DNA of 64,000 nucleotides from Lutimonas saemankumensis (GTDB taxonomy: Bacteria > Bacteroidota > Bacteroidia > Flavobacteriales > Flavobacteriaceae): NCBI RefSeq assembly GCF_020171465.1, contig NZ_JAIUZR010000003.1, positions 124,001-188,000 on the forward strand, written 5' to 3'. The position numbers were made by a program, and so were the translations under genes. The notes beneath the pieces are model-generated. The model ran no database searches. It was not told the origin of the DNA and saw only the letters and a list, made by a program, of their open reading frames with translations. Below, one piece after another: positions 1 through 64,000 of the stretch. Every line of letters begins with the position of its first letter. The first letter of the stretch is position 1.

Positions 1-230
1 TGCAGCAAACCGGCGGCGGTGGTATGATGGGTATGGGAGGATTCCCTGAGATGTATAATCTTGTAGTCAATACAAACAGTGACCTGATGCAGAAGATCCT
101 AAAAGCAAAAGGTAAGCGAACTGAGTATATCAACCAGGCTTTAGATCTGGCCCGATTGTCTCAAAATCTACTGCAGGGAAAAGAAATGACTGACTTTATC
201 AGGAGAAGTTATGAATTGATGAACAATTAA
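1..230 (+). CDS. htpG: HtpG (Hsp90 chaperone), C-terminal end only
   Basis: This is the last ~75 codons of a gene that enters the window from the left, in frame from base 3 to the TAA at 228-230. The visible tail has a Gly/Met-rich linker (QQTGGGGMMGMGG), then a helical end containing MYNLVVNT and ALDLARLSQNLL. These match the C-terminal dimerisation end of Bacteroidota HtpG as I know it. HtpG is a cytosolic ATP-dependent chaperone dimer. The N-terminal ATPase and middle domains lie outside the window, so the identification rests on this end alone. A strong hairpin with a T-run follows 20 bp after the stop. Confidence 0.8.
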   Translation, partial: QQTGGGGMMGMGGFPEMYNLVVNTNSDLMQKILKAKGKRTEYINQALDLARLSQNLLQGKEMTDFIRRSYELMNN

Positions 231-250
231 TTCGATATTTTGACAGAATA

Positions 251-279
251 AAAAAACCACTCATTTGAGTGGTTTTTTT
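251..279. terminator. Bidirectional intrinsic terminator
   Basis: An A-run, the stem ACCACTCA/TGAGTGGT and a T-run lie between the convergent htpG and vanX-like genes. The A-run/T-run symmetry lets it serve both strands. Confidence 0.85.
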
Positions 280-295
280 ATGTTTTTGAATTCAA

Positions 296-997
296 TTATT
301 CAATTGGGAAATCAAAGTAAGTATTTGGATAGGGTTCATCCTTAAGGGTGAAATGCCACCATTCTTTTGGGTAGGATTGCCATCCGTGTTTTTCCATTCG
401 CCTTTTAAGCAAAAGTCTAAGCGAGTGCTGATTTTTGGTGATTGTCGCTGTGTGATCAGTTGCGGACACTTCGTCAAACAAATCATATGGACTGCCCATA
501 TTTAAAATCTGTTTGGTTTTAAGCGAAACGATAGTTACATCCACAGTACTTCCTCTGCTGTGTCCGGATTTAACCGAAATATATCCTTTGGCAAAGAGAT
601 CTTTCTTTTCAACATTAGGATAAAACTGCGGTTTCATGGTGGTGTCGCTGATGTCTTCTGACCATTCTACAAAATCATTCGTAGCTTGCTGTGGCCTGTA
701 GGCATCATATACCATAAGTCCAAATCCCAGACGTTCTAATTCGTCCTGAACTTTTTTAAGCGCATAGGCAGCTTCTTTGGTTAGTAAGCATTTTGGTTCC
801 TTGTAACCTTGTATAGGTCTTCCCACAAAATTGTTGTCACCATAATACCTTAGGTCTGATCGTAAGTTTGGCATAATTTCTTTTAAGTCAACAAAATCCT
901 CTTTAGACGGTGGACGTTCTGTTGAAGTCTGTCCTAAAGTGGTGAAACTAAGCAGTGCAACTACTGCCAAACTTTTTAAAATGATATTCAATTTCAT
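296..997 (-). CDS. D-alanyl-D-alanine dipeptidase, VanX-like (peptidase M15D)
   Basis: Zn-dependent dipeptidase expected to hydrolyse D-Ala-D-Ala in the periplasm. The 233-aa protein starts with a signal peptide (hydrophobic core about residues 5-21). The metal and catalytic set of VanX is complete: Arg101 (YDAYRP), His146 and Asp153 in SGHSRGSTVD, and Glu212 plus His215 in KEWWHF. Length and motif order fit the M15D family. It stands alone, convergent with htpG and divergent from the gene at 1219. With no vanHA or VanS/VanR genes nearby, peptidoglycan turnover or dipeptide scavenging is more likely than glycopeptide resistance; that role is inference. Confidence 0.88.
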   Translation of the reverse strand: MKLNIILKSLAVVALLSFTTLGQTSTERPPSKEDFVDLKEIMPNLRSDLRYYGDNNFVGRPIQGYKEPKCLLTKEAAYALKKVQDELERLGFGLMVYDAYRPQQATNDFVEWSEDISDTTMKPQFYPNVEKKDLFAKGYISVKSGHSRGSTVDVTIVSLKTKQILNMGSPYDLFDEVSATDHTATITKNQHSLRLLLKRRMEKHGWQSYPKEWWHFTLKDEPYPNTYFDFPIE

Positions 998-1218
998 TAT
1001 TGCAATTGTTAAGAATGCTTGTCTTAAAACGAAGATTTAACATATTTATTATTTTTTACCAGGAGTTTTTTTGATAAGGGTTCAAATATTGTTTTTCGGT
1101 GGTAGGGATATGAAGGTTTGATTATAGTTATTATATTGATAATATTTGCTAAAATATTCATTAATATGCTTTTAACTTTTGTAATTTAGATTCATAATTC
1201 ATTTAAGGTATCAATGAG

Positions 1219-1863
1219 ATGGTAAAAGGAAAATCCCGTAAGAAAATGCCAACCGAGGCCGAGAAAGAAAGAGGTCGGGAAGTGCTTTTTAGTTTGAAGG
1301 TTTTGATGAACGTGTTGTTTGCACTTCTTATTTTTCAATCTTTTCTCATTTTGCCAAGGCCAGAGGATCCTGAACTTGAATACTATACCCTGGCTCAGAT
1401 ATTCGAGGGTAATATTGATAAGCTTATGGTTATGCTGATCGGGCTGGTTCTTATTGTGACCTATTGGATTCAAATCAATAAGCAACTGGGTAATTTGGTG
1501 CGCAGTTCAATGTTTCATGCCGGGGTAGGGGTTGCCCAGATGATCTGTTTGATGCTATATTTGTATTTTGTTCGTTTTGATATGGAATTTGAAGGCCTCA
1601 TCATAGCGCTTCAAATGCAAAGCGTTTTTTTAGCTTTAGCAGGATTTTTAGGGGTTTATAACTGGGTTTATGCCAGAAAGCATAAGTTGACTTCTGAGCA
1701 GATCAATGAAAAAGAAGAAAAGAAAATGTTTTTTCAACTATTACCTGAACCTTCTGCAGCGCTTTTTGCACTTCCTTTTGCATCGATCAGTCCAGAGGCC
1801 TGGTCTTTATCTTTTTTAATCATTTTTCCGCTCACCTTTATATGTAACAAACTGTCAAGGTAA
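1219..1863 (+). CDS. Four-TM membrane protein of unknown function, possibly TMEM175-like
   Basis: A 214-aa protein with a basic N-terminus (KGKSRKKMP), hydrophobic segments at about 29-46, 70-87, 101-120 and 135-151, and a charged stretch (about 158-172) before a further hydrophobic end. The arrangement, with a Trp-Ile pair after the second helix (TYWIQINKQ), loosely recalls TMEM175/DUF1211 proteins, but the diagnostic RFSD motif is not visible, so I do not assign the family. It sits alone between a divergent vanX-like gene and a convergent nuclease gene whose stop is only 10 bp away. No function is claimed. Confidence 0.6.
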   Translation: MVKGKSRKKMPTEAEKERGREVLFSLKVLMNVLFALLIFQSFLILPRPEDPELEYYTLAQIFEGNIDKLMVMLIGLVLIVTYWIQINKQLGNLVRSSMFHAGVGVAQMICLMLYLYFVRFDMEFEGLIIALQMQSVFLALAGFLGVYNWVYARKHKLTSEQINEKEEKKMFFQLLPEPSAALFALPFASISPEAWSLSFLIIFPLTFICNKLSR

Positions 1864-1872
1864 AATCAGTCT

Positions 1873-2655
1873 TTATCCAAAAATTTCATTTAGGATTTTA
1901 GCAAGTCTTATCCCGGATTTCTGCAACTGAGATTGCACTGTTTCAAAATGGTCGTAAGAATAGCGATATCCCAGTTTTTCATCCATTTTGGCAGATGCAT
2001 ATACTTTTTTGGCAAGCGCCTGAGATTCATAGGTCCAGTCTAAAATACTTCCTTTTTGTATAATTTTTATTTGTTCCTTAGAAAGCTTTTTTGAATTAGC
2101 CGCCAGCTCGGTATAGCTCATGTTAAAAGATTCAATCATTTCTGAATCCCAGACCCTGTGAAGATTGGATTTATCATAATGCCAGAGCACTTTGATGTCG
2201 TTTCCACCTCTGTCCTCGGCTTTTCCTACGTGCAATGGCTGATGCAGGTCTCCTACAAGATGAACAAGGAACTTTAAGTAAAAGGATTTGTCCTCTTGAG
2301 AGGTGTTGGGGTCTTTAAGTGCCTCAATACATTTTTGGATTCCCATTACAATGTCTCCTCTTTTATCTTTTTTACTCGCCTCATACTTTGTGTCAAAAGG
2401 AAAATTTACGAAATGCCAGGTATAGTACTTATCGTATTTCTTATCTGATTTAATGTCATCACCATATGTTGATACCATGGCAAGGCTCTGGCCGTTCAGG
2501 ATGTCGCTTATCTGTTTTTCGGCCCTTTTACTTAAGTGTTGTTGTGCTATTTCTCCCACGGTACGATGCCCTGTGGCTCCCCAGTCAACAGTATTGCCGT
2601 ATGAACCGCAATAAACAATTATTGACAGTATAAAAAGGGTAAAGGATTTGTTCAT
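1873..2655 (-). CDS. S1/P1-type nuclease, secreted
   Basis: Zn-dependent nuclease of the S1/P1 (phospholipase C-like) fold, acting on single-stranded DNA/RNA outside the cytoplasm. The 260-aa precursor has a signal peptide. Cleavage before Trp25 would expose the N-terminal Trp that is a zinc ligand in this family, followed by His30 in WGATGHR. Further ligands are visible in HLVGDLHQPLHVG, in GGND and in LHRVWD. The length is usual for bacterial members. It lies downstream of the amt terminator in the same direction, so it is probably transcribed separately. Phosphate or nucleotide scavenging is the inferred role. Confidence 0.9.
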   Translation of the reverse strand: MNKSFTLFILSIIVYCGSYGNTVDWGATGHRTVGEIAQQHLSKRAEKQISDILNGQSLAMVSTYGDDIKSDKKYDKYYTWHFVNFPFDTKYEASKKDKRGDIVMGIQKCIEALKDPNTSQEDKSFYLKFLVHLVGDLHQPLHVGKAEDRGGNDIKVLWHYDKSNLHRVWDSEMIESFNMSYTELAANSKKLSKEQIKIIQKGSILDWTYESQALAKKVYASAKMDEKLGYRYSYDHFETVQSQLQKSGIRLAKILNEIFG

Positions 2656-2683
2656 GTGAATTAAATTTTGATTGGTAAAGGTA

Positions 2684-2715
2684 TAAAAAAAGAGGGTCCG
2701 TTTTCACAGACCCTC
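2684..2715 (-). terminator. Terminator of the porin-glnK-amt operon
   Basis: Read on the minus strand, the stem GAGGGTC/GACCCTC (2692-2698 with 2709-2715) is followed by seven T. It starts 67 bp after the amt stop and lies before the S1 nuclease gene. Confidence 0.85.
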
Positions 2716-2781
2716 AGAGTTACACAAATTTAATCTAATCAACGAATTAACGTCAAGAGATCGATATAATGGGACAAACTT

Positions 2782-4017
2782 TTAATGTTCATTCATTCTG
2801 AAGTCAGAATAGGCATCCATACCATGTTCAAATCCGTCAAGACCTTCCAGTTCTTCTTTCTCAGAAACTCGGATTCCAATGGTTTTCTTAAGGACAAACA
2901 GGATAACAAAAGAGGAAACGATACAAACAATAGCGTATGATAGAATACCTACGATCTGGCTGATCAGCTGGTCAACACCGGCAAGGCTTCCAAAAATTCC
3001 TACGGCTAGAGTTCCCCAGATTCCGCAAATAAGGTGAACTGCAATGGCACCCACGGGATCATCTAGTTTTATTCTATCTATAAAGGCAACGGCAAGAACA
3101 ATGATAGCACCACCAATACTTCCGATCAGGATGGCGTCTGTTGGAGACATTTGGTCTGCACCAGCAGTGATACTAACCAATCCACCTAGTATTCCGTTTA
3201 AGTACATAGTGAGGTCAAGGTTTTTATACATTGCCGTTGAAAGTATAAATGAAGCTACACCACCTGCAGCAGCTGCCAAACAAGTTGTTACCAGTGTCAG
3301 CGAGGTCAACTCAGGGTCAGCAGATAAGACCGAACCACCGTTAAATCCAAACCAGCCTAACCAAAGGATAAGCACACCTGCAGTGGCTAAAGGAATATTG
3401 TGGCCAGGAATTGCCATAGGCTTCCCGTCTTTGAATTTTCCAATTCTTGCTCCCAATAACCAAACGGCTACCAAGGCTGCCCATCCACCAACAGAATGAA
3501 CCAGGGTTGATCCGGCAAAGTCATAGAAAGGAGTTTCTCTCATATCCAGGAATCCACCTCCCCATTTCCATGAACCGGCCCAAGGATAAATGATTCCAAC
3601 GTAAACCAGCACGAAAATCATAAAAGGTACAATTTTGATACGCTCAGCTACGGCTCCTGAAACGATCGTTGCGGCGGTGGCTGCAAACATTCCCTGGAAC
3701 AGGAAGTCTGTCCACCAGGTGTAACCACCATCAGCGTATGCAGCGGTCATACCTCCTTCCGGCGGTGTAATTCCAAATCCTGCAAAACTGAAGAAACCTG
3801 ATGATCCTTCTGCAAATCCAGGATACATTAAATTGAATCCTACAAGGCAATATAAAAGCAGGCCGACTGTTATGATAAATATATTTTTGAATAAAATGTT
3901 AATTGTGTTCTTCTGTCTGGTCAGTCCGATTTCCAAGAATGCAAAACCCAAGTGCATAAAGAAAACCAAGGCTGTACAGATCATCATCCATACATTGTTT
4001 ATAGTAAGTAATTCCAT
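2782..4017 (-). CDS. amt: Ammonium transporter Amt
   Basis: Inner-membrane Amt/Rh channel for ammonium uptake. The 411-aa protein has about 11 hydrophobic helices. Family landmarks are visible: the DFAGSTLVHSVGGWAAL segment with the Asp and first pore His, the LGWFGFNGGS motif, and the second pore His in AVHLICGIWG. The C-terminal cytoplasmic tail is present (GIRVSEKEELEGLDGFEHG). It is the last gene of a minus-strand operon, 24 bp after glnK and downstream of a porin gene. The P-II partner is expected to gate the channel through its T-loop. Identification is secure; the exact gating residues cannot be judged from sequence alone. Confidence 0.96.
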   Translation of the reverse strand: MELLTINNVWMMICTALVFFMHLGFAFLEIGLTRQKNTINILFKNIFIITVGLLLYCLVGFNLMYPGFAEGSSGFFSFAGFGITPPEGGMTAAYADGGYTWWTDFLFQGMFAATAATIVSGAVAERIKIVPFMIFVLVYVGIIYPWAGSWKWGGGFLDMRETPFYDFAGSTLVHSVGGWAALVAVWLLGARIGKFKDGKPMAIPGHNIPLATAGVLILWLGWFGFNGGSVLSADPELTSLTLVTTCLAAAAGGVASFILSTAMYKNLDLTMYLNGILGGLVSITAGADQMSPTDAILIGSIGGAIIVLAVAFIDRIKLDDPVGAIAVHLICGIWGTLAVGIFGSLAGVDQLISQIVGILSYAIVCIVSSFVILFVLKKTIGIRVSEKEELEGLDGFEHGMDAYSDFRMNEH

Positions 4018-4041
4018 ATCTCTGTTAATTTTTTGGTTAGA

Positions 4042-4380
4042 TTATTTAAGCGTATCGCCTCCTTTTTCTCCTGTTCTTATTCTGTAGCAGTCAACGATCT
4101 CAGACACGAATATCTTTCCGTCACCAACCTCACCGGTTGAGCCTGCCTCAAGGATTGCCTTAATGGTCACTTCCTCAAAATCATCATTTACTACAATTGA
4201 TAAGTACCTTCTTTGTATATCGCTGGTGCTGTAAGACACACCTCTATATACATGTCCTTCTTTTTCATTTCCACGTCCGGTGGCATCCCAGTAGGAGAAG
4301 AAGTTTACCCCAACACTGTGCAAGGCTTCTTTTACATCAGAATATTTTGATTTTCTGATAATTGCTTCGATTTTTTTCAT
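4042..4380 (-). CDS. glnK: P-II nitrogen regulator (GlnK/GlnB type) with an atypical T-loop base
   Basis: A 112-aa trimeric signal protein that reports nitrogen/energy status to Amt. The N-terminus (MKKIEAIIRKSK) and C-terminal signature (GEVGDGKIFVSEIVDCYRIRTGE) are canonical, including the GDGKIF lysine and YRIR arginines that bind ATP. The T-loop Tyr is present at residue 50 (RGVSYSTSD), so uridylylation is possible in principle. The segment holding Gln39 in E. coli reads GRGNEKEGH, and the LPK element with Lys58 is replaced by IQRR, so two canonical 2-oxoglutarate contacts are missing. It lies 13 bp after the porin and 24 bp before amt. The family call is firm; altered 2-oxoglutarate sensing is inference. 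Confidence 0.95.
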   Translation of the reverse strand: MKKIEAIIRKSKYSDVKEALHSVGVNFFSYWDATGRGNEKEGHVYRGVSYSTSDIQRRYLSIVVNDDFEEVTIKAILEAGSTGEVGDGKIFVSEIVDCYRIRTGEKGGDTLK

Positions 4381-4393
4381 AATTAATTATTGT

Positions 4394-5473
4394 TTAGAAT
4401 TTGTATACTGCTGCTACTAGAAACGATGCAAGTGATCCCGTTGGATCCAGATCGCTGTTTACGAAAGTGTCCTCGCTTGTTGTGTCGATTCTGAATTCAG
4501 GAATGATCATCAAATCTCCTATTGCATAGTTTCCTGTTAATGTAAATTCGAATGCATTGGCGTCTCCGTTATCATCGTATCCTCCAATGGCTCCAACACC
4601 TTCCTTGCTTTCACCGAAATATTCCGCTCTAAATCCAAGTGCAAAGGAGTCAGAAGTCTGTAGTTGTGGATAAATGGCTACCCCATAGAAAGAGGCATCT
4701 GTATCATTATCCACATAGTACGTAGAGTTCAAACCAAGATAGAATGAATCTGTGATATCAAAACCTGTGGTTAAATCAACCTGGAATTGTGGTCCATAAA
4801 GAAAATTCAAATAGGTTCCTTTGAATCCAACCTGTGCCCCTAAAGTGTAATTGTTTGTTGGGTTGAAGTTGGTATAGTCATTATCGTTCATAATGGCCGC
4901 CATGAAAGACCAGTCATCATTTATCGCCCAGTCCATTTTCAGACCTGTGTGCGAAAATGGTCCGTATGAGAACATATATGAAGTGGAGTAGTTGAAGTTA
5001 CCTGTTGGAGAAATAACCTCATAACCTAAGAAAGTATTGAAATTACCAAAAGTTAAAGTAACTTTATCAGAAACATTCCAGTATACATATAACTGGTTAA
5101 CTACTTGAGAACTGTTACCCAGGTCAGGAGCACCGTCTCCGTCAATATCCCACTGAAGTGATCCAAAAACAGCATCTGTACCTCTTGGACCGAATACCAA
5201 ATCAGCTACGGCACCAACTTTCTTACCTTCATATGCAAATATAGCATTGGCCATACCTATGGCAAAACCATTTCCATTGGCAAATGAAGTATTTGGAGTC
5301 TGATGGTTGTCTCCTCCATTAGGTGCATTGATGTTTGTTCTATAATAAACATCCGCACTTCCACTAAAACTGAATTTTTTCTTTTTTTCTTCTTCTGCTT
5401 TTCCTGTTGTTTCTTCCTGAGCATATGAAAGGAAGCTAATAAATAGTAAAGCGATTGTAAATAGATTTTTCAT
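4394..5473 (-). CDS. Outer-membrane porin (OmpL-like, beta-barrel porin-2 type) of the ammonium operon
   Basis: A 359-aa protein with a signal peptide ending near SYAQ, a short charged Glu/Lys spacer (residues 20-34), then alternating aromatic beta strands to a C-terminal AAVYKF that fits an outer-membrane barrel. It resembles the family annotated as putative beta-barrel porin-2; I rely on overall pattern since no single motif is diagnostic. It is the first gene of the operon porin-glnK-amt, so it probably provides the outer-membrane route for ammonium or another small nitrogen compound. A 388-bp upstream region with two related dyads probably controls it. Confidence 0.8.
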   Translation of the reverse strand: MKNLFTIALLFISFLSYAQEETTGKAEEEKKKKFSFSGSADVYYRTNINAPNGGDNHQTPNTSFANGNGFAIGMANAIFAYEGKKVGAVADLVFGPRGTDAVFGSLQWDIDGDGAPDLGNSSQVVNQLYVYWNVSDKVTLTFGNFNTFLGYEVISPTGNFNYSTSYMFSYGPFSHTGLKMDWAINDDWSFMAAIMNDNDYTNFNPTNNYTLGAQVGFKGTYLNFLYGPQFQVDLTTGFDITDSFYLGLNSTYYVDNDTDASFYGVAIYPQLQTSDSFALGFRAEYFGESKEGVGAIGGYDDNGDANAFEFTLTGNYAIGDLMIIPEFRIDTTSEDTFVNSDLDPTGSLASFLVAAVYKF

Positions 5474-5562
5474 AATTAATTTTTTTAGTAATTAAGAATT
5501 TGTTAGTAATACTTGAGTTTCAATTTTATGATTAATCGGGGTAAAAGTATATTTAATTAACA

Positions 5563-5586
5563 TTACCCCCAAAAAAAATAGGGTAA
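5563..5586. promoter_or_regulatory. Candidate operator dyad 1 of the nitrogen operon
   Basis: TTACCC and GGGTAA arms (5563-5568 and 5581-5586) enclose CC plus an A-rich spacer. It is related in sequence and spacing to the dyad at 5614-5639. Confidence 0.45.
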
Positions 5587-5613
5587 AGAGTGAATTATTG
5601 TGATATTGAAAAT

Positions 5614-5639
5614 TATACCCCCTTCAAAAAAGGGGTATA
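5614..5639. promoter_or_regulatory. Candidate operator dyad 2 of the nitrogen operon
   Basis: Perfect 8-bp arms TATACCCC (5614-5621) and GGGGTATA (5632-5639). The dyad centre is 52 bp, about five helical turns, from that of the first dyad. Confidence 0.5.
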
Positions 5640-5659
5640 TAAAATAAAAAAGAGTTTTT

Positions 5660-5697
5660 TTTCAATTTCATAATAGTATTGCTATTAAAAATTGAAA
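5660..5697. repeat. AU-rich hairpin
   Basis: Outer arms TTTCAATTT/AAATTGAAA are perfect over 9 bp and inner arms AATAG/CTATT add 5 bp. There is no clear T-run on either side, so it is not an obvious terminator. Confidence 0.4.
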
Positions 5698-5724
5698 TAT
5701 TATGGCTATATGGTATAATTACAA

Positions 5725-5732
5725 TATATTTG
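5725..5732 (+). promoter_or_regulatory. TAnnTTTG -7 box upstream of the DUF4177-like gene
   Basis: TATATTTG matches the Bacteroidota -7 element exactly. No TTG stands at the proper distance upstream. It would give a leader of about 120 nt before the ATG at 5862. Confidence 0.4.
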
Positions 5733-5861
5733 TGATATCAAAATAATAGTGTATAATGCGAGAAATTCTATTTTTGATGAAAATCATTTAAGGATTTAGC
5801 TGTTTTCAATTAAATAAATTCATTTTTCAGAAGGAAAAATCAAAAATTCCATAATTCATTT

Positions 5862-6032
5862 ATGAAAGAGTATAAAATCATTAAACAAACGGGTACTGCA
5901 GTAAAATCGCAGCAGAATTTTGAGGATCTGGTTAATAGTTATGCGAAAATGGACTGGAGGGTAGTGAATATGTTCACGCATCGTGGCATATTAAAAGCGC
6001 TGATAGAACGTGACAAGAAAGAGGAAGAGTAA
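5862..6032 (+). CDS. DUF4177-like small protein
   Basis: A 56-aa open reading frame running from ATG 5862 to TAA 6030-6032. It begins MKEYKIIK, has a central DWRVVNMF and ends in a charged ALIERDKKEEE. This is the short beta-strand pattern of DUF4177-type proteins (Y-K-I/V start, central W-x-V-V, basic end), whose function is not known. The following Arc-type gene starts 52 bp downstream in the same direction, so the two are probably one transcript. Coding is supported by the family resemblance more than by length. Confidence 0.6.
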   Translation: MKEYKIIKQTGTAVKSQQNFEDLVNSYAKMDWRVVNMFTHRGILKALIERDKKEEE

Positions 6033-6084
6033 TGATGAATGATCGGAAACAGAAGAATTTTGTTTCCTCAAATACGTAAGATAT

Positions 6085-6258
6085 ATGAAAAGTAAAAAGG
6101 CTTTTGCATTGAGAATTGATGAGGAATTGCTAAAAGCGATTGAAATTTTGGCCAAAGAGGATTTTCGTTCCACAAATGGCCAGATCGAATGGATGCTGAG
6201 CAAACATGTAAAAGAGTCGGGAAGGTTTTTGGAAAATCAGGATGAAGAAGGCCTCTAA
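6085..6258 (+). CDS. Arc-family ribbon-helix-helix DNA-binding protein
   Basis: A 57-aa protein. Residues 4-12 (KKAFALRID) would form the DNA-contacting beta strand of a ribbon-helix-helix dimer, followed by two helices (EELLKAIEILAKEDFRS and TNGQIEWMLSKHVKE). The FRSTNGQIEWML segment is typical of Arc-family proteins annotated in Bacteroidota. It probably acts as a small transcriptional regulator, but its targets are unknown. It follows a DUF4177-like gene in the same direction. The stop codon lies inside a perfect 8-bp hairpin (6250-6269). Confidence 0.75.
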   Translation: MKSKKAFALRIDEELLKAIEILAKEDFRSTNGQIEWMLSKHVKESGRFLENQDEEGL

Positions 6259-6269
6259 TCCTAGAGGCC
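6250..6269 (+). terminator. Hairpin across the stop codon of the Arc-like gene
   Basis: GGCCTCTA/TAGAGGCC with a 4-nt loop includes the stop codon. There is no T-run afterwards, so termination is uncertain. Confidence 0.4.
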
Positions 6270-6333
6270 CTGTTCAGTGAATTATTTTAAGTGTAATAAA
6301 CCAATATGGTGTACTATATAATTTAATGGTGTA

Positions 6334-8463
6334 CTATTTGGCTTTAGGGTGAACCAGTTTCATTTCATCCACCAGACGCTTGCTGTCGGCAAACTTGTCT
6401 ATAACAAATAATATATAACGTGCATCTACCATTATATTTCTACAGATCTCAGGGTCATAATTATAATCACTCATCGTTCCCTCCCAAACTCTGTCAAAAT
6501 TCAGGCCTATAAGGTTTCCGTTTGCATCGATAACAGGACTCCCGGAATTACCTCCTGTTGTGTGATTGGTACCAATAAAATTAACAGGCATTTTTCCATC
6601 TACTCCGTAATCTCCATAATCTTTGTTGTTATACAATTCAATTAATTTTTCAGGAAGGTCAAATTCATAGTCTCCAGGTTTGTATTTTTCTATGACACCA
6701 CTTAAGTAGGAGACAGGTTCGTAATAAACAGCATCTTTGGGTTTATAGCCATTTACTTTACCATAAGTTACCCTGAGTGTGCCGTTGGCATCGGGAAAAA
6801 ACCTTTCATCCGGAAAGGTTTCCATAAGTGCTTTCATGTAAATTTTTTGATTCGCTTTAATTTCCAAGTTAAGCGCCTGATATTTAGGATCGATGTTTTG
6901 ATAGAAATTGTCAATGAGCTCATTGCCTGTTTTATACCCAACATCCTCATTTATTTTTTTGAGTACTTCGTCTTTATTACCGGAAAGCATATCAGACATT
7001 TTTTCCAGCGAGGTAAGTGATGAATTATCATAAACACTTGCAGTCAGCTTTTTGATGTCAGCATTTTTTAACCCTTCCGTTAAATATGTCTCCGGACTTT
7101 CTTTTTGGTACATCTCCATCAGTCTTTCAAAAACATCGCGATCTACACTGGCGTTGTAATTTTTGTAAAACCCTTTATAAGCATTGAGTAAACGTGTTCT
7201 TTGCATTTCAAAATCATCCGGATTTTTAAGAACTGCATTTTCAAATCTGTAAAGTCTTACTGAGGCGTTGAGTAATTCAACATTCCTGTAAACGGTTTCT
7301 ACCCAAAAATCTCTGGCGACAGCAACTTCTTCGATTTCCCCATAAAGTCTTTCAAATTCAGGAAGCAACTTACTATAAGTCTCATTATCCTTATTCTTTT
7401 CAACAAAATTTGCTTCCAGATCTTGTTTCTTTTGAACAGCATGTGACTTTTTCAATCCCTGGCTCTCACCAATCCATTTCTTCCAATAATTGGCTATTCT
7501 TGCATATTTAGAGGCGTACTGGATTTTGATCTCCGTGTCCTTTCTCATGTATCCATCAACAATTTTTAAAGCTTCATCCCGAATCTTGATCTTTGGAGGA
7601 TTCAATTTGTTAACGATCTGATCAATGGCTACAGAAGGCAGGTACTCACTGGTCCGACCCGGAAAGCCAAAAACGAGCGTAAAATCATTTTCAGAAATTC
7701 CATCGAGAGAGACAGGAAGGAAATGTTTTGGGTTATAAGGTATATTTTCTTCACTGTATTCGGCGGGTTGATTCTGCTTATTTGCATAAATCCTGAATAA
7801 GGAAAAATCACCTGTATGACGAGGCCACATCCAGTTATCAGTGTCCGATCCAAACTTTCCAATTGAAGCAGGGGGAGCACCTACAAGACGAATGTCCTTA
7901 AAAGTTTCTGTGATAAATAGCATATATTGATTACCGTCATACATGGATTTAACTTTTGCGTCCTGCCAACTTTCTTTTTCAGCGCCTTTGATTACGGCTT
8001 CGATATGCTGACTAATAAGATTCTGTTGCTCCTGAAGACTGGCCTCAGAGGGAATATTTGAAAGAATATCCTTTGTGACATCTTCGATCCTGACGATTAA
8101 GGTAGCGACCATTCCTTTGTTTGGTAATTCATCGGACATGGATTTTGCCCAAAAACCGTCTTCAAGATAGTCGTGTTCAACTGATGAGTGGGATTGTATA
8201 GCTCCATAACCACAATGATGATTGGTAAGCAGCAATCCGCTGGCTGAAATGATCTCAGAGGTGCATCCCCCGTTAAAATGGACAATAGCATCCTTTAAGC
8301 TCGAGTTATTCACATCATATATATCTTTTGCACTTAACTGGCTCCCCAGGCTTTTCATCTCTTTCTCGTTCATGCCTTCCAACAGCGAAGGGATCCACAT
8401 ACCGCCCTGTTGAGCCGATACCTGAAAAACCAGAAATAATAATAAGAACTTAATAATTTTCAT
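6334..8463 (-). CDS. S46 dipeptidyl peptidase, DPP11-like (Asp/Glu-specific type)
   Basis: A 709-aa periplasmic serine exopeptidase that releases N-terminal dipeptides. It has a signal peptide (to about Ala18) and the S46 start GGMWIPSLL. The catalytic His is in TNHHCGYG (His82/83) and the Ser in GGNSGSPV (Ser642). The S1 residue that separates DPP7 (Gly) from DPP11 (Arg) falls in NFDRVWEG and is Arg658. I therefore favour DPP11, which prefers Asp/Glu at P1. The length is usual for S46. It stands as a single gene with a TAACTTTG box upstream on its strand. The family is certain; the specificity assignment rests on one residue recalled from the Porphyromonas enzymes. Confidence 0.92.
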   Translation of the reverse strand: MKIIKFLLLFLVFQVSAQQGGMWIPSLLEGMNEKEMKSLGSQLSAKDIYDVNNSSLKDAIVHFNGGCTSEIISASGLLLTNHHCGYGAIQSHSSVEHDYLEDGFWAKSMSDELPNKGMVATLIVRIEDVTKDILSNIPSEASLQEQQNLISQHIEAVIKGAEKESWQDAKVKSMYDGNQYMLFITETFKDIRLVGAPPASIGKFGSDTDNWMWPRHTGDFSLFRIYANKQNQPAEYSEENIPYNPKHFLPVSLDGISENDFTLVFGFPGRTSEYLPSVAIDQIVNKLNPPKIKIRDEALKIVDGYMRKDTEIKIQYASKYARIANYWKKWIGESQGLKKSHAVQKKQDLEANFVEKNKDNETYSKLLPEFERLYGEIEEVAVARDFWVETVYRNVELLNASVRLYRFENAVLKNPDDFEMQRTRLLNAYKGFYKNYNASVDRDVFERLMEMYQKESPETYLTEGLKNADIKKLTASVYDNSSLTSLEKMSDMLSGNKDEVLKKINEDVGYKTGNELIDNFYQNIDPKYQALNLEIKANQKIYMKALMETFPDERFFPDANGTLRVTYGKVNGYKPKDAVYYEPVSYLSGVIEKYKPGDYEFDLPEKLIELYNNKDYGDYGVDGKMPVNFIGTNHTTGGNSGSPVIDANGNLIGLNFDRVWEGTMSDYNYDPEICRNIMVDARYILFVIDKFADSKRLVDEMKLVHPKAK

Positions 8464-8490
8464 GGATTTAATATTAGAATTTTAAACTTT

Positions 8491-8498
8491 CAAAGTTA
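8491..8498 (-). promoter_or_regulatory. -7 box of the S46 peptidase gene
   Basis: TAACTTTG on the minus strand, 28 bp upstream of the ATG, matches TAnnTTTG. No matching -33 TTG is evident. Confidence 0.5.
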
Positions 8499-8535
8499 GC
8501 ATTTTACCTTGGATTTGCCTATGAAATACATATGC

Positions 8536-9549
8536 TTATTTCTTTTTGAACGGATTTTTGCTTTCTACCCAATCCATGGCTTTTTCAAAGGATTTTGGAG
8601 CATCGAACCTGTATCCAAAATAGATCTTAAAGTATCCTCTGACACTGTCAAACTGAATTACTGATTTTTCATCGCGATGAGTGGCACTTCCGTTGAGACT
8701 GGTTCCCCCATAGAATCGTGTTGAATTATATCCAAGACCGATCTGGCTACTCACATTGACGGCCAAGTCTGTATGATGAGTGACAACCCTTGGTTCATCC
8801 TGAGAATACCTGGTGATCAATTTGTTAAATTCAGGTCCCATCCCCAGGGCAAGCCCCAGATTTGAATACCAGTTTTTACTGAAAACAAATGTGTGGTAGT
8901 AACCTGCGTTGGCGAGTACAAAGAAACTTTTGATGTCCTGTGGGGTGGTTTCGTCCGTGATTTCGAAATAGCCATAATATAAACTCGGAACAAAGCTTCC
9001 TGTACTTTTGGTTTGAATCTCATTTTGATTGATCACTGCTTTAAAAGAATAATTCTCGTTGAACCTGTACCAGGTAGTTCCGGTGATGGACATGGTTTTG
9101 AGATCAGGAAGGATGATATATTCATTATCATTTTGAAGATTGATAAGCGTAGGAAGCTCCAGGCTGTTGACATAATATCCTTTTACTTTATTAAAATCGA
9201 AATTTTGATAAAAATCTTTGTAAAATATATTTAAGGCCAGTTTAAAAATATTTGTCTTCCCCTTTAAACTCGAATCATCAGCTTGTAAAAACTTTGGAGA
9301 AAAGCCAATTTTTAAGGAAATAAAGCGATAGTTAAAAGCAACACCCAATCTCAGGTTCGTATTCGGTTCTATGGAATAGACCTGTTCACCCAGATCATAC
9401 TCAAATGACCTTACGTCGTTGTCAAGATCCAGCCTCAGATTCAGGGTATTATTCATTTTGAGAAAATAGCCTCCTTCAGAATAGTCTTCCTGCAGTTGAG
9501 CCCAGGAAATCCAAGGTGATAAAAAGAGTATGATCCAGATCTTTTTCAT
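8536..9549 (-). CDS. DUF4421-type outer-membrane protein
   Basis: A 337-aa protein with a signal peptide ending at SWAQ and alternating beta strands rich in Tyr and Phe. The segments NLRLGVAFNYRFISLKIGF and YFKIYFGYRFDAP fit a small outer-membrane beta-barrel of the DUF4421 type. The function of this family is not known. It lies 72 bp upstream of the S46 peptidase gene on the same strand, but each probably has its own promoter. I infer the family from general pattern; another barrel family is possible. Confidence 0.7.
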   Translation of the reverse strand: MKKIWIILFLSPWISWAQLQEDYSEGGYFLKMNNTLNLRLDLDNDVRSFEYDLGEQVYSIEPNTNLRLGVAFNYRFISLKIGFSPKFLQADDSSLKGKTNIFKLALNIFYKDFYQNFDFNKVKGYYVNSLELPTLINLQNDNEYIILPDLKTMSITGTTWYRFNENYSFKAVINQNEIQTKSTGSFVPSLYYGYFEITDETTPQDIKSFFVLANAGYYHTFVFSKNWYSNLGLALGMGPEFNKLITRYSQDEPRVVTHHTDLAVNVSSQIGLGYNSTRFYGGTSLNGSATHRDEKSVIQFDSVRGYFKIYFGYRFDAPKSFEKAMDWVESKNPFKKK

Positions 9550-9750
9550 AATCTCATTCAGGTATTGGCCATAAATATAGGTTAATTTTATAATGAAAAT
9601 AAAAACTGCTCTATTGGCTTTAGTTTTTTTATATTTAGCCTCCGTAAAGCGAATAATCTGACTGGAAAATACTTGTTTTATGAATTCCTGTTGCTTATCT
9701 CGTGATAAGTATTCGGGCAGATAATCAACGAAAGAAATAATAGAATTAAT

Positions 9751-11058
9751 ATGAACAATGTTCCTGTATTTACAAATGACACCATAGTATTTGGATTACT
9801 TACGATAACCCTGGGATTCATTTTCTATACATCCTCAAAAAAAGATGGTTTTTGGTTTAAATTTTATAAGGTGGTGCCTGCTTTATTCATGGCTTACATG
9901 TTACCCGCTGTACTGACCACCTCAGGTCTCATTGCACCGGAGTGGGAAACGGTTAATCCGGATGGAAGTATTGAAGAACACTCCTCGAACCTTTACTTTA
10001 TGTCAAGCCGGTATTTACTGCCAGCTGCACTTGTCCTGATGACCTTAAGTATTGATTTGAAGGCGGTTTTTAATCTGGGATGGAAGGCACTGGCCATGTT
10101 TTTTACGGGTACTGTTGGTATTGTCATTGGTGGGCCGATAGCCATACTTTTGATCTCAATGGTTTCACCTGAAACTGTGGGAGGAGCAGGACCGGATGCT
10201 GTATGGAGAGGATTGTCAACCCTGGCGGGAAGCTGGATCGGAGGAGGCGCAAACCAAACTGCCATGCTTGAAATTTATGGATATAACCCCAAATTATACG
10301 GGGGGATGGTATTTGTGGATATTGTCGTTGCCAATATTTGGATGGCAGTTATCCTGATAGGGGTTGGCCGATCAAAAGAAATTGATAAATGGTTAAATTC
10401 AGATACTTCAGCTATTGAGGAGCTCAAGGAAAAGGTCAGTACATTTTCTAAAAAAGTTGAAAGAAACCCTAATCTTACAGATCTGATGATCATGGTAGCT
10501 TTGTCTTTCGGAACAGTAAGCCTCGCTCACCTTGGAGCGGGTTATTTAAGTGATTTTTTTGCCGATTTTGTCAATGGCATTCAAAACCAGACTACCAAAA
10601 ATGTATTTACTTTTTTAAGTTCTCCGTTTTTCTGGATGATCAGCTTATCAACGGTTGCTGCAATTTTACTGTCATTTACGAAAGCGAAAAACTATGAAGG
10701 AGCAGGTGCCAGTAAAATCGGGAGCGTTTTCATTTATATCCTGGTGGCTTCTATTGGAATGAAAATGGACCTGAGACTTATTTTAGACAATATAGGGCTG
10801 GTAGCCATAGGTTTTGTGTGGATGAGTATTCATGCGATTCTTCTGATCCTTGTGGCCAAAATGATCAAAGCACCTTACTTTTTTCTGGCCGTTGGAAGCC
10901 AGGCAAATGTAGGAGGAGCGGCCTCAGCTCCTGTGGTTGCCTCAGCATTTCATCCTTCTCTTGCTACAGTCGGGGTTCTGCTGGCTGTTTTTGGTTATGC
11001 AGTGGGTACCATTGCTGCTATTGGATGTACCATTTTGATGCAATTGGTCTCCCAATAA
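9751..11058 (+). CDS. DUF819 family membrane protein
   Basis: A 435-aa polytopic protein with about 11-12 hydrophobic segments and Gly/Ala-rich loops. GSWIGGGANQTAM (about residue 160) and GSQANVGGAASAPVVASAFHPSLATVGVLL (about residues 385-414) are characteristic of the DUF819 (YjcL-like) family, whose two inverted halves look like a transporter. The substrate is unknown. It is a single gene with a 200-bp region upstream; the next gene starts 65 bp after its stop and has its own -7 box. Nothing in the neighbourhood points to a substrate. Confidence 0.85.
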   Translation: MNNVPVFTNDTIVFGLLTITLGFIFYTSSKKDGFWFKFYKVVPALFMAYMLPAVLTTSGLIAPEWETVNPDGSIEEHSSNLYFMSSRYLLPAALVLMTLSIDLKAVFNLGWKALAMFFTGTVGIVIGGPIAILLISMVSPETVGGAGPDAVWRGLSTLAGSWIGGGANQTAMLEIYGYNPKLYGGMVFVDIVVANIWMAVILIGVGRSKEIDKWLNSDTSAIEELKEKVSTFSKKVERNPNLTDLMIMVALSFGTVSLAHLGAGYLSDFFADFVNGIQNQTTKNVFTFLSSPFFWMISLSTVAAILLSFTKAKNYEGAGASKIGSVFIYILVASIGMKMDLRLILDNIGLVAIGFVWMSIHAILLILVAKMIKAPYFFLAVGSQANVGGAASAPVVASAFHPSLATVGVLLAVFGYAVGTIAAIGCTILMQLVSQ

Positions 11059-11096
11059 ATCAAACCGCTTTTAACACATAAATTGATTTTTTCTAA

Positions 11097-11104
11097 TATA
11101 TTTG
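11097..11104 (+). promoter_or_regulatory. -7 box of the DUF4369 lipoprotein gene
   Basis: TATATTTG lies 19 bp upstream of the ATG at 11124. The -33 element is not clear. Confidence 0.5.
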
Positions 11105-11123
11105 CGCCCTTAAAACCATTACA

Positions 11124-11819
11124 ATGAAGAAGACCGGTCTGATTATCGTAATTGCTCTGGCAATTGCAGCATGTTCGAAGGAAAGTGATAATACCATGTA
11201 TGTAAAAGCCCAGATAAAGGGCTTAAAGAAAGGAACTTTTTTTCTGCAGAAACAAATGGATTCTCTGATCGTTTCAGTGGATTCTGTTTCGGTAAACGGC
11301 AAGGAGGATTTCGTGTTAACCGATCAGGTGGATAGCCCGGAAATGTATTACCTTACTCTGGGAAACAGTTCAAAACGAATCGCTTTTTTTGGAGAAAAGG
11401 ATACTGTCTATATCAATTCACAACTTGATCTTTTTGCCGTAAAAGCAAAAATCAAGGGTTCCGATAACCAGGATATTTTGAATCAGTTCAATGAGTTTCA
11501 ACAGAAGTTTAAAGACCAAAGGCTGGACCTTGTAAAGGAAGAATTTGAAGCAAGAAAGAAAAACAGTCAGGATTCGATAGATTTGGTGGCGAGTAAGCTG
11601 CGTAACTGGAACAAAAGAAGAATACTCTATACCGCTAATTTTGCAGTAAAACACGCTGACCGCGAGGTGGGCCCATATATTGCCCTTACGGAGCTTACAA
11701 ATACAAGCATCAAATTACTGGATACCGTTAACAATTCAATGACACCTGAGATCAGGGCGTCAAAATACGGTAAGCAGCTCGAGGCCTTTGTAAAGGAAAT
11801 TAAGGCAACTGAACAGTAA
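11124..11819 (+). CDS. DUF4369-domain lipoprotein
   Basis: A 231-aa lipoprotein; the lipobox is AIAACSKES with Cys17. Residues about 25-120 form a beta-rich domain (VKAQIKGLKKGTFFLQ, SPEMYYLTLG) of the DUF4369 type, usually found at the N-terminus of TlpA-like thioredoxins in Bacteroidota. Here the remainder is a helical, Lys/Glu-rich region (about 125-180) with no thioredoxin domain and no CxxC. It probably faces the periplasm or the cell surface; its function is unknown. It is convergent with the AIM24-like gene. Confidence 0.75.
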   Translation: MKKTGLIIVIALAIAACSKESDNTMYVKAQIKGLKKGTFFLQKQMDSLIVSVDSVSVNGKEDFVLTDQVDSPEMYYLTLGNSSKRIAFFGEKDTVYINSQLDLFAVKAKIKGSDNQDILNQFNEFQQKFKDQRLDLVKEEFEARKKNSQDSIDLVASKLRNWNKRRILYTANFAVKHADREVGPYIALTELTNTSIKLLDTVNNSMTPEIRASKYGKQLEAFVKEIKATEQ

Positions 11820-11869
11820 AAGTTATAATTAAAAGAAAAAAATCAATTCATAAGAGATTCTCAGGGCTC

Positions 11870-12670
11870 TTAAAAACGGTTATCTCCGTCTAACAGGTCA
11901 CCCAAACCACCAAGGATACTTCCTTCGCCTTTTCTTTTACCTCCAGCCGACGGGGCACTGGCAATGATTCTATCGGCAAGTCTGCTAAAAGGCAAGGATT
12001 GAATGGCTACTGTACCAGGCCCTCTTAAGGTGGCAAAAAACATACCCTCACCTCCAAATATGGTGTTTCTTATTCCTCCTATAAATTCAATGTCATAGTG
12101 AACCGAACTACTAAAACCTACAATACAACCCGTATCGACCTTTAATACTTCGCCCGCAGCGAGCTCTTTCTTGATTACGGTTCCGCTGGAATGCAGGAAG
12201 GCCATGCCGTCGCCTTCGATCTTTTCCATAATAAAACCTTCACCTCCAAAAAATCCACGTCCAAGTTTTCTTGAAAATTCGATACTGATCGTAACCCCTT
12301 TGGCTGCACAAAGGAAGGCATCTTTCTGACAAATAAAAGTTCCCTGAAATTTAGTCAGGTCTATGGGTATTATTTTACCGGGGTAGGGGGAGGCGAAAGA
12401 AACTTTTCTCAGATTTTGTGAGGTGTTGGTAAAAACAGTCATAAATAAACTTTCTCCCGTCAATAACCTTTTACCGGCTGAAAACAAACTTCCGAGTATA
12501 TCCTGCGACTGGCCCGAACCATCACCTAAAATCGTGTCCATTTTTATCTGGTCGTCCATCATCATAAAGCTACCTGCTTCAGCCACAACACCTTCGGACG
12601 GATCAAGTTCAATTTCTACGAATTGCATTTCTTCTCCATAGATTGTATAATCAATTTCGTGAGCCTTCAT
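11870..12670 (-). CDS. AIM24/TIGR00266 family protein
   Basis: A 266-aa protein of the beta-sandwich TIGR00266/AIM24 family. The motif-rich features are VEIELDPSEGVVAEAGSF near the start, the repeated GRGFFGGEGFIMEKIEG and NTIFGGEGMFFATLRGPG, and a basic, Gly-rich end. No signal peptide is present, so it is cytosolic. The molecular role is unknown. It starts 16 bp after the DUF4442 gene on the same strand, so the two are very likely co-transcribed. Confidence 0.88.
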   Translation of the reverse strand: MKAHEIDYTIYGEEMQFVEIELDPSEGVVAEAGSFMMMDDQIKMDTILGDGSGQSQDILGSLFSAGKRLLTGESLFMTVFTNTSQNLRKVSFASPYPGKIIPIDLTKFQGTFICQKDAFLCAAKGVTISIEFSRKLGRGFFGGEGFIMEKIEGDGMAFLHSSGTVIKKELAAGEVLKVDTGCIVGFSSSVHYDIEFIGGIRNTIFGGEGMFFATLRGPGTVAIQSLPFSRLADRIIASAPSAGGKRKGEGSILGGLGDLLDGDNRF

Positions 12671-12686
12671 AGTATTTAGATTTTAA

Positions 12687-13145
12687 TTATTCTTTTAGTT
12701 TAATACTCCAGGTAAATGAAAAGTCAGATACCATGATGTTCTCCTCATTGAACCCCGAGGCCTTTAGGATAAGACTTTGGCCTTCGCCTGTTTCAATAGC
12801 TTTCATAAGAGCCTGGTCAACTTCATCTCCCTGATCGCACGTAAAGGTGATCTTTCCCGTTGCTTTTTTATGGAAACTTCCTTCCTGATGAACTACCAGC
12901 ATAGAAATCTTTCTTCCTGAATCATTTATTTTCTTCATCATTAATATGCCGGTCACCAATTCGGCCGCCATTCCCTGGGTAGCCCAATATAAAGACCTGA
13001 ACGGGTTCTGATTTATCCATCTGTGCCTGACTTTTGCACCGGCTTCTTTATCTGATAAATGTGTTACGCGTATCCCCGAGATATAGGCGGAAGGGAGTTT
13101 AAAGGCTAAAAAACGATTTAGGTTACTAACTGAGAATTTTGGCAT
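12687..13145 (-). CDS. DUF4442 hot-dog-fold protein (thioesterase-like)
   Basis: A 152-aa cytosolic protein with the hot-dog-fold pattern of DUF4442: a short helix/strand start, HRWINQNPFRSLYWATQGMAAEL for the central helix, and successive strands to FSFTWSIKLKE. It resembles acyl-CoA thioesterases of the PaaI/YiiD type, but substrate and activity are unknown. It is the first gene of a two-gene transcript with the AIM24-like gene (16-bp gap). Confidence 0.78.
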   Translation of the reverse strand: MPKFSVSNLNRFLAFKLPSAYISGIRVTHLSDKEAGAKVRHRWINQNPFRSLYWATQGMAAELVTGILMMKKINDSGRKISMLVVHQEGSFHKKATGKITFTCDQGDEVDQALMKAIETGEGQSLILKASGFNEENIMVSDFSFTWSIKLKE

Positions 13146-13237
13146 TTTTGTGCTTTAAGCCCCTAATTTACAACAAAAATCACGAATAAATGACTTGTTT
13201 CAAATGTTAAAAAAATGTTAAATTTCAGTACTTTGTA

Positions 13238-13269
13238 TTGCATAGTAATATCTTTTATATATATATTTG
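13238..13269 (+). promoter_or_regulatory. Flavobacterial promoter of the DUF4870-PadR-PspC cluster
   Basis: TTG (13238-13240), a 21-bp spacer and TATATTTG (13262-13269) match the TTG-N19-23-TAnnTTTG housekeeping promoter. The box overlaps a possible TTG start codon at 13267, which argues for the ATG at 13300. Confidence 0.65.
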
Positions 13270-13299
13270 CATAAGAAAGTATTATATATTTTAAATATC

Positions 13300-13695
13300 A
13301 TGTCAAATCGAAACGATAATAACAACGCTTTTTTATTACATCTATCTGCATTTTTCGGATATATTTTTCCATTTGGTGCCGTAGTAGGCCCCCTTGTAAT
13401 TTGGGAACTGAATAAAAGAAAAAGTGAGTTTATAGATCAGAATGGTAAGGAGGCTATCAATTTTAATCTGAGTTATTTACTGTATACTATGATTCTCGGA
13501 TTATCGGTTGTACCCTTCATTTTAAGAATCGCATTGGAAGATTTTCAACATCTGGATATTTTTGGAATCGTAAGCGTTGGTTCCCTGATCGGAATTCTTG
13601 CTATTGTAAAGTTTGTTTTGATAATTGTTGCCGCTTTAAAGGCCAATCGCGGTGAAGTTTATAAATACCCCTTAACTATTAAGTTCATTAAATAA
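13300..13695 (+). CDS. DUF4870-type membrane protein
   Basis: A small inner-membrane protein (131 aa from ATG 13300). The pattern HLSAFFGYIFPFGAVVGPLVIW, then KRKSEFIDQNGKEAINFNLSYLLY and two more hydrophobic segments, is that of DUF4870 (Tic20-like) proteins. An upstream in-frame TTG (13267) would lie within the -7 promoter element, so the ATG is preferred. It is the first gene ahead of PadR and PspC genes in the same direction. That context suggests an envelope-related function, but none is known. Confidence 0.82.
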   Translation: MSNRNDNNNAFLLHLSAFFGYIFPFGAVVGPLVIWELNKRKSEFIDQNGKEAINFNLSYLLYTMILGLSVVPFILRIALEDFQHLDIFGIVSVGSLIGILAIVKFVLIIVAALKANRGEVYKYPLTIKFIK

Positions 13696-13704
13696 ATAAA
13701 AATT

Positions 13705-13770
13705 ATGATAACTATACTAATCTCAATCGTAATATATATTGCAAATTCGATACAATCGATTTTGTTTTAA
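13705..13770 (+). CDS. Possible 21-aa hydrophobic peptide
   Basis: ATG 13705 to TAA 13768-13770 encodes MITILISIVIYIANSIQSIL plus Phe, a single hydrophobic stretch. It fits tightly between the DUF4870 gene (10-bp gap) and padR (46-bp gap). Length gives no statistical support; it is reported only because of its position and composition. Confidence 0.2.
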   Translation: MITILISIVIYIANSIQSILF

Positions 13771-13816
13771 GCCAATGAGTCTTAAAAATCAATAATAATG
13801 ATTAAAAGAGAAAAAC

Positions 13817-14167
13817 ATGAAGATTGAAAACACAAAAGCACAAATGCGTAAAGGAGTTTTGGAATTCTGCATCCTTTCCATTCTTGAAAATGGAGATGCC
13901 TATACTTCTGAAATTCTGGTCCAATTGAAAGACGCAAAACTGCTTGTCGTTGAAGGTACTGTGTACCCCTTACTGACAAGACTTAAAAATGCGGGACTGT
14001 TGACCTATCGCTGGGAGGAATCAACCTCCGGACCGCCAAGAAAATACTATGGTTTAACCGAAACAGGAAAGATATTTTTATCAGGATTGAATACGACCTG
14101 GAGTGAATTGGTTAAAGCAGTGAGCCTGATAACAAAGAATAATAAATCAAAAAGTACAACAAAATGA
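13817..14167 (+). CDS. PadR-family transcriptional regulator
   Basis: A 116-aa winged-helix regulator. Residues 9-80 carry the PadR domain, with MRKGVLEFCILSILENGDAYTSEIL, the recognition-helix region VEGTVYPLLTRLKNAGLLTY, and the wing SGPPRKYYGLTETG. It lacks the long C-terminal dimerisation domain of large PadR proteins. Its stop overlaps the start of the PspC gene by 4 bp (ATGA), so it probably autoregulates this envelope cluster; the ligand is unknown. Confidence 0.92.
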   Translation: MKIENTKAQMRKGVLEFCILSILENGDAYTSEILVQLKDAKLLVVEGTVYPLLTRLKNAGLLTYRWEESTSGPPRKYYGLTETGKIFLSGLNTTWSELVKAVSLITKNNKSKSTTK

Positions 14168-15927
14168 ACAAGACAATAAATATTAATCTAGGTGGCGTAT
14201 TTTTTCACATCGATGAAATAGCTTATCAAAAACTGAAAGGTTATTTAGATGCTATTCGACGTTCTTTGAGTGATGACCCAAAAGGTAGAGACGAAATCAT
14301 AACGGATATTGAATCAAGAATAGGAGAATTATTATCAGATAAAGTAAAAGATGTAAGGCAGGTTGTTAACCAGCAGGATATTGAAGAGGTTATTGACGTC
14401 ATGGGTAAACCAGAAGATTATCTGGTAGACGATGAAATCTTTAGTGATGATTCATACAGTACCTACAGACGTAAAAAGCCCCGTAAATTGTATCGTGACG
14501 GTAGTGATCGCTTCCTGGGTGGTGTATCTTCGGGAATGGCTCATTATCTCAATGTAGACGTAATCTGGATCAGGTTGGGTTGGTTGGTAGCCGCTTTTGG
14601 TTTTGGATTTGGGTTTATTGTTTACCCACTATTATGGATCCTTCTTCCTGAAGCAAATACTACTGCAGAAAAGCTGGAAATGGAGGGCGCCGAGGTCAAT
14701 ATCAGTAACATAGAAAAAAAAATTCGTGACGAGATCACCGAGGCTTCCCATCGTGTAAAAAGCGGAATTGATGAGGTATCGGAAAAGGTTAAAAATGCCG
14801 ATTATAAAAAGTATGGAGAACGAGCAAAATCAGGGTCGCAGGATCTGGTTGATACGCTGGGAAAGATCTTTGTAACACTTTTCATGATCATAGGGAAGTT
14901 CATAGGAGTTTTATTGATCATTGTTGCAGTTAGTACCATATTGGCATTACTGATAGGATTATTTACACTAGGATCACTTGATTTTATTCATGAAGACTGG
15001 GTATTTCAGAATTCTATGATCTATAATAATTCAGGATTACCTGTCTGGGTTATCAGCATACTGACCTTTGTACTTGTAGGAATTCCATTCTTTTTCCTGT
15101 TCGCTCTTGGATTGAGAATCTTATCAAATAACACCAAATCAATTGGTAAAACAGCTAAATTATCGCTTCTTGGCGTATGGATCGTAGCACTTTTAGTGGC
15201 CATTTTCTTTGGAACTCGTCAGGTAATGAATTCTGCATATGACGGAACAATTACAAATACGCAGGAACTTTATTTCGACGCTTCTGATACCCTCCAGATC
15301 AAAATGGTGGATAATCAGCTTATTTCCAACCGAAGTGAGCTGAAGCGCCATTGGAGGTCAGAAATCATTGTAGACGAGGATAATCAGGAGAAATTATATT
15401 CGAATAATATACGATTTAATATTCTTCCTTCAGATAATGAAACCATGTACGCCAAGGTTCGTAAACTCTCTCAAGGCAGAAGCCGTAAAGATGCCAGAGA
15501 CAATGCTGAGCTTATTTCCCATGGTTATGAGCTTGACGGCGACGTCCTTAAGTTTGACGGCTATTTTTTGGCCGAATTAAATAACAGGTCAACTGAGCAG
15601 AAGATATATATTGACCTTTATCTTCCGGAGGGGCAAACTGTATATCTGGATAATTCTACCAGATCATTCCTTTATGACGTGGACAATATCCAGGGTGTTT
15701 ATGACAATGATATGGCAAAGCATCATTTTCAAATGACCCGAGAAGGATTTAATTGCCTAGACTGCTCGAAGGATGAAATAAATACCTGGAACGATGATGA
15801 TTCCTTTAATATGAAGATTAATGGAGAAGGCGTGCACATAGAAATACAGGAAGAGGGTAAGGATAAATCTGAAGTCAAAATCGATGGTTCCGGGGTCATC
15901 GTAACCAAAGCAAAAGACAGTGTCTAA
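14164..15927 (+). CDS. PspC-domain membrane protein
   Basis: A 587-aa inner-membrane protein. The N-terminal ~95 residues form a soluble domain (INLGGVFFHIDEIAYQKL; DPKGRDEIITDIESRIGELL). At about 108-160 is a PspC domain (RDGSDRFLGGVSSGMAHYLNVD, then WLVAAFGFGFGFIVYPLLWILLPE). Three further hydrophobic segments at about 235-350 precede a beta-rich C-terminal domain that is probably periplasmic. PspC proteins take part in envelope stress responses. It overlaps padR by 4 bp and is followed by a DUF2807 lipoprotein gene, the usual partner in Bacteroidota. Confidence 0.88.
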   Translation: MNKTININLGGVFFHIDEIAYQKLKGYLDAIRRSLSDDPKGRDEIITDIESRIGELLSDKVKDVRQVVNQQDIEEVIDVMGKPEDYLVDDEIFSDDSYSTYRRKKPRKLYRDGSDRFLGGVSSGMAHYLNVDVIWIRLGWLVAAFGFGFGFIVYPLLWILLPEANTTAEKLEMEGAEVNISNIEKKIRDEITEASHRVKSGIDEVSEKVKNADYKKYGERAKSGSQDLVDTLGKIFVTLFMIIGKFIGVLLIIVAVSTILALLIGLFTLGSLDFIHEDWVFQNSMIYNNSGLPVWVISILTFVLVGIPFFFLFALGLRILSNNTKSIGKTAKLSLLGVWIVALLVAIFFGTRQVMNSAYDGTITNTQELYFDASDTLQIKMVDNQLISNRSELKRHWRSEIIVDEDNQEKLYSNNIRFNILPSDNETMYAKVRKLSQGRSRKDARDNAELISHGYELDGDVLKFDGYFLAELNNRSTEQKIYIDLYLPEGQTVYLDNSTRSFLYDVDNIQGVYDNDMAKHHFQMTREGFNCLDCSKDEINTWNDDDSFNMKINGEGVHIEIQEEGKDKSEVKIDGSGVIVTKAKDSV

Positions 15928-15938
15928 TCAATTCGTCA

Positions 15939-15981
15939 ACCCTCTGAATTTTTAGTTAAATTTTGTAACAATTCAGAGGGT
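15939..15981 (+). repeat. 12-bp perfect stem-loop between the PspC and DUF2807 genes
   Basis: ACCCTCTGAATT (15939-15950) and AATTCAGAGGGT (15970-15981) pair perfectly around a 19-nt loop. There is no T-run, so it may be an intercistronic stability or attenuation element more than a terminator. Confidence 0.6.
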
Positions 15982-16025
15982 AGCGATGTCATATAAATTA
16001 TATAGTCTATCAAAAATCTGTAATC

Positions 16026-16745
16026 ATGAAAAAATTTATCAAACTAACTCTTATTCTATTGGTATTGGCAGGAACGAGCTCTTGTATGTTCGATGGAGTT
16101 CGAGGAGACGGGGAAGTAGTAACCAAAAAAAGAAAGATATCGGATGATTTTGTTCGTATAGAAGCCAGCAGAGGGCTGGATGTATATATCACCAAAAGCA
16201 AAAAGGTTTCTTTAGAAGTTGAAGCGGATCAGAACCTTCATGAACTGATTGAGACCGAGGTTAGAGATGGTACACTCTTTATTACGTCTTCCAGAAATAT
16301 CTATTCGGCCAGTGCAAAAAAGGTGCATCTGTCTGCAAATAATATCAATGCAATCCATGTAAACAGTGGAGCGGAGATTTATTCAGAAAACACTTTGTCA
16401 GCCGATAGGCTTGAGTTGCATGTCAGCAGCGGAGCAGGTACCAGGCTTGATGTGAACGTGGAAGACCTTTCATGCAGCAGCTCCAGCGGGGCCGAGGTAA
16501 ACCTGAGCGGAAAAGCCTATAATTTTAAAGCTTCCTCTTCCAGCGGGAGCAATATCAACGCCTACGACCTTAGCACAACCAATTGTAATGCCAATGCGAG
16601 CAGTGGTTCTGACATTGATATTCGTGTATCCAATGAATTTGAAGCCACAGCCACGAGCGGAGCCGGAATAAGTTATAAAGGAAATCCAGACAGAGTTTCA
16701 AAAAACAACAATTCCGGAGGAAGTATAAGGCAGGTCAGAAGCTAA
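16026..16745 (+). CDS. Head GIN domain (DUF2807) lipoprotein
   Basis: A 239-aa protein with a lipobox ending in SSCMF (Cys20). The remainder is a right-handed beta-helix-like GIN/DUF2807 domain with Ser/Gly-rich repeats (SSGAGTRLDV, SSSGAEVNLSG, SSSGSNINAYD, ASSGSDIDI, TSGAGISYKG). The start RGDGEVVTKKRKISDDFVRIEASRGLDVYI is typical. It is anchored in the periplasm or outer membrane. It lies downstream of the PadR-PspC pair, separated by a strong hairpin, and probably forms part of the same envelope module. Function is unknown. Confidence 0.88.
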   Translation: MKKFIKLTLILLVLAGTSSCMFDGVRGDGEVVTKKRKISDDFVRIEASRGLDVYITKSKKVSLEVEADQNLHELIETEVRDGTLFITSSRNIYSASAKKVHLSANNINAIHVNSGAEIYSENTLSADRLELHVSSGAGTRLDVNVEDLSCSSSSGAEVNLSGKAYNFKASSSSGSNINAYDLSTTNCNANASSGSDIDIRVSNEFEATATSGAGISYKGNPDRVSKNNNSGGSIRQVRS

Positions 16746-16778
16746 AAGAATATTATAAAATTTATCCTACGGTGGTTA

Positions 16779-17492
16779 TTAAGTAGGGGCATTCAAAATC
16801 ACGTCTTTGGCGTGATTTATGTATTTACGGCCAATTGGTATTCTTTTATCGGCAACCAATACTGAATTTCCTTCCAGGGCCTGTATTTTATCAAGAGCCA
16901 CTGTAAAAGACCTGTGAAGCCTTAAAAACTGGCTTTTAGGTAATTCCTCAGTGATTCCTGATAAGGATTTATGAGCCAGGTAATCTCCTGTTTTGGTGAA
17001 AACCTTGATATAGTCTTTCAGGCTTTCTATAAAGTAAATGTCTTCGAATTTAATTTTGATCAATTTTTTATCAACCTTAAGGAAAATAAAGGATTTTTCA
17101 GTACTTGAAGGTGCGGATTCAGCTGACTTCTCATCAATAAACTTTTGAGAGAGTTTGTTGATGGATTTTAAAAAACGCGTAAAGGGAATTGGTTTTACCA
17201 AATAATCAAGGACATCAAGGTCAAAACTTTCAACAGCGTATTCTCTGTAGGCTGTTGTTATAATAAAGTGAGGACGATTATCAAGGGTTCTGATGAAATC
17301 CAGCCCGTTCATTTTAGGCATATTGATATCGATAAATACGGCATCCACTTCCCCGTTTTCAATGATCTGTAAGGCATCAAGCGGATTCGTAAAACTACCC
17401 AGTAGTTCAATGTTCGAAAACTCTCTCAAATGGTTTTCTACAACCTCTGCAGCCAGAGGTTCGTCGTCAATTATAATGCACTTAATCTTCAT
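16779..17492 (-). CDS. LytTR-type response regulator
   Basis: A 237-aa two-component response regulator. The receiver domain (1-120) has IIDDEPLAA, the phosphoacceptor Asp55 in FIDINMPKMNG, a Thr in TTAY and the Lys in LVKPI. The LytTR DNA-binding domain occupies about 137-237 (FLKVDKKLIKIKFEDIYFIES; FLRLHRSFTVAL). It overlaps the end of the histidine kinase gene by 11 bp, so the two are co-translated. The kinase in turn follows the FG-GAP lipoprotein gene, which suggests that this pair responds to an envelope or glycan signal. Confidence 0.95.
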   Translation of the reverse strand: MKIKCIIIDDEPLAAEVVENHLREFSNIELLGSFTNPLDALQIIENGEVDAVFIDINMPKMNGLDFIRTLDNRPHFIITTAYREYAVESFDLDVLDYLVKPIPFTRFLKSINKLSQKFIDEKSAESAPSSTEKSFIFLKVDKKLIKIKFEDIYFIESLKDYIKVFTKTGDYLAHKSLSGITEELPKSQFLRLHRSFTVALDKIQALEGNSVLVADKRIPIGRKYINHAKDVILNAPT

Positions 17493-18528
17493 GGAGAGGT
17501 AATTTCAAATTCACACTGTATTCATTTACCTTGGCTCTTATCTTTAAACTGTATTCAGATCCGTAAAGAAGTTGAAGCCTTCTTTTTACATTTTCAATTC
17601 CGATGCCATGTTTTGGCTTAGCTTCGACAGGTTTGACGTAATTATTCGTAACGGTAAAGTAAAGAAAATTGTCTTGAACAGCAAAGCTAATCAATACATT
17701 TATATCTTCCTGATTCCGGGCACCATGCTTAAAACAATTCTCGATAAACGGAAGAAACAAGAGTGGAGGAACTTCAACTTCATCGATATCTCCATCAATA
17801 CTAATTTCAGATTTTACCCGGTCTCCGTAACGAAGTTTTTCCAGTTCCAGATAACTGTAAAGGTAATTGATGGATTTCAATAAGCTTATTTTGGGTTCCT
17901 TAACCTCGTACAAAACGTACTGCATGATCTCTGAAAGTTTCATCACCACATTGGCCGCATTAGGCGACTGCTTTATCACCAGGGCATATAAATTGTTCAG
18001 GGTATTAAAGAAAAAATGAGGCTGTATCTGTGATTTTAAAAAATTCAGTTCGGTCTGCAACTGGACTCGTTGAAGGTCTTCATTCCTTTTCTTTTCATTG
18101 GCCCAGTCATAGGTAAGTTTTATGGCCGATACAAGTGCAATAACATAAATGGCTCCTATGACCAGTTCTACAACATGAATTACAGTGAAGGGTTCTTGAT
18201 TACCCTGGGCTTCAGGCCAGATGTTTTCAGAAACAAGAATATAATTCAACCCAGTTCGGATCAAATAGAACAATAACAAAGAAGGGATGAACAGCAAAAA
18301 AAACTGCAGGTACTTCTTCTTTAAGATGAACCTCGGGATCAAATAATAGATCGTAAAATACGTGATGACAATGTTCAATGGAAATTCGATCAAATTGGAT
18401 TTCAATGAATACCAGTAGTCATTGTTTATGGAGGCGAACCTAAAAAAATTGAAAACAAAATAGATCAGCCAAAATAGCAGATGATAACGAAGTGGAATAC
18501 GAAATTCCGAAAATAATTTCCTGAACAT
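17482..18528 (-). CDS. LytS-type sensor histidine kinase
   Basis: A 348-aa kinase with four predicted TM helices (about 14-33, 47-65, 74-92, 115-136) and no large periplasmic domain, a coiled-coil linker (143-163), then the His_kinase domain with the phosphoacceptor His171 in QIQPHFFFNTLNNLYAL and an ATPase domain (PPLLFLPFIENCFKHG; GIGIENVKRRLQLLYG). It overlaps the response regulator gene by 11 bp and starts 4 bp after the stop of the FG-GAP lipoprotein gene. With little of its own outside the membrane, it may need a partner to sense a ligand. Confidence 0.94.
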   Translation of the reverse strand: MFRKLFSEFRIPLRYHLLFWLIYFVFNFFRFASINNDYWYSLKSNLIEFPLNIVITYFTIYYLIPRFILKKKYLQFFLLFIPSLLLFYLIRTGLNYILVSENIWPEAQGNQEPFTVIHVVELVIGAIYVIALVSAIKLTYDWANEKKRNEDLQRVQLQTELNFLKSQIQPHFFFNTLNNLYALVIKQSPNAANVVMKLSEIMQYVLYEVKEPKISLLKSINYLYSYLELEKLRYGDRVKSEISIDGDIDEVEVPPLLFLPFIENCFKHGARNQEDINVLISFAVQDNFLYFTVTNNYVKPVEAKPKHGIGIENVKRRLQLLYGSEYSLKIRAKVNEYSVNLKLPLHED

Positions 18529-18532
18529 ATGT

Positions 18533-21500
18533 TTATGAACCGCTCATGACCTCAATGAATTGTATATAATCATCATTCTTTGCGGCAAGGATATATTTTT
18601 TGTCCCTGATATTGATCATGGACATATCTTTGGTATCTCCCGGAATATACAAGCCACTTTCAGAGGGCTGAATCGCTGTGAATTCTCCTTTACCGTTTCC
18701 TGCAAGAAACAAGCCAACACCGGCATCATTTCTAGGGGTTTCCACTTCTGATGCATACAGGTTTCCTGCAATAACCAGATCAAGATGGTCATCCTTGTTA
18801 AAATCTGTAACCAGGATCTGGTTAATACTTGAAATCTGCGCCAAATTCGGCAAAGCATGAATGACAAATTCTCCATCTTTATTTTCCATATAAACACTTG
18901 CAAATGACCTTACCTGATAGTGCAGTGAGTTTTCCAGCGATTTTTTGGTGTAAACATCCTCAAGAGTAGCTACGGCAAAGGCATCATAATCTTTAAACTT
19001 CTTTTTTATGGCAGGTATCTGCTCTGAGGAACACTGTCTACCCCTTACCGGGAATTTTTCACCGTCATCATAGTAGCTTAAAACAATGTCATTTGACTTG
19101 TTTTTATCAAAGTCATTCAAATAGATGTCAAAAGTTTCTTCTTCATTGGCTTTGTACTTATAATTCAGTCCTAGGTTCCCTACAATAAAGTCAAGATCAC
19201 CATCATTGTCAAAATCTCCTTCCGTAATGCTGAACCACCAGCCGGTTGCATCCTGCAGGTTCAATTTCTGGCTAATGTTTTCAAAGCTTCCACGGTTATT
19301 TCTAAATACCGTGATCGGCATCCATTCACCCACAACAATCAAATCCGTCCAGCCATCGTTGTCATAGTCCGTCCAGCTGGCGTCAGTTACCATTCCAATA
19401 TCGATAAGGCCCGGAGCAATTTTTTCCGTGGCATTGATAAATTTTGGATGACCTTGGGTACTTACATTTTCAAGGATATAACTACTTGTTGGCATGGGAT
19501 AATTTTTTGGCACAACCCTTCCCCCAACAAAGAGATCCAGATCACCATCTTTATCGTAGTCAAAGGCTTCCACCCGTGAACCGCTAATGATCATCTCGGG
19601 CAGGGCTGTGGTTGATTTGGATAGATTTCCTTTTCCGTCATTGAGGTAGAGCCTGTCCTGTAACAATTCTGAATCATAATCAAATTCGGCGCCACCGCTT
19701 ACCACGTAAAGGTCATTGAAGCCGTCTCCGTCCGCGTCAAAAATCAAGCTACCCAGATCTTCACGATCACTGTCGTTATCCACATCCGGAAAATGCTGAC
19801 GTTCAAACCCATTTTCAGTCTGGTAATAAACTGCGGTCTGGTTATTGTGTGCACCTCCTATAACAAAGTCGTCCAAACCATCTCCGTTGAGATCTCCCAC
19901 ACTCGATCCGGGACCAAAATTTGACATTTTATGAGGAAGAAGCACCTGATCCTTAAAATCATCATATACATTTTCAGAGTGCTTGTGATTTGATACGATA
20001 GAAGGATCAGTTTCGGTTTTAAAGAGAGGATCATTTGAATCGGTCACCCGTTTTGTATCGTGATTCGCATTTTCATAGCTAACGGTTAGAAATTGATTTA
20101 TTTCAACATCTTTGAGAATCTGCATTTTGCCATCGGGCCAGGTGATCTGTATCTCATCAACAATTTGAGCATCTGCCAAGCCATAATGTAATTGAGGTGC
20201 CACAGAGGACTGGAACCCTCTTGTAAGAGTCATTTCCTGAAACTGGTTCACGCCATTAGAGCTCAAAAGAGCCTTTACACCGAGTCCATTGACATTTTTT
20301 TCAGGACCTTTGAAATTCAGGGTTAAAAAGTTATTTGTCTGTGAACTTGAATTTTCAAATATGGCGGCTTTGTCGTCAATGTTATTAATGACAATTTCAA
20401 GATCTCCGTCATTATCCAGGTCTGCATAGACGCATCCGTTTGACCATCCCGGGAATTCAATTCCCCAGGCCTCATTCATTTTTTCAAAAGTGAGGTCATG
20501 GTTATTTCTGAAAACAAAATTGTCGATTTTTTCAGATGGAATGGCTAAGGATTTCTCGAGATACTGATCTTTGGTGATACGTTCTTTTTTAAGTTTGTTA
20601 AAATAGTCCTTATTGTTGATCTCTCTTCGTGTTCCGTTTGAGATAAAAATGTCTTTCCAGCCGTCATTATCAAGATCTGCAAAAAGAGGCCCCCAACTCC
20701 AATCCGTAGTGGCCAAACCGGCAATTCTCGCTACGTTACTATAGGCTGGGAGGGAATCGTGGACATTCCCATTATTCATTTGTAATTGATTCTGCATATA
20801 CTGGTAGTGAAATCCTGCATTCACTGTGCCCCAGAACAAATCAGGGTTCATTCCTGCCATATTTGCTTTAGACCGTCGGTTGTCACCTGGTGTCATATCC
20901 ATTTGAATAATATCGACAAGCTGATCATTGTTAAAATCAGCTATATCAACGCCCATTCCGTAAAGTGCAGTTTGATTGGTCAATTCCTTGGAATGTTCGC
21001 TAAAGGTACCGTCACCATCATTGATCAGAAGAAAATCAGGCACATTAAAGTCATTTGATATATAAAGATCCGGCCAGCCGTCATTATTGATGTCGCCAAC
21101 AGTTGCACTGTTTGTCAGGCCAAAAGACCGGATTTCAGCTTCTGTGGTTACATCTGTAAAAATATCACCATCGTTTCTGAATAATTTATCCGTTTCAATG
21201 TCCTTTGGATTTGCCATTTTAAAGGCATAGTAGTTATTAGGGGCATTGAAATTGGTAGGAGGGTAGTTGGCCACATAAAGATCGAGATCGCCATCAAGAT
21301 CGTAATCAAAGAAAGTAGATTGAATCGTATTTCCAATATCGGCAATTCCATATGATTCGGCTTTTTCAGTAAAGGTATTATCTCCGTTGTTAATAAATAA
21401 CAGGTTGGCTTTTGGATCAAATTTTCCGGCTACGGAACAATAAATATCCAGGAATCCATCGTTATTGACGTCAGCCATTGTAACACCCGTGAACCATCTG

Positions 21501-21838
21501 TTATCACCTGCAACTCCTGCCGATTCTGAGATATCTTCAAACTGAAGGTTACCTTTATTCAAATAGAGTTTATTCTCAACCATATTACCGGTAAAATAAA
21601 GGTCGATCAAACCATCATTATTTATATCTCCCGCAGATACACCGCCACCCATATACATATAGGCATAAGCCATATAATTCAAACTGTCATTTTCGATCAG
21701 GTCATTTGAAAAATCAATGTTGCTCACCGATGCATCGAGTTGCCTGAACATCTTATCTTTATTTGACAAATCGGATTTAGAACATGATATTAAAAGGGTA
21801 ATGGTTAGAAGAAAAACAAAAATATTTTTCATAAACAT
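18533..21838 (-). CDS. Giant FG-GAP/VCBS repeat lipoprotein with ASPIC/UnbV domain
   Basis: A 1101-aa lipoprotein (lipobox LLISCSKSD, Cys19) probably displayed outside the cytoplasm. At least a dozen calcium-binding FG-GAP/VCBS motifs are visible (DINNDGLIDLY, DVNNDGFLDIY, DYDLDGDLDLY, DLDNDGWKDIF, DLNGDGLDDFV, DFDNDGDLDFI and others), giving two beta-propellers. They are separated by an ASPIC/UnbV domain at about 510-590 (NFKGPEKNVNGLGVKALL; ITWPDGKMQIL). It lies downstream of susCD, with an intrinsic terminator between, and directly precedes the LytS/LytT genes. Carbohydrate binding or assistance to SusCD is the inferred role. Confidence 0.9.
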   Translation of the reverse strand: MFMKNIFVFLLTITLLISCSKSDLSNKDKMFRQLDASVSNIDFSNDLIENDSLNYMAYAYMYMGGGVSAGDINNDGLIDLYFTGNMVENKLYLNKGNLQFEDISESAGVAGDNRWFTGVTMADVNNDGFLDIYCSVAGKFDPKANLLFINNGDNTFTEKAESYGIADIGNTIQSTFFDYDLDGDLDLYVANYPPTNFNAPNNYYAFKMANPKDIETDKLFRNDGDIFTDVTTEAEIRSFGLTNSATVGDINNDGWPDLYISNDFNVPDFLLINDGDGTFSEHSKELTNQTALYGMGVDIADFNNDQLVDIIQMDMTPGDNRRSKANMAGMNPDLFWGTVNAGFHYQYMQNQLQMNNGNVHDSLPAYSNVARIAGLATTDWSWGPLFADLDNDGWKDIFISNGTRREINNKDYFNKLKKERITKDQYLEKSLAIPSEKIDNFVFRNNHDLTFEKMNEAWGIEFPGWSNGCVYADLDNDGDLEIVINNIDDKAAIFENSSSQTNNFLTLNFKGPEKNVNGLGVKALLSSNGVNQFQEMTLTRGFQSSVAPQLHYGLADAQIVDEIQITWPDGKMQILKDVEINQFLTVSYENANHDTKRVTDSNDPLFKTETDPSIVSNHKHSENVYDDFKDQVLLPHKMSNFGPGSSVGDLNGDGLDDFVIGGAHNNQTAVYYQTENGFERQHFPDVDNDSDREDLGSLIFDADGDGFNDLYVVSGGAEFDYDSELLQDRLYLNDGKGNLSKSTTALPEMIISGSRVEAFDYDKDGDLDLFVGGRVVPKNYPMPTSSYILENVSTQGHPKFINATEKIAPGLIDIGMVTDASWTDYDNDGWTDLIVVGEWMPITVFRNNRGSFENISQKLNLQDATGWWFSITEGDFDNDGDLDFIVGNLGLNYKYKANEEETFDIYLNDFDKNKSNDIVLSYYDDGEKFPVRGRQCSSEQIPAIKKKFKDYDAFAVATLEDVYTKKSLENSLHYQVRSFASVYMENKDGEFVIHALPNLAQISSINQILVTDFNKDDHLDLVIAGNLYASEVETPRNDAGVGLFLAGNGKGEFTAIQPSESGLYIPGDTKDMSMINIRDKKYILAAKNDDYIQFIEVMSGS

Positions 21839-21857
21839 GGTAGATTTCTTTTAGGGC

Positions 21858-21896
21858 CTAAAAATACAAAAACAGAGCATTTTTCAATGCTCTGTT
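21858..21896 (-). terminator. Terminator or attenuator after susD
   Basis: Stem AACAGAGCATT/AATGCTCTGTT (21871-21881 with 21886-21896), followed on the minus strand by a T-rich stretch. It lies 27 bp after the susD stop and before the FG-GAP gene, so it would lower expression of the downstream genes. Confidence 0.75.
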
Positions 21897-21923
21897 TTCG
21901 AAAATTAAGATAAAATATCTTTA

Positions 21924-23618
21924 TTAAGATCCCCAAAGAGGATTTTGTTGCAATGTACCACTACTTTGGTCAATTGCACCAACTGGTACAGGGAACAAAG
22001 TGTGTTTTGCTTCAACAGTAGAAGTCTTAGGACCAAAGTTTGGAATTGTTCTTGACTCGTTATCAATATAGTCATTCATAACCTGTGGCATAACACCCCA
22101 TCTTCTTAAATCAAACAGACGGTGACCTTCCATACCAAGTTCCAATCTTCTTTCCATTCTTACTGCAGTTCTAGCCGCATCCTGAGAACCAAAATCACCT
22201 GGCTGATACAATCCAATGTCATAATTTGCAGCATCTGTTACTCCGTCAGCAGCTTTGATCGTAGTACTGTTCAAGGCTCTTTCACGAACCTGGTTTACAT
22301 AACCTAGGGCTTTTGTCAAATCACTTGTTTCAACAGCAGCCTCAGCAGCCATAAGAAGCACGTCCGCGTATCTGATAAAGTGGTAGTTCACACCAGAGTG
22401 TTGCTGACCCCAGTTACCCGAACCTTGTAACGCGTCTTCACCAGCCCAGTAAACATTCTTTCTACCTAAATAAGGTCCTGAAATATCTCCAAAACCGGCT
22501 CTCACCCAAGATTTACCTGGATTGACGTCCCAGTTGTTATAGTTGATACCACGTCTACCTGCAGTATAATCTACACGAGGATCCAATGGCCCTGTATGAG
22601 GCTCAAACGGATCAGTACTTTCTAAACCAGCATCATTTTTAACATCAGTTTTGTTATAGTCTTCCATTAGTGGTAAACCACCTGAAGTCTGGAATACGTT
22701 AACAAGATCCTGAGTTGGCTGATAGAATCCACAACACCATCCGTTAGGTCCCTGGAAGTTCAATGTACCTCCCTGGTTTCCGTTAGGTGCAAAGGCACCA
22801 CCAAGTGTACTGAATTCGATTGCAAAAATAGCTTCTGGTCCACCTTCACCGGCTTGTCTAAAGTTATCACCGTATTCAGGCAACAAAGAGTAAGCCCCAC
22901 CGTTGATTACTGTTTCCAATAATCCAAGAGCTGCAGCGTAATCACCTTGATACAATTTTGATTTACCAAGATACGCAGTAGCCGCCCAAGATCTTGCTCT
23001 ACCTACATCAGACTGGTTGTCCGGAAGATTTTTTTGAGCGAAATCAAAGTCTTCGTCTATTCTTGACCAAAGCTCAGTTCCATTAGGTTGAGCAAATTCA
23101 ATAGCAGTATAATTTTCATCACTGATATAAGTGGCATATTCACCCCACATGATCTGTAACTGGAAATAGTAATGCCCTCTTAAGAAACGAGCCTCTGCCA
23201 ACTGATTCGTAAACTGAGAAGGATCTTCAGCACCATTGATCAAAGCGATCACGGCATTGGCCCTGTTTGCTCCTGCATATAAAGCTCTCCACTTAGATCC
23301 CAGATAAGACATACCGGTAGTCCAGTTAAAAGTTTCCAATAAGAACAAAGTCTGCTGGTCACCATCGTTACTACCTTTATGGGCATCATCTGCAATTACA
23401 TCCATCCACCAGTTATCACCGGTAGCTTCCCATCCACCTGAGGCATTCGAAACTCCGTCCAAAGAACTGTAAGCAGCTGTCAACAGAAAGTTAACACCAT
23501 CCTCATTCGCCAATGCTTCAGGGTTTAGTGTTCCGATCTCAATCGTTTCACTAAATTCCTCGCTACATGCCAATACAGACATTAACAGTAGCATTATATA
23601 AAATATTCTGTTTTTCAT
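21924..23618 (-). CDS. SusD/RagB-family outer-membrane glycan-binding lipoprotein
   Basis: A 564-aa surface lipoprotein (lipobox SVLACSEEF, Cys18) that forms the lid of a SusC channel. Family features include the helical TPR-like N-terminal half (ARFLRGHYYFQLQIMWGEYA; AYLGKSKLYQGDYAAALGLLE), the aromatic central region, and the C-terminal end RRLELGMEGHRLFDLRRWG followed by a Phe-Pro-containing tail. It begins 3 bp after the susC stop, so the two are translationally coupled. No glycoside hydrolase is found in the cluster, so the ligand cannot be read from context; glycosides or glycosylated small molecules are an inference. Confidence 0.96.
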   Translation of the reverse strand: MKNRIFYIMLLLMSVLACSEEFSETIEIGTLNPEALANEDGVNFLLTAAYSSLDGVSNASGGWEATGDNWWMDVIADDAHKGSNDGDQQTLFLLETFNWTTGMSYLGSKWRALYAGANRANAVIALINGAEDPSQFTNQLAEARFLRGHYYFQLQIMWGEYATYISDENYTAIEFAQPNGTELWSRIDEDFDFAQKNLPDNQSDVGRARSWAATAYLGKSKLYQGDYAAALGLLETVINGGAYSLLPEYGDNFRQAGEGGPEAIFAIEFSTLGGAFAPNGNQGGTLNFQGPNGWCCGFYQPTQDLVNVFQTSGGLPLMEDYNKTDVKNDAGLESTDPFEPHTGPLDPRVDYTAGRRGINYNNWDVNPGKSWVRAGFGDISGPYLGRKNVYWAGEDALQGSGNWGQQHSGVNYHFIRYADVLLMAAEAAVETSDLTKALGYVNQVRERALNSTTIKAADGVTDAANYDIGLYQPGDFGSQDAARTAVRMERRLELGMEGHRLFDLRRWGVMPQVMNDYIDNESRTIPNFGPKTSTVEAKHTLFPVPVGAIDQSSGTLQQNPLWGS

Positions 23619-23621
23619 TTT

Positions 23622-26600
23622 TTAAAATTTAACATTTAAACCAATAGTAAATATCTGAGACAGAGGATACGTTCTGCTGTCAATCCCCATATTCAAGTTC
23701 TCTGCCTGACCTCCAATAGATCTAGGAAGAACTTCCGGATCAATACCTTTATAGCTTGTTACAGTGAACAAGTTAGTTCCTTGCAGGTAAATTCTAAATC
23801 TTTCCATACCCATTTTATCAGTAGTCTCTGTAGGTAGAGAATATCCGATCTGAAGGTTTTTCAATCTAAAGAATGAACCGTCTTCAACAAAGAAAGAGTT
23901 TGCATTTACTTCAACTCCTTGCAAACTGTTACTCAAGGCTGGCATATATGCATTTTGGTTATTTGGAGTCCATGAATCAAGAACATTTGTAGTTCTGTTT
24001 CCATTTGGGAAGATCGGGAAATCGAAAACTTTATTGTGGTTGTAGATATCGTTTCCTTGCGATCCGTTAAAGAACATAGAAACATCGAATCCTTTATAAC
24101 CAGCATTAAGGTTCAAACCATACGTAAAGTCTGGATGAGGAGAACCAATTTTAGTTCTGTCGTTATCATCAACTACGCCATCTGGCACTCCGTCTGGACC
24201 AGAAACATCTTCGTAAACCCATCTTCCGTTTTCATCGAATCCAGCAATCTGACGACCAAAGAAGTAAGAGATAGGCTCACCTTCCTCAGTTCTTGTGTAA
24301 GCACCTGCCCAGCTTGTTAACGCATTACCGTTAATCGGTGTTCCGTTAATAAGTTTGGTAACCTCGTTTCTGTAGTGAGACAAGTTGAATTGCGCTCCAA
24401 ATGAGAATCCGGAATCCCAGGTATTGTTATAGCCAACTGACCAGTCAACACCCGTATTCTTCACCTCACCTAAGTTTACAAATGGTGGTGGTGATTCAGG
24501 ACCGGTAGTAGGAATCAAGTTAGAGTTTCTTGCAAAAAGACCATCAGTAATGATCTGATAGAATTCGATAGAAGTCGTTAATTTACTTCCAAAGAAATCC
24601 AATTCTGCACCAATGTTACTTGTAACACTCTTTTCCCAACGAAGGTTTTCGTTACCAATTTGTGAAAGGATCGCTCCACTTGCAGCATTAGACTGTCCGC
24701 CCCATACATAAAAAGCATTTCCTTGATTGAACTCATAAAGGGTTTTTGTAGGGTTATTTACCGGTAGGTCTTGACTACCCAATTCTCCCCATGATGCTTT
24801 TAACTTGAATCTGTTTAAAACACCTGAGTTATTGAACCAGTCTTCATTACTCATTACCCAACCACCACTAAATGATGGAAAAACGTCTGATTTGTTGTCT
24901 CCAGCAAAACGAGAACTCTTATCCCAACGTACAGTTGCAGTTAAGAAGTATTTAGATTTGTAATTGTAATCAGCTGATCCAAATACAGAGAATAGGGTAT
25001 TTCCATTTGCATAGGCAAAGTCAACGGCAGGATCTCCAAAGCCATTGCTCAACAAATAAAAATCCGGAGATTCATTAAAGTAATCAGTTCTGCTGATCTG
25101 TTTACCTTTGTTGAAATTCTCCACGGCTTCTGTCGCTACAAATGCACTGATATTGTGATCGTCAGCGATTGTAGTATTGTACATTAACATGTTTGTCCAG
25201 GTCCAAGAATAGAAATTCTGATCTTGTTCGAACAAGTTGTTCACAGTGATTGCTTCACCATGTTCCGGATCTAAAGGAGTAAATCCTCTTTGGTCGAAAG
25301 CCTGGATCGAACCTGCGAAAGTAGTCTTAAAGGTCAAACCTTCAATAATTTCATAAGAAAGATAAACGTCTCCAAAAACTCTAAAGTTGTTGATGTAGTT
25401 ATCTTTTGCTCTGTAAGCTAACGCATAAGGCTGTCTTGTATTTGACAAGTCTGTTGAGTTAGAGTAGGTTCCAGAGAAATTACCATCAGTGTCATAAACC
25501 GCCATTAACGGAGTAGCTCTAAGCGCTGATTCCAGAGCTTCGCTGTTTCCGTATTGCTGTGTAGACCAGGATGCGTTCAAGTGCTGACCGATCTTTAATT
25601 TTTCAACCGGCTTAAATTCATTGTTCACCTGGATGTTACCTCTTGCAAAACCAGTGTGTTTTACAACACCGCCTCTGTTCAAGTAACCAACAGACATAAA
25701 TGATTTGCTCGTTTCAGTACCACCTTGCATAGAAACCGTAGCCTGAACCGTTGGAGCAGCCTGAGTAATTTCACTCCACCAGTCTGTACCGCCTGGTTGA
25801 ACCTCTACTGTAAGGCCTTCTCCTTTAGAACCGGTAAGGTCCAAAACATCAGGAATCACAGGTCCGTTAGGATCTCTACCATATTGTACGTGACCTCTAA
25901 AATCTCCACCTGACTGTTGTTGGTCATAAGCATAACCTGCCCAAAGCATGTCAGCATGCTGCTGGATGTTTAACATGTCAGGAATACCGATCGCGTTCGC
26001 AACACCCGTATAGATATCAACCGTGATGGTTGATTTCTCCATATTGTAGCTACCTGATTTTGTAGTTACAATGATAACCCCGTTAGATGCCCTAGATCCG
26101 TAGATCGCAGCTGCACCGTCTTTCAAAACGTTCATCTGATCAATGTCAGCAGGGTTAATAGAAGTTAATACATTCGGGTCCGTAGTCTGAACTCCGTCAA
26201 TAATGTAAAGAGGCCCTGTACCATTGGTTGAACCAATACCACGGATATTTACATTAGGAGCAGTACCCGGAGAACCGTTGCTCAATACCTGAACACCAGT
26301 TACACGACCCTGAAGCGCTTCTGCGGCGTTCACGGTAGGAACTTTTAAAGCTTCTTCCATATCAACCGAAGCAACCGATCCTGTTATGTCCCCTCTTGTT
26401 TGAACAGCATAACCGGTAACAACTACTTCCTCAAGGGTGTTGTCCCCTCCGGCAAGCGTAATGTTGATTACAGAATCACTTCCTACTGTTGCAGTTGAAG
26501 TGGTCATTCCGATGAAAGAAAACTCTAATACGTCGCCTTCATTGGCTTCAATAGAGTAATTTCCGTCGAAATCAGTAGTAACACCTGTGGAGGTGCCCTG

Positions 26601-26735
26601 AACAACTACAGCAGCACCGGGCAGCGGCCCGTCAGCGTCTGAAACTGTCCCTGTGATCGTCTTCTGCGCCATTGCAAAGCCACAGCTGAAGAAAATCCCC
26701 AGAATGATTAAACTTTTAAATAATTGTTTTCCCAT
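23622..26735 (-). CDS. SusC/RagA-family TonB-dependent transporter
   Basis: A 1037-aa outer-membrane importer. It has a signal peptide (1-23), a carboxypeptidase-like regulatory domain (about 25-105: ITGTVSDADGPLPGAAVVV, TDFDGNYSI), the VVTGYAVQTRGDITGSV segment, and the plug (GSTNGTGPLYIIDGV; MNVLKDGAAAIYGSRASNG). The 22-stranded barrel ends in IFTIGLNVKF. The length is typical. It is the first gene of the susCD unit and faces away from the AraC regulator and the DUF1080 gene. No anti-sigma factor or SARP-type sensor is adjacent; control by the AraC regulator or the LytS/LytT pair is possible. Confidence 0.97.
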   Translation of the reverse strand: MGKQLFKSLIILGIFFSCGFAMAQKTITGTVSDADGPLPGAAVVVQGTSTGVTTDFDGNYSIEANEGDVLEFSFIGMTTSTATVGSDSVINITLAGGDNTLEEVVVTGYAVQTRGDITGSVASVDMEEALKVPTVNAAEALQGRVTGVQVLSNGSPGTAPNVNIRGIGSTNGTGPLYIIDGVQTTDPNVLTSINPADIDQMNVLKDGAAAIYGSRASNGVIIVTTKSGSYNMEKSTITVDIYTGVANAIGIPDMLNIQQHADMLWAGYAYDQQQSGGDFRGHVQYGRDPNGPVIPDVLDLTGSKGEGLTVEVQPGGTDWWSEITQAAPTVQATVSMQGGTETSKSFMSVGYLNRGGVVKHTGFARGNIQVNNEFKPVEKLKIGQHLNASWSTQQYGNSEALESALRATPLMAVYDTDGNFSGTYSNSTDLSNTRQPYALAYRAKDNYINNFRVFGDVYLSYEIIEGLTFKTTFAGSIQAFDQRGFTPLDPEHGEAITVNNLFEQDQNFYSWTWTNMLMYNTTIADDHNISAFVATEAVENFNKGKQISRTDYFNESPDFYLLSNGFGDPAVDFAYANGNTLFSVFGSADYNYKSKYFLTATVRWDKSSRFAGDNKSDVFPSFSGGWVMSNEDWFNNSGVLNRFKLKASWGELGSQDLPVNNPTKTLYEFNQGNAFYVWGGQSNAASGAILSQIGNENLRWEKSVTSNIGAELDFFGSKLTTSIEFYQIITDGLFARNSNLIPTTGPESPPPFVNLGEVKNTGVDWSVGYNNTWDSGFSFGAQFNLSHYRNEVTKLINGTPINGNALTSWAGAYTRTEEGEPISYFFGRQIAGFDENGRWVYEDVSGPDGVPDGVVDDNDRTKIGSPHPDFTYGLNLNAGYKGFDVSMFFNGSQGNDIYNHNKVFDFPIFPNGNRTTNVLDSWTPNNQNAYMPALSNSLQGVEVNANSFFVEDGSFFRLKNLQIGYSLPTETTDKMGMERFRIYLQGTNLFTVTSYKGIDPEVLPRSIGGQAENLNMGIDSRTYPLSQIFTIGLNVKF

Positions 26736-26965
26736 AATAAATAATTATTAATTAATAAATTGATTGTAAGCGTGCAGTTTTTTGAGAAAAACTACCAAAA
26801 AATATTTTCAATGCATAAGGATATAAGTTTAAATTTTGTTTTTAAAAATTAATATACAAATAACACAAAACGCCCTATGGATAACATTTTTTTAACAATT
26901 AAATTGAATTTGTACCCTAAGCGTTAATTTCTTCATAAATTTTAACCTGCAATATATAAAATATA

Positions 26966-27766
26966 TCAATTCAATTCCAATAACATTATATTTTTAAATT
27001 CCACCGGATGACTCTCGCTTTGAAGCGAAATATACCCGTTTTTCAAGGGTTCCCCGGATTTTTCCTCTAATGTATTGTATTCACCTCCAATAACAGGTTT
27101 GTTATATTCCAGAACCTGAGCACCATTTATGGAATGCTTTATCACCGAATCTCCTCTTACTTCAACCTCCAAATCGACCCATTGATCACCATAAAAAGTG
27201 TCTGAACCCGAATCGATACAATGCGCAGTTACCAACTCATCATTCATATGTACGTGGGTCCCCGGAGAACATAAATTTGCCGTGGTTCTTGGTGTTCCTT
27301 TCTGCAATCCTCCAAGCAGCTGAACCTCCAGTGAAACAGGAAAAGCCTGATCGATCTTCATGGATTGCGGATCCTGGCAATGAATCATGACCCCACTGTT
27401 TCTGTGTGCCCAGTTTTCTCCACCTTTTGCCTGATTTCCCACAAACCTGTATTTCATTTTCAATTTATAGTTACTGAAAGGTTTTTCATAAAACAGATGG
27501 CCAAATGAATTATCGAAATCTTCATACTCTTTGTAATTAACACAAATAGCGCTATCCCTCACTATAAAGGTGTTTTTCCAGTTTGTTTTGAAAGGATGCC
27601 CGCTTATTTTCACGTTCCAGCCCTCCAGGTCCACCCCGTTGAACAGTTGTATCCATTTTTCATAATCTGCTGTGTTCTGATCAGCATTATCTTTTGGCGA
27701 TTTGCAATTTACTAATAAAATTGAAAAAATGATAAGAATAATGTAATGTTGAATAATGCCTTTCAT
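26966..27766 (-). CDS. DUF1080 (3-keto-disaccharide hydrolase-like) lipoprotein
   Basis: The lipobox fits the start at ATG 27766 (LLVNCKS, Cys21); a longer start at 27796 adds ten residues before it and is less likely. The concanavalin-like DUF1080 domain (about 35-266) has WIQLFNGVDLEGWNV, the NSGVMIHCQDP segment and a C-terminal NGYISLQSESHPVEFKNI. DUF1080 enzymes have been linked to cleavage of 3-keto-glycosides. It is divergent from the AraC gene and lies upstream of susC. It is one of three DUF1080 lipoproteins in this locus. Confidence 0.88.
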   Translation of the reverse strand: MKGIIQHYIILIIFSILLVNCKSPKDNADQNTADYEKWIQLFNGVDLEGWNVKISGHPFKTNWKNTFIVRDSAICVNYKEYEDFDNSFGHLFYEKPFSNYKLKMKYRFVGNQAKGGENWAHRNSGVMIHCQDPQSMKIDQAFPVSLEVQLLGGLQKGTPRTTANLCSPGTHVHMNDELVTAHCIDSGSDTFYGDQWVDLEVEVRGDSVIKHSINGAQVLEYNKPVIGGEYNTLEEKSGEPLKNGYISLQSESHPVEFKNIMLLELN

Positions 27767-27822
27767 TACTTTTAACGTATCAATTTCATACTGCAATTTA
27801 AAACCTTCATATAGTTCTACTC

Positions 27823-27834
27823 AATCGATTTCGT
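27823..27834. promoter_or_regulatory. Partial copy of the CGAAATCGATTTCG operator
   Basis: AATCGATTTCGT lies between the divergent DUF1080 and AraC genes. It repeats the core and right half of the perfect palindrome upstream of pfkA (42367-42380), with two mismatches in the left arm. Confidence 0.3.
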
Positions 27835-27945
27835 AAAGTTTTACAATTTATATTAACAATAATCAAAGGTGATTTTCAATAAAAATTTTGTAAAACTGCG
27901 TCCAAATTAATTACTTTGCCCTTCAACCATGTTCAAAATATTTCA

Positions 27946-28965
27946 GTGAAAGTCAGTATACACAAAATTGAACCTTACCGAGCTGAGGGTGTCGTTTATC
28001 ATGCGGACACCTGTTTACCACTTATCGATGCAGTTGCCCGCGAAAAGTTAAAGTTCAAGGCTTTGGCCCGTTATACCTATCCGGGAGATCGTTTGACGGA
28101 AGACACCAAAGGTTTAAATTCAATTGGATACTGGGATGCAGCTGAACCTCAGGACTGGGGCCTTGACTGGCACAGAAACGAGGGGATTGAAATACATTTT
28201 TTAGAGTCAGGAACCATGCCTTATTCTCAGGAAAAGAGCCAGACAGTCTTGATGCCCAACGACCTGACCATAACAAGGCCCTGGGAGGCCCATAAAGTAG
28301 GAAGTCCAAAAATTGGTATGGGTAAATTTTATTGGGTGATTATAGACCTGGGGGTAAGAAGGCCGCACCAGGAATGGGAGTGGCCGGAATGGGTTATGAT
28401 GACAAAAAATGACCTCGACCGATTGACGAAGATACTCAGACAGGATGATCAATGGCTCTGGAAATCAAATCCAAAAATCAGGGAATGTTTTCATAAAATA
28501 GGGGTTGCTGTAGATGGTGATGATAGGGGAGACAGCGCCTCCAGGATCAGGTTGCTGGTCAATGAGCTTTTGTTGCTTCTTTTGGAACTGATAGATTCGA
28601 AGGAGGTAGTACTCAATGAGTCCCTGACCGATAGTTCAAGAAGTGTCAAATTGTTTTTGAGCGAGCTGGACAAAAACCTTTCCGAAAACTGGACCATAGA
28701 AAAGATGGCTGATTCCGCGGGAGTCGGGCTTACCCGTTTTACATACCATTGCAGACAATTGACAAACACGACACCTATGCGCTATCTGGCCATGAAAAGA
28801 ATAGAAAAGGCCAAAGATATCATGCAGCACAGTCCCGAACTAAGTGTGGCTGAAGTGGCTTATAGTTGTGGTTTCGCCACGAGCCAGTACTTTTCAACAG
28901 TTTTTAAAAAGCAGGAAAAATGCACGCCACTGGAATTTAAAACAGGTTTGATTCAGTCTGTATAA
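27946..28965 (+). CDS. AraC-family transcriptional regulator
   Basis: A regulator with an N-terminal cupin-like sensing domain (HADTCLPLIDAVAREKL; WHRNEGIEIHFLESGTMPYSQ) and a C-terminal AraC double helix-turn-helix (ENWTIEKMADSAGVGLTRFTYHCRQLTNTTPMRYL; SVAEVAYSCGFATSQYFSTVFKKQEKCTPLEF). I prefer the GTG at 27946 as start (339 aa): the in-frame TTG at 27916 falls inside TTACTTTG, a near-consensus -7 element, and so should be upstream of the transcript. It sits between the divergent halves of the DUF1080/oxidoreductase locus and is the obvious candidate for its local regulator. Confidence 0.9.
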   Translation: MKVSIHKIEPYRAEGVVYHADTCLPLIDAVAREKLKFKALARYTYPGDRLTEDTKGLNSIGYWDAAEPQDWGLDWHRNEGIEIHFLESGTMPYSQEKSQTVLMPNDLTITRPWEAHKVGSPKIGMGKFYWVIIDLGVRRPHQEWEWPEWVMMTKNDLDRLTKILRQDDQWLWKSNPKIRECFHKIGVAVDGDDRGDSASRIRLLVNELLLLLLELIDSKEVVLNESLTDSSRSVKLFLSELDKNLSENWTIEKMADSAGVGLTRFTYHCRQLTNTTPMRYLAMKRIEKAKDIMQHSPELSVAEVAYSCGFATSQYFSTVFKKQEKCTPLEFKTGLIQSV

Positions 28966-28999
28966 TATAGTTCACTGATAAACCTGAATTCTATTACGG

Positions 29000-29007
29000 T
29001 ACTTTTG
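29000..29007 (+). promoter_or_regulatory. Possible -7 box of the 3-keto-sugar operon
   Basis: TACTTTTG matches TAnnTTTG but lies 163 bp before the ATG at 29170. The leader would contain the AGAGTTA/TAACTCT hairpin at 29046-29067. Confidence 0.35.
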
Positions 29008-29045
29008 TAATAAATTGAATTTATCGTAACCCCCTTGTCTGGCCG

Positions 29046-29067
29046 AGAGTTAATTATGAATAACTCT
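29046..29067 (+). repeat. Small hairpin in the leader of the TIM-barrel gene
   Basis: AGAGTTA and TAACTCT pair perfectly around an 8-nt loop. No T-run follows. Confidence 0.3.
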
Positions 29068-29169
29068 GGGTTAAAATTGTATAATTTCTTTCACTGAATA
29101 ATAATACACAGTTTTACCCTTTTTATCGCTTAATTTCACAGACCTAAATTCAGTTTAAATTTATCGAAA

Positions 29170-30165
29170 ATGAGAAACACCAATAAAATGCTAAGACAAT
29201 ATGGATTCATTGTTTTATTGTCCATCGCGCTGATCAGTTGCGGGAAAAAGGAAAAAGAAGCTGTAAAGGAAGAGACAGGTACTGAAACAGTAGAAGTTCA
29301 AAAACCATTTTTTAAATTATCCCTGGCCCAGTGGTCCTTGCATAAGGCAATTTTTGCCGGAGAACTAAGCCCGCTTGACTTTGCACAGAAAGCGAGTGAA
29401 TTAGGATTTGATGGTATCGAATATGTAAGTCAGTTGTATACAAAAGAGCTGGAAAAAGGAGATGACCCTCAGGCAGCCATGGATAATTTGCTTAAAACCC
29501 TTAAAGAAAACAGCGAAAAATATAATGTGGCCAATGTGCTCATCATGGTGGATGGCGAAGGTCATTTAGCTACGGTGAATGATGAAGAAAGAGCTCAAAC
29601 GGTAGAGAATCATAAAAAATGGGTGGATGCCGCCAAATATTTAGGTTGTCATTCCATTCGTGTCAATGCACACGGTGAGGGTACTTACGAAGAAGTTGCT
29701 GAAGCCGCAGTAAAGGGGTTGACGGCGCTTTCAACCTATGCTGCAACCCAAGGTATCAACGTACTTGTGGAAAATCACGGAGGTTATACTTCAAACGGGC
29801 AATGGCTGGCAGAAGTCATGTCAAAAGTAAACATGCCAAATTGCGGGACCTTACCGGATTTTGGAAACTTTTGTATGACCGAAGGTTATGGTTCAATCAA
29901 CAGTAAAGAATGTGAAGATCCTTATGATATATATAAAGGTGTAGAAGAACTAATGCCTTTTGCAAAAGCAGTAAGTGCAAAAAGTTATGATTTTGATGCT
30001 GACGGGAATCAACCAAAGATCGACTATGCTAAAATGCTTCAGATCGTAAAGGATGCCGGATATGAAGGTTTTGTTGGAGTTGAATATGAGGGAGGCAATT
30101 TATCTGAGATCGATGGGATCAATGCGACCAAGGCACTTCTGTTGAAATCTGCAGAACAGCTTTAA
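29170..30165 (+). CDS. Sugar phosphate isomerase/epimerase-like TIM-barrel lipoprotein
   Basis: A 331-aa protein with a lipobox (IALISCGKKEK, Cys24) and a xylose-isomerase-like TIM barrel from about residue 45. Probable metal ligands are the Glu in VLVENHGG, the Asp in TLPDFGNFC and the Glu in FVGVEYEGG, with HSIRVNAHGEG before them. In the Bacteroides locus with similar gene content, as I recall it, a protein of this kind is a hydratase or epimerase acting on 3-keto intermediates; a lipid anchor places this one outside the cytoplasm. It is the first gene of a run with Gfo/Idh/MocA and DUF1080 genes (59-bp gap to the next). Confidence 0.87.
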   Translation: MRNTNKMLRQYGFIVLLSIALISCGKKEKEAVKEETGTETVEVQKPFFKLSLAQWSLHKAIFAGELSPLDFAQKASELGFDGIEYVSQLYTKELEKGDDPQAAMDNLLKTLKENSEKYNVANVLIMVDGEGHLATVNDEERAQTVENHKKWVDAAKYLGCHSIRVNAHGEGTYEEVAEAAVKGLTALSTYAATQGINVLVENHGGYTSNGQWLAEVMSKVNMPNCGTLPDFGNFCMTEGYGSINSKECEDPYDIYKGVEELMPFAKAVSAKSYDFDADGNQPKIDYAKMLQIVKDAGYEGFVGVEYEGGNLSEIDGINATKALLLKSAEQL

Positions 30166-30224
30166 TATTTTTTTGAAAAGAAGATTAAATTGAGCATCAT
30201 TAATATGGATTAAACATTTTTCGT

Positions 30225-31361
30225 ATGGGTTCAAAGATCAGATTAGGTATAATCGGAGGCGGTGGAGACTCTTTGATAGGGGTTTTGCATCGTGTGGCCT
30301 CCAGTATGTTTGATCGATATGAACTGGTAGGAGGCGTATTTAATCCTGACTGGGAGGAAAATATCGGATTTGCAGAGCGGATTGGATTAAAAACAGACAG
30401 GGTTTATAAAGATTTTGAGACCCTGATATCTGAAGAAGTAAAACTTCCTAAGGCTGAACGGATGGAGGTCATATCGGTACTTACGCCAAATTTTCTTCAT
30501 TATCCAATGGCCAAAAAACTTTTGGAAAATGGTTTTCACGTGATCTGCGAGAAGCCTTTAACCACGACCTATGAAGAGGCTCTTGATCTTAAAAAGACCA
30601 AGGATTTGTCTAACAATATTTTTGCCGTGACCTATACCTACTCGGGTTATCCTATGATCAGGCAAATGAGAAAAATGATTGAAGAAGGGGTGCTCGGGGA
30701 AATTCAAAAGGTAGATGTTCAGTATTTTCAGGGATGGATCAATCCTATTATTCACGATGCTGATAAAAGAGCGGCAACATGGAGGTTGCAACCCGATAAA
30801 TCAGGAATAAGTTGTTGTATTGGTGACATCGGTACGCATGCATTTGATATGATCGAGTTTGTTACTGGTTTGAAAGTGAAGAAAGTACTGTCAGATCTGA
30901 ATTATGTTTATCAGGACAATCAAATGGATGTTGACGGAACCGTTTTAATCCGATTTTCTGAAAATGTGAAAGGCGTTATCCGTGCGAGCCAGATCGCTAC
31001 CGGGGAAGAGAATAGCTTTATCGTAAAGATTTACGGTCAGAAAGCGGGATTGAAATGGAATCAGGAAAATCCCAATTATGTGGAGTTCCTTCAAGAGGGG
31101 AAAGCCCTTAAGGTCCTGAAACCTGGGCATGCCTACAACAGTGCATTGTCTCTGGACGGGACTAAGCTTCCGCCGGGCCATCCTGAAGGAATTTTTGATG
31201 CCATGGGAAATATATACAAAGGGGTAGCCAGAGCCATAAAAGGGGAACCTTATGATGAGGCGGAGTATCCGTCTTTGGAGGATGGTATGCGAGGTATGAA
31301 TTTTATAGAGCAAACCGTAGCCTCTCATATAGATGGAAATGTCTGGAAGGAGCTTGATTGA
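30225..31361 (+). CDS. Gfo/Idh/MocA-family oxidoreductase, cytoplasmic
   Basis: A 378-aa NAD(P)-dependent sugar dehydrogenase. The Rossmann motif is GIIGGGGDSLIG near the N-terminus and the catalytic Lys is in VICEKPLTTTYEEAL. A possible catalytic Asp/His pair is in CIGDIGTHAFDMIEF. There is no signal peptide, so it is cytoplasmic, unlike the other oxidoreductase of this locus. It lies 59 bp after the TIM-barrel gene and 24 bp before a DUF1080 gene, so it belongs to one operon. Sugar oxidation or reduction of a keto sugar is inferred; the substrate is unknown. Confidence 0.92.
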   Translation: MGSKIRLGIIGGGGDSLIGVLHRVASSMFDRYELVGGVFNPDWEENIGFAERIGLKTDRVYKDFETLISEEVKLPKAERMEVISVLTPNFLHYPMAKKLLENGFHVICEKPLTTTYEEALDLKKTKDLSNNIFAVTYTYSGYPMIRQMRKMIEEGVLGEIQKVDVQYFQGWINPIIHDADKRAATWRLQPDKSGISCCIGDIGTHAFDMIEFVTGLKVKKVLSDLNYVYQDNQMDVDGTVLIRFSENVKGVIRASQIATGEENSFIVKIYGQKAGLKWNQENPNYVEFLQEGKALKVLKPGHAYNSALSLDGTKLPPGHPEGIFDAMGNIYKGVARAIKGEPYDEAEYPSLEDGMRGMNFIEQTVASHIDGNVWKELD

Positions 31362-31385
31362 GAATTCAAAATATATAATTATTGC

Positions 31386-32141
31386 ATGAAGAATATTGTC
31401 ATCATTCTGGGTTTAATTGTTTTGATTTTTTCCTGTAAGGACAAGAAAGAATCAGACGTTGGGACCGGAACCAATTCATCGGGTACTGAAATTGAAGAGG
31501 CCTCGGAATATGACCAAGGAGGGTGGGTTGAGCTTTTTGATGGTAAGACCTTTAATGGCTGGCATACTTATTTGTCGGACAGTATTTCAGATCAATGGAA
31601 AATTGAAGACGGCGTCATGTATTATGAACCTGATCCCGAAAAGAATCAGGGAATGAACAATCTTGTAACGGACAAAAAATTTGAAAGTTTTGAATTGTCC
31701 CTGGAATGGAAGATCTCGGTGGATGGAAACAGCGGAGTTTTTTATGGGGTGCTTGAAGATGAGAAATACGTTGTTCCCTATATGACCGCACCTGAAATAC
31801 AGATTAGAGATTATACGAATATTCCTGAGTTTTCTGATCATAAACAGATGTCAGGGGCCATATTCGGTATTGTGGGGCCGGAAAATGATGTTTCCAGGAA
31901 GGCCGGGGAATGGAACCGGTTTTTGATCCGTATTGATCATAAAAAAAATGAGGGTTCAGTGGTGCTCAATGGTAAGGAAATCATCAGTTATCCGGTAAAT
32001 GGAGTGGAATGGGAAAGCCTGGTTGAGAATTCTAAATTCAAAGGATGGGAAGGGTTTGGAATCAGAAGATCAGGGAGTATAGGGTTGCAGGACCACGCTT
32101 ACGGAGTCTGGTTCAGGAACATTAAAATTAGAGAATTATAA
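31386..32141 (+). CDS. DUF1080 lipoprotein (second copy)
   Basis: A 251-aa lipoprotein (lipobox VLIFSCKDKK, Cys17) with a Ser/Thr/Glu-rich linker and a DUF1080 domain from about residue 48 (WVELFDGKTFNGWHTY; ISVDGNSGVFYGV; GSIGLQDHAYGVWFRNIKI). It is expected to cleave 3-keto-glycosides outside the cytoplasm. It starts 24 bp after the Gfo/Idh/MocA gene. It resembles the third copy at 34076 more than the copy at 26966 (shared GLQDHxxxVWFRNIKI end), which suggests a local duplication. Confidence 0.9.
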   Translation: MKNIVIILGLIVLIFSCKDKKESDVGTGTNSSGTEIEEASEYDQGGWVELFDGKTFNGWHTYLSDSISDQWKIEDGVMYYEPDPEKNQGMNNLVTDKKFESFELSLEWKISVDGNSGVFYGVLEDEKYVVPYMTAPEIQIRDYTNIPEFSDHKQMSGAIFGIVGPENDVSRKAGEWNRFLIRIDHKKNEGSVVLNGKEIISYPVNGVEWESLVENSKFKGWEGFGIRRSGSIGLQDHAYGVWFRNIKIREL

Positions 32142-32165
32142 GGAATTGCCGGTTGGGCCAATTCC
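32142..32165 (+). repeat. Hairpin directly after a DUF1080 gene
   Basis: GGAATTG/CAATTCC with a 10-nt loop begins at the base after the stop codon. There is no T-run. Confidence 0.4.
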
Positions 32166-32427
32166 TCAGGGACAGGAAGTTCTAAGGAATCAATAATTGA
32201 GGTTTTTTATACTTTCTATCCCAAAATAATTGAGTATTAGTTAGTATATTTACGTTTTTTGAATTATTCCCATGTCCATTATGCTGAACGGTTTATAGAT
32301 GTGGCGAAAAAATGGAATGAAGAAATAATGCTCTCAAAAGCGTAGGTTAGAGTTTTTAAACAATTTAGGATTTAATAATCGAATATAGATCACCGATTTT
32401 TTCTAATTAATTAAGTATTGAAATATT

Positions 32428-33936
32428 ATGAGTAAAAATGCAAAAAAGAATTCAATTTCCAGGAGGGATTTTGTAAACAGAACCTTGGCTGCATCGGCAG
32501 GGTTTACTATCGTCCCTTCATTCGCAGTTAGCGGATTGGGGCATGTGGCACCAAGTGATAAATTAAATATTGTTGGTGTAGGTGTTGGTGGAATGGGCCT
32601 AAGAAACCTGAGAAATTTAAGATCTCAAAACATTGTGGGTCTTTGTGATGTTGACTGGAAATACGCAAAAGGATGTTTTGATGAATTTCCTAAAGCCAAA
32701 AAATACTGGGATTTCCGTAAGATGTATGAAGAAATGGAGAATGAGTTTGACGCGGTAGTCATTGCCACTGCGGATCATACCCATGCGATTACTGCGGCAC
32801 ATGCTATGACCATGGGAAAACATGTTTATCTTCAGAAGCCTTTGACGCATTCCGTCTATGAATCGAGATTGTTGACAAAACTAGCAGCAAAGCATAAAGT
32901 AGCAACACAGATGGGTAACCAGGGAGCTTCCGGGGCGGGAGTTGCTGAAACCTGTGAAATTCTTTGGAGCGGAGCCATTGGAGATGTGGTAAAAGTAGAA
33001 TCCTTTACGGACAGACCCATCTGGCCACAAGGATTGAATACACCTGAGAATGTAGATCCGATTCCGGATACCTTAAACTGGGATTTATTTACCGGGCCAG
33101 CAAAAATGCGTCCGTTCAACGAAGTTTATCATCCATGGAACTGGAGAGGATGGTGGGATTACGGAACCGGGGCATTAGGTGATATGGCATGCCATATCCT
33201 TCACCCTGTATTTGAAGGATTAAAACTGGGCTATCCTAGCAAAGTTCAGGCGAGCTCATCATTATTGTTGAATGATTCAGCTCCTGTTGCTCAATCAGCA
33301 AAACTGACCTTCCCTGAAAGAGGCAGTGTTGGAAAAATCAATTTACCTGAAGTGGATGTTCACTGGTATGACGGAGGAATCAAGCCTGAATTACCGGATA
33401 ACTGGCCGGCGGGTAAAAACCCGAATAAAAGCGGAGGAGGAACCTTCTTCTATGGTACAAAAGACATACTTCATACGGGATGTTATGGTGTTGAGCCAGA
33501 ATTGATGTCTGGTAAGAAAATTTCAATACCAAAAACTGAAAGAAGAGTTGAAGAGGAAATGGGCCTTTCATGGAACAACGGAGCACATGAAATGGACTGG
33601 GTAAGAGCCTGTAAGGAGAGCCCGGAGAACAGAACTCCATGTACTTCTGATTTTGCTGAGGCAGGGCCTTTCAATGAAATGGTTGTTATGGGCGTATTGG
33701 CTGTTAGACTTCAGGACCTTAACAAGACACTTGAATGGGATGGAGAGAATATGAAGTTCACGAATATTGGATCCAATGAAGAGATCAGAAATGTTATTAA
33801 GGACGGTTTTGAAATTCATGATGGACACCCAACTTTTAACAAGGATTATACGAAGCCCATGAATGCCCTTGCGTATTCTGAAGAGTTAGTAAAACACACG
33901 TATAGAGATGGTTGGGAATTGCCACCTATGCCATAA
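32428..33936 (+). CDS. Tat-exported Gfo/Idh/MocA-family oxidoreductase
   Basis: A 502-aa oxidoreductase with a twin-arginine signal (SRRDFVNRTLAASAGFTIV), so it is exported folded, with its cofactor bound. The Rossmann region is NIVGVGVGGMGLRNL. The dehydrogenase Lys is in VYLQKPLTHSVYES, followed by TQMGNQGASGAG and GTGALGDMACHILHP. This architecture is shared with glucoside 3-dehydrogenase-type proteins of Bacteroidota. A tightly bound nicotinamide cofactor would be required outside the cytoplasm. It follows the second DUF1080 gene after 286 bp that hold a hairpin but no gene, and precedes the third DUF1080 gene. Confidence 0.9.
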   Translation: MSKNAKKNSISRRDFVNRTLAASAGFTIVPSFAVSGLGHVAPSDKLNIVGVGVGGMGLRNLRNLRSQNIVGLCDVDWKYAKGCFDEFPKAKKYWDFRKMYEEMENEFDAVVIATADHTHAITAAHAMTMGKHVYLQKPLTHSVYESRLLTKLAAKHKVATQMGNQGASGAGVAETCEILWSGAIGDVVKVESFTDRPIWPQGLNTPENVDPIPDTLNWDLFTGPAKMRPFNEVYHPWNWRGWWDYGTGALGDMACHILHPVFEGLKLGYPSKVQASSSLLLNDSAPVAQSAKLTFPERGSVGKINLPEVDVHWYDGGIKPELPDNWPAGKNPNKSGGGTFFYGTKDILHTGCYGVEPELMSGKKISIPKTERRVEEEMGLSWNNGAHEMDWVRACKESPENRTPCTSDFAEAGPFNEMVVMGVLAVRLQDLNKTLEWDGENMKFTNIGSNEEIRNVIKDGFEIHDGHPTFNKDYTKPMNALAYSEELVKHTYRDGWELPPMP

Positions 33937-33981
33937 TTCAAAGTAATTAAGAATATTTAATATTATTTTAATACAGATCAT

Positions 33982-34029
33982 ATACTGAACCTTTGATTTT
34001 GCGATGATGTAAAATTCAGGGTTCAGTAT
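33982..34029 (+). repeat. 10-bp perfect stem-loop upstream of the third DUF1080 gene
   Basis: ATACTGAACC (33982-33991) pairs with GGTTCAGTAT (34020-34029) around a 28-nt loop. It is followed by an A-run, so it is not a usual terminator. Confidence 0.5.
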
Positions 34030-34075
34030 TATAAAAAACAAAACGATAATTTAATACAACCAAAATTCAAATAAG

Positions 34076-34882
34076 ATGAAAAAAAGAATTTTTGTTCTTG
34101 CACTGGGAATTGCCACAACAGCTTTTATGGTAAGTTGTGGAGGAGGTGCCAAGAAAGAAGCAACTACTGATGAAGCAACTGAGGTTAAGGAAGTTGCCGC
34201 CACAGAGGAAGCAGCACCAAATACCTTGACCGAGGCCGAGAAAAATGATGGCTGGGTCCTGTTGTTTGACGGAACAACTTCAACAGGATGGCGAGGATAT
34301 GGGAAGGAAAGTTTTCCAACAGCCTGGCAAATTGTTGACGGGACAATTCATATGATTGGTTCCGGAAGAGGTGAAGCAGGTGATAAAGAAGGAGGAGACA
34401 TTATTTATGACAAGGAATTTCAGAATTTTACTTTAAGTCTTGAGTGGAAAATTTCGGAAGGTGGAAATTCAGGAATTTTCTATCTAGGTCAGGAAGAACT
34501 TGATTTTATTTGGAAAACTGCTCCTGAAATGCAGATTCTTGACAATGAAAAGCATCCGGATGCGGCTTTAGGTGTTGACGGAAATCGTCAGGCCGGATCG
34601 CTGTATGACCTTATTGCTGCAAAGCCTCAGAATGCCAAGCCGGTAGGTGAATGGAATCAGGTGGAGATCACTGTTTACAAAGGAACCGTGGTTCATAAAC
34701 AAAATGGGGTGAACGTTGTTGAGTACCATTTGTGGACACCAGAATGGAACGAAATGGTTGCCGGCAGTAAATTCCCTGGTTTAAACGAAGACTGGGCTGA
34801 TGTTGCTTCAAAAGGATACATCGGATTACAGGATCACGGTGATGATGTATGGTTCAGAAATATCAAGATCAAAGAATTATAA
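34076..34882 (+). CDS. DUF1080 lipoprotein (third copy)
   Basis: A 268-aa lipoprotein (lipobox FMVSCGGGA, Cys21) with a Glu/Ala/Thr-rich linker (residues 25-55) and a DUF1080 domain (WVLLFDGTTSTGWRGYG; ISEGGNSGIFYLG; GYIGLQDHGDDVWFRNIKI). It is the last gene of the plus-strand part of the locus and is followed by a strong bidirectional terminator. Three DUF1080 proteins in one locus suggest different substrate or linkage preferences; that is inference. Confidence 0.9.
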   Translation: MKKRIFVLALGIATTAFMVSCGGGAKKEATTDEATEVKEVAATEEAAPNTLTEAEKNDGWVLLFDGTTSTGWRGYGKESFPTAWQIVDGTIHMIGSGRGEAGDKEGGDIIYDKEFQNFTLSLEWKISEGGNSGIFYLGQEELDFIWKTAPEMQILDNEKHPDAALGVDGNRQAGSLYDLIAAKPQNAKPVGEWNQVEITVYKGTVVHKQNGVNVVEYHLWTPEWNEMVAGSKFPGLNEDWADVASKGYIGLQDHGDDVWFRNIKIKEL

Positions 34883-34903
34883 TACGGGTCTTACCAATAG
34901 CTC

Positions 34904-34935
34904 AAAAAGACGGCTTTTTAGTCGTCTTTTTTTGT
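34904..34935. terminator. Bidirectional terminator
   Basis: AAAAAGACG/CGTCTTTTT with a T-run on both strands lies between the convergent DUF1080 and PfkB genes. Confidence 0.85.
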
Positions 34936-34947
34936 TTTTTATATCTA

Positions 34948-35838
34948 TTATTTTTGTGACTTTAAAAGTTGATGTATTTCATCTAAATGAACCGGAGGAT
35001 TCGCTCCTTTTTTGCTGGCTACCAGGGCCCCCAGGGCGCAAGCGAATCTCAGCGCTTGCATTTTTGAAGTTTTCATGTGAAGTTGATACACCAGTCCAGC
35101 TAAAAAGGAATCGCCGGCGCCAACTGTGTCTTCAACTTCAATTTTCAATCCTTCACAATTGTAAATAGTGTTGTCTGAAAACAGTACGGCTCCCTGAGCC
35201 CCGCGCGTTAGACATACAGAAGGGGTTAAAGTTGATTCAGCTAGATGTTTGAGTCCGGATTCCATAGAAATATTTTCAATTCCGAACCAATTGCTCAAAA
35301 TTTCCAGTTCTTCGTCATTTATTTTTAGCAGGTCAGCCTGATGTAACAGCTTAATAATTGTTTCTTTTGAGTAGTGCGGAGGCCTTAGGTTTACATCGAA
35401 AACTTTGAAATTAGCTTTATCCAGCAGTTCTGTAAGGGTGTTTTGACTCCTGGGGTCACGACTCGACAGACTTCCATAGATAAAAACAGAAGCATCTCTT
35501 GTTGTTTGCAAAGCCATTTCCGCCTTGCTGATTCGGTCCCAGGCAACAGGATAGTTGATCTGATACGTAGCTGATCCATGGGGATCAAGATCTACCGTTA
35601 CCATTCCGGTTGGAAGGTCAGGATCAATCTGGACACAGGCTCCGGAAATATCATTTTCTTTCAGAAAAGTTTTGATTTTTTTTCCGAGATGATCTTTGCC
35701 GACTCTGCTGATCAGGCTAACTTTCGCGCCCAGGCTACTCAGTCTTGAAGCCACGTTCAACGGAGCACCGCCAATATGTTTACGGTCAGGAAAAATATCC
35801 CATAAGGTTTCCCCAAAACAAACTATTTCAGAGGCCAT
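34948..35838 (-). CDS. PfkB-family carbohydrate kinase (fructokinase-like)
   Basis: A 296-aa cytosolic sugar kinase. The N-terminal signature is GGAPLNVASRLSSLGAKVSLISRVGKDHLG and the C-terminal one is VEDTVGAGDSFLAGL, with the catalytic Asp in GAGD. The start CFGETLWDIFPD is frequent in fructokinases. It lies 3 bp after an MFS sugar transporter gene on the same strand, so uptake and phosphorylation of the same hexose (probably fructose) are coupled. Sugar identity is inferred from the family, not proven. Confidence 0.9.
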   Translation of the reverse strand: MASEIVCFGETLWDIFPDRKHIGGAPLNVASRLSSLGAKVSLISRVGKDHLGKKIKTFLKENDISGACVQIDPDLPTGMVTVDLDPHGSATYQINYPVAWDRISKAEMALQTTRDASVFIYGSLSSRDPRSQNTLTELLDKANFKVFDVNLRPPHYSKETIIKLLHQADLLKINDEELEILSNWFGIENISMESGLKHLAESTLTPSVCLTRGAQGAVLFSDNTIYNCEGLKIEVEDTVGAGDSFLAGLVYQLHMKTSKMQALRFACALGALVASKKGANPPVHLDEIHQLLKSQK

Positions 35839-35841
35839 ACA

Positions 35842-37164
35842 CTATTTATTTCTCGTTAATAACTTTTCAAGATTTTCCAGTGAAACCCCTTTGGTTTCCG
35901 GCATCAGGAAGATCACAAAGAGTAATTGCAGCACCATCATAAAGGCAAAAAAGGCAAACACTGCTCCGGGGCCAATGGTGCCAAACAAAAAAGGTACCGC
36001 CGACGGGATCATTGCTGCCAGAACCCAATGGGTACTGGTCCCGAAGGATTGTCCTGAGGCTCGCAGCTGATCAGGAAAGACTTCAGAAATGAAGACCCAG
36101 ATTACTGTTCCTTGTCCTATGGCATGTGAAGCGATAAACACAAAAAGGAAAATGGGAACCATAAGGCCTTCCCATTCCAGATAAAAGGCCATCGCCACCA
36201 AAGACAATGAAAGGATATATCCGATTGAACCGACATACATCAATTTTTTCCTTCCCAGTTTATCGATCAGGGAGATGCCAATCAGGGTAAATACCATGTT
36301 GGTTATTCCTATCCCAATACTGCTCAGCAAGGCCGTGCTCTCACCAAGCCCTGCGGCCTGAAAAATTCTGGGTGCGTAGTATAAAAATGCATTGATTCCG
36401 GAAAACTGATTGAAAAAGGCGATTAAAAAGGCAAGAATCAAAGGGAACCTGTATTTTTTCATAAAGATATTCTCATTGCTGCTGTGATGATCCTTTTGTG
36501 CGTGTTCAATCTCATCCATCAGGATATCAATGTCATCATCGGGATTCAACTTTTGCAATATTGATTTAGCAGATTCTCGTTTCCCCTTTAATAAAAGCCA
36601 CCGAGGACTTTGAGGCACCGTAGTTACGAGCAAGGTATAAATTAAGGCGGGTATGGCCTCAACACCCAACATCCAGCGCCAGGAATTTTCTCCAAGATTA
36701 CTCAAAAGATAATTGGACAAAAAAGCAAGAAGAATACCCAAAACGATGTTGAATTGATAAAAGCCTACCAAGCGGCCTCTGTCTTTCGCAGGAGCGATCT
36801 CGGATACATATGCAGGGGCGGCAACGGTGGAAGCACCTACTCCTAAACCTCCCAGAAAACGAAACATGGCAAAGGTATAAGGGTCATTAACCAGGGCAGA
36901 GCCCAGTGCAGAAACCGTATAAAAAACACCAATCCAGATCAGTGTCTTTTTACGACCCAAACGGTTGGTAGGGATCCCTCCAAACATGGCACCCAGTACC
37001 GTTCCCCATAATGCCATCGCCATGACCACGGACCCGTGAAAAACATCTGAAGATTGCCAAAGTTGCTGTAGTTGCTGATCTGCTCCTGAGATCACTACCG
37101 TATCAAACCCAAATAAAAAACCAGCCATGGCCACGATAACCGACCAGATAACAATCTTATTCAT
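35842..37164 (-). CDS. Sugar porter family MFS transporter
   Basis: A 440-aa inner-membrane transporter with 12 hydrophobic helices. Sugar porter motifs are visible: GFLFGFDTVVISGA in helix 1, NRLGRKKTLI after helix 2, RFLGGLGVGAS, PQSPRWLLLKGK after helix 6, DKLGRKKLM, and PETKGVSLENLE at the end. It probably carries a monosaccharide by proton or sodium symport or facilitation. It is the first gene of a two-gene operon with the PfkB kinase (3-bp gap) and is divergent from nagB. Confidence 0.93.
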   Translation of the reverse strand: MNKIVIWSVIVAMAGFLFGFDTVVISGADQQLQQLWQSSDVFHGSVVMAMALWGTVLGAMFGGIPTNRLGRKKTLIWIGVFYTVSALGSALVNDPYTFAMFRFLGGLGVGASTVAAPAYVSEIAPAKDRGRLVGFYQFNIVLGILLAFLSNYLLSNLGENSWRWMLGVEAIPALIYTLLVTTVPQSPRWLLLKGKRESAKSILQKLNPDDDIDILMDEIEHAQKDHHSSNENIFMKKYRFPLILAFLIAFFNQFSGINAFLYYAPRIFQAAGLGESTALLSSIGIGITNMVFTLIGISLIDKLGRKKLMYVGSIGYILSLSLVAMAFYLEWEGLMVPIFLFVFIASHAIGQGTVIWVFISEVFPDQLRASGQSFGTSTHWVLAAMIPSAVPFLFGTIGPGAVFAFFAFMMVLQLLFVIFLMPETKGVSLENLEKLLTRNK

Positions 37165-37298
37165 TTATAAAGTTTCTTTAGTTCAAAGGGAATGAAGATA
37201 AGTTATTTATAAGCTTTTTAAAGTCATTTGTCGAATATTTTTTAGATAAAGACCTAAAACAAGGATTTTTGCATAAAAATATTCAGAATTGAAAATCT

Positions 37299-39209
37299 AT
37301 GAGCGATAAATTAAAATACACGGAAGCCGGAAAATTTGAAGAAACACGATTTGAAAAGATTCACAATGTAGTTTTTGAAAATTCAGATGTGGCCTCTATT
37401 GAGGTTGCAAAGGAGATTGCAGAACTGATCAGAAGCAAACAGGCTGCAAATGAGCATTGTGTTTTAGGACTGGCAACAGGATCTTCACCGATCAAGGTTT
37501 ATGAAGAACTTGTAAGAATGCATGAAGAGGAAGGATTGAGTTTTAAGAATGTAATTTCTTTTAACCTTGATGAATATTATCCCATGACGAAAGAGAATAC
37601 CCAGAGTTATTGGTATTTTATGCATGAACACCTTTTTAATCATGTGGATATTTTACCTGAAAACATCAATATTCCGAGCGGTGAGGTAAAACAGGACGAA
37701 ATCCACCAGTTTTGTATTGATTACGAATTGAAGATCAAGGAAGCGGGAGGCCTGGATTTTCAGTTACTGGGAATTGGTAGAACAGGACATATTGGATTTA
37801 ACGAACCTGGATCTCATTACAATTCGGGAACGAGAAACATTACGCTTGACCATATAACCCGAGTCGATGCGGGGCCGGCGTTTTTGGGAATTGACCACGT
37901 ACCGAGAGTAGCCATTACTATGGGAATTGGTACCATCAGAAAAGCAAAAAGAATTGTTTTGCTTGCCTGGGGTGTCAATAAGGCCTCTGTGATCAGAGAA
38001 ACCATTGAAGGGGAAATAACTGCCGAGGTACCGGCAACCTATCTTCAACGTCATGATAATGTGACCTTTGTTCTTGATGAAGGCGCCTCAACAGAACTGA
38101 CGCGAGAAAGAACGCCCTGGTTGGTCAAAAACTGTATCTGGACGGATGACCTTACTTTGAAGGCAGTGGTATGGTTGAGCCAGAAATTAGAGAAATCGAT
38201 TCTAAAGTTAACTGACAAGGATTACAATTTCCACGGGATGTCGAATTTGCTTGTAGAACAGGGATCAGCCTATCAGTTGAATATCAACATGTTTAACAGA
38301 TTACAGCATACCATTACCGGATGGCCCGGAGGTAAACCCAATGCTGATGATACCAACAGGCCCGAAAGAAATACACCTGCCAGAAAACGTGTGATCATTT
38401 TCAGCCCTCACCCTGATGACGATGTGATCTCCATGGGAGGTACTTTTGACAGGCTGGTTGAACAAGGACATGAGGTGCATGTTGCCTACCAGACTTCAGG
38501 GAATATTGCAGTTTCTGATGAGGAAGCGTTGAAATTTGCGGAAGTTGCCCTTGAATTGAATGGCAGCGATACAAATTCCAAAAAAATCGTTGCGGACCTC
38601 GATGCAAAACAAGAATATGAAATCGATACCAAGGAGGTTCGAAACCTAAAGGGCCTTATCCGAAGAAAGGAATCGGTAGCAGCCACCCGATATGTGGGAA
38701 TTCCCGATAGCCAGGTGCACTTCCTTGACCTTCCGTTTTATGAAACAGGGAGGGTGAAAAAGAATAAACTGAGCGAGCAGGATGTTACTATCATGAAAGA
38801 CATCATTTCTGAGATCAAGCCTCATCAGATCTATGCTGCCGGAGACCTGGCGGATCCACATGGCACTCATAAGGTATGTCTGGATTCCTTGTTCCTTGCC
38901 CTGGAAGACCTGAAAAAAGAATCGTATATGGATGATTGCTGGGTGTGGTTGTACCGAGGTGCCTGGCACGAATGGGATATTCACGACATCGAGATGGCGG
39001 TTCCAATGAGTCCGGACCAGGTATTGAAGAAGAAACAAGCCATCTTCTACCACCAGTCTCAGAAAGACGGGGTCATGTTCCAGGGAGACGATTCCAGAGA
39101 GTTCTGGGTACGTGCCGAAGACAGGAACAAAGAAACGGCAAAGAAATACAATAGTCTCGGTTTAGCGGATTACGCTGCATTCGAGGCATTTAAAAGATAT
39201 CATTATTAA
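37299..39209 (+). CDS. nagB: Glucosamine-6-phosphate deaminase fused to a LmbE/PIG-L deacetylase domain
   Basis: A 636-aa two-domain cytosolic protein. Residues 20-285 are NagB: LGLATGSSPIKVYEEL, the general base Asp91 in NLDEYYPM, His164 and Glu169 in GIGRTGHIGFNEPGS. The residue equivalent to E. coli Asp141 is Thr162. From about residue 362 a LmbE/PIG-L domain follows with IFSPHPDDDVISMGG and a third metal ligand region DPHGTHK. The product of NagB is fructose-6-phosphate; the second domain may deacetylate GlcNAc-6-P or a related compound. No separate nagA is present here. It is a single gene with a near-consensus -7 box (GATTTTTG, 37264-37271) and a terminator after it. Confidence 0.93.
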   Translation: MSDKLKYTEAGKFEETRFEKIHNVVFENSDVASIEVAKEIAELIRSKQAANEHCVLGLATGSSPIKVYEELVRMHEEEGLSFKNVISFNLDEYYPMTKENTQSYWYFMHEHLFNHVDILPENINIPSGEVKQDEIHQFCIDYELKIKEAGGLDFQLLGIGRTGHIGFNEPGSHYNSGTRNITLDHITRVDAGPAFLGIDHVPRVAITMGIGTIRKAKRIVLLAWGVNKASVIRETIEGEITAEVPATYLQRHDNVTFVLDEGASTELTRERTPWLVKNCIWTDDLTLKAVVWLSQKLEKSILKLTDKDYNFHGMSNLLVEQGSAYQLNINMFNRLQHTITGWPGGKPNADDTNRPERNTPARKRVIIFSPHPDDDVISMGGTFDRLVEQGHEVHVAYQTSGNIAVSDEEALKFAEVALELNGSDTNSKKIVADLDAKQEYEIDTKEVRNLKGLIRRKESVAATRYVGIPDSQVHFLDLPFYETGRVKKNKLSEQDVTIMKDIISEIKPHQIYAAGDLADPHGTHKVCLDSLFLALEDLKKESYMDDCWVWLYRGAWHEWDIHDIEMAVPMSPDQVLKKKQAIFYHQSQKDGVMFQGDDSREFWVRAEDRNKETAKKYNSLGLADYAAFEAFKRYHY

Positions 39210-39231
39210 AATTCTATTTGAGTATTTTTTG

Positions 39232-39285
39232 AAACCGTCCCTCGGAGTAGCTTTTTAAGTAATCTCTGATTGACGGTTTTTTATT
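39232..39285 (+). terminator. Terminator after nagB-lmbE
   Basis: AAACCGTC/GACGGTTT with a 32-nt loop and a T-rich tail follows the stop codon by 22 bp. Confidence 0.75.
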
Positions 39286-39320
39286 TAGCAAACAATTCAT
39301 TAATTGATAAATATTAATCC

Positions 39321-41393
39321 ATGTTCAAAAAACTAGTAATTACTGTTCTGTTCTTCTCTTTGATTTTAAATTCAGAAGCACAGGAAAATGGGATGCAGGA
39401 AGATAAGCAAATCAGCTTAATGCCATGGCCTGAGAAGGTTGAGGTCAAAGCCAGCGGATTCAAAATTGGCAATGATTTTAGCATCTATATTCATGGAGAT
39501 GTATCGGAAACTTCAAGAATTTACAAGGCGGCAGTTCGATTTATCCGGAATGCCACTGACAAAACAGGTGTTTTTGTGGCAGAAGGCTTTCCGAATACGG
39601 ATAACATCACTTCGGAATCCGCGAGCCTGAACATTCATTTTGACCAGGAAGCCAAGGTTGAGCAGGGAATCGATGAATCCTATAAACTGAGCGTGGGTTC
39701 AGATGGAATTGAGATTCACGCGGTTACGGATATTGGTGCTATGCACGGTCTTTCCTCTTTACTTCAGCTAATTGAGGTCCAGGGAGGTCATTATGAGTTC
39801 AAAGGAGTGGAAATTCAGGACAGCCCAAGGTTTGTTTGGAGAGGACTGATGATGGATGTGAGCAGGCACTTTATGCCTGTTGAGGTAGTCAAAAGGAACC
39901 TTGACGCGATGGCGCTGGTCAAATTAAATGTTTTTCACTGGCACCTTTCTGATGATCAAGGGTTTAGAATAGAGACCAAGACGCTTCCTGAATTGTATGA
40001 AAAGGCCTCAGATGGATTGTATTACACCCAAGAGGAAATAAGGGATATTGTTCGCTATGCAGATGACAGAGGAATCAGGGTGATTCCTGAACTGGACGTT
40101 CCGGGGCATGGAACCGCTTTTCTAACCGCGTTCCCTGAATTTGGGAGCAAGGAAGGAATGACCTATAGCGTAGAAAGAAATTCAGGAATCTTTGATCCAA
40201 CACTTGACCCTACCAATGAAAAAGTCTATGAGTTTCTTGATATTTTATTTAAAGAAGTAACTGCCTTGTTTCCTGATGTTTATTTTCATATTGGTGGAGA
40301 TGAGAATGCAGGCAGGCACTGGGATGAGAATCCAAAGATCCAGCAATTTATGAAGGAGAATAATCTAAAAGACAATCATGAGCTGCAGACCTATTTTAAC
40401 ATCAAACTTCAAAAGATTCTCGAGAAATACGGAAAATCATTAATGGGCTGGGAAGAGATCATGACCGAAAATATGCCAAAAACAGCTCTGATCCATTCAT
40501 GGAGAGGTGTCAACGAGGGTATGCAGCCCGGGGAATCTCTGGTTAAGGCCGTAAAGAATGGATATCAAACCATTCTTTCCAATGGCTATTATATTGACCT
40601 GATGCTCTCAGTAGAAGAGCATTATGTAGTAGATCCGATGCCCGCTGTAGAGTTGACAAAGGAGCAGTCTGATCGAATCCTGGGTGGGGAGGCCACCATG
40701 TGGGCGGAACTGGTAACTCCCTTAACGGTAGATTCGAGAATCTGGCCAAGAACCGCGGCGATTGCGGAACGATTCTGGTCCCCTCAGGAAGTTCGTGACC
40801 TGGAGAGCATGCACAACAGACTTGAAGTAGTAAATCAGTACCTGGAACTCATCGGTATAAGAAATCAGCAGGTTCAGGCATACCTGCTGCGAAATATTTC
40901 GAATTATCAGGACACACATGCGCTTCGACAACTGGTCAATATCAGTGAGCCCTTTGAAATCTATTCAAGAAATGACGGGGGAACACAGTATCAGACCTAT
41001 TCACCTTTTACCTTGTTTGCAGATGCCTGTACAGCGGATGCAAAAGACAAAAGAAGGTTTAATAAACTGGTAACAAAATATATAGAAATTCAGGATGCTG
41101 CTTCTAAAGAGAAACTTGTATCTATGTTGGAAAGGTATGCATCTATTGAAGGTTCCCTGGAATCAATAGCTTCGGATGCTCCATTGGTTGGAAGAGTTTT
41201 ACCTTACGCAAAAAGAGTTTCGAATATTGCCACCCTTACCGGGAAAGGACTGGAAGAAGGAATGTTGTCAGCGAGTGATTTGGAAGGGTTAAAAACTTTG
41301 TTAGGTCAAAAGGAGGACCCTGCGATAAATCTTGATGTTGAACTCGCCCTTTCCGAGGATTTTCAGAGACTGGCTGAATTTTTAGCTAAATAA
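39321..41393 (+). CDS. GH20 beta-N-acetylhexosaminidase, secreted
   Basis: A 690-aa exo-glycosidase that releases terminal GlcNAc/GalNAc by substrate-assisted catalysis. It has a signal peptide (to about SEAQ), an N-terminal GH20b domain (about 30-160) and the catalytic TIM barrel (WRGLMMDVSRHFMP; FHWHLSDDQGFRIE; the Asp-Glu pair near 327/328 in FHIGGDENAG; WPRTAAIAERFWSP). It forms an operon with the SMP-30 gene (2-bp gap), downstream of nagB, and feeds the amino-sugar route of this region. There is no evidence of a lipid anchor. Confidence 0.95.
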   Translation: MFKKLVITVLFFSLILNSEAQENGMQEDKQISLMPWPEKVEVKASGFKIGNDFSIYIHGDVSETSRIYKAAVRFIRNATDKTGVFVAEGFPNTDNITSESASLNIHFDQEAKVEQGIDESYKLSVGSDGIEIHAVTDIGAMHGLSSLLQLIEVQGGHYEFKGVEIQDSPRFVWRGLMMDVSRHFMPVEVVKRNLDAMALVKLNVFHWHLSDDQGFRIETKTLPELYEKASDGLYYTQEEIRDIVRYADDRGIRVIPELDVPGHGTAFLTAFPEFGSKEGMTYSVERNSGIFDPTLDPTNEKVYEFLDILFKEVTALFPDVYFHIGGDENAGRHWDENPKIQQFMKENNLKDNHELQTYFNIKLQKILEKYGKSLMGWEEIMTENMPKTALIHSWRGVNEGMQPGESLVKAVKNGYQTILSNGYYIDLMLSVEEHYVVDPMPAVELTKEQSDRILGGEATMWAELVTPLTVDSRIWPRTAAIAERFWSPQEVRDLESMHNRLEVVNQYLELIGIRNQQVQAYLLRNISNYQDTHALRQLVNISEPFEIYSRNDGGTQYQTYSPFTLFADACTADAKDKRRFNKLVTKYIEIQDAASKEKLVSMLERYASIEGSLESIASDAPLVGRVLPYAKRVSNIATLTGKGLEEGMLSASDLEGLKTLLGQKEDPAINLDVELALSEDFQRLAEFLAK

Positions 41394-41395
41394 TC

Positions 41396-42298
41396 ATGTT
41401 TATGACTGTGTTAAATAAGAAAATCAGAGTGCTGAGGACCATTGGGTTTTTAGTTTTTTCCCTTTTGGTTTTGGCGGGATATCAGGAGAAAGATAAAAGT
41501 CGTGATTTCACGAAAGAAGGTCTTTTTACATCAGGGATCGAAGGCCCGGCAGTGAACAGGGATGGATTGTTATTCGCCGTTAACTTTGAAAGAGAGGGCA
41601 CCATAGGAGAGGTCAATATGAAAGGAGAAGCCTCTCTTTTTGTTGAGCTCCCCAATGGAAGTGTGGGAAATGGAATCCGATTTGATAAAAATGATAACAT
41701 GTATATTGCCGATTATGTAAATCACAATGTACTGTTTATTCCACAGGGTAGTAAAGATGTCAGTATTTACGCGCATCACAAGGGCCTGAACCAACCCAAT
41801 GACCTTGCTATTGCACCCAATGGAATTTTGTATGCCAGTGATCCGAACTGGAAGGAAAGTACGGGTAAACTCTGGAAAGTTTCAAAAGAAGGGTTTGAAC
41901 TTCTAGAAGAAAATATGGGTACAACCAATGGGGTAGAAGTATCACCCAATGGCAAAACGCTTTATGTCAATGAATCTGTTCAAAGAAGGATATGGAAATA
42001 TGATATTGATCCTTCAGGCGGGGTGAGTCAAAAAACACTTTTCTATTCATTTGAAGATCACGGAATGGACGGTATGCGATGTGACAATCAAGGTAACCTC
42101 TATGTTTGTCGATATGATGCAGGCCAGGTGGTTGTTTTAAGCCCTGATGCAAGACATTTGCGGACAATATTTTTAACAGGGAAAAAACCTACCAATATTG
42201 CTTTTGGGGGAAAGGACGGAAGGCAGTGCTTTGTGACCATGCAGGGCAGAGGATGTATTGAAACCTTTAAAGCTGAACATCCAGGCCGAAATTTTTAA
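41396..42298 (+). CDS. SMP-30/gluconolactonase-like beta-propeller protein with a lost lipobox Cys
   Basis: A 300-aa protein with the six-bladed propeller pattern of SMP-30/gluconolactonase/LRE proteins: IEGPAVNRDGLLFAVNF, GNGIRFDKNDNMYIADY, NQPNDLAIAPNGILYASDP, GTTNGVEVSPNGKTLYVNES, DGMRCDNQGNLYVC. These blades provide the metal-binding Glu, Asn and Asp. The N-terminus ends in VLAGYQEK where a lipobox would have Cys after LAG; the codon is TAT in place of TGT/TGC. It may thus remain membrane-anchored or be released. It lies 2 bp after the GH20 gene. Lactonase activity and substrate are unproven. Confidence 0.85.
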   Translation: MFMTVLNKKIRVLRTIGFLVFSLLVLAGYQEKDKSRDFTKEGLFTSGIEGPAVNRDGLLFAVNFEREGTIGEVNMKGEASLFVELPNGSVGNGIRFDKNDNMYIADYVNHNVLFIPQGSKDVSIYAHHKGLNQPNDLAIAPNGILYASDPNWKESTGKLWKVSKEGFELLEENMGTTNGVEVSPNGKTLYVNESVQRRIWKYDIDPSGGVSQKTLFYSFEDHGMDGMRCDNQGNLYVCRYDAGQVVVLSPDARHLRTIFLTGKKPTNIAFGGKDGRQCFVTMQGRGCIETFKAEHPGRNF

Positions 42299-42307
42299 TA
42301 TTTTTTT

Positions 42308-42360
42308 AAATCTCCTTGGCTTTAAATACTTATGAAGCCTTTGTAAAATAAGGAGATTTT
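42308..42360 (+). terminator. Terminator after the GH20/SMP-30 operon
   Basis: AAATCTCCTT (42308-42317) pairs with AAGGAGATTT (42350-42359). An inner GGCTT/AAGCC stem extends it, and a short T-run follows. Confidence 0.65.
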
Positions 42361-42366
42361 CACTTT

Positions 42367-42380
42367 CGAAATCGATTTCG
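42367..42380. promoter_or_regulatory. Perfect palindrome upstream of pfkA-gapA, LacI-type operator candidate
   Basis: CGAAATCGATTTCG is a perfect 14-bp palindrome with a central CG, the form of LacI/GalR-family operators. It lies 42 bp upstream of the -7 box (42423-42430) and 68 bp before the ATG. Confidence 0.55.
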
Positions 42381-42422
42381 TTTAAAGTTAGCCATTCATT
42401 TAATATTGCGCTTTTTTATTGT

Positions 42423-42430
42423 TATTTTTG
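42423..42430 (+). promoter_or_regulatory. -7 box of pfkA-gapA
   Basis: TATTTTTG matches TAnnTTTG and gives a leader of about 15 nt before ATG 42449. No properly spaced -33 TTG is seen. Confidence 0.55.
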
Positions 42431-42448
42431 TGTGTTTTTAAAAAGAAT

Positions 42449-43435
42449 ATGAAAAGATTTATCAGAAAAGTAGCAGTAATGACATCTGGGGGAGATTCTC
42501 CCGGGATGAATGCCGCGATCAGAGCGGTTGTCCGCTCATGTGCTTATTACAAGCTTGAGAGCGTTGGAATATACAGAGGATATCAGGGAATGATCGAAGG
42601 AGATATCGTACCGATGACTGCGAGAGATGTGCACCACATTATCCAAAAAGGAGGAACCGTACTAAAATCGGCCAGATCTAAAGAGTTCATGACCATTGAA
42701 GGAAGAAAAAAGGCTCATGAGAGCCTTGTTAAACACAATGTTGATGCCTTGGTGGTGATCGGTGGGGATGGATCTTTTACCGGAGGAATGATCTTTAGCC
42801 AGGAATATGATTTTCCTGTTATTGGAATTCCCGGAACCATAGACAACGATATTTTTGGAACGGATTTTACGCTTGGATATGATACGGCACTGAATACAGC
42901 CATGGAAGTTATTGACAAAATCAGGGATACGGCGAGTTCACACAATCGCTTGTTCTTTGTTGAAGTAATGGGGCGTGATTCCGGATTTATAGCTTTGAAT
43001 ACCGGTATTGGTGCAGGTGCGGAAGAAATATTGATCCCGGAGGAAGACATGGGGCTGGATCGTTTGTTACAATCTCTTGAAAAGAGCAGACGTTCAGGAA
43101 AATCATCAAGTCTTGTAGTGGTAGCGGAAGGCGATAAGACGGGTTCAAATGTTTTTGAACTGGCAAACTACGTAGAGAAGAACTTGCCCCAGTATGACGT
43201 CAGGGTTTCTGTTCTGGGTCATATGCAGCGTGGGGGAGCCCCAAGTTGCTTTGATCGTGTGCTGGCCAGCAGAATGGGTGTAAAAGCAGTAGAGTTATTA
43301 ATTGACGACCACACCAATAAAATGGTTGGTGTCCAAAATAATCAAATGGTAGCCGTTGATCTTGAAAATGCGGTAAAGGAGCATCATAAAATACCAGCAG
43401 AAATATTGAGAATATCTGATATAATGTCAGTATAA
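42449..43435 (+). CDS. pfkA: ATP-type 6-phosphofructokinase
   Basis: A 328-aa glycolytic enzyme that phosphorylates fructose-6-phosphate. The start VAVMTSGGDSPGMNAAIRAV, the GGDGS nucleotide motif and PGTIDND with the catalytic Asp are those of ATP-dependent PfkA (Gly at positions equivalent to E. coli 104 and 124). I use ATG 42449: the in-frame TTG 30 bp upstream overlaps the -7 box. It is in an operon with gapA (28-bp gap). A perfect LacI-like palindrome lies upstream. A second, different PFK gene is located 1.3 kb downstream. Confidence 0.95.
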   Translation: MKRFIRKVAVMTSGGDSPGMNAAIRAVVRSCAYYKLESVGIYRGYQGMIEGDIVPMTARDVHHIIQKGGTVLKSARSKEFMTIEGRKKAHESLVKHNVDALVVIGGDGSFTGGMIFSQEYDFPVIGIPGTIDNDIFGTDFTLGYDTALNTAMEVIDKIRDTASSHNRLFFVEVMGRDSGFIALNTGIGAGAEEILIPEEDMGLDRLLQSLEKSRRSGKSSSLVVVAEGDKTGSNVFELANYVEKNLPQYDVRVSVLGHMQRGGAPSCFDRVLASRMGVKAVELLIDDHTNKMVGVQNNQMVAVDLENAVKEHHKIPAEILRISDIMSV

Positions 43436-43451
43436 ATAAATTTAATTTTAA

Positions 43452-44459
<1,008 letters not shown>

Positions 44460-44480
44460 TAGAAAGAAGCTAAAATTTGA

Positions 44481-44511
44481 AAAGCTGCCTCATCCGGGGC
44501 AGCTTTTTTTT
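44481..44511 (+). terminator. Terminator of pfkA-gapA
   Basis: AAAAGCTGCC/GGGCAGCTTTT hairpin with a run of eight T, 21 bp after the gapA stop. Confidence 0.9.
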
Positions 44512-44698
44512 GCTTAAATAGCAAGATTCCCGAATTTTTATTTTCCTAATATTTGTCAGCTTTTGTGTTAAATGTTTTCATAAATTTACCTTAGTTAAAA
44601 TTTAACGAAAACTTTTTATACTAAGTTATTGAAATCCAGCATTGCAAATGGTGGATTTTAAGTGTTAATTATGTTCATTAATTTCTAAATATTGTTTT

Positions 44699-45904
44699 AT
44701 GGCAAATACTAAAAAAATAAAAGGCGTTATCGCTATTCTGACCGGCGGGGGAGATGTACCCGGCCTGAACCCTGCAATTCGTGCAATTACTATTCGTGCC
44801 AATCGGGAAGGGTATAAGGTTCTTGGGCTGCGCCGCGGATGGGCTGGAATTACCGAACTGGTAAGAGATAAAAAGGCTGATAACAGCAAATGTTATATGG
44901 TCCTTACCAATGATATCGTCAACAAAGCGGGCCGTACCGGAGGAACTTTTTTACATTCATCACGTACGAAGCCGAGTAAAATGCCAAAAGCACATGTTCC
45001 GGAGCATTTAAAGGACTCCTATAATAAAGATTTTAATGACCTGACACCGGAGATCATCAAGAACCTGGAATGGCTGGGAGTAGATTACCTGATTCCAATT
45101 GGTGGAGATGATACCCTGAGTTATGGGGTACGTTTGTATAAAGAAGGAGTTAAGGTTGTTGCCATACCCAAAACCATGGACAACGACGTACCTGGTACGG
45201 ATTACTGTATAGGATTTAGTACCTGTGTGACCCGTACCATACACATGACCAATAACCTCAGGACATCGGCAGGATCACATGAAAGAATCCTCGTTATGGA
45301 AGTGTTTGGGCGTTATGCAGGATTTACCGCCATGTTACCGGCGATGGCCGGATCGGCAAACCGCTGTGTGATACCTGAATACCAGTTTGACATCAATCAT
45401 CTTACCGAACTTCTGGTGCAGGACAGAAATGACAACCCAAGTAAATATTCCGTGGTCCTTGTATCTGAAGGCGCCATGTTTAAAGGAGGAGAAATGGTGT
45501 TCCAGGATTCTGAAAAGGACATGTTCGGACATGCAAAACTGGGGGGAATAGGTGATCTTATTTCTTCTGAGATCAAGGCCCTTTCTGCCAATTACAATCA
45601 TGGTAAAACCATCAATATCATTAATCAGAAACTGGGATATCTCGTGCGTGGAGGAGATCCGGATGCGGTTGACTCTATTGTGCCAATGGCCTATGGTAAC
45701 CTGGCTCTGGATCTGATTCTTGGAGGATTCCATGGCCGCCTGGTGGTTTTGAAGAACGGTCGATATGACGATGTACCTTTAGATGTGGTAACCAACTCTA
45801 AAAAGATCGTGAATGTTGATAAATATTACAATATTAAACGTTTAAGGCCTCATTATAATAGATTCGAAATGAAGCCGATGTTCCTGATGGCGGCTGACAG
45901 CTGA
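44699..45904 (+). CDS. Phosphofructokinase with pyrophosphate-type active-site residues
   Basis: A 401-aa PFK-family enzyme. The phosphate-binding start is LTGGGDVPGLNPAIRAI. At the donor-selecting positions it reads PIGGDDTL and IPKTMDND, that is Asp in place of Gly104 and Lys in place of Gly124 (E. coli numbering), the residue pair of PPi-dependent enzymes. The fructose-6-phosphate site includes MEVFGRYAGF. It is longer than PfkA and lies downstream of the pfkA-gapA operon but after a terminator and a 239-bp gap, so it is probably transcribed alone. PPi use would make the reaction reversible; this is a prediction. Confidence 0.88.
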   Translation: MANTKKIKGVIAILTGGGDVPGLNPAIRAITIRANREGYKVLGLRRGWAGITELVRDKKADNSKCYMVLTNDIVNKAGRTGGTFLHSSRTKPSKMPKAHVPEHLKDSYNKDFNDLTPEIIKNLEWLGVDYLIPIGGDDTLSYGVRLYKEGVKVVAIPKTMDNDVPGTDYCIGFSTCVTRTIHMTNNLRTSAGSHERILVMEVFGRYAGFTAMLPAMAGSANRCVIPEYQFDINHLTELLVQDRNDNPSKYSVVLVSEGAMFKGGEMVFQDSEKDMFGHAKLGGIGDLISSEIKALSANYNHGKTINIINQKLGYLVRGGDPDAVDSIVPMAYGNLALDLILGGFHGRLVVLKNGRYDDVPLDVVTNSKKIVNVDKYYNIKRLRPHYNRFEMKPMFLMAADS

Positions 45905-45941
45905 TCGAGAAATAAATATTATTTCATTACAGAAAATAGGA

Positions 45942-45983
45942 GGGTTCGCGGGATCAAACACCTGCGGACCTTTCTCATTTTTA
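45942..45983 (+). terminator. Terminator after the second PFK gene
   Basis: A 10-bp stem with two G-U pairs (45943-45952 with 45961-45970), an 8-nt loop and a T-rich tail. Confidence 0.7.
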
Positions 45984-45985
45984 AT

Positions 45986-45993
45986 TATATTTG
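45986..45993 (+). promoter_or_regulatory. -7 box directly before the HMG-CoA lyase gene
   Basis: TATATTTG ends 5 bp before ATG 45999, so transcription would begin at or next to the start codon. Confidence 0.5.
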
Positions 45994-45998
45994 ATTTG

Positions 45999-46856
45999 AT
46001 GAGCGATGTAAAGATCATAGAATGTCCAAGAGATGCCATGCAGGGGATAAAAAGTCATTTTATACCTACCGCCGCCAAGGCAAGATATATCAACGCTTTA
46101 TTGAAGGTGGGTTTTGACACGATCGATTTCGGAAGTTTTGTTTCTCCTAAAGCAATACCCCAGATGCGCGATACGGCAGATGTTTTATCGAGGCTCGATC
46201 TATCTGAAACCTCGTCCAAATTACTTGCCATAGTTGCCAATACACGTGGAGCTGAAGATGCAAGTAACTTTGAAGAGATCGATTACCTGGGCTTTCCTTT
46301 TTCGATTTCGGAGAATTTTCAAATGAGAAATACAGGGAAAACCATAGATCAGTCCTTAGGGACCCTGGAGTCTATAATTAACCTGGCGGATAAAAACCGG
46401 AAAGAAGTCGTGGCCTATTTATCTATGGGATTCGGAAACCCTTACGGGGATCCCTGGAATGTTGAGATCGTGGCTCAATGGACAGATACACTTGCCGGCA
46501 TGGGGGTAAGAATCCTTTCTTTATCTGACACTATCGGGGTAGCAGATGGTGAGGTGATCGGGTATTTGTTTAAACACCTTATACCAAAATATCCGGAGAT
46601 CGAATTCGGGGCGCATCTGCATACGAATCCGGGCCATTGGCATGATAAGGTTGATGCGGCGTTTCAGGCGGGATGCAGAAGATTCGATGGCGCCATTAAA
46701 GGTTATGGTGGTTGTCCTATGGCTAAAGATGAATTGACAGGTAATATGCCCACCGAAAAATTACTGACCTATTTTACAACACATAAAGTGTCTACAGGTA
46801 TCAATCCACTTAGCTTTGAAACCGCATTCAATGAAGCTTTGAATATTTTTTATTAA
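45999..46856 (+). CDS. Hydroxymethylglutaryl-CoA lyase
   Basis: A 285-aa TIM-barrel enzyme of leucine/ketone body breakdown that splits HMG-CoA to acetyl-CoA and acetoacetate. The start motif ECPRDAMQG holds Arg11 and Asp12; His207 and His209 are in AHLHTNPG; the catalytic Cys239 is in YGGCPMAKDELTGNMPTE. The ATG 45999 is preferred to the TTG at 45996. A -7 box lies 5 bp upstream, which suggests a leaderless mRNA. Convergent with ppgK, with 17 bp between stops. The related DRE-TIM enzymes (isopropylmalate synthases) lack this Cys motif, so the identification is good. Confidence 0.92.
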   Translation: MSDVKIIECPRDAMQGIKSHFIPTAAKARYINALLKVGFDTIDFGSFVSPKAIPQMRDTADVLSRLDLSETSSKLLAIVANTRGAEDASNFEEIDYLGFPFSISENFQMRNTGKTIDQSLGTLESIINLADKNRKEVVAYLSMGFGNPYGDPWNVEIVAQWTDTLAGMGVRILSLSDTIGVADGEVIGYLFKHLIPKYPEIEFGAHLHTNPGHWHDKVDAAFQAGCRRFDGAIKGYGGCPMAKDELTGNMPTEKLLTYFTTHKVSTGINPLSFETAFNEALNIFY

Positions 46857-46873
46857 AAAATCAGACTTTGGAA

Positions 46874-47614
46874 CTATTTGACTTCGTCAAAGGCACCTAC
46901 CGCTGCACCGATAATTCCGGCTTCATTTTTGTTCTCTGCGGGAATAATCCGGGTTCTGATCTTAATCTCATCTTTGAACTTATCCATTTTTTTACTGGCG
47001 CCCCCACCAATAATGAAAAGATCCGGTGAAAGGATCAACTCAATATGTTTGAAATATTTATTGAGTCGTTTCCCCCATTTTGTATAACTCAGGTCTTCTT
47101 TTTTTCGTATCGAATCGGCTGCATATTTTTCAAAAGGCTCTCCTTTATATGTAACATGGCCCAGTTCAGAATTAGGAATTAACGCTCCGTTGAAGAAAAG
47201 GCCTGAACCAATTCCCGTACCCAGGGTGATCACGGCAACCAGGCCATCCTTGCCTTTTCCCGCACCAAAATGCATTTCAGCTTCAGCAGCAGCATCAGCA
47301 TCATTGATAACGGTAAATTCCAGACCCGTAACACTTCTAAACAATTCATCTGCCTGAACACCTTTCCAGTCCGGATGTAAATTTCCTCCACTTAAGCATT
47401 TACCATGGGATAAAGGTGTGGGAAAACCAGCGCCAACCTCTCCTTTCCAGTTGAAGTGATCAACGATTTGATGAACCACTTTGGCCACTTCCCCTGGCAG
47501 GGCCGGCCTGGGTGTAGGCAATCTGAATTTTTCTGTGAGCAGGTCTCCGGTTGTTGTATCAACAATTGCACCTTTGATTCCGCTTCCTCCTATGTCAATA
47601 CCCAGTATTTGCAT
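46874..47614 (-). CDS. ppgK: Polyphosphate-glucokinase-like ROK protein
   Basis: A 246-aa sugar kinase. The start [15 protein letters not shown], the segment NLHPDWKG, the catalytic Asp in [12 protein letters not shown], the phosphate-binding [13 protein letters not shown] and ELGHVTYKG match polyphosphate/ATP glucokinases (Mycobacterium type), and the Cys-rich zinc motif of other ROK kinases is absent. It makes glucose-6-phosphate using polyphosphate and possibly ATP. A TAAGTTTG box (47650-47657) lies upstream on its strand, with a perfect 16-bp palindrome next to it. Donor specificity cannot be read securely from sequence alone. Confidence 0.88.
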
Positions 47615-47649
47615 AATAGTATGTTTATTTGATTCCTGTTAAAGGGATT

Positions 47650-47657
47650 CAAACTTA
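47650..47657 (-). promoter_or_regulatory. -7 box of ppgK
   Basis: TAAGTTTG on the minus strand lies 35 bp upstream of the ppgK start. The palindrome at 47663-47678 sits just upstream in the spacer. Confidence 0.5.
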
Positions 47658-47662
47658 CTAAT

Positions 47663-47678
47663 TAAATTCTAGAATTTA
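47663..47678. promoter_or_regulatory. 16-bp perfect palindrome in the ppgK promoter
   Basis: TAAATTCTAGAATTTA is fully symmetric and lies in the -33/-7 spacer of ppgK, a position where a bound repressor would block RNA polymerase. Confidence 0.45.
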
Positions 47679-47702
47679 CAGTATTTAAAAAAATGATAGA
47701 TC

Positions 47703-47737
47703 AACAAAAAAAACCCTTTCAGAAAATTGAAAGGGTT
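47703..47737 (-). terminator. Terminator after the small outer-membrane protein gene
   Basis: AACCCTTTC/GAAAGGGTT stem, followed on the minus strand by nine T. Confidence 0.85.
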
Positions 47738-47777
47738 CTAAAGATTTATAAAGACCTCTGTGTTTTCTTAAGAAGTT

Positions 47778-48230
47778 CTAAAAATGGATTCCAACACCAA
47801 TTCCACCCGCAGCCGTGGTACCTCCTCCAATTTCAAGGATAAGTCCCCAAGTATCGTTGAACTTATACTCTGCACCTGCGTGAAGATTTAAGCTGAAATC
47901 ATCTTTATTGTCATCTCCTGATACCACAAATCCGGCATCCACACCACCCCAGATGTCCCAAGGCTCAGCGAGTTTGAACAATCTGTCGAAATAATAATCA
48001 CCTCGGGCTCCAATGGCGAGGTCGTTTTTACCACTAAACCAGATCCTGGCCTCAGGGGAAACAGTAATATCAGGGTGGACCTGAAATTCATAATTTGCAG
48101 AAATACTCGAGTTATCCCCAAATTTCACAAATACATTCAGTACATTTCCGTGATTTTCCTGGGCAAATGTTGTGCCTGATACTGCCAGAAACAAGCCTGC
48201 AACTAACAGTAAAGTGTAAAGATTTTTCAT
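47778..48230 (-). CDS. Small outer-membrane beta-barrel protein
   Basis: A 150-aa protein with a signal peptide (to about TFAQ) and short alternating strands (NDLAIGARGDYYFD; DIWGGVDAGFVVSG; NLHAGAEYKFNDTWGLILEIGGG) ending in GIGVGIHF. This fits an 8-strand barrel. I cannot name the family. It stands alone with its own terminator; a TTACTTTG near-box (48250-48257, minus strand) lies upstream. Confidence 0.72.
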   Translation of the reverse strand: MKNLYTLLLVAGLFLAVSGTTFAQENHGNVLNVFVKFGDNSSISANYEFQVHPDITVSPEARIWFSGKNDLAIGARGDYYFDRLFKLAEPWDIWGGVDAGFVVSGDDNKDDFSLNLHAGAEYKFNDTWGLILEIGGGTTAAGGIGVGIHF

Positions 48231-48391
48231 AATTATGTTTTTGATTAAGCAAAGTAAATATAACCAATTAATTTATTCCGAGGTGTAATTATTTAATTCA
48301 TTAGTGTCTTTTTCTAATAAAGGCGAAAATATAAAACCTTAAAAATCAAATACATAAATAATGATTTTCTGAATACCGTTTAATGGATTAA

Positions 48392-48850
48392 TTAAATAGT
48401 GAACAGTATGGGAATGAAGTAGAGGTAGGGAACCAGCCGGTAGGACTTCGTTTTATATTCTTTGTAGACCTGTCCGAAATTTTTAAGCAGAAACCGTTCT
48501 TCCAGTTTAATTTTAAGAAGGAATACAGCTACTAAAGTCAGATAGAACAATAGATTCAAAATAATAGGCTCATAAAATACGATAACGCCAAAAAATAGAA
48601 TGAGTCCCAAATACATAGGGTTTCTGATAATACGATAAGGGCCATTGGAAACAAAAACGGCATTTGATTTTACTTCGGGCTGTACATTGAACCTACCCGG
48701 TTTCATTACGATCACGGCCCAAATACATAAAGATGCCGCAAATACCTGAACAAATAAACCAAAACCACTTACCAGGATTTCCGTGAAAAAGGCAAAATAA
48801 AAAAAACATAAAAACTGGAGTAAAACCAGAATTTTAGAAAGTGTTGACAT
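48392..48850 (-). CDS. ICMT/phospholipid methyltransferase-like membrane protein
   Basis: A 152-aa inner-membrane protein with three to four hydrophobic helices and the C-terminal methyltransferase signature: NGPYRIIRNPMYLGLILF, then KIKLEERFLLKNFGQVYKEYKTKSYRLVPYL. This is the isoprenylcysteine carboxyl methyltransferase/PEMT pattern, where the RNP-x-Y and E-E-x-x-L regions bind S-adenosylmethionine. The substrate is unknown. It is divergent from the porin gene, and TATTTTTA, a near match to the -7 element, lies 4 bp upstream of its ATG. Confidence 0.85.
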   Translation of the reverse strand: MSTLSKILVLLQFLCFFYFAFFTEILVSGFGLFVQVFAASLCIWAVIVMKPGRFNVQPEVKSNAVFVSNGPYRIIRNPMYLGLILFFGVIVFYEPIILNLLFYLTLVAVFLLKIKLEERFLLKNFGQVYKEYKTKSYRLVPYLYFIPILFTI

Positions 48851-48918
48851 TTGTTAAAAATAGGTTTTTTTTTCAATATAAATTGGATGGGAGGCCCTCA
48901 AAACATGATATTTGTCAT

Positions 48919-48943
48919 CTTATTTAAAATTATTCTAAATAAG
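48919..48943. promoter_or_regulatory. 25-bp near-perfect palindrome (Fur/PerR-like) upstream of the porin-FMN operon
   Basis: Left arm CTTATTTAAAAT and right arm ATTCTAAATAAG around a central T match at 11 of 12 pairs. The inner 7-1-7 core TTAAAAT-T-ATTCTAA resembles Fur/PerR-family boxes. It ends 3 bp before the -33 TTG. Confidence 0.6.
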
Positions 48944-48946
48944 CCA

Positions 48947-48976
48947 TTGTGGAACCAAAATTTCACTTTACATTTG
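48947..48976 (+). promoter_or_regulatory. Perfect flavobacterial promoter of the porin-FMN operon
   Basis: TTG (48947-48949), a 19-bp spacer and TACATTTG (48969-48976). Confidence 0.75.
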
Positions 48977-48988
48977 CCTCAGATATAT

Positions 48989-49013
48989 CTAATTTGTAAT
49001 TAATCTAAATAAG
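48989..49013. promoter_or_regulatory. Second, weaker copy of the Fur-like dyad
   Basis: Right arm AATCTAAATAAG shares the 10-mer TCTAAATAAG with the first site. The left arm matches at 8 of 12. Its centre is 70 bp from the first and falls just after the predicted transcription start. Confidence 0.45.
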
Positions 49014-49032
49014 AATAACAAAAGATACCATT

Positions 49033-50181
49033 ATGAAATGGAAATTGTGGGGTGCTTTGGTCTTGTTGACCACAGTATCATTTGCCCAACAGGATACCAA
49101 ACAGGATTCCTTACGAGTAATGAACAGAATTGGATATAACAATGCAAGTAAGCTTACCATTGGGGGGTACGTTCAAATTGATTATAACGAACCGGATGGA
49201 GCAGCCCCGGGGAAACTTGATGTTCACAGACTTGTGATGTTATTCGGATATAATTTTAACGAAAAAGTTAGTTTTTTAACTGAAATTGAATTTGAACATG
49301 TGAAAGAGGTTTATGTAGAGCAGGCTTTTGTGAATTATAGTTTCAATACCGCCTTCAATCTTCGAGGTGGTTTGATGCTTGTGCCTATGGGATACGTCAA
49401 CGAATACCACGAACCACCTGTATTCTACGGGGTAGAACGTCCCGGACTGGACAAATATGTAGTACCAACAACCTGGCGTGAACTGGGAATTGGTGCCACG
49501 GGTAACCTTCAGGATCTTTCTCTACGTTATCAGGCCTATATATTTAATGGTTTTATCTCCTATAAGGATGGAGAAGGAACTTTAAGAGGTATTGACGGAC
49601 TGAGAAAAGGAAGGCAGAAGGGTGCAGAGTCTGTGATTCACAACCCAAACCTTTCTTTTAAATTAGATTATTATGGCGTTCTGGGCCTTAAAGTTGGATT
49701 TGCGGGGTATTTTGGAGAGACGCAATCAGATGATCCATCTGTTGAAAATTCAACGGTAGGGGTTGCCATGATTGGTCTTAATGCATCTTACAGATACAGA
49801 AGTTTAGACTTTAGAGGCCAGTATATCTATTCAAGCCTTTCAGGAACCGAGGAATACAATGAATTAACAGGAAAGGACCTGGGTTCCAAAATGGACGGTT
49901 ATTATATCGAGGCTGCCTATGACTTTATGCCTTTGATCAACCGTAATTCAACGAAACAATTATCACTTTTTTCAAGATATGAAGCTTATAATACCCATGC
50001 AGATACTGCAGGTGACCTTGAAAAAAATAAAGCCTTTGACAGAACAGACATTACTTTTGGATGTGACTTTAAAATCGCCCCTGGAGTAGCTGTTAAAGCT
50101 GATTATCAATGGAGAACTGACGCACAGGATGGTAGTGACAGAAGTAACCTGTTCAATGCCGGTGTCGGAGTAATGTTCTAA
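49033..50181 (+). CDS. Outer-membrane porin, possibly OprO/OprP-like
   Basis: A 382-aa protein with a signal peptide ending in SFAQ and alternating aromatic strands: KLTIGGYVQIDYNEP, VSFLTEIEFEHVKEVYVEQAFVNY, NLRGGLMLVPMGYVNEYHEPP, and a C-terminus FNAGVGVMF. The pattern of an N-terminal strand followed by a long region with FGYNF, GLMLVPMG and a late SRYEAY is that of phosphate-selective-type porins (family call by pattern). It is the first gene of a run with an FMN-binding protein and a 4-TM protein, under a perfect promoter flanked by Fur-like dyads. It may give access for a metal chelate or other small substrate. Confidence 0.82.
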   Translation: MKWKLWGALVLLTTVSFAQQDTKQDSLRVMNRIGYNNASKLTIGGYVQIDYNEPDGAAPGKLDVHRLVMLFGYNFNEKVSFLTEIEFEHVKEVYVEQAFVNYSFNTAFNLRGGLMLVPMGYVNEYHEPPVFYGVERPGLDKYVVPTTWRELGIGATGNLQDLSLRYQAYIFNGFISYKDGEGTLRGIDGLRKGRQKGAESVIHNPNLSFKLDYYGVLGLKVGFAGYFGETQSDDPSVENSTVGVAMIGLNASYRYRSLDFRGQYIYSSLSGTEEYNELTGKDLGSKMDGYYIEAAYDFMPLINRNSTKQLSLFSRYEAYNTHADTAGDLEKNKAFDRTDITFGCDFKIAPGVAVKADYQWRTDAQDGSDRSNLFNAGVGVMF

Positions 50182-50187
50182 AAATAC

Positions 50188-50195
50188 TATCTTTG
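50188..50195 (+). promoter_or_regulatory. Internal -7 box before the FMN-binding gene
   Basis: TATCTTTG lies 40 bp before ATG 50235. No TTG is seen upstream at the right distance, so it may be only a secondary promoter. Confidence 0.4.
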
Positions 50196-50234
50196 CCCTT
50201 TCTTTTTATATGAGAAGAAGGGGCTTTAATTTAT

Positions 50235-50747
50235 ATGAGAAGTTTTGCTTACATACTAACCTTTCTTTGTTTGAGTTCATTCGCGGATATTCCAAAGAAT
50301 TACCAGAAAAAGATCGACAAGGAAATATTCAGCATTTTTGAGATTGAAACCTACAAAAAGGAATTGGTTGTTATTGATGCTGCGGTACTGGAGCAAATGA
50401 ATGGGGAGTTTGATTCGAATAGTTTCTTTAAAATTGTTGAACAAGAGGAACACCTGGGCTATTTTTATTTTGGAACGGCACCGAGTAAGGCTGATGTTTT
50501 TGATTACGTGGTTATCCTTGACAAGGATCTTATCATCAAAAAGATCAAAATACTTGCTTATCGGGAAGACTGGGGAGGTGAGATAACCAGTAAGCGATGG
50601 TTAAAGCAGTTTGCCGGAAGTAACCCAGAATCTTCACTCAAATACGGAACGGATGTAATGGGAATCTCGGGGGCCACCATCTCAGCACGTTCAATGACCA
50701 ATGCTGTTAATTCTTTATTACTGAATCTATCAAAATTACAAGATTAA
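50235..50747 (+). CDS. Exported FMN-binding domain protein (covalent flavinylation motif)
   Basis: A 170-aa periplasmic protein with a signal peptide (to about Ala17) and an FMN-binding (NqrC/RnfG C-terminal-like) domain. It has VVILDKDLIIKKIKILAY, then EITSKRWLKQFAG, and SGATIS with Thr148 as the likely site of covalent FMN attachment by an ApbE flavin transferase (family knowledge; no apbE gene is in the window). It lies 53 bp after the porin and 7 bp before the 4-TM gene. It would carry electrons outside the cytoplasm, but donors and acceptors are unknown. Confidence 0.88.
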   Translation: MRSFAYILTFLCLSSFADIPKNYQKKIDKEIFSIFEIETYKKELVVIDAAVLEQMNGEFDSNSFFKIVEQEEHLGYFYFGTAPSKADVFDYVVILDKDLIIKKIKILAYREDWGGEITSKRWLKQFAGSNPESSLKYGTDVMGISGATISARSMTNAVNSLLLNLSKLQD

Positions 50748-50754
50748 CTGAAGT

Positions 50755-51255
50755 ATGAAGATAAGAGGAGTAATGGCATCAATGCCCAGAAAGTTCAGGT
50801 TGTTTGTTATTTGTTTTGTTCTCATTCTTAACGTTGGTTTCTTTACAGGTTTCAGTTTTGTGCGGGTTACAACTTCTTTAAATTCTCAGGGTATCGAGCA
50901 AAATTATCTTGGAAATGAGGACGATGAAAATGCAGAAGTCATGCATTTTAAGAAATCGGAGCGGGAGATCCTTACCCTGATCCATAATCATGTACTTTCC
51001 CTTTCACTTATTTTTTTCATTCTTGGCATCTTGCTCTACATGTGCAAGGTTCCGGATCGGCTGGTTTCCATATTGATGTTTGAACCTTTTTTGTCTTTGT
51101 TGCTGACCTTTGGAGGCATTTATATTTTGTGGAAAGGAGTTATCTGGTTTAAATATGTGATCATGGCATCTGGATTTGCCATGGTACTGTCTTTGATCCT
51201 TATGAGCACATTGGTTATTAAATGCTGTTTACACCCTGAAAAAGAAGTTGTTTAA
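50755..51255 (+). CDS. Four-TM membrane protein of the FMN-binding operon
   Basis: A 166-aa inner-membrane protein. Helices lie at about 16-36, 80-97, 105-125 and 134-156. The loop between helices 1 and 2 (about 40-77, with GIEQNYLGNEDDENAEVMHFKKSE) is probably periplasmic, followed by ILTLIHNHVLSLS, in which His77 and His79 could bind haem or metal near the membrane. It starts 7 bp after the FMN-binding gene, so the pair is translationally linked. I do not recognise a named family. It could pass electrons from the quinone pool to the flavin protein; that is inference. Confidence 0.75.
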   Translation: MKIRGVMASMPRKFRLFVICFVLILNVGFFTGFSFVRVTTSLNSQGIEQNYLGNEDDENAEVMHFKKSEREILTLIHNHVLSLSLIFFILGILLYMCKVPDRLVSILMFEPFLSLLLTFGGIYILWKGVIWFKYVIMASGFAMVLSLILMSTLVIKCCLHPEKEVV

Positions 51256-51308
51256 GGCTATTTCAAGTGTTTAACAATCATATGTTTTTTCAATCCGATT
51301 ATTCGTCG

Positions 51309-51316
51309 TAAATTTG
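51309..51316 (+). promoter_or_regulatory. -7 box of guaB
   Basis: TAAATTTG, 27 bp before ATG 51344, directly followed by a 23-bp palindrome. Confidence 0.55.
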
Positions 51317-51317
51317 C

Positions 51318-51340
51318 ACGCAATTAAATTTTAATTGCGT
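51318..51340. promoter_or_regulatory. Perfect 23-bp palindrome at the guaB transcription start
   Basis: ACGCAATTAAA (51318-51328), a central T and TTTAATTGCGT (51330-51340). It covers the expected start of transcription and ends 3 bp before the ATG. Confidence 0.6.
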
Positions 51341-51343
51341 TCT

Positions 51344-52810
51344 ATGACTACTCCCAAAATTTTGCTTGAAGGACTTACTTACGATGACGTATTGCTTGTT
51401 CCTGCCTATTCAGAAGTTTTACCACGTGAAGTAAATATTCAAACCAAATTCACGAGAAATATCACCATAAATTCTCCTATCATTTCAGCGGCTATGGATA
51501 CGGTTACCGAGGCTGATATGGCCATTGCCATGGCAAGAGAAGGAGGTATCGGTATCCTTCATAAGAACATGACCATTAAAAAGCAGTCAGCAGAGGTCAA
51601 AAAAGTGAAGCGTTCGGAGTCCGGTATGATCATTGATCCAATTACATTGACAAAAGATAAAGATGTGGCTTATGCCAAGTCATTGATGCGTAAGTACAAG
51701 ATAGGTGGGATCCCTGTTGTGAATGAATCAGAAGAATTGATTGGTATCATTACGAATAGAGACCTTAGATTTGAATTTAATAACAACCGGCTGGTGGGAG
51801 AGGTCATGACCTCTGAGAATCTGATCACGGCCAAAGAGGGTACCTCTTTGAAACAGGCCGAAATGATCTTACAGGATCATAAGATTGAAAAACTGCCTGT
51901 TGTAAATGCTGAAGGTAAACTGGTAGGACTTATTACGTATAGGGATATTATCAAGGTAAGCGAGAATCCAAATGCAAACAAAGATTCTTACGGAAGGCTT
52001 AGGGTTGCAGCGGCCATAGGAGTTACAGGAGATTCAATTGAAAGAGCGACTTCCCTGATTCAGGAGGGTGTTGATGCCCTGGTGATCGATACGGCACACG
52101 GACACAGCCAGGGAGTTGTCAAAATATTGAAAAAGATCAAATCTATTCATTCTGATACCGATATAATTGTTGGAAATATAGCCACTGCTGATGCGGCGAG
52201 ATTTTTAGTCGAAGCAGGTGCTGATGCCGTTAAAGTTGGTATCGGGCCAGGATCCATATGTACTACTCGTGTTGTAGCTGGTGTTGGTTTTCCTCAATTG
52301 TCAGCTGTTATGGAAGTTGCCGATGCTATCAAAGGGACAGGGGTACCTGTAATTGCCGATGGAGGGATCCGTTATACCGGAGATATTCCCAAGGCTATTG
52401 CAGCAGGTGCCGATACGGTGATGCTGGGATCTTTACTGGCAGGAACCAAGGAATCTCCGGGAGAGACCATAATATTTGAGGGCAGAAAGTTCAAATCTTA
52501 CCGGGGAATGGGATCTATTGAAGCCATGCAAAAAGGATCTAAGGACCGTTATTTTCAAGATGTTGAGGACGACGTAAAAAAGCTTGTTCCTGAAGGAATT
52601 GTGGGCCGTGTACCTTATAAAGGAGAGGTTTACGAGACCATGCATCAGTTTCTGGGTGGATTACGGGCAGGAATGGGTTATTGCGGAAGTGCCACCATTG
52701 AGGATCAGAAAAATGCCAGGTTCGTCAGAATTACTTCATCGGGTATTTCAGAGAGCCACCCACATAATGTGACCATTACCAAGGAGGCTCCTAATTATTC
52801 CAGAAGATAA
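51344..52810 (+). CDS. guaB: Inosine-5'-monophosphate dehydrogenase
   Basis: A 488-aa cytosolic enzyme oxidising IMP to XMP in guanine nucleotide synthesis. The start is [21 protein letters not shown] tandem CBS pair lies at about 90-210 ([29 protein letters not shown]), the catalytic Cys near residue 306 in [15 protein letters not shown], and the mobile flap [16 protein letters not shown] use ATG 51344: the TTG at 51335 lies within the palindrome at the transcription start. It is a single gene, probably regulated at that palindrome by purine availability. Confidence 0.97.
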
Positions 52811-52833
52811 GTTTTCCGGAAGATAAGTTTTCC
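52803..52833. repeat. Short tandem duplication at the guaB 3' end
   Basis: GAAGATAAGTTTTCC is repeated with a 16-bp period, the first copy covering the stop codon region. Confidence 0.6.
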
Positions 52834-52858
52834 CAGGAATCAATACTGATGGGAAAAC
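52827..52858. terminator. Hairpin between convergent guaB and the DEAD-box gene
   Basis: GTTTTCCCA/TGGGAAAAC, 9 bp with a 14-nt loop. There is no clear T-run on either side. Confidence 0.45.
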
Positions 52859-52882
52859 ACTGAGATACGCTAAAATATAGAA

Positions 52883-54631
52883 TTAACGTCTTCGACGCCT
52901 GCTTCCTCCTGAGGATCTTTTCTTTCTTTTTGGTTTAAAATCGTCTCTTTTCGATTTGTAATCGTTGCTTCGCGATTTGATGGTGTTCTTTCTGCCGTAA
53001 CCTTTTGAGGACCTTTTGTTTCTGCGGCCCTTTGGTTTGGAGGTCACTTCTACAATGACACTTCTGTTGTTAAATTCAGCGTCATTCATTCTTTCAAGCA
53101 CATCCTGAGTGAAATCTTTGTCGATTTCAAAGAATGAGAAACTTTTAAGGATTTCAATCTGGCCTATTTCAACATCTCTTTTCCTTAGGCATTCGTTTAT
53201 CAGGCCGATAAGGCGGGCGGGAGTTAGGTTGTCCATCTTGCCCTGATTGATATAAAACCTTGTCAGGGATTCGTCGCCGGGCTTTTTTCTATCAACAGGA
53301 TCGTCATTATTGTTGAGATCCCTCGCACCTTCATAATAAGATAAAAACTGGTTAAACTCAATGGACACAAATCTTTTGATAAGCTCCTCTCGATCCAATT
53401 CATGCAATTTTTCATAAATATCCGGAAGATAATCCTTGATCTCTTTTTCATTCACTTCGATATCATGGACCTTGTCGATCAGTTTAAATAACTGACTTTC
53501 ACAGATTTCTTTACCATTGGGCACGAGCTTTTGAACAAAATTCTTCTTGATCTTTCTTTCTATGGGTTTCAGTTTGTTTCTTTCCTTGGCAGTGATAATG
53601 GCTATAGAGATTCCTTTTCTACCTGCTCTTCCTGTCCTGCCACTGCGATGGGTGTAATTTTCGGTCTGATCCGGAAGTTTAAAATTGATCACGTGCGTCA
53701 GATTGTTCACATCAAGACCCCTTGCCGCTACATCGGTCGCCACAAGGATCTGAAGATTTTTATCCCTGAATTTCTGCATGACCATGTCGCGTTGGGCCTG
53801 GGACAAGTCACCGTGAAGGGCATCAGCATTGTAACCGTCTTTGATCAGTTTTTCGGCGATGTCCTTGGTCTCTCTTCGGGTACGACAAAAAACAATGGAA
53901 TAAATATCCGGATTCAGATCAGCGATCCTTTTTAAAGCCGGGTACCGGTTTCGTTCTGTGACCTGAAAGAACTGATGCTCTACACTGTCTGCACCTACAT
54001 TTTTCTGACCCGCAGACATTTCTACAGGATCCTTCATATAGTTTCTTGCTATGGCCTCAACCTCTTTGGGGAAAGTAGCCGAAAAGAGCAAGGTCTGTTT
54101 GTTTGAAGGAGTTCCTTCCAGAATTCCATCGAGTTCCTCTTTAAAACCCATGTTTAGCATTTCATCTGCTTCGTCCAGTACGAGCCATTGAATGGTTTTT
54201 AAATTAAGGACCCTTCTGTTGATCAGGTCAAGAGTCCTCCCCGGGGTTCCAACTACTATCTGTATTCCTCTTTTTATGGACCTGATCTGCTCTTCTATAT
54301 TCGCTCCTCCATAAACCGCCAGTGTATTTATTCCTTTAAGATTCATTGAGAACTCATTGATGTTCTTGGCAATCTGAATGGCCAGTTCCCGGGTTGGAGA
54401 CAAAATAATAGCCTGGGTTTTTTTATTTTCCGGATCGATCTGCTCAAGGATAGGTAAACTGAAGGCGGCGGTTTTACCGGTACCAGTCTGGGCAAAAGCC
54501 TTTAAGTCCTTTTTCGATCCAAGGATCTGTGGAATGGAAATTTTTTGAATTTCAGTGGGTTGCTCATAACCTAAACGGGTCAGGGAGTCAACGATGGCCT
54601 GGCTTAATCCAAGCTTGGCAAATACCGACAT
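52883..54631 (-). CDS. DEAD-box RNA helicase with DbpA-type RNA-binding domain
   Basis: A 582-aa ATP-dependent RNA helicase. Core motifs are AQTGTGKTAAF, PTRELAIQ, GTPGRT, DEAD, SAT and HRSGRTGRAGR. A DbpA/CsdA RNA-binding domain lies at about 460-535 (MDNLTPARLIGLINEC; IGQIEILKSFSFFEI), and the C-terminus is a long Lys/Arg-rich tail. Ribosome assembly or cold adaptation is the usual role. A TATTTTTG box (54712-54719, minus strand) lies 80 bp upstream. DeaD, not DbpA, is the more likely functional class because of the length and basic tail. Confidence 0.93.
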   Translation of the reverse strand: MSVFAKLGLSQAIVDSLTRLGYEQPTEIQKISIPQILGSKKDLKAFAQTGTGKTAAFSLPILEQIDPENKKTQAIILSPTRELAIQIAKNINEFSMNLKGINTLAVYGGANIEEQIRSIKRGIQIVVGTPGRTLDLINRRVLNLKTIQWLVLDEADEMLNMGFKEELDGILEGTPSNKQTLLFSATFPKEVEAIARNYMKDPVEMSAGQKNVGADSVEHQFFQVTERNRYPALKRIADLNPDIYSIVFCRTRRETKDIAEKLIKDGYNADALHGDLSQAQRDMVMQKFRDKNLQILVATDVAARGLDVNNLTHVINFKLPDQTENYTHRSGRTGRAGRKGISIAIITAKERNKLKPIERKIKKNFVQKLVPNGKEICESQLFKLIDKVHDIEVNEKEIKDYLPDIYEKLHELDREELIKRFVSIEFNQFLSYYEGARDLNNNDDPVDRKKPGDESLTRFYINQGKMDNLTPARLIGLINECLRKRDVEIGQIEILKSFSFFEIDKDFTQDVLERMNDAEFNNRSVIVEVTSKPKGRRNKRSSKGYGRKNTIKSRSNDYKSKRDDFKPKRKKRSSGGSRRRRR

Positions 54632-54711
54632 ATACTATTTTTGCAAAACGTCATTTGATTCTAACAATTTGGTTTACAAACAAATACTACGTTTTATGTT
54701 TAAAGAATTTG

Positions 54712-54719
54712 CAAAAATA
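54712..54719 (-). promoter_or_regulatory. -7 box of the DEAD-box helicase gene
   Basis: TATTTTTG on the minus strand; the leader would be about 75 nt. Confidence 0.45.
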
Positions 54720-54747
54720 CGGCTAATTTAACGAAGTATACTATAAA

Positions 54748-56184
54748 TCAGTGTTTATTCATTTTTTTAAGATAGTAATTCAGATTACTATCAAGAAAGA
54801 AAACATAACCGTTTTCAACTTTCCCTTCATAGTTCACAATGATGGTACGTGCCATATCACCTTCATACCAGGAATAGGATTCGGAATGCTTTGGAAGTAT
54901 GAACTGAGTTTCTGAAGGCAGTTTTTTACTTTCAATAAACTCTTTCCATTCCTGATCCGATGTATTTCTTTCAATTCCTATAAATACGATTTCAGGGTGA
55001 TGCTTTTTCAGGTAATGAAGCTTCTCGGTTAATAGCTCTCTTTTCCCAAGATCTTTAGGCCAAAAATAGATCACTGCGTTCGAGTTTTCAATAAGGGAAT
55101 TGATCTCAACAGGCGCATTGTTATAGTTGTAGGCCATAAGCTGAGGCATCTGATGTCCGGCAGAAACCTTTTCCTTTTGAGCAATAGATTTCTTAAGGTC
55201 TTCTTTATAGACTTCGTCTGTGCAATTCTCAAAGAAGTAGGCATAAATCTTTTCTTCCTCCTCCTCGGTTAAATATTTATTGGATAAGGACCCCCAAACT
55301 CCTTTGGCCAGCAGAGAGTTTCTGAAATCTTCAACATGGATCCGGTCATCCACGATCTTCATCAGTTCGAGTTCGAATATCTTGTTATCCGGATCTTTCA
55401 TCTTTTCATCATGTGCCAGGTTGTACAGGAATGTGTTGATAAATGCCAGGTTCCAACCGTAATCAAGTAAAGATTCATCATTGAGCTCGATCTTTTTTCT
55501 GTAATCATAAAAACCTTCACTCAATTCAGGCGCCTTTTTAAGATTCAGGGCACGTTTATGGTTGTAGGCATATCTTTCTTTGTAGAAATAAAAAGGCACA
55601 TATATACCTGTTTTCACCAGTTTATCAAAAAATTCAGATGGAGGTTCTTCTTCCAGAGAGAGAAAATTATTGTATTTGTCAAGCTGGTCCTTTATACCTT
55701 TTTCAATGACTTTCTCAAACTCTTCCTCGTTTAGCCTGTAATTTGATTTGAACCCTTTTTCAGTTCTTTCCTGTTCCAGATAAAGATTGATCAGGTAATT
55801 ATTTTTTGAGCTTCCCTTACCACTAAAAATCAGCGATTCGTCAAAGTCCCAGGTGTTAAGATAAATAAGCAGGCTGTCCTTTGGTTCTAGATAAAGGTAT
55901 TGAAATTCTGCACCATGTTTAAAGGTGTACAATCCTGTTTCGAGTGAATCCAGTTTAAAGGAGAATTTGTTGTGGCTGTCCAGTCTTGCGGAATCAAGAA
56001 TTTTCTTACCCTCATGAAAGTACACGTATTTGCCTTTCGGGTTCTTGATCTTTCCTCCAAAATAGGTTGCTCCATCTTCCTTGTTGCTGTTGCAGGCAAC
56101 AAGGGAAAGGATCATTCCCATCAATATGAACAGATTGAATGGCTGAGAAAAGTAATTTTTTTTCAAATAATTTATTTTAGACAT
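54748..56184 (-). CDS. DUF4369/thioredoxin-fold lipoprotein without CxxC
   Basis: A 478-aa lipoprotein (lipobox ILSLVACNSN). The N-terminal ~100 residues are a DUF4369-like beta domain (FGGKIKNPKGKYVYFHEG), followed by a helical middle region and a C-terminal thioredoxin-like fold (about 345-475: NAVIYFWPKDLGKRELL; RTIIVNYEGKVENGYVFF). At the place of the redox CxxC there is WPKDLGK, so it cannot act as a thiol oxidoreductase. ATG 56184 is preferred to the TTG at 56193, which lies in the -7 box. That box ends 6 bp before the ATG, so the mRNA is possibly leaderless. Function is unknown. Confidence 0.8.
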   Translation of the reverse strand: MSKINYLKKNYFSQPFNLFILMGMILSLVACNSNKEDGATYFGGKIKNPKGKYVYFHEGKKILDSARLDSHNKFSFKLDSLETGLYTFKHGAEFQYLYLEPKDSLLIYLNTWDFDESLIFSGKGSSKNNYLINLYLEQERTEKGFKSNYRLNEEEFEKVIEKGIKDQLDKYNNFLSLEEEPPSEFFDKLVKTGIYVPFYFYKERYAYNHKRALNLKKAPELSEGFYDYRKKIELNDESLLDYGWNLAFINTFLYNLAHDEKMKDPDNKIFELELMKIVDDRIHVEDFRNSLLAKGVWGSLSNKYLTEEEEEKIYAYFFENCTDEVYKEDLKKSIAQKEKVSAGHQMPQLMAYNYNNAPVEINSLIENSNAVIYFWPKDLGKRELLTEKLHYLKKHHPEIVFIGIERNTSDQEWKEFIESKKLPSETQFILPKHSESYSWYEGDMARTIIVNYEGKVENGYVFFLDSNLNYYLKKMNKH

Positions 56185-56190
56185 GATAAA

Positions 56191-56198
56191 CAAATGTA
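56191..56198 (-). promoter_or_regulatory. -7 box directly before the DUF4369/thioredoxin-fold gene
   Basis: TACATTTG on the minus strand, 6 bp from the ATG. Confidence 0.5.
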
Positions 56199-56357
56199 GT
56201 ACAATCCCTTTCTGTGCCTTGTTAATGTGTTGTTAAAAGTTTTCAATAGAAAGGTTAAATAATGTTTTTGAATCTTTAATATTTGTTAGTATTTGTTAAG
56301 GCCTGTAAATGATAAAATTAACTTAGGTCAATGATAGATATATCTCTCTATTTTACT

Positions 56358-58007
<1,650 letters not shown>

Positions 58008-58076
58008 ATCAAGATGTTATTTGAACATGCATCATTATGGATGCACCGTTACAGATGCAACAAGAATGATCAAAAG

Positions 58077-58101
58077 ACCCGGAGGCCATCCGGGTTTTTT
58101 A
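58077..58101 (+). terminator. Terminator after the ABC-F gene
   Basis: ACCCGGA/TCCGGGT stem and a T-run that overlaps the stop codon of the convergent xerD gene. Confidence 0.85.
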
Positions 58102-58995
58102 TTTCCTGGGATGGAATTGTTCAATGACCTTTTTGAGATGGCTCTTGTCGAGATGCATGTAGATTTCAGTAGTAGTAATACTTTCATGCCCGAGCATTTG
58201 CTGAATAGCCCGGAGGTCAGCTCCGTTTTCAAGCAGGTGGGTGGCAAATGAATGCCTCAGGGTATGAGGACTTACTGATTTACGGATACCTGCCCTTTCG
58301 GTCAGGTCCTTTAAAATCATAAACACCATATTTCGGGAAATTTGTTTTCCTCTTCGGTTCAGAAACAAGGTGTCTTCAAAGCCTTTTTGGATTGTTATTT
58401 TGGAGCGGACAAGGTTTCTGTAAGTCTCGATCAATTTGATCATATAAGGATTGATGGGGACAAAGCGTTGTTTGTTGCCTTTTCCGATCACACGTATAAA
58501 TCCTTCTTCAAAAAAAAGATCTGAGATCTTGAGGCCTATCATTTCACTTACCCTGAGCCCACAACTGTATAAGGTTTCGATCATGGCCCTGTTTCGCTCT
58601 CCTTCAGGTTTGGAAAGGTCTATCTGTCCAACGATATGGTTGATCTCTTGTTCGGAAAGGGTATCGGGCAACTTTCTGCCAATTTTTGGGGCCTCGATGA
58701 GATCTGTGGGATTATCCTGGCGATATTCTTCAAACAACAGGTAGTCAAAAAAATTTCTCAGCCCCGATATAATTCTGGCCTGGGTTCGGGGAGAAACCTT
58801 TCCGGAACAATCGTAAATGAATCGTTCCACAGCCGTTCCGGAAATACTCAGTGGAGATTCTTTTATATTATGTTCAGACAGGAACCGGGTCAGTTTCTCA
58901 ATATCCTGGCTGTAAGCTTTAATTGAATTTTCAGACAACCCCCTTTCGATTTTGAGGTAGTAGCGATAGTCTGTCAAGGCTTGATTCCAGGTCAT
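58099..58995 (-). CDS. xerD: Tyrosine recombinase XerD
   Basis: A 298-aa site-specific recombinase that resolves chromosome dimers at dif. It has the N-terminal core-binding SAM-like domain (1-85) and the catalytic set Arg148 (SCGLRVSE), Lys172 (GKGNKQR), His244 and Arg247 (HTLRHSFATH), His270 and nucleophile Tyr279 (LGHESITTTEIYMH). Length and lack of adjoining integrase features point to the housekeeping protein, not a phage or transposon integrase. Divergent from aroQ. Confidence 0.93.
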   Translation of the reverse strand: MTWNQALTDYRYYLKIERGLSENSIKAYSQDIEKLTRFLSEHNIKESPLSISGTAVERFIYDCSGKVSPRTQARIISGLRNFFDYLLFEEYRQDNPTDLIEAPKIGRKLPDTLSEQEINHIVGQIDLSKPEGERNRAMIETLYSCGLRVSEMIGLKISDLFFEEGFIRVIGKGNKQRFVPINPYMIKLIETYRNLVRSKITIQKGFEDTLFLNRRGKQISRNMVFMILKDLTERAGIRKSVSPHTLRHSFATHLLENGADLRAIQQMLGHESITTTEIYMHLDKSHLKKVIEQFHPRK

Positions 58996-59056
58996 GGGCT
59001 AAGTTCCGTTAATACAATAATCCGGCGTTTAAGTGATGCTTTGTGTAAAATTATGT

Positions 59057-59064
59057 TATTTTTG
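59057..59064 (+). promoter_or_regulatory. -7 box of aroQ
   Basis: TATTTTTG, 35 bp before ATG 59100. There is no clear -33. Confidence 0.45.
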
Positions 59065-59099
59065 GCTACAAGAACTAAAGATTATCAATTAAGTTATTC

Positions 59100-59519
59100 A
59101 TGAGAATCATCATCGTCAACGGTCCAAATTTGAATTTACTGGGAAAAAGAGAACCCTCGGTTTACGGAAGTCAAACCTTTGAAGACTATTTTTCTATGCT
59201 TCAGGCCAGGTTTCCGGAAGTTACGTTGACTTGTTTTCAGTCGAATATTGAGGGTGAGATCATAGATAAGATCCATGAAACGGGTTTTTCCTATGATGGC
59301 ATCATTCTGAACGCGGCGGCTTATACCCATACTTCGGTAGGTATAGGCGATGCCGTAAAGGGTATAGAGACACCTGTGGTGGAAGTACATATTTCAAATG
59401 TTTATCAGCGTGAATCATTCAGGCATACTTCCTATATAGCTCCTCATGTCAAAGGCATCATTGCAGGTTTTGGGATGCAAAGCTATGAACTTGCCATTCG
59501 GTCATTTATGAAAGGTTAA
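59100..59519 (+). CDS. aroQ: Type II 3-dehydroquinate dehydratase
   Basis: A 139-aa shikimate-pathway enzyme converting 3-dehydroquinate to 3-dehydroshikimate. Active-site parts are visible: NGPNLNLLGKREPSVYG with the catalytic Tyr, LNAAAYTHTSVG, EVHISNVYQRESFRHTSYIAP with the catalytic His. The length is exactly typical. It is a single gene between the divergent xerD and the BadF-type kinase gene. Confidence 0.96.
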   Translation: MRIIIVNGPNLNLLGKREPSVYGSQTFEDYFSMLQARFPEVTLTCFQSNIEGEIIDKIHETGFSYDGIILNAAAYTHTSVGIGDAVKGIETPVVEVHISNVYQRESFRHTSYIAPHVKGIIAGFGMQSYELAIRSFMKG

Positions 59520-59628
59520 AAGCGAAAACGATATCGTAATTAAATGTTAACTTTTTGGTAATTTATAATTTATATCAGTTTATATTGGCTGGCATTTTTT
59601 TATTTTTACGCAATCAAATTTTTACACA

Positions 59629-60483
59629 ATGATATTAGTAGCAGACAGCGGTTCAACCAAGACAAACTGGATCGCGATAAACGATGAGGGAGAGACACAC
59701 TTCAAAATAGATACTCAAGGACTGAATCCGGCTGTATTTGCCAAGGAAACCCTTATTGACAGGGTTGTGTCAAAACAGGAACTGTTTGACATCAAGGATG
59801 AGGTTAAGGAGATCTACTTTTATGGTGCCGGTTGCGGAACCCAAAATGCTGCTGACTTTTTAAAAGGTATTTTTGAAGGGATTTTTATTAACGCTCATAT
59901 TGAGATCTATGAAGATACCATTGCTGCAGTGAAGTCGCTTCAGACGGATACTCCGGGTGTGGTTTGCATCCTTGGAACAGGATCTAATTGCAGCTACTTT
60001 GACGGAAAGGAAACGCATCAAAAGATAGTTTCTTTAGGTTATATACTGATGGATTCAGCCAGTGGAAATTACTACGGAAAACAGATCATTAAAGATTACT
60101 CTTATGGTAAAATGCCAAAAGAACTTGCTGAAAAATTTGCTTCTGAATACGATCTTTCACCGGACAATATCAAGACCCACCTTTATAAAAAAGACAACCC
60201 AAATACCTATCTGGCAAGCGTTGGAAGATTCCTTATTGAGAACAAAAACAACGATTATGCCCAAAAGATTCTGAAAGACGGATTGCGTTTCTTTATTGAA
60301 AATCAGATTTTACAGTTTGACGAGAGCAAGAATGTTCCGATTTATTTTGTGGGATCAATAGCACACTTTCTTCACGATGAAATCGTCGAGGTGCTTGATG
60401 AATATGGACTGACACTAGGGAAAATCGTAAGACATCCTATTTTGACCCTTGCTGAATCTCATGCAAGTAAACTTTCAAAATAA
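59629..60483 (+). CDS. BadF/BadG-type ATPase, N-acetylglucosamine-kinase-like
   Basis: A 284-aa ASKHA-fold kinase. It has the phosphate 1 motif ADSGSTKTNWIAI, GAGCGTQNAADFLKGI, the catalytic-region ILGTGSNCSYFDG, and the adenosine motif near VGSIAHFLHDEI. Eukaryotic-type GlcNAc kinases and BadF-type ATPases share this fold. Given nagB-lmbE and GH20 elsewhere in the window, phosphorylation of an amino sugar is plausible but unproven. It is followed by a bidirectional terminator. Confidence 0.82.
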   Translation: MILVADSGSTKTNWIAINDEGETHFKIDTQGLNPAVFAKETLIDRVVSKQELFDIKDEVKEIYFYGAGCGTQNAADFLKGIFEGIFINAHIEIYEDTIAAVKSLQTDTPGVVCILGTGSNCSYFDGKETHQKIVSLGYILMDSASGNYYGKQIIKDYSYGKMPKELAEKFASEYDLSPDNIKTHLYKKDNPNTYLASVGRFLIENKNNDYAQKILKDGLRFFIENQILQFDESKNVPIYFVGSIAHFLHDEIVEVLDEYGLTLGKIVRHPILTLAESHASKLSK

Positions 60484-60498
60484 GCGATTTAACATAAT

Positions 60499-60532
60499 AA
60501 AAAAGTGAGGTTATTTAACCTCACTTTTTTTA
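60499..60532. terminator. Bidirectional terminator
   Basis: AAAGTGAGGTTA/TAACCTCACTTT with A- and T-runs, between the convergent BadF-type and ridA genes. Confidence 0.9.
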
Positions 60533-60533
60533 T

Positions 60534-60914
60534 TTAAAGTTTTGCCAGTACCGAAATTTCAACGTTGACATCTTTTGGAAGCCTGGCGACTTCCACTGTC
60601 TCGCGCGCTGGTGCCGTAGCTTCATTGAAAAAGCTTCCATAAATACCATTGATCTTTTGAAAATCATCCATATTCTTGATGAAAATGGTGGTTTTGATTA
60701 CGTTTTCAAAAGACATTCCCGCTTCCTTGAGTACTGCAGAAAGGTTTTTCATGACCTGCTGGGTTTCTTCTACTATATCCTTTGTTACCAGTATACCGGA
60801 TTCAGGGTCTATGGCTATCTGTCCTGAAGTATACAGTGTATTATCTACCAGAACGGCCTGAGAATAAGGGCCAATGGGTGCCGGGGCATTCGAGGTTTCG
60901 ATTATTTTTTTCAT
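60534..60914 (-). CDS. ridA: RidA-family reactive imine deaminase
   Basis: A 126-aa trimeric protein that hydrolyses reactive enamine/imine intermediates. The start is NAPAPIGPYSQAV. YTSGQIAIDPESG and the C-terminal EATAPARETVEVARLPKDVNVEISV hold the conserved Arg and Glu of the active site. It is downstream of lptD on the same strand with an 86-bp gap. Family assignment is secure. Confidence 0.95.
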   Translation of the reverse strand: MKKIIETSNAPAPIGPYSQAVLVDNTLYTSGQIAIDPESGILVTKDIVEETQQVMKNLSAVLKEAGMSFENVIKTTIFIKNMDDFQKINGIYGSFFNEATAPARETVEVARLPKDVNVEISVLAKL

Positions 60915-61000
60915 GTGCTTAATTATTTAATATCAATTGAAATTCATAAAAAGATGCTATTGCTTCTGAGATCCATCCTGGTCCAGCCTGAGGATGAGAA

Positions 61001-63658
61001 CTAGAATAAGCGTCTGTCAGGTACTTTTCGCTGGTCATATTTCAGGTCGCTAAGTGGCCCTGATTTAATACCAATAAAGAAGTAATAGGTAGCTCTATCG
61101 CCAAAAGGAACCCAGTTAAAACTGAATCTCCAGCTGTCCAGGTCTCTTTCAAATCGAAGTTGCGTGTAGGTAATTCCCGCATTTCTAAAATCGTAACCCG
61201 AAGAGATACCAACCCGCCACTTTGGAGAAAATTCAATATTACCCGATACCTGTAAGGAGTTTGCCGTGATTTCGTTCTGCGCACGAGTATTGTTATAGGT
61301 GAGCGAATACCGCAATCGAACATCCCAGGGCATTACGGTTTTGAACAAGGTAGCCTTTTTTACATCTTCCTGATCCGTATTGATCTGCTGGTTTCGTGCG
61401 GTAAGACTTTCTCCAAACATGTTTGAGGCACTTTCACTATTGGGGTCAGAACCGGAGTCTCCTTTAGACTTTTTATCTTTTAACTCCTTACTGGAAATAG
61501 AATAGTTGGCTGTAAAATTGGCATTGGTCAATCGCAGTAAACTTCCTCCATTGTTGATATTGAATTCATTGATTTTTGATCCATTTGCGTTTATGGCGTA
61601 CGGATCCATGGTTGCGTTGAGGTTTAATGCAAGTTTGTTTTTTAAAATGGCCGTACCTGCGGTCATTCGCAGCGGGCTCCAGTTCAGGGAATCTGCTGCG
61701 ATGTTATAACTCGTTGACAGGTTCAGGTTGTTCAAAATTTTTACCTTTCGAGGTTCATCATCTTCTTCCGCGTCTTTAGCTTCTACCTTGGCCTCGAGGG
61801 TGTTGTTCAGGGACATCCCTATCGAACTGGATTCGTTTTTGGAGGGGGCACCGTATAGCCCGTTTTGAAATCGTGAATACTCCCTGATGTCTTCCGGATC
61901 GATGCTCGCCTGGTATTCATCATAGTACTGGCTAAAATCAGGACGATAGCTGTACGATATGGCGGGCCTCATCACATGGCGGATCGCCTTTAAACGCCCT
62001 TTTTTAAAATTGAACATACCGTAGATGGTGGTACCGGCAGAAATCCCGGCTGAATATTCCCTGTAGGTATCAAAGCCATTGACCGTATCGGTTACGACTT
62101 CGTTGATTTCATCATCCCAATACCTGTCAATGGTTTTAAAATACCAGACATCCTTATATACAATTGTCGGGGCCAAACTCACAAATTTTAATACTTTGGC
62201 GTTTGTACTCATGGAAATATCATGCCTGATTCCGGTCTGAGCCTCATCAAACATTTTTGCGGTACCGAATTCTTCATCGGTAGTGGATATCCTGTTCTGG
62301 GCATTCATGGCATAGGTTACCCCGATATTCTGAATCGGGTTCTTTTTTGATCCCGATTTTGGAGCGAACGGATAGATCCGGTCCATGTTCAAAACCAGTG
62401 AAGGAAGGTTCATATCGATCCGTTCTGTGTTGGTGTTCTGGGTGTGGGTGGCCGAAGCATTCAGATTAAATGGCGTTCCCACAAACTTTTTGTAATAGCT
62501 CACAGAAGAAGCAAAGGTATTGGTCAGGTAAAAAGGCGAACTGGCCTCATTGATGGATTCCTGAAAAAAACTACTGCTACCAAAGTTTACAGAGGCGGAG
62601 AACCTTGAGGTTGGGTTCGACGTGGCTGACTGACTGTGTGACCATCGAATAAAGAAATTATTGGCCTTGCTGTAATCAGGAAACCCCTTCTGGCTATTGA
62701 TCAGGTTCTCATATCGAAAACTGAAATTGCCTGAAAACTTATACCTTAGGTTATAATTGGATTCCGCCCTGAGCCCCCAGCTGCCATTGGTGTAGATGTC
62801 ACCCAGGATGGCGAGGTCAAAATAATCGTTTACGGCAAAATAATACCCTCCATTTTGCAGAAAGTACCCCTGATTGTTGTTCTGTCCCCAGGTAGGGATG
62901 ATAAAACCGGAAGCCCTTCCGCTGGTCAGGGGAGAATAAAAGAAAGGCAATATCAAAGGGGTTGGCACATCGGAAATAACCAGATTACTCATTCCACCCA
63001 CGATCTTGCTGTCAGGAACGATCTTGATATTGTTCGTTTGCACATAGTAATCAGGATTCTCTTTCTGAGAGGTTGTAAAACGGGCCCTGTTGATATAAAA
63101 GGTACTGTCATTTTCCTTTTTTGAAACGTCTCCCGTGATGATCATTCCTTGTTGCTCTGTTCTCGAATTATAGATCAGGGCCTTTTTGTTTTCAAAATTA
63201 TAGATCAGGGAATCCTGTGTTGAGGCCTGCCGGCCCTGCGTAAACTGGGGGCGCTGGATATAGGCCCCTGCAGAGTCAAAGATCCCGGTAGCTATGGCGA
63301 GGCTGTTCTTGTAGTCTATGATGATCTTTCCGGCCTTGAGTTCAATATCCTGATAATAGAGTTCTGCCTCATCATACAGGGTAGCCCTTTGATTAATAAA
63401 ATCATTGGAAAGATAATCTTTTGACCTGTGGATGATGTTGTCTTCAAGATATTCAGGGGTGATCTGAACGGTATCCACTTTAGTGGTATCTATAAGCGAA
63501 AGTACCGAAAATCCTGCATCAGGTACCTTTAGACTGTCTGATCTATTTATATTGTTTTCTCTACTTTCCGGATTTTGAGTCTCCTGGCTCTGAGCCGATT
63601 GACATACAAAACAAAAAATAAGGGCAAAGAAAAGTAAGTATCTTAAATTTGTATACAA
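61001..63658 (-). CDS. lptD: LPS assembly protein LptD (Bacteroidota type)
   Basis: An 885-aa outer-membrane protein that inserts lipopolysaccharide. It has a signal peptide, then an OstA-like beta-jellyroll domain (about 80-215: YLSNDFINQRATLYDEAELYYQDIELKAGKI), and a long LptD barrel (about 240-885). No ATG is in frame before the hydrophobic core, so translation must start at a TTG (63656-63658, MYTNLRYLLFF), unless ATA is used. It is divergent from an amidase gene whose promoter overlaps its first codons. ridA follows on the same strand. Confidence 0.85.
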   Translation of the reverse strand: MYTNLRYLLFFALIFCFVCQSAQSQETQNPESRENNINRSDSLKVPDAGFSVLSLIDTTKVDTVQITPEYLEDNIIHRSKDYLSNDFINQRATLYDEAELYYQDIELKAGKIIIDYKNSLAIATGIFDSAGAYIQRPQFTQGRQASTQDSLIYNFENKKALIYNSRTEQQGMIITGDVSKKENDSTFYINRARFTTSQKENPDYYVQTNNIKIVPDSKIVGGMSNLVISDVPTPLILPFFYSPLTSGRASGFIIPTWGQNNNQGYFLQNGGYYFAVNDYFDLAILGDIYTNGSWGLRAESNYNLRYKFSGNFSFRYENLINSQKGFPDYSKANNFFIRWSHSQSATSNPTSRFSASVNFGSSSFFQESINEASSPFYLTNTFASSVSYYKKFVGTPFNLNASATHTQNTNTERIDMNLPSLVLNMDRIYPFAPKSGSKKNPIQNIGVTYAMNAQNRISTTDEEFGTAKMFDEAQTGIRHDISMSTNAKVLKFVSLAPTIVYKDVWYFKTIDRYWDDEINEVVTDTVNGFDTYREYSAGISAGTTIYGMFNFKKGRLKAIRHVMRPAISYSYRPDFSQYYDEYQASIDPEDIREYSRFQNGLYGAPSKNESSSIGMSLNNTLEAKVEAKDAEEDDEPRKVKILNNLNLSTSYNIAADSLNWSPLRMTAGTAILKNKLALNLNATMDPYAINANGSKINEFNINNGGSLLRLTNANFTANYSISSKELKDKKSKGDSGSDPNSESASNMFGESLTARNQQINTDQEDVKKATLFKTVMPWDVRLRYSLTYNNTRAQNEITANSLQVSGNIEFSPKWRVGISSGYDFRNAGITYTQLRFERDLDSWRFSFNWVPFGDRATYYFFIGIKSGPLSDLKYDQRKVPDRRLF

Positions 63659-63678
63659 TGCTATAAATAGTATTTTTG
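63648..63678 (+). promoter_or_regulatory. Perfect flavobacterial promoter of the amidase gene
   Basis: TTTG (63648-63651), a 19-bp spacer and TATTTTTG (63671-63678). The -33 part lies within the first codons of lptD. Confidence 0.65.
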
Positions 63679-63770
63679 TAAAAAAATGCCAATTTTTTTA
63701 AAGTTACAAACTTACATATATTTTTTCAGTGGCATAAACTTAATAGAGAAAAACTAGAGGGATAAAAAGC

Positions 63771-64000
63771 ATGTTGGATTTAAGAAAAAAGGGAGATTTA
63801 TTTTGGTTTTCAAGGGTGGTTCTGATTACAATGGGGTTGTTGTTTTTTCAGACAGGAATTTCTGCTCAGGACAATTTTACAGTGGTTCTTGATGCAGGGC
63901 ACGGAGGAAAGGACCCCGGCAGGCCGGCTAAGAATTATGTGGAGAAAGATATAGCCCTTAATATCGTTTTGAAACTGGGTGAAAAACTGAATACGCTTGA
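63771..64000 (+). CDS. N-acetylmuramoyl-L-alanine amidase, N-terminal part
   Basis: The first 76 codons, up to the right edge of the window. A hydrophobic signal sequence (about 12-32) is followed by VVLDAGHGGKDPG with the zinc His, and VEKDIALNIVLKLG with the zinc Glu, the start of the Amidase_3 domain. It would cut the stem peptide from muramic acid in the periplasm. It is divergent from lptD, sharing the intergenic region. Confidence 0.88.
   Translation, partial: MLDLRKKGDLFWFSRVVLITMGLLFFQTGISAQDNFTVVLDAGHGGKDPGRPAKNYVEKDIALNIVLKLGEKLNTL

Follow-up and report, generated by a model that had tools for sequence, protein, structure and literature searches.

What might a bacterium do with an outer-membrane porin, an exported FMN-binding (FMN_bind) protein and a small protein with four transmembrane helices (4-TM), encoded side by side behind a pair of Fur- or PerR-like boxes? 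The locus that raises this question lies in a 64,000-nucleotide stretch of DNA (the window) from the 3.58-Mb genome of Lutimonas saemankumensis, whose named near relatives are Flavobacteriaceae; in the open-access literature that we searched, no paper on such a unit was found. An earlier note on the window had described two palindromes, a promoter and three open reading frames (Table 1), and every base of that description checks out. The SGAT motif with Thr148 and the residues His77 and His79 are all present as well. The middle protein passes the Pfam cut-off for FMN_bind (E 2.7e-8), while the BBP2-like match of the porin is weak and falls below it (E 1.1e-4). On the other side of the upstream region, which is common to both, a PEMT/ICMT-type methyltransferase gene (Pfam; window 48392-48850, minus strand) diverges from the porin gene. 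Downstream, a separate -7 element for guaB lies at 51309.

Table 1. Features of the locus (window positions; regulatory elements and functional sites are predictions).
Feature	Position	Strand	Description
Distal Fur box, CTTATTTAAAATTATTCTAAATAAG	48919..48943	+	11/12 pairs; core 48922-48940 identical to the Riemerella hmuR Fur box
Bacteroidota-type promoter, TTG-N19-TACATTTG	48947..48976	+	TTG 48947-48949, TACATTTG 48969-48976
Proximal Fur box, CTAATTTGTAATTAATCTAAATAAG	48989..49013	+	weaker copy; 2 mismatches to the pattern
Porin	49033..50181	+	382 aa, exported, outer membrane; from open reading frame call, Pfam and homology
-7 element, TATCTTTG (TAnnTTTG)	50188..50195	+	candidate internal element
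Hairpin	50195..50224	+	13 pairs, between porin and FMN_bind genes; candidate attenuator
FMN_bind protein	50235..50747	+	170 aa, exported; SGAT, Thr148 (codon 50676-50678) predicted flavin site
4-TM protein	50755..51255	+	166 aa, no known family; His77 codon 50983, His79 codon 50989

The unit is not a peculiarity of this genome. Among 60 relatives, the window's own genome included, 25 encode the FMN_bind protein, 24 the 4-TM protein and 24 both; among 392 genomes of the phylum, the corresponding numbers are 48, 41 and 40. In all 40 genomes with both, the two genes are adjacent on one strand, with FMN_bind first in 39. In a set of 35 loci, a porin gene lies upstream in 31, the contig ending at most 125 bp away in the other four. 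The synteny on which the earlier note had staked its reading is thus kept, and the unit is spread widely across deep lineages of the phylum. For these counts, L006 and L007 were left out because they duplicate the genomes of L054 and L055, and L065 was dropped, its match lying inside a 646-aa frame without partner genes; the 4-TM match in G348 is marginal (E 2.5e-4).

Eight genomes of the phylum have FMN_bind only. Three of them (G107, G203 and G242) were rejected as units, being Rnf operons by eye; the locus of G446 stops at a contig edge, G284 and G298 encode divergent HxH proteins beside FMN_bind, G326 is described below, and in G124 no 4-TM gene was seen beside FMN_bind. In G058, porin and FMN_bind are kept with an msrAB-like gene next to them, and the 4-TM gene is absent beside FMN_bind; in G215, a DUF6607 gene takes the porin position, with a convergent ferritin gene. 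The cases of G124, G058 and G215 speak against the explanation that we prefer below. The divergent HxH proteins of L193 and L196 (G298 and G400; GHFHLFG) have, by eye, a small CxSCH cytochrome-c-like protein nearby.

The predicted promoter of the window sits between two flavobacterial Fur boxes that are 70 bp apart. Among the 31 porin loci, window included, 25 have at least 100 bp of upstream sequence and an untruncated porin; the other six, with less than 100 bp or a truncated porin, were left out. The pattern TTATTTAnAATnAnTCTAAATAA occurs with at most two mismatches in all 25 readable regions (reversed pattern, 1/25; shuffles, 1/2500), so that the palindrome upstream, too, has been retained in relatives. 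Two boxes are found in 23 of the 25, of which 22 have a TAnnTTTG element in between, 48-49 bp past the start of the distal box; the spacing between this element and the proximal box is less constant, at 13 to 25 bp. Fur-type regulation and conservation of the unit are, at the level of sequence, well supported.

The earlier note had treated the three genes as one operon. The gene order stands, but a single transcription unit is doubtful, since the gap between the porin and FMN_bind genes holds a hairpin and a further candidate -7 element. When gaps of more than 300 bases and L024 are left out, the gap hairpin has z < -2.5 in 21 of 30 loci (against 30 mononucleotide shuffles each), and TAnnTTTG occurs in 19 of 30 gaps (shuffle mean 5.2, maximum 9). 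FMN_bind and 4-TM may therefore have a promoter of their own. The shape of the hairpin is kept across loci, its sequence is not, and L060 and L061 carry a perfect Fur box match within this gap.

The box also marks other genes. In the window's genome, 15 forward and 11 reverse matches with at most three mismatches (controls 0 and 2) fall into 18 places, where genes were identified by eye and, in five cases, by Pfam. Besides the unit itself, these places lie by feoB, sufS, iscA/sufB, the sufE-sufT gap, mrp, sucA, a multiheme cytochrome c, a ferredoxin/oxoacid oxidoreductase, atpB and pdhA; the sites L076, L077, L079, L080, L082 and L083 are without an iron link and may be chance matches. In seven chosen relatives, the number of strand matches with at most two mismatches is 7-15 per genome (controls 0-1). 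The gene feoB follows a box in the window's genome and five relatives by eye and in G026 by coordinates, and no feoB site is among the matches listed for G087. Further sites in relatives belong to hemA/araC, nqrA, an sdhC-like gene without a Pfam match, and a TonB receptor that has a PepSY gene as its neighbor. No catalase or peroxidase was noticed by eye among the box sites read.

These sites fall into different promoter layouts. At feoAB (in five of six genomes), sufS, iscA, sufT and mrp, the box starts 7-22 bp past the start of the -7 element; for feoAB of the window's own genome, no -7 element was found in this comparison. A two-box layout, with 48 bp from the distal box start to the -7 element, is shared by the porin/FMN_bind/4-TM unit and the TonB receptor, and it is from this layout that we infer repression of the unit by Fur. 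That receptor (L134, G028:C5:129202) adjoins a PepSY_TM gene. In an upstream-only layout, the box precedes the -7 element by 57-77 bp at genes that we take to be actA (four genomes), at sdhC, ferredoxin and one nqrA, and by 152-153 bp at hemA; atpB, araC, the other nqrA, sucA, pdhA and the oxidoreductase follow neither layout. At the respiratory genes L070, L145, L148, L156, L152, L075 and L129, the box precedes the -7 element by 57, 66-67 or 77 bp, in steps of about one helical turn. This upstream box is a candidate for Fur activation in Flavobacteriaceae. Since the same box is found at iron-using respiratory genes, it is by itself no proof of a role in uptake.

The Fur regulon of Riemerella anatipestifer offers a comparison. 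Its Fur box is given as ATTTAGAATTATTCTAAAT in the body text of PMC5609570, where the hmuR box is listed in Table 5 as ATTTAAAATTATTCTAAAT; the latter is identical to window positions 48922-48940, that is, to all 19 bp of the distal core. The hmuR promoter was one of four picked for electrophoretic mobility shift assays, and purified Fur is reported to bind (PMC5609570). The abstract of that paper gives a different box, GATAATGATAATCATTATC, as does PMC7976709. While the box is thus the same, the porin/FMN_bind/4-TM unit is absent from the 11 boxes of that Table 5. Under iron restriction, Riemerella feoA, feoB, SUF genes, NifU, a TonB receptor and ApbE go up and succinate dehydrogenase goes down (PMC5609570, where two iron treatments are apparently swapped in a methods sentence), which matches the two flavobacterial layouts, that of the feo/suf/TonB group and that of the respiratory group. 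In the Riemerella fur mutant, feoAB expression is lower, not higher (PMC5609570), so that feoAB does not appear to be simply Fur-repressed there.

The gene neighborhood likewise contains iron genes. Among 11 named ten-kb loci, apbE lies at most 1.2 kb downstream of the unit in L056 and L057, as do ferritin in L056 and L059 and feoB in L060 and L061, so that five of the 11 have at least one of these genes; in the other six, guaB is next by eye. An ApbE gene adjoins the unit in all seven deeper or divergent loci tested. FeoB_C is found in 25/25 genomes with FMN_bind versus 28/35 without (p 0.035, a Fisher value that disregards shared descent). The window's genome has a second FeoB_C match (G000:C4:911860-912009), which falls within a reading frame of some 480 aa, and many genomes of the genus have it too.

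With a [S/T]GA[S/T] motif and an FMN_bind match above the cut-off, the middle protein of the unit has the sequence marks of an ApbE-flavinylated protein. The SGAT threonine is kept in 33 of 35 sequences, the exceptions being L029, a contig-end fragment, and L064 (5001-5976, Lacinutrix neustonica), where the FMN_bind frame breaks off early with SGAT incomplete and the frame of the 4-TM protein has a late start, possibly a broken copy. The window's genome encodes one ApbE (C5:318385-319221), about 4 kb from a second FMN_bind gene, presumably nqrC. NqrC and RnfG share the FMN_bind fold with the window protein, and RnfG (9eri, E 0.0027) was its only match in a sequence search of the PDB. The window protein differs from both, however, in the absence of an nqr or rnf operon around its gene, in its stretch YREDxGxEIxxxRWLxQF, and in a score of 20.7 bits against the rnfG model, far below the cut-off of 102. 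A further parallel is flavinylation-based extracytosolic electron transfer as described in PMC8238504 and PMC10979944, which also combines an exported SGAT FMN_bind protein, ApbE and a membrane partner. The partners described in these papers are PepSY-, MsrQ-, NapH- and DUF4405-like, and for the PepSY type a link to iron and Fur is already in print (PMC8238504, PMC10979944); the window has an HxH four-helix partner and a dedicated porin instead. Electron transfer by the FMN_bind flavoprotein appears likely.

The 4-TM protein matches no Pfam or NCBIfam model above the cut-off. Its AlphaFold model (pLDDT 75, pTM 0.71; weak about residues 31-70) predicts long helices at 12-32, 69-96, 101-126 and 132-159, of which the second would hold the HxH motif, facing the periplasm as judged from charge. 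His77 and His79 are invariant in 33/33, 17/17 and 11/11 aligned members, down to 18% identity. In DUF4405-, PepSY- and MsrQ-type proteins, heme is ligated by His pairs on two helices; here, His77 and His79 are the only invariant histidines (17/17), and they lie on one helix. A search for a cofactor site found none, and structure comparison yielded matches of a generic four-helix kind only.

Counterparts in proteobacteria bear on the role of this protein. A tblastn search returned eight plasmid records, of which we examined five, one of them without annotation. The four annotated loci (Ideonella, Methylocystis, Bradyrhizobium and Sphingomonas) each encode an outer-membrane-type protein, FMN_bind, ApbE and a membrane protein of 139-155 aa. 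The Ideonella and Methylocystis porins are homologous to that of the window (32%, E 3e-47, and 27%, E 4e-28); the Bradyrhizobium gene was assigned by reading the locus, and Sphingomonas has DUF6662 in the porin position and SGGT in place of SGAT. While porin and FMN_bind link these loci to the window, their membrane protein has four invariant histidines (4/4 loci) and no significant relation to the 4-TM protein in hhalign. In two of the four, it weakly resembles cytochrome b561 or DUF4405, with scores below the cut-off; DUF4405 binds heme b (PMC10979944). Within the phylum of the window, G326 also has a cytochrome-b-like protein in the membrane slot. That one slot can be occupied by either of two proteins with no detectable kinship suggests a common task, the supply of electrons to the flavoprotein. 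Given its invariant HxH, the absence of a second heme-ligand pair and the four-His protein in the same slot elsewhere, the 4-TM protein is probably a different type of membrane electron donor.

Taken together, we tentatively propose that the unit is an iron-starvation module with which many marine Flavobacteriaceae reduce ferric iron outside the cytoplasm, a reading that we hold to be quite possible, if a little short of probable. Fe(II)-loaded Fur on both boxes would block the promoter, so that the genes would be made at low iron. The porin would admit a ferric complex or a mediator to the periplasm, ApbE would attach FMN to Thr148, and the 4-TM protein would dock the flavoprotein at the inner membrane. 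Electrons from quinol would then reach FMN via the HxH site without heme, reduced FMN would reduce ferric iron, and FeoB, with the same box at its gene, would take up the Fe(II). The quinol and heme-free steps are proposed because of the missing ligands in the 4-TM protein. The redox activity of the unit and its substrate are our inference, and the quinol donor, the heme-free 4-TM protein, the ferric acceptor and the role of the porin are guesses. We are more doubtful that the whole chain does without an iron cofactor. In that version, a heme-free HxH four-helix protein, in place of the proteobacterial heme-b protein, would take electrons from quinol on the outer side of the inner membrane and pass them through covalent FMN to ferric iron, so that a cell could still mobilize iron when it has too little for heme or Fe-S clusters.

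Several alternatives deserve consideration. PerR and Fur boxes resemble each other, and with two FUR-family proteins encoded in the genome, the unit could be a redox system regulated by peroxide. The core of its distal box is, however, identical to a printed Fur box, and the company that the box keeps is that of feo, suf, heme and respiratory genes. We therefore favor Fur, which upholds this half of the earlier note's 'Fur- or PerR-like' and leaves PerR very improbable. The unit could also be an iron-sparing outlet, in which cells short of heme and Fe-S enzymes use a flavin-only chain (quinol, 4-TM protein, FMN) to reach, via the porin, an acceptor other than nutritional iron. The boxes at respiratory genes and the wide spread of the unit in deep lineages are in keeping with this, but we consider it unlikely, given that the promoter layout sorts with uptake rather than respiratory genes and that ferritin and feoB are neighbors.

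The substrate could also be copper, heme or a siderophore complex, with the porin as a specific channel. Such a role would fit the neighbors of two proteobacterial units, multicopper oxidases and a ferritin-like gene in Methylocystis, a cytochrome c peroxidase and a TonB receptor in Ideonella; the oxidases and the peroxidase are not iron uptake genes as such and also count against the ferric iron proposal. The Fur box and the iron neighbors in Flavobacteriaceae make a different substrate improbable there. It seems similarly improbable that the 4-TM protein transfers no electrons and is a mere anchor or maturation factor of the flavoprotein, which would have another donor such as Nqr. While a single His pair without a detected cofactor site, and the lack of the gene in G058 and G124, would agree with this, HxH is invariant even at 18% identity and a cytochrome-b-like protein fills that slot elsewhere.

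As a possible iron-starvation module, the unit is a conserved, Fur-marked candidate for making, from ferric iron, the Fe(II) that FeoB takes up in marine Flavobacteriaceae. Its 4-TM protein represents a membrane protein family without annotation and, if it is heme-free and quinol-driven, would be a new type among the membrane partners of flavinylated proteins.
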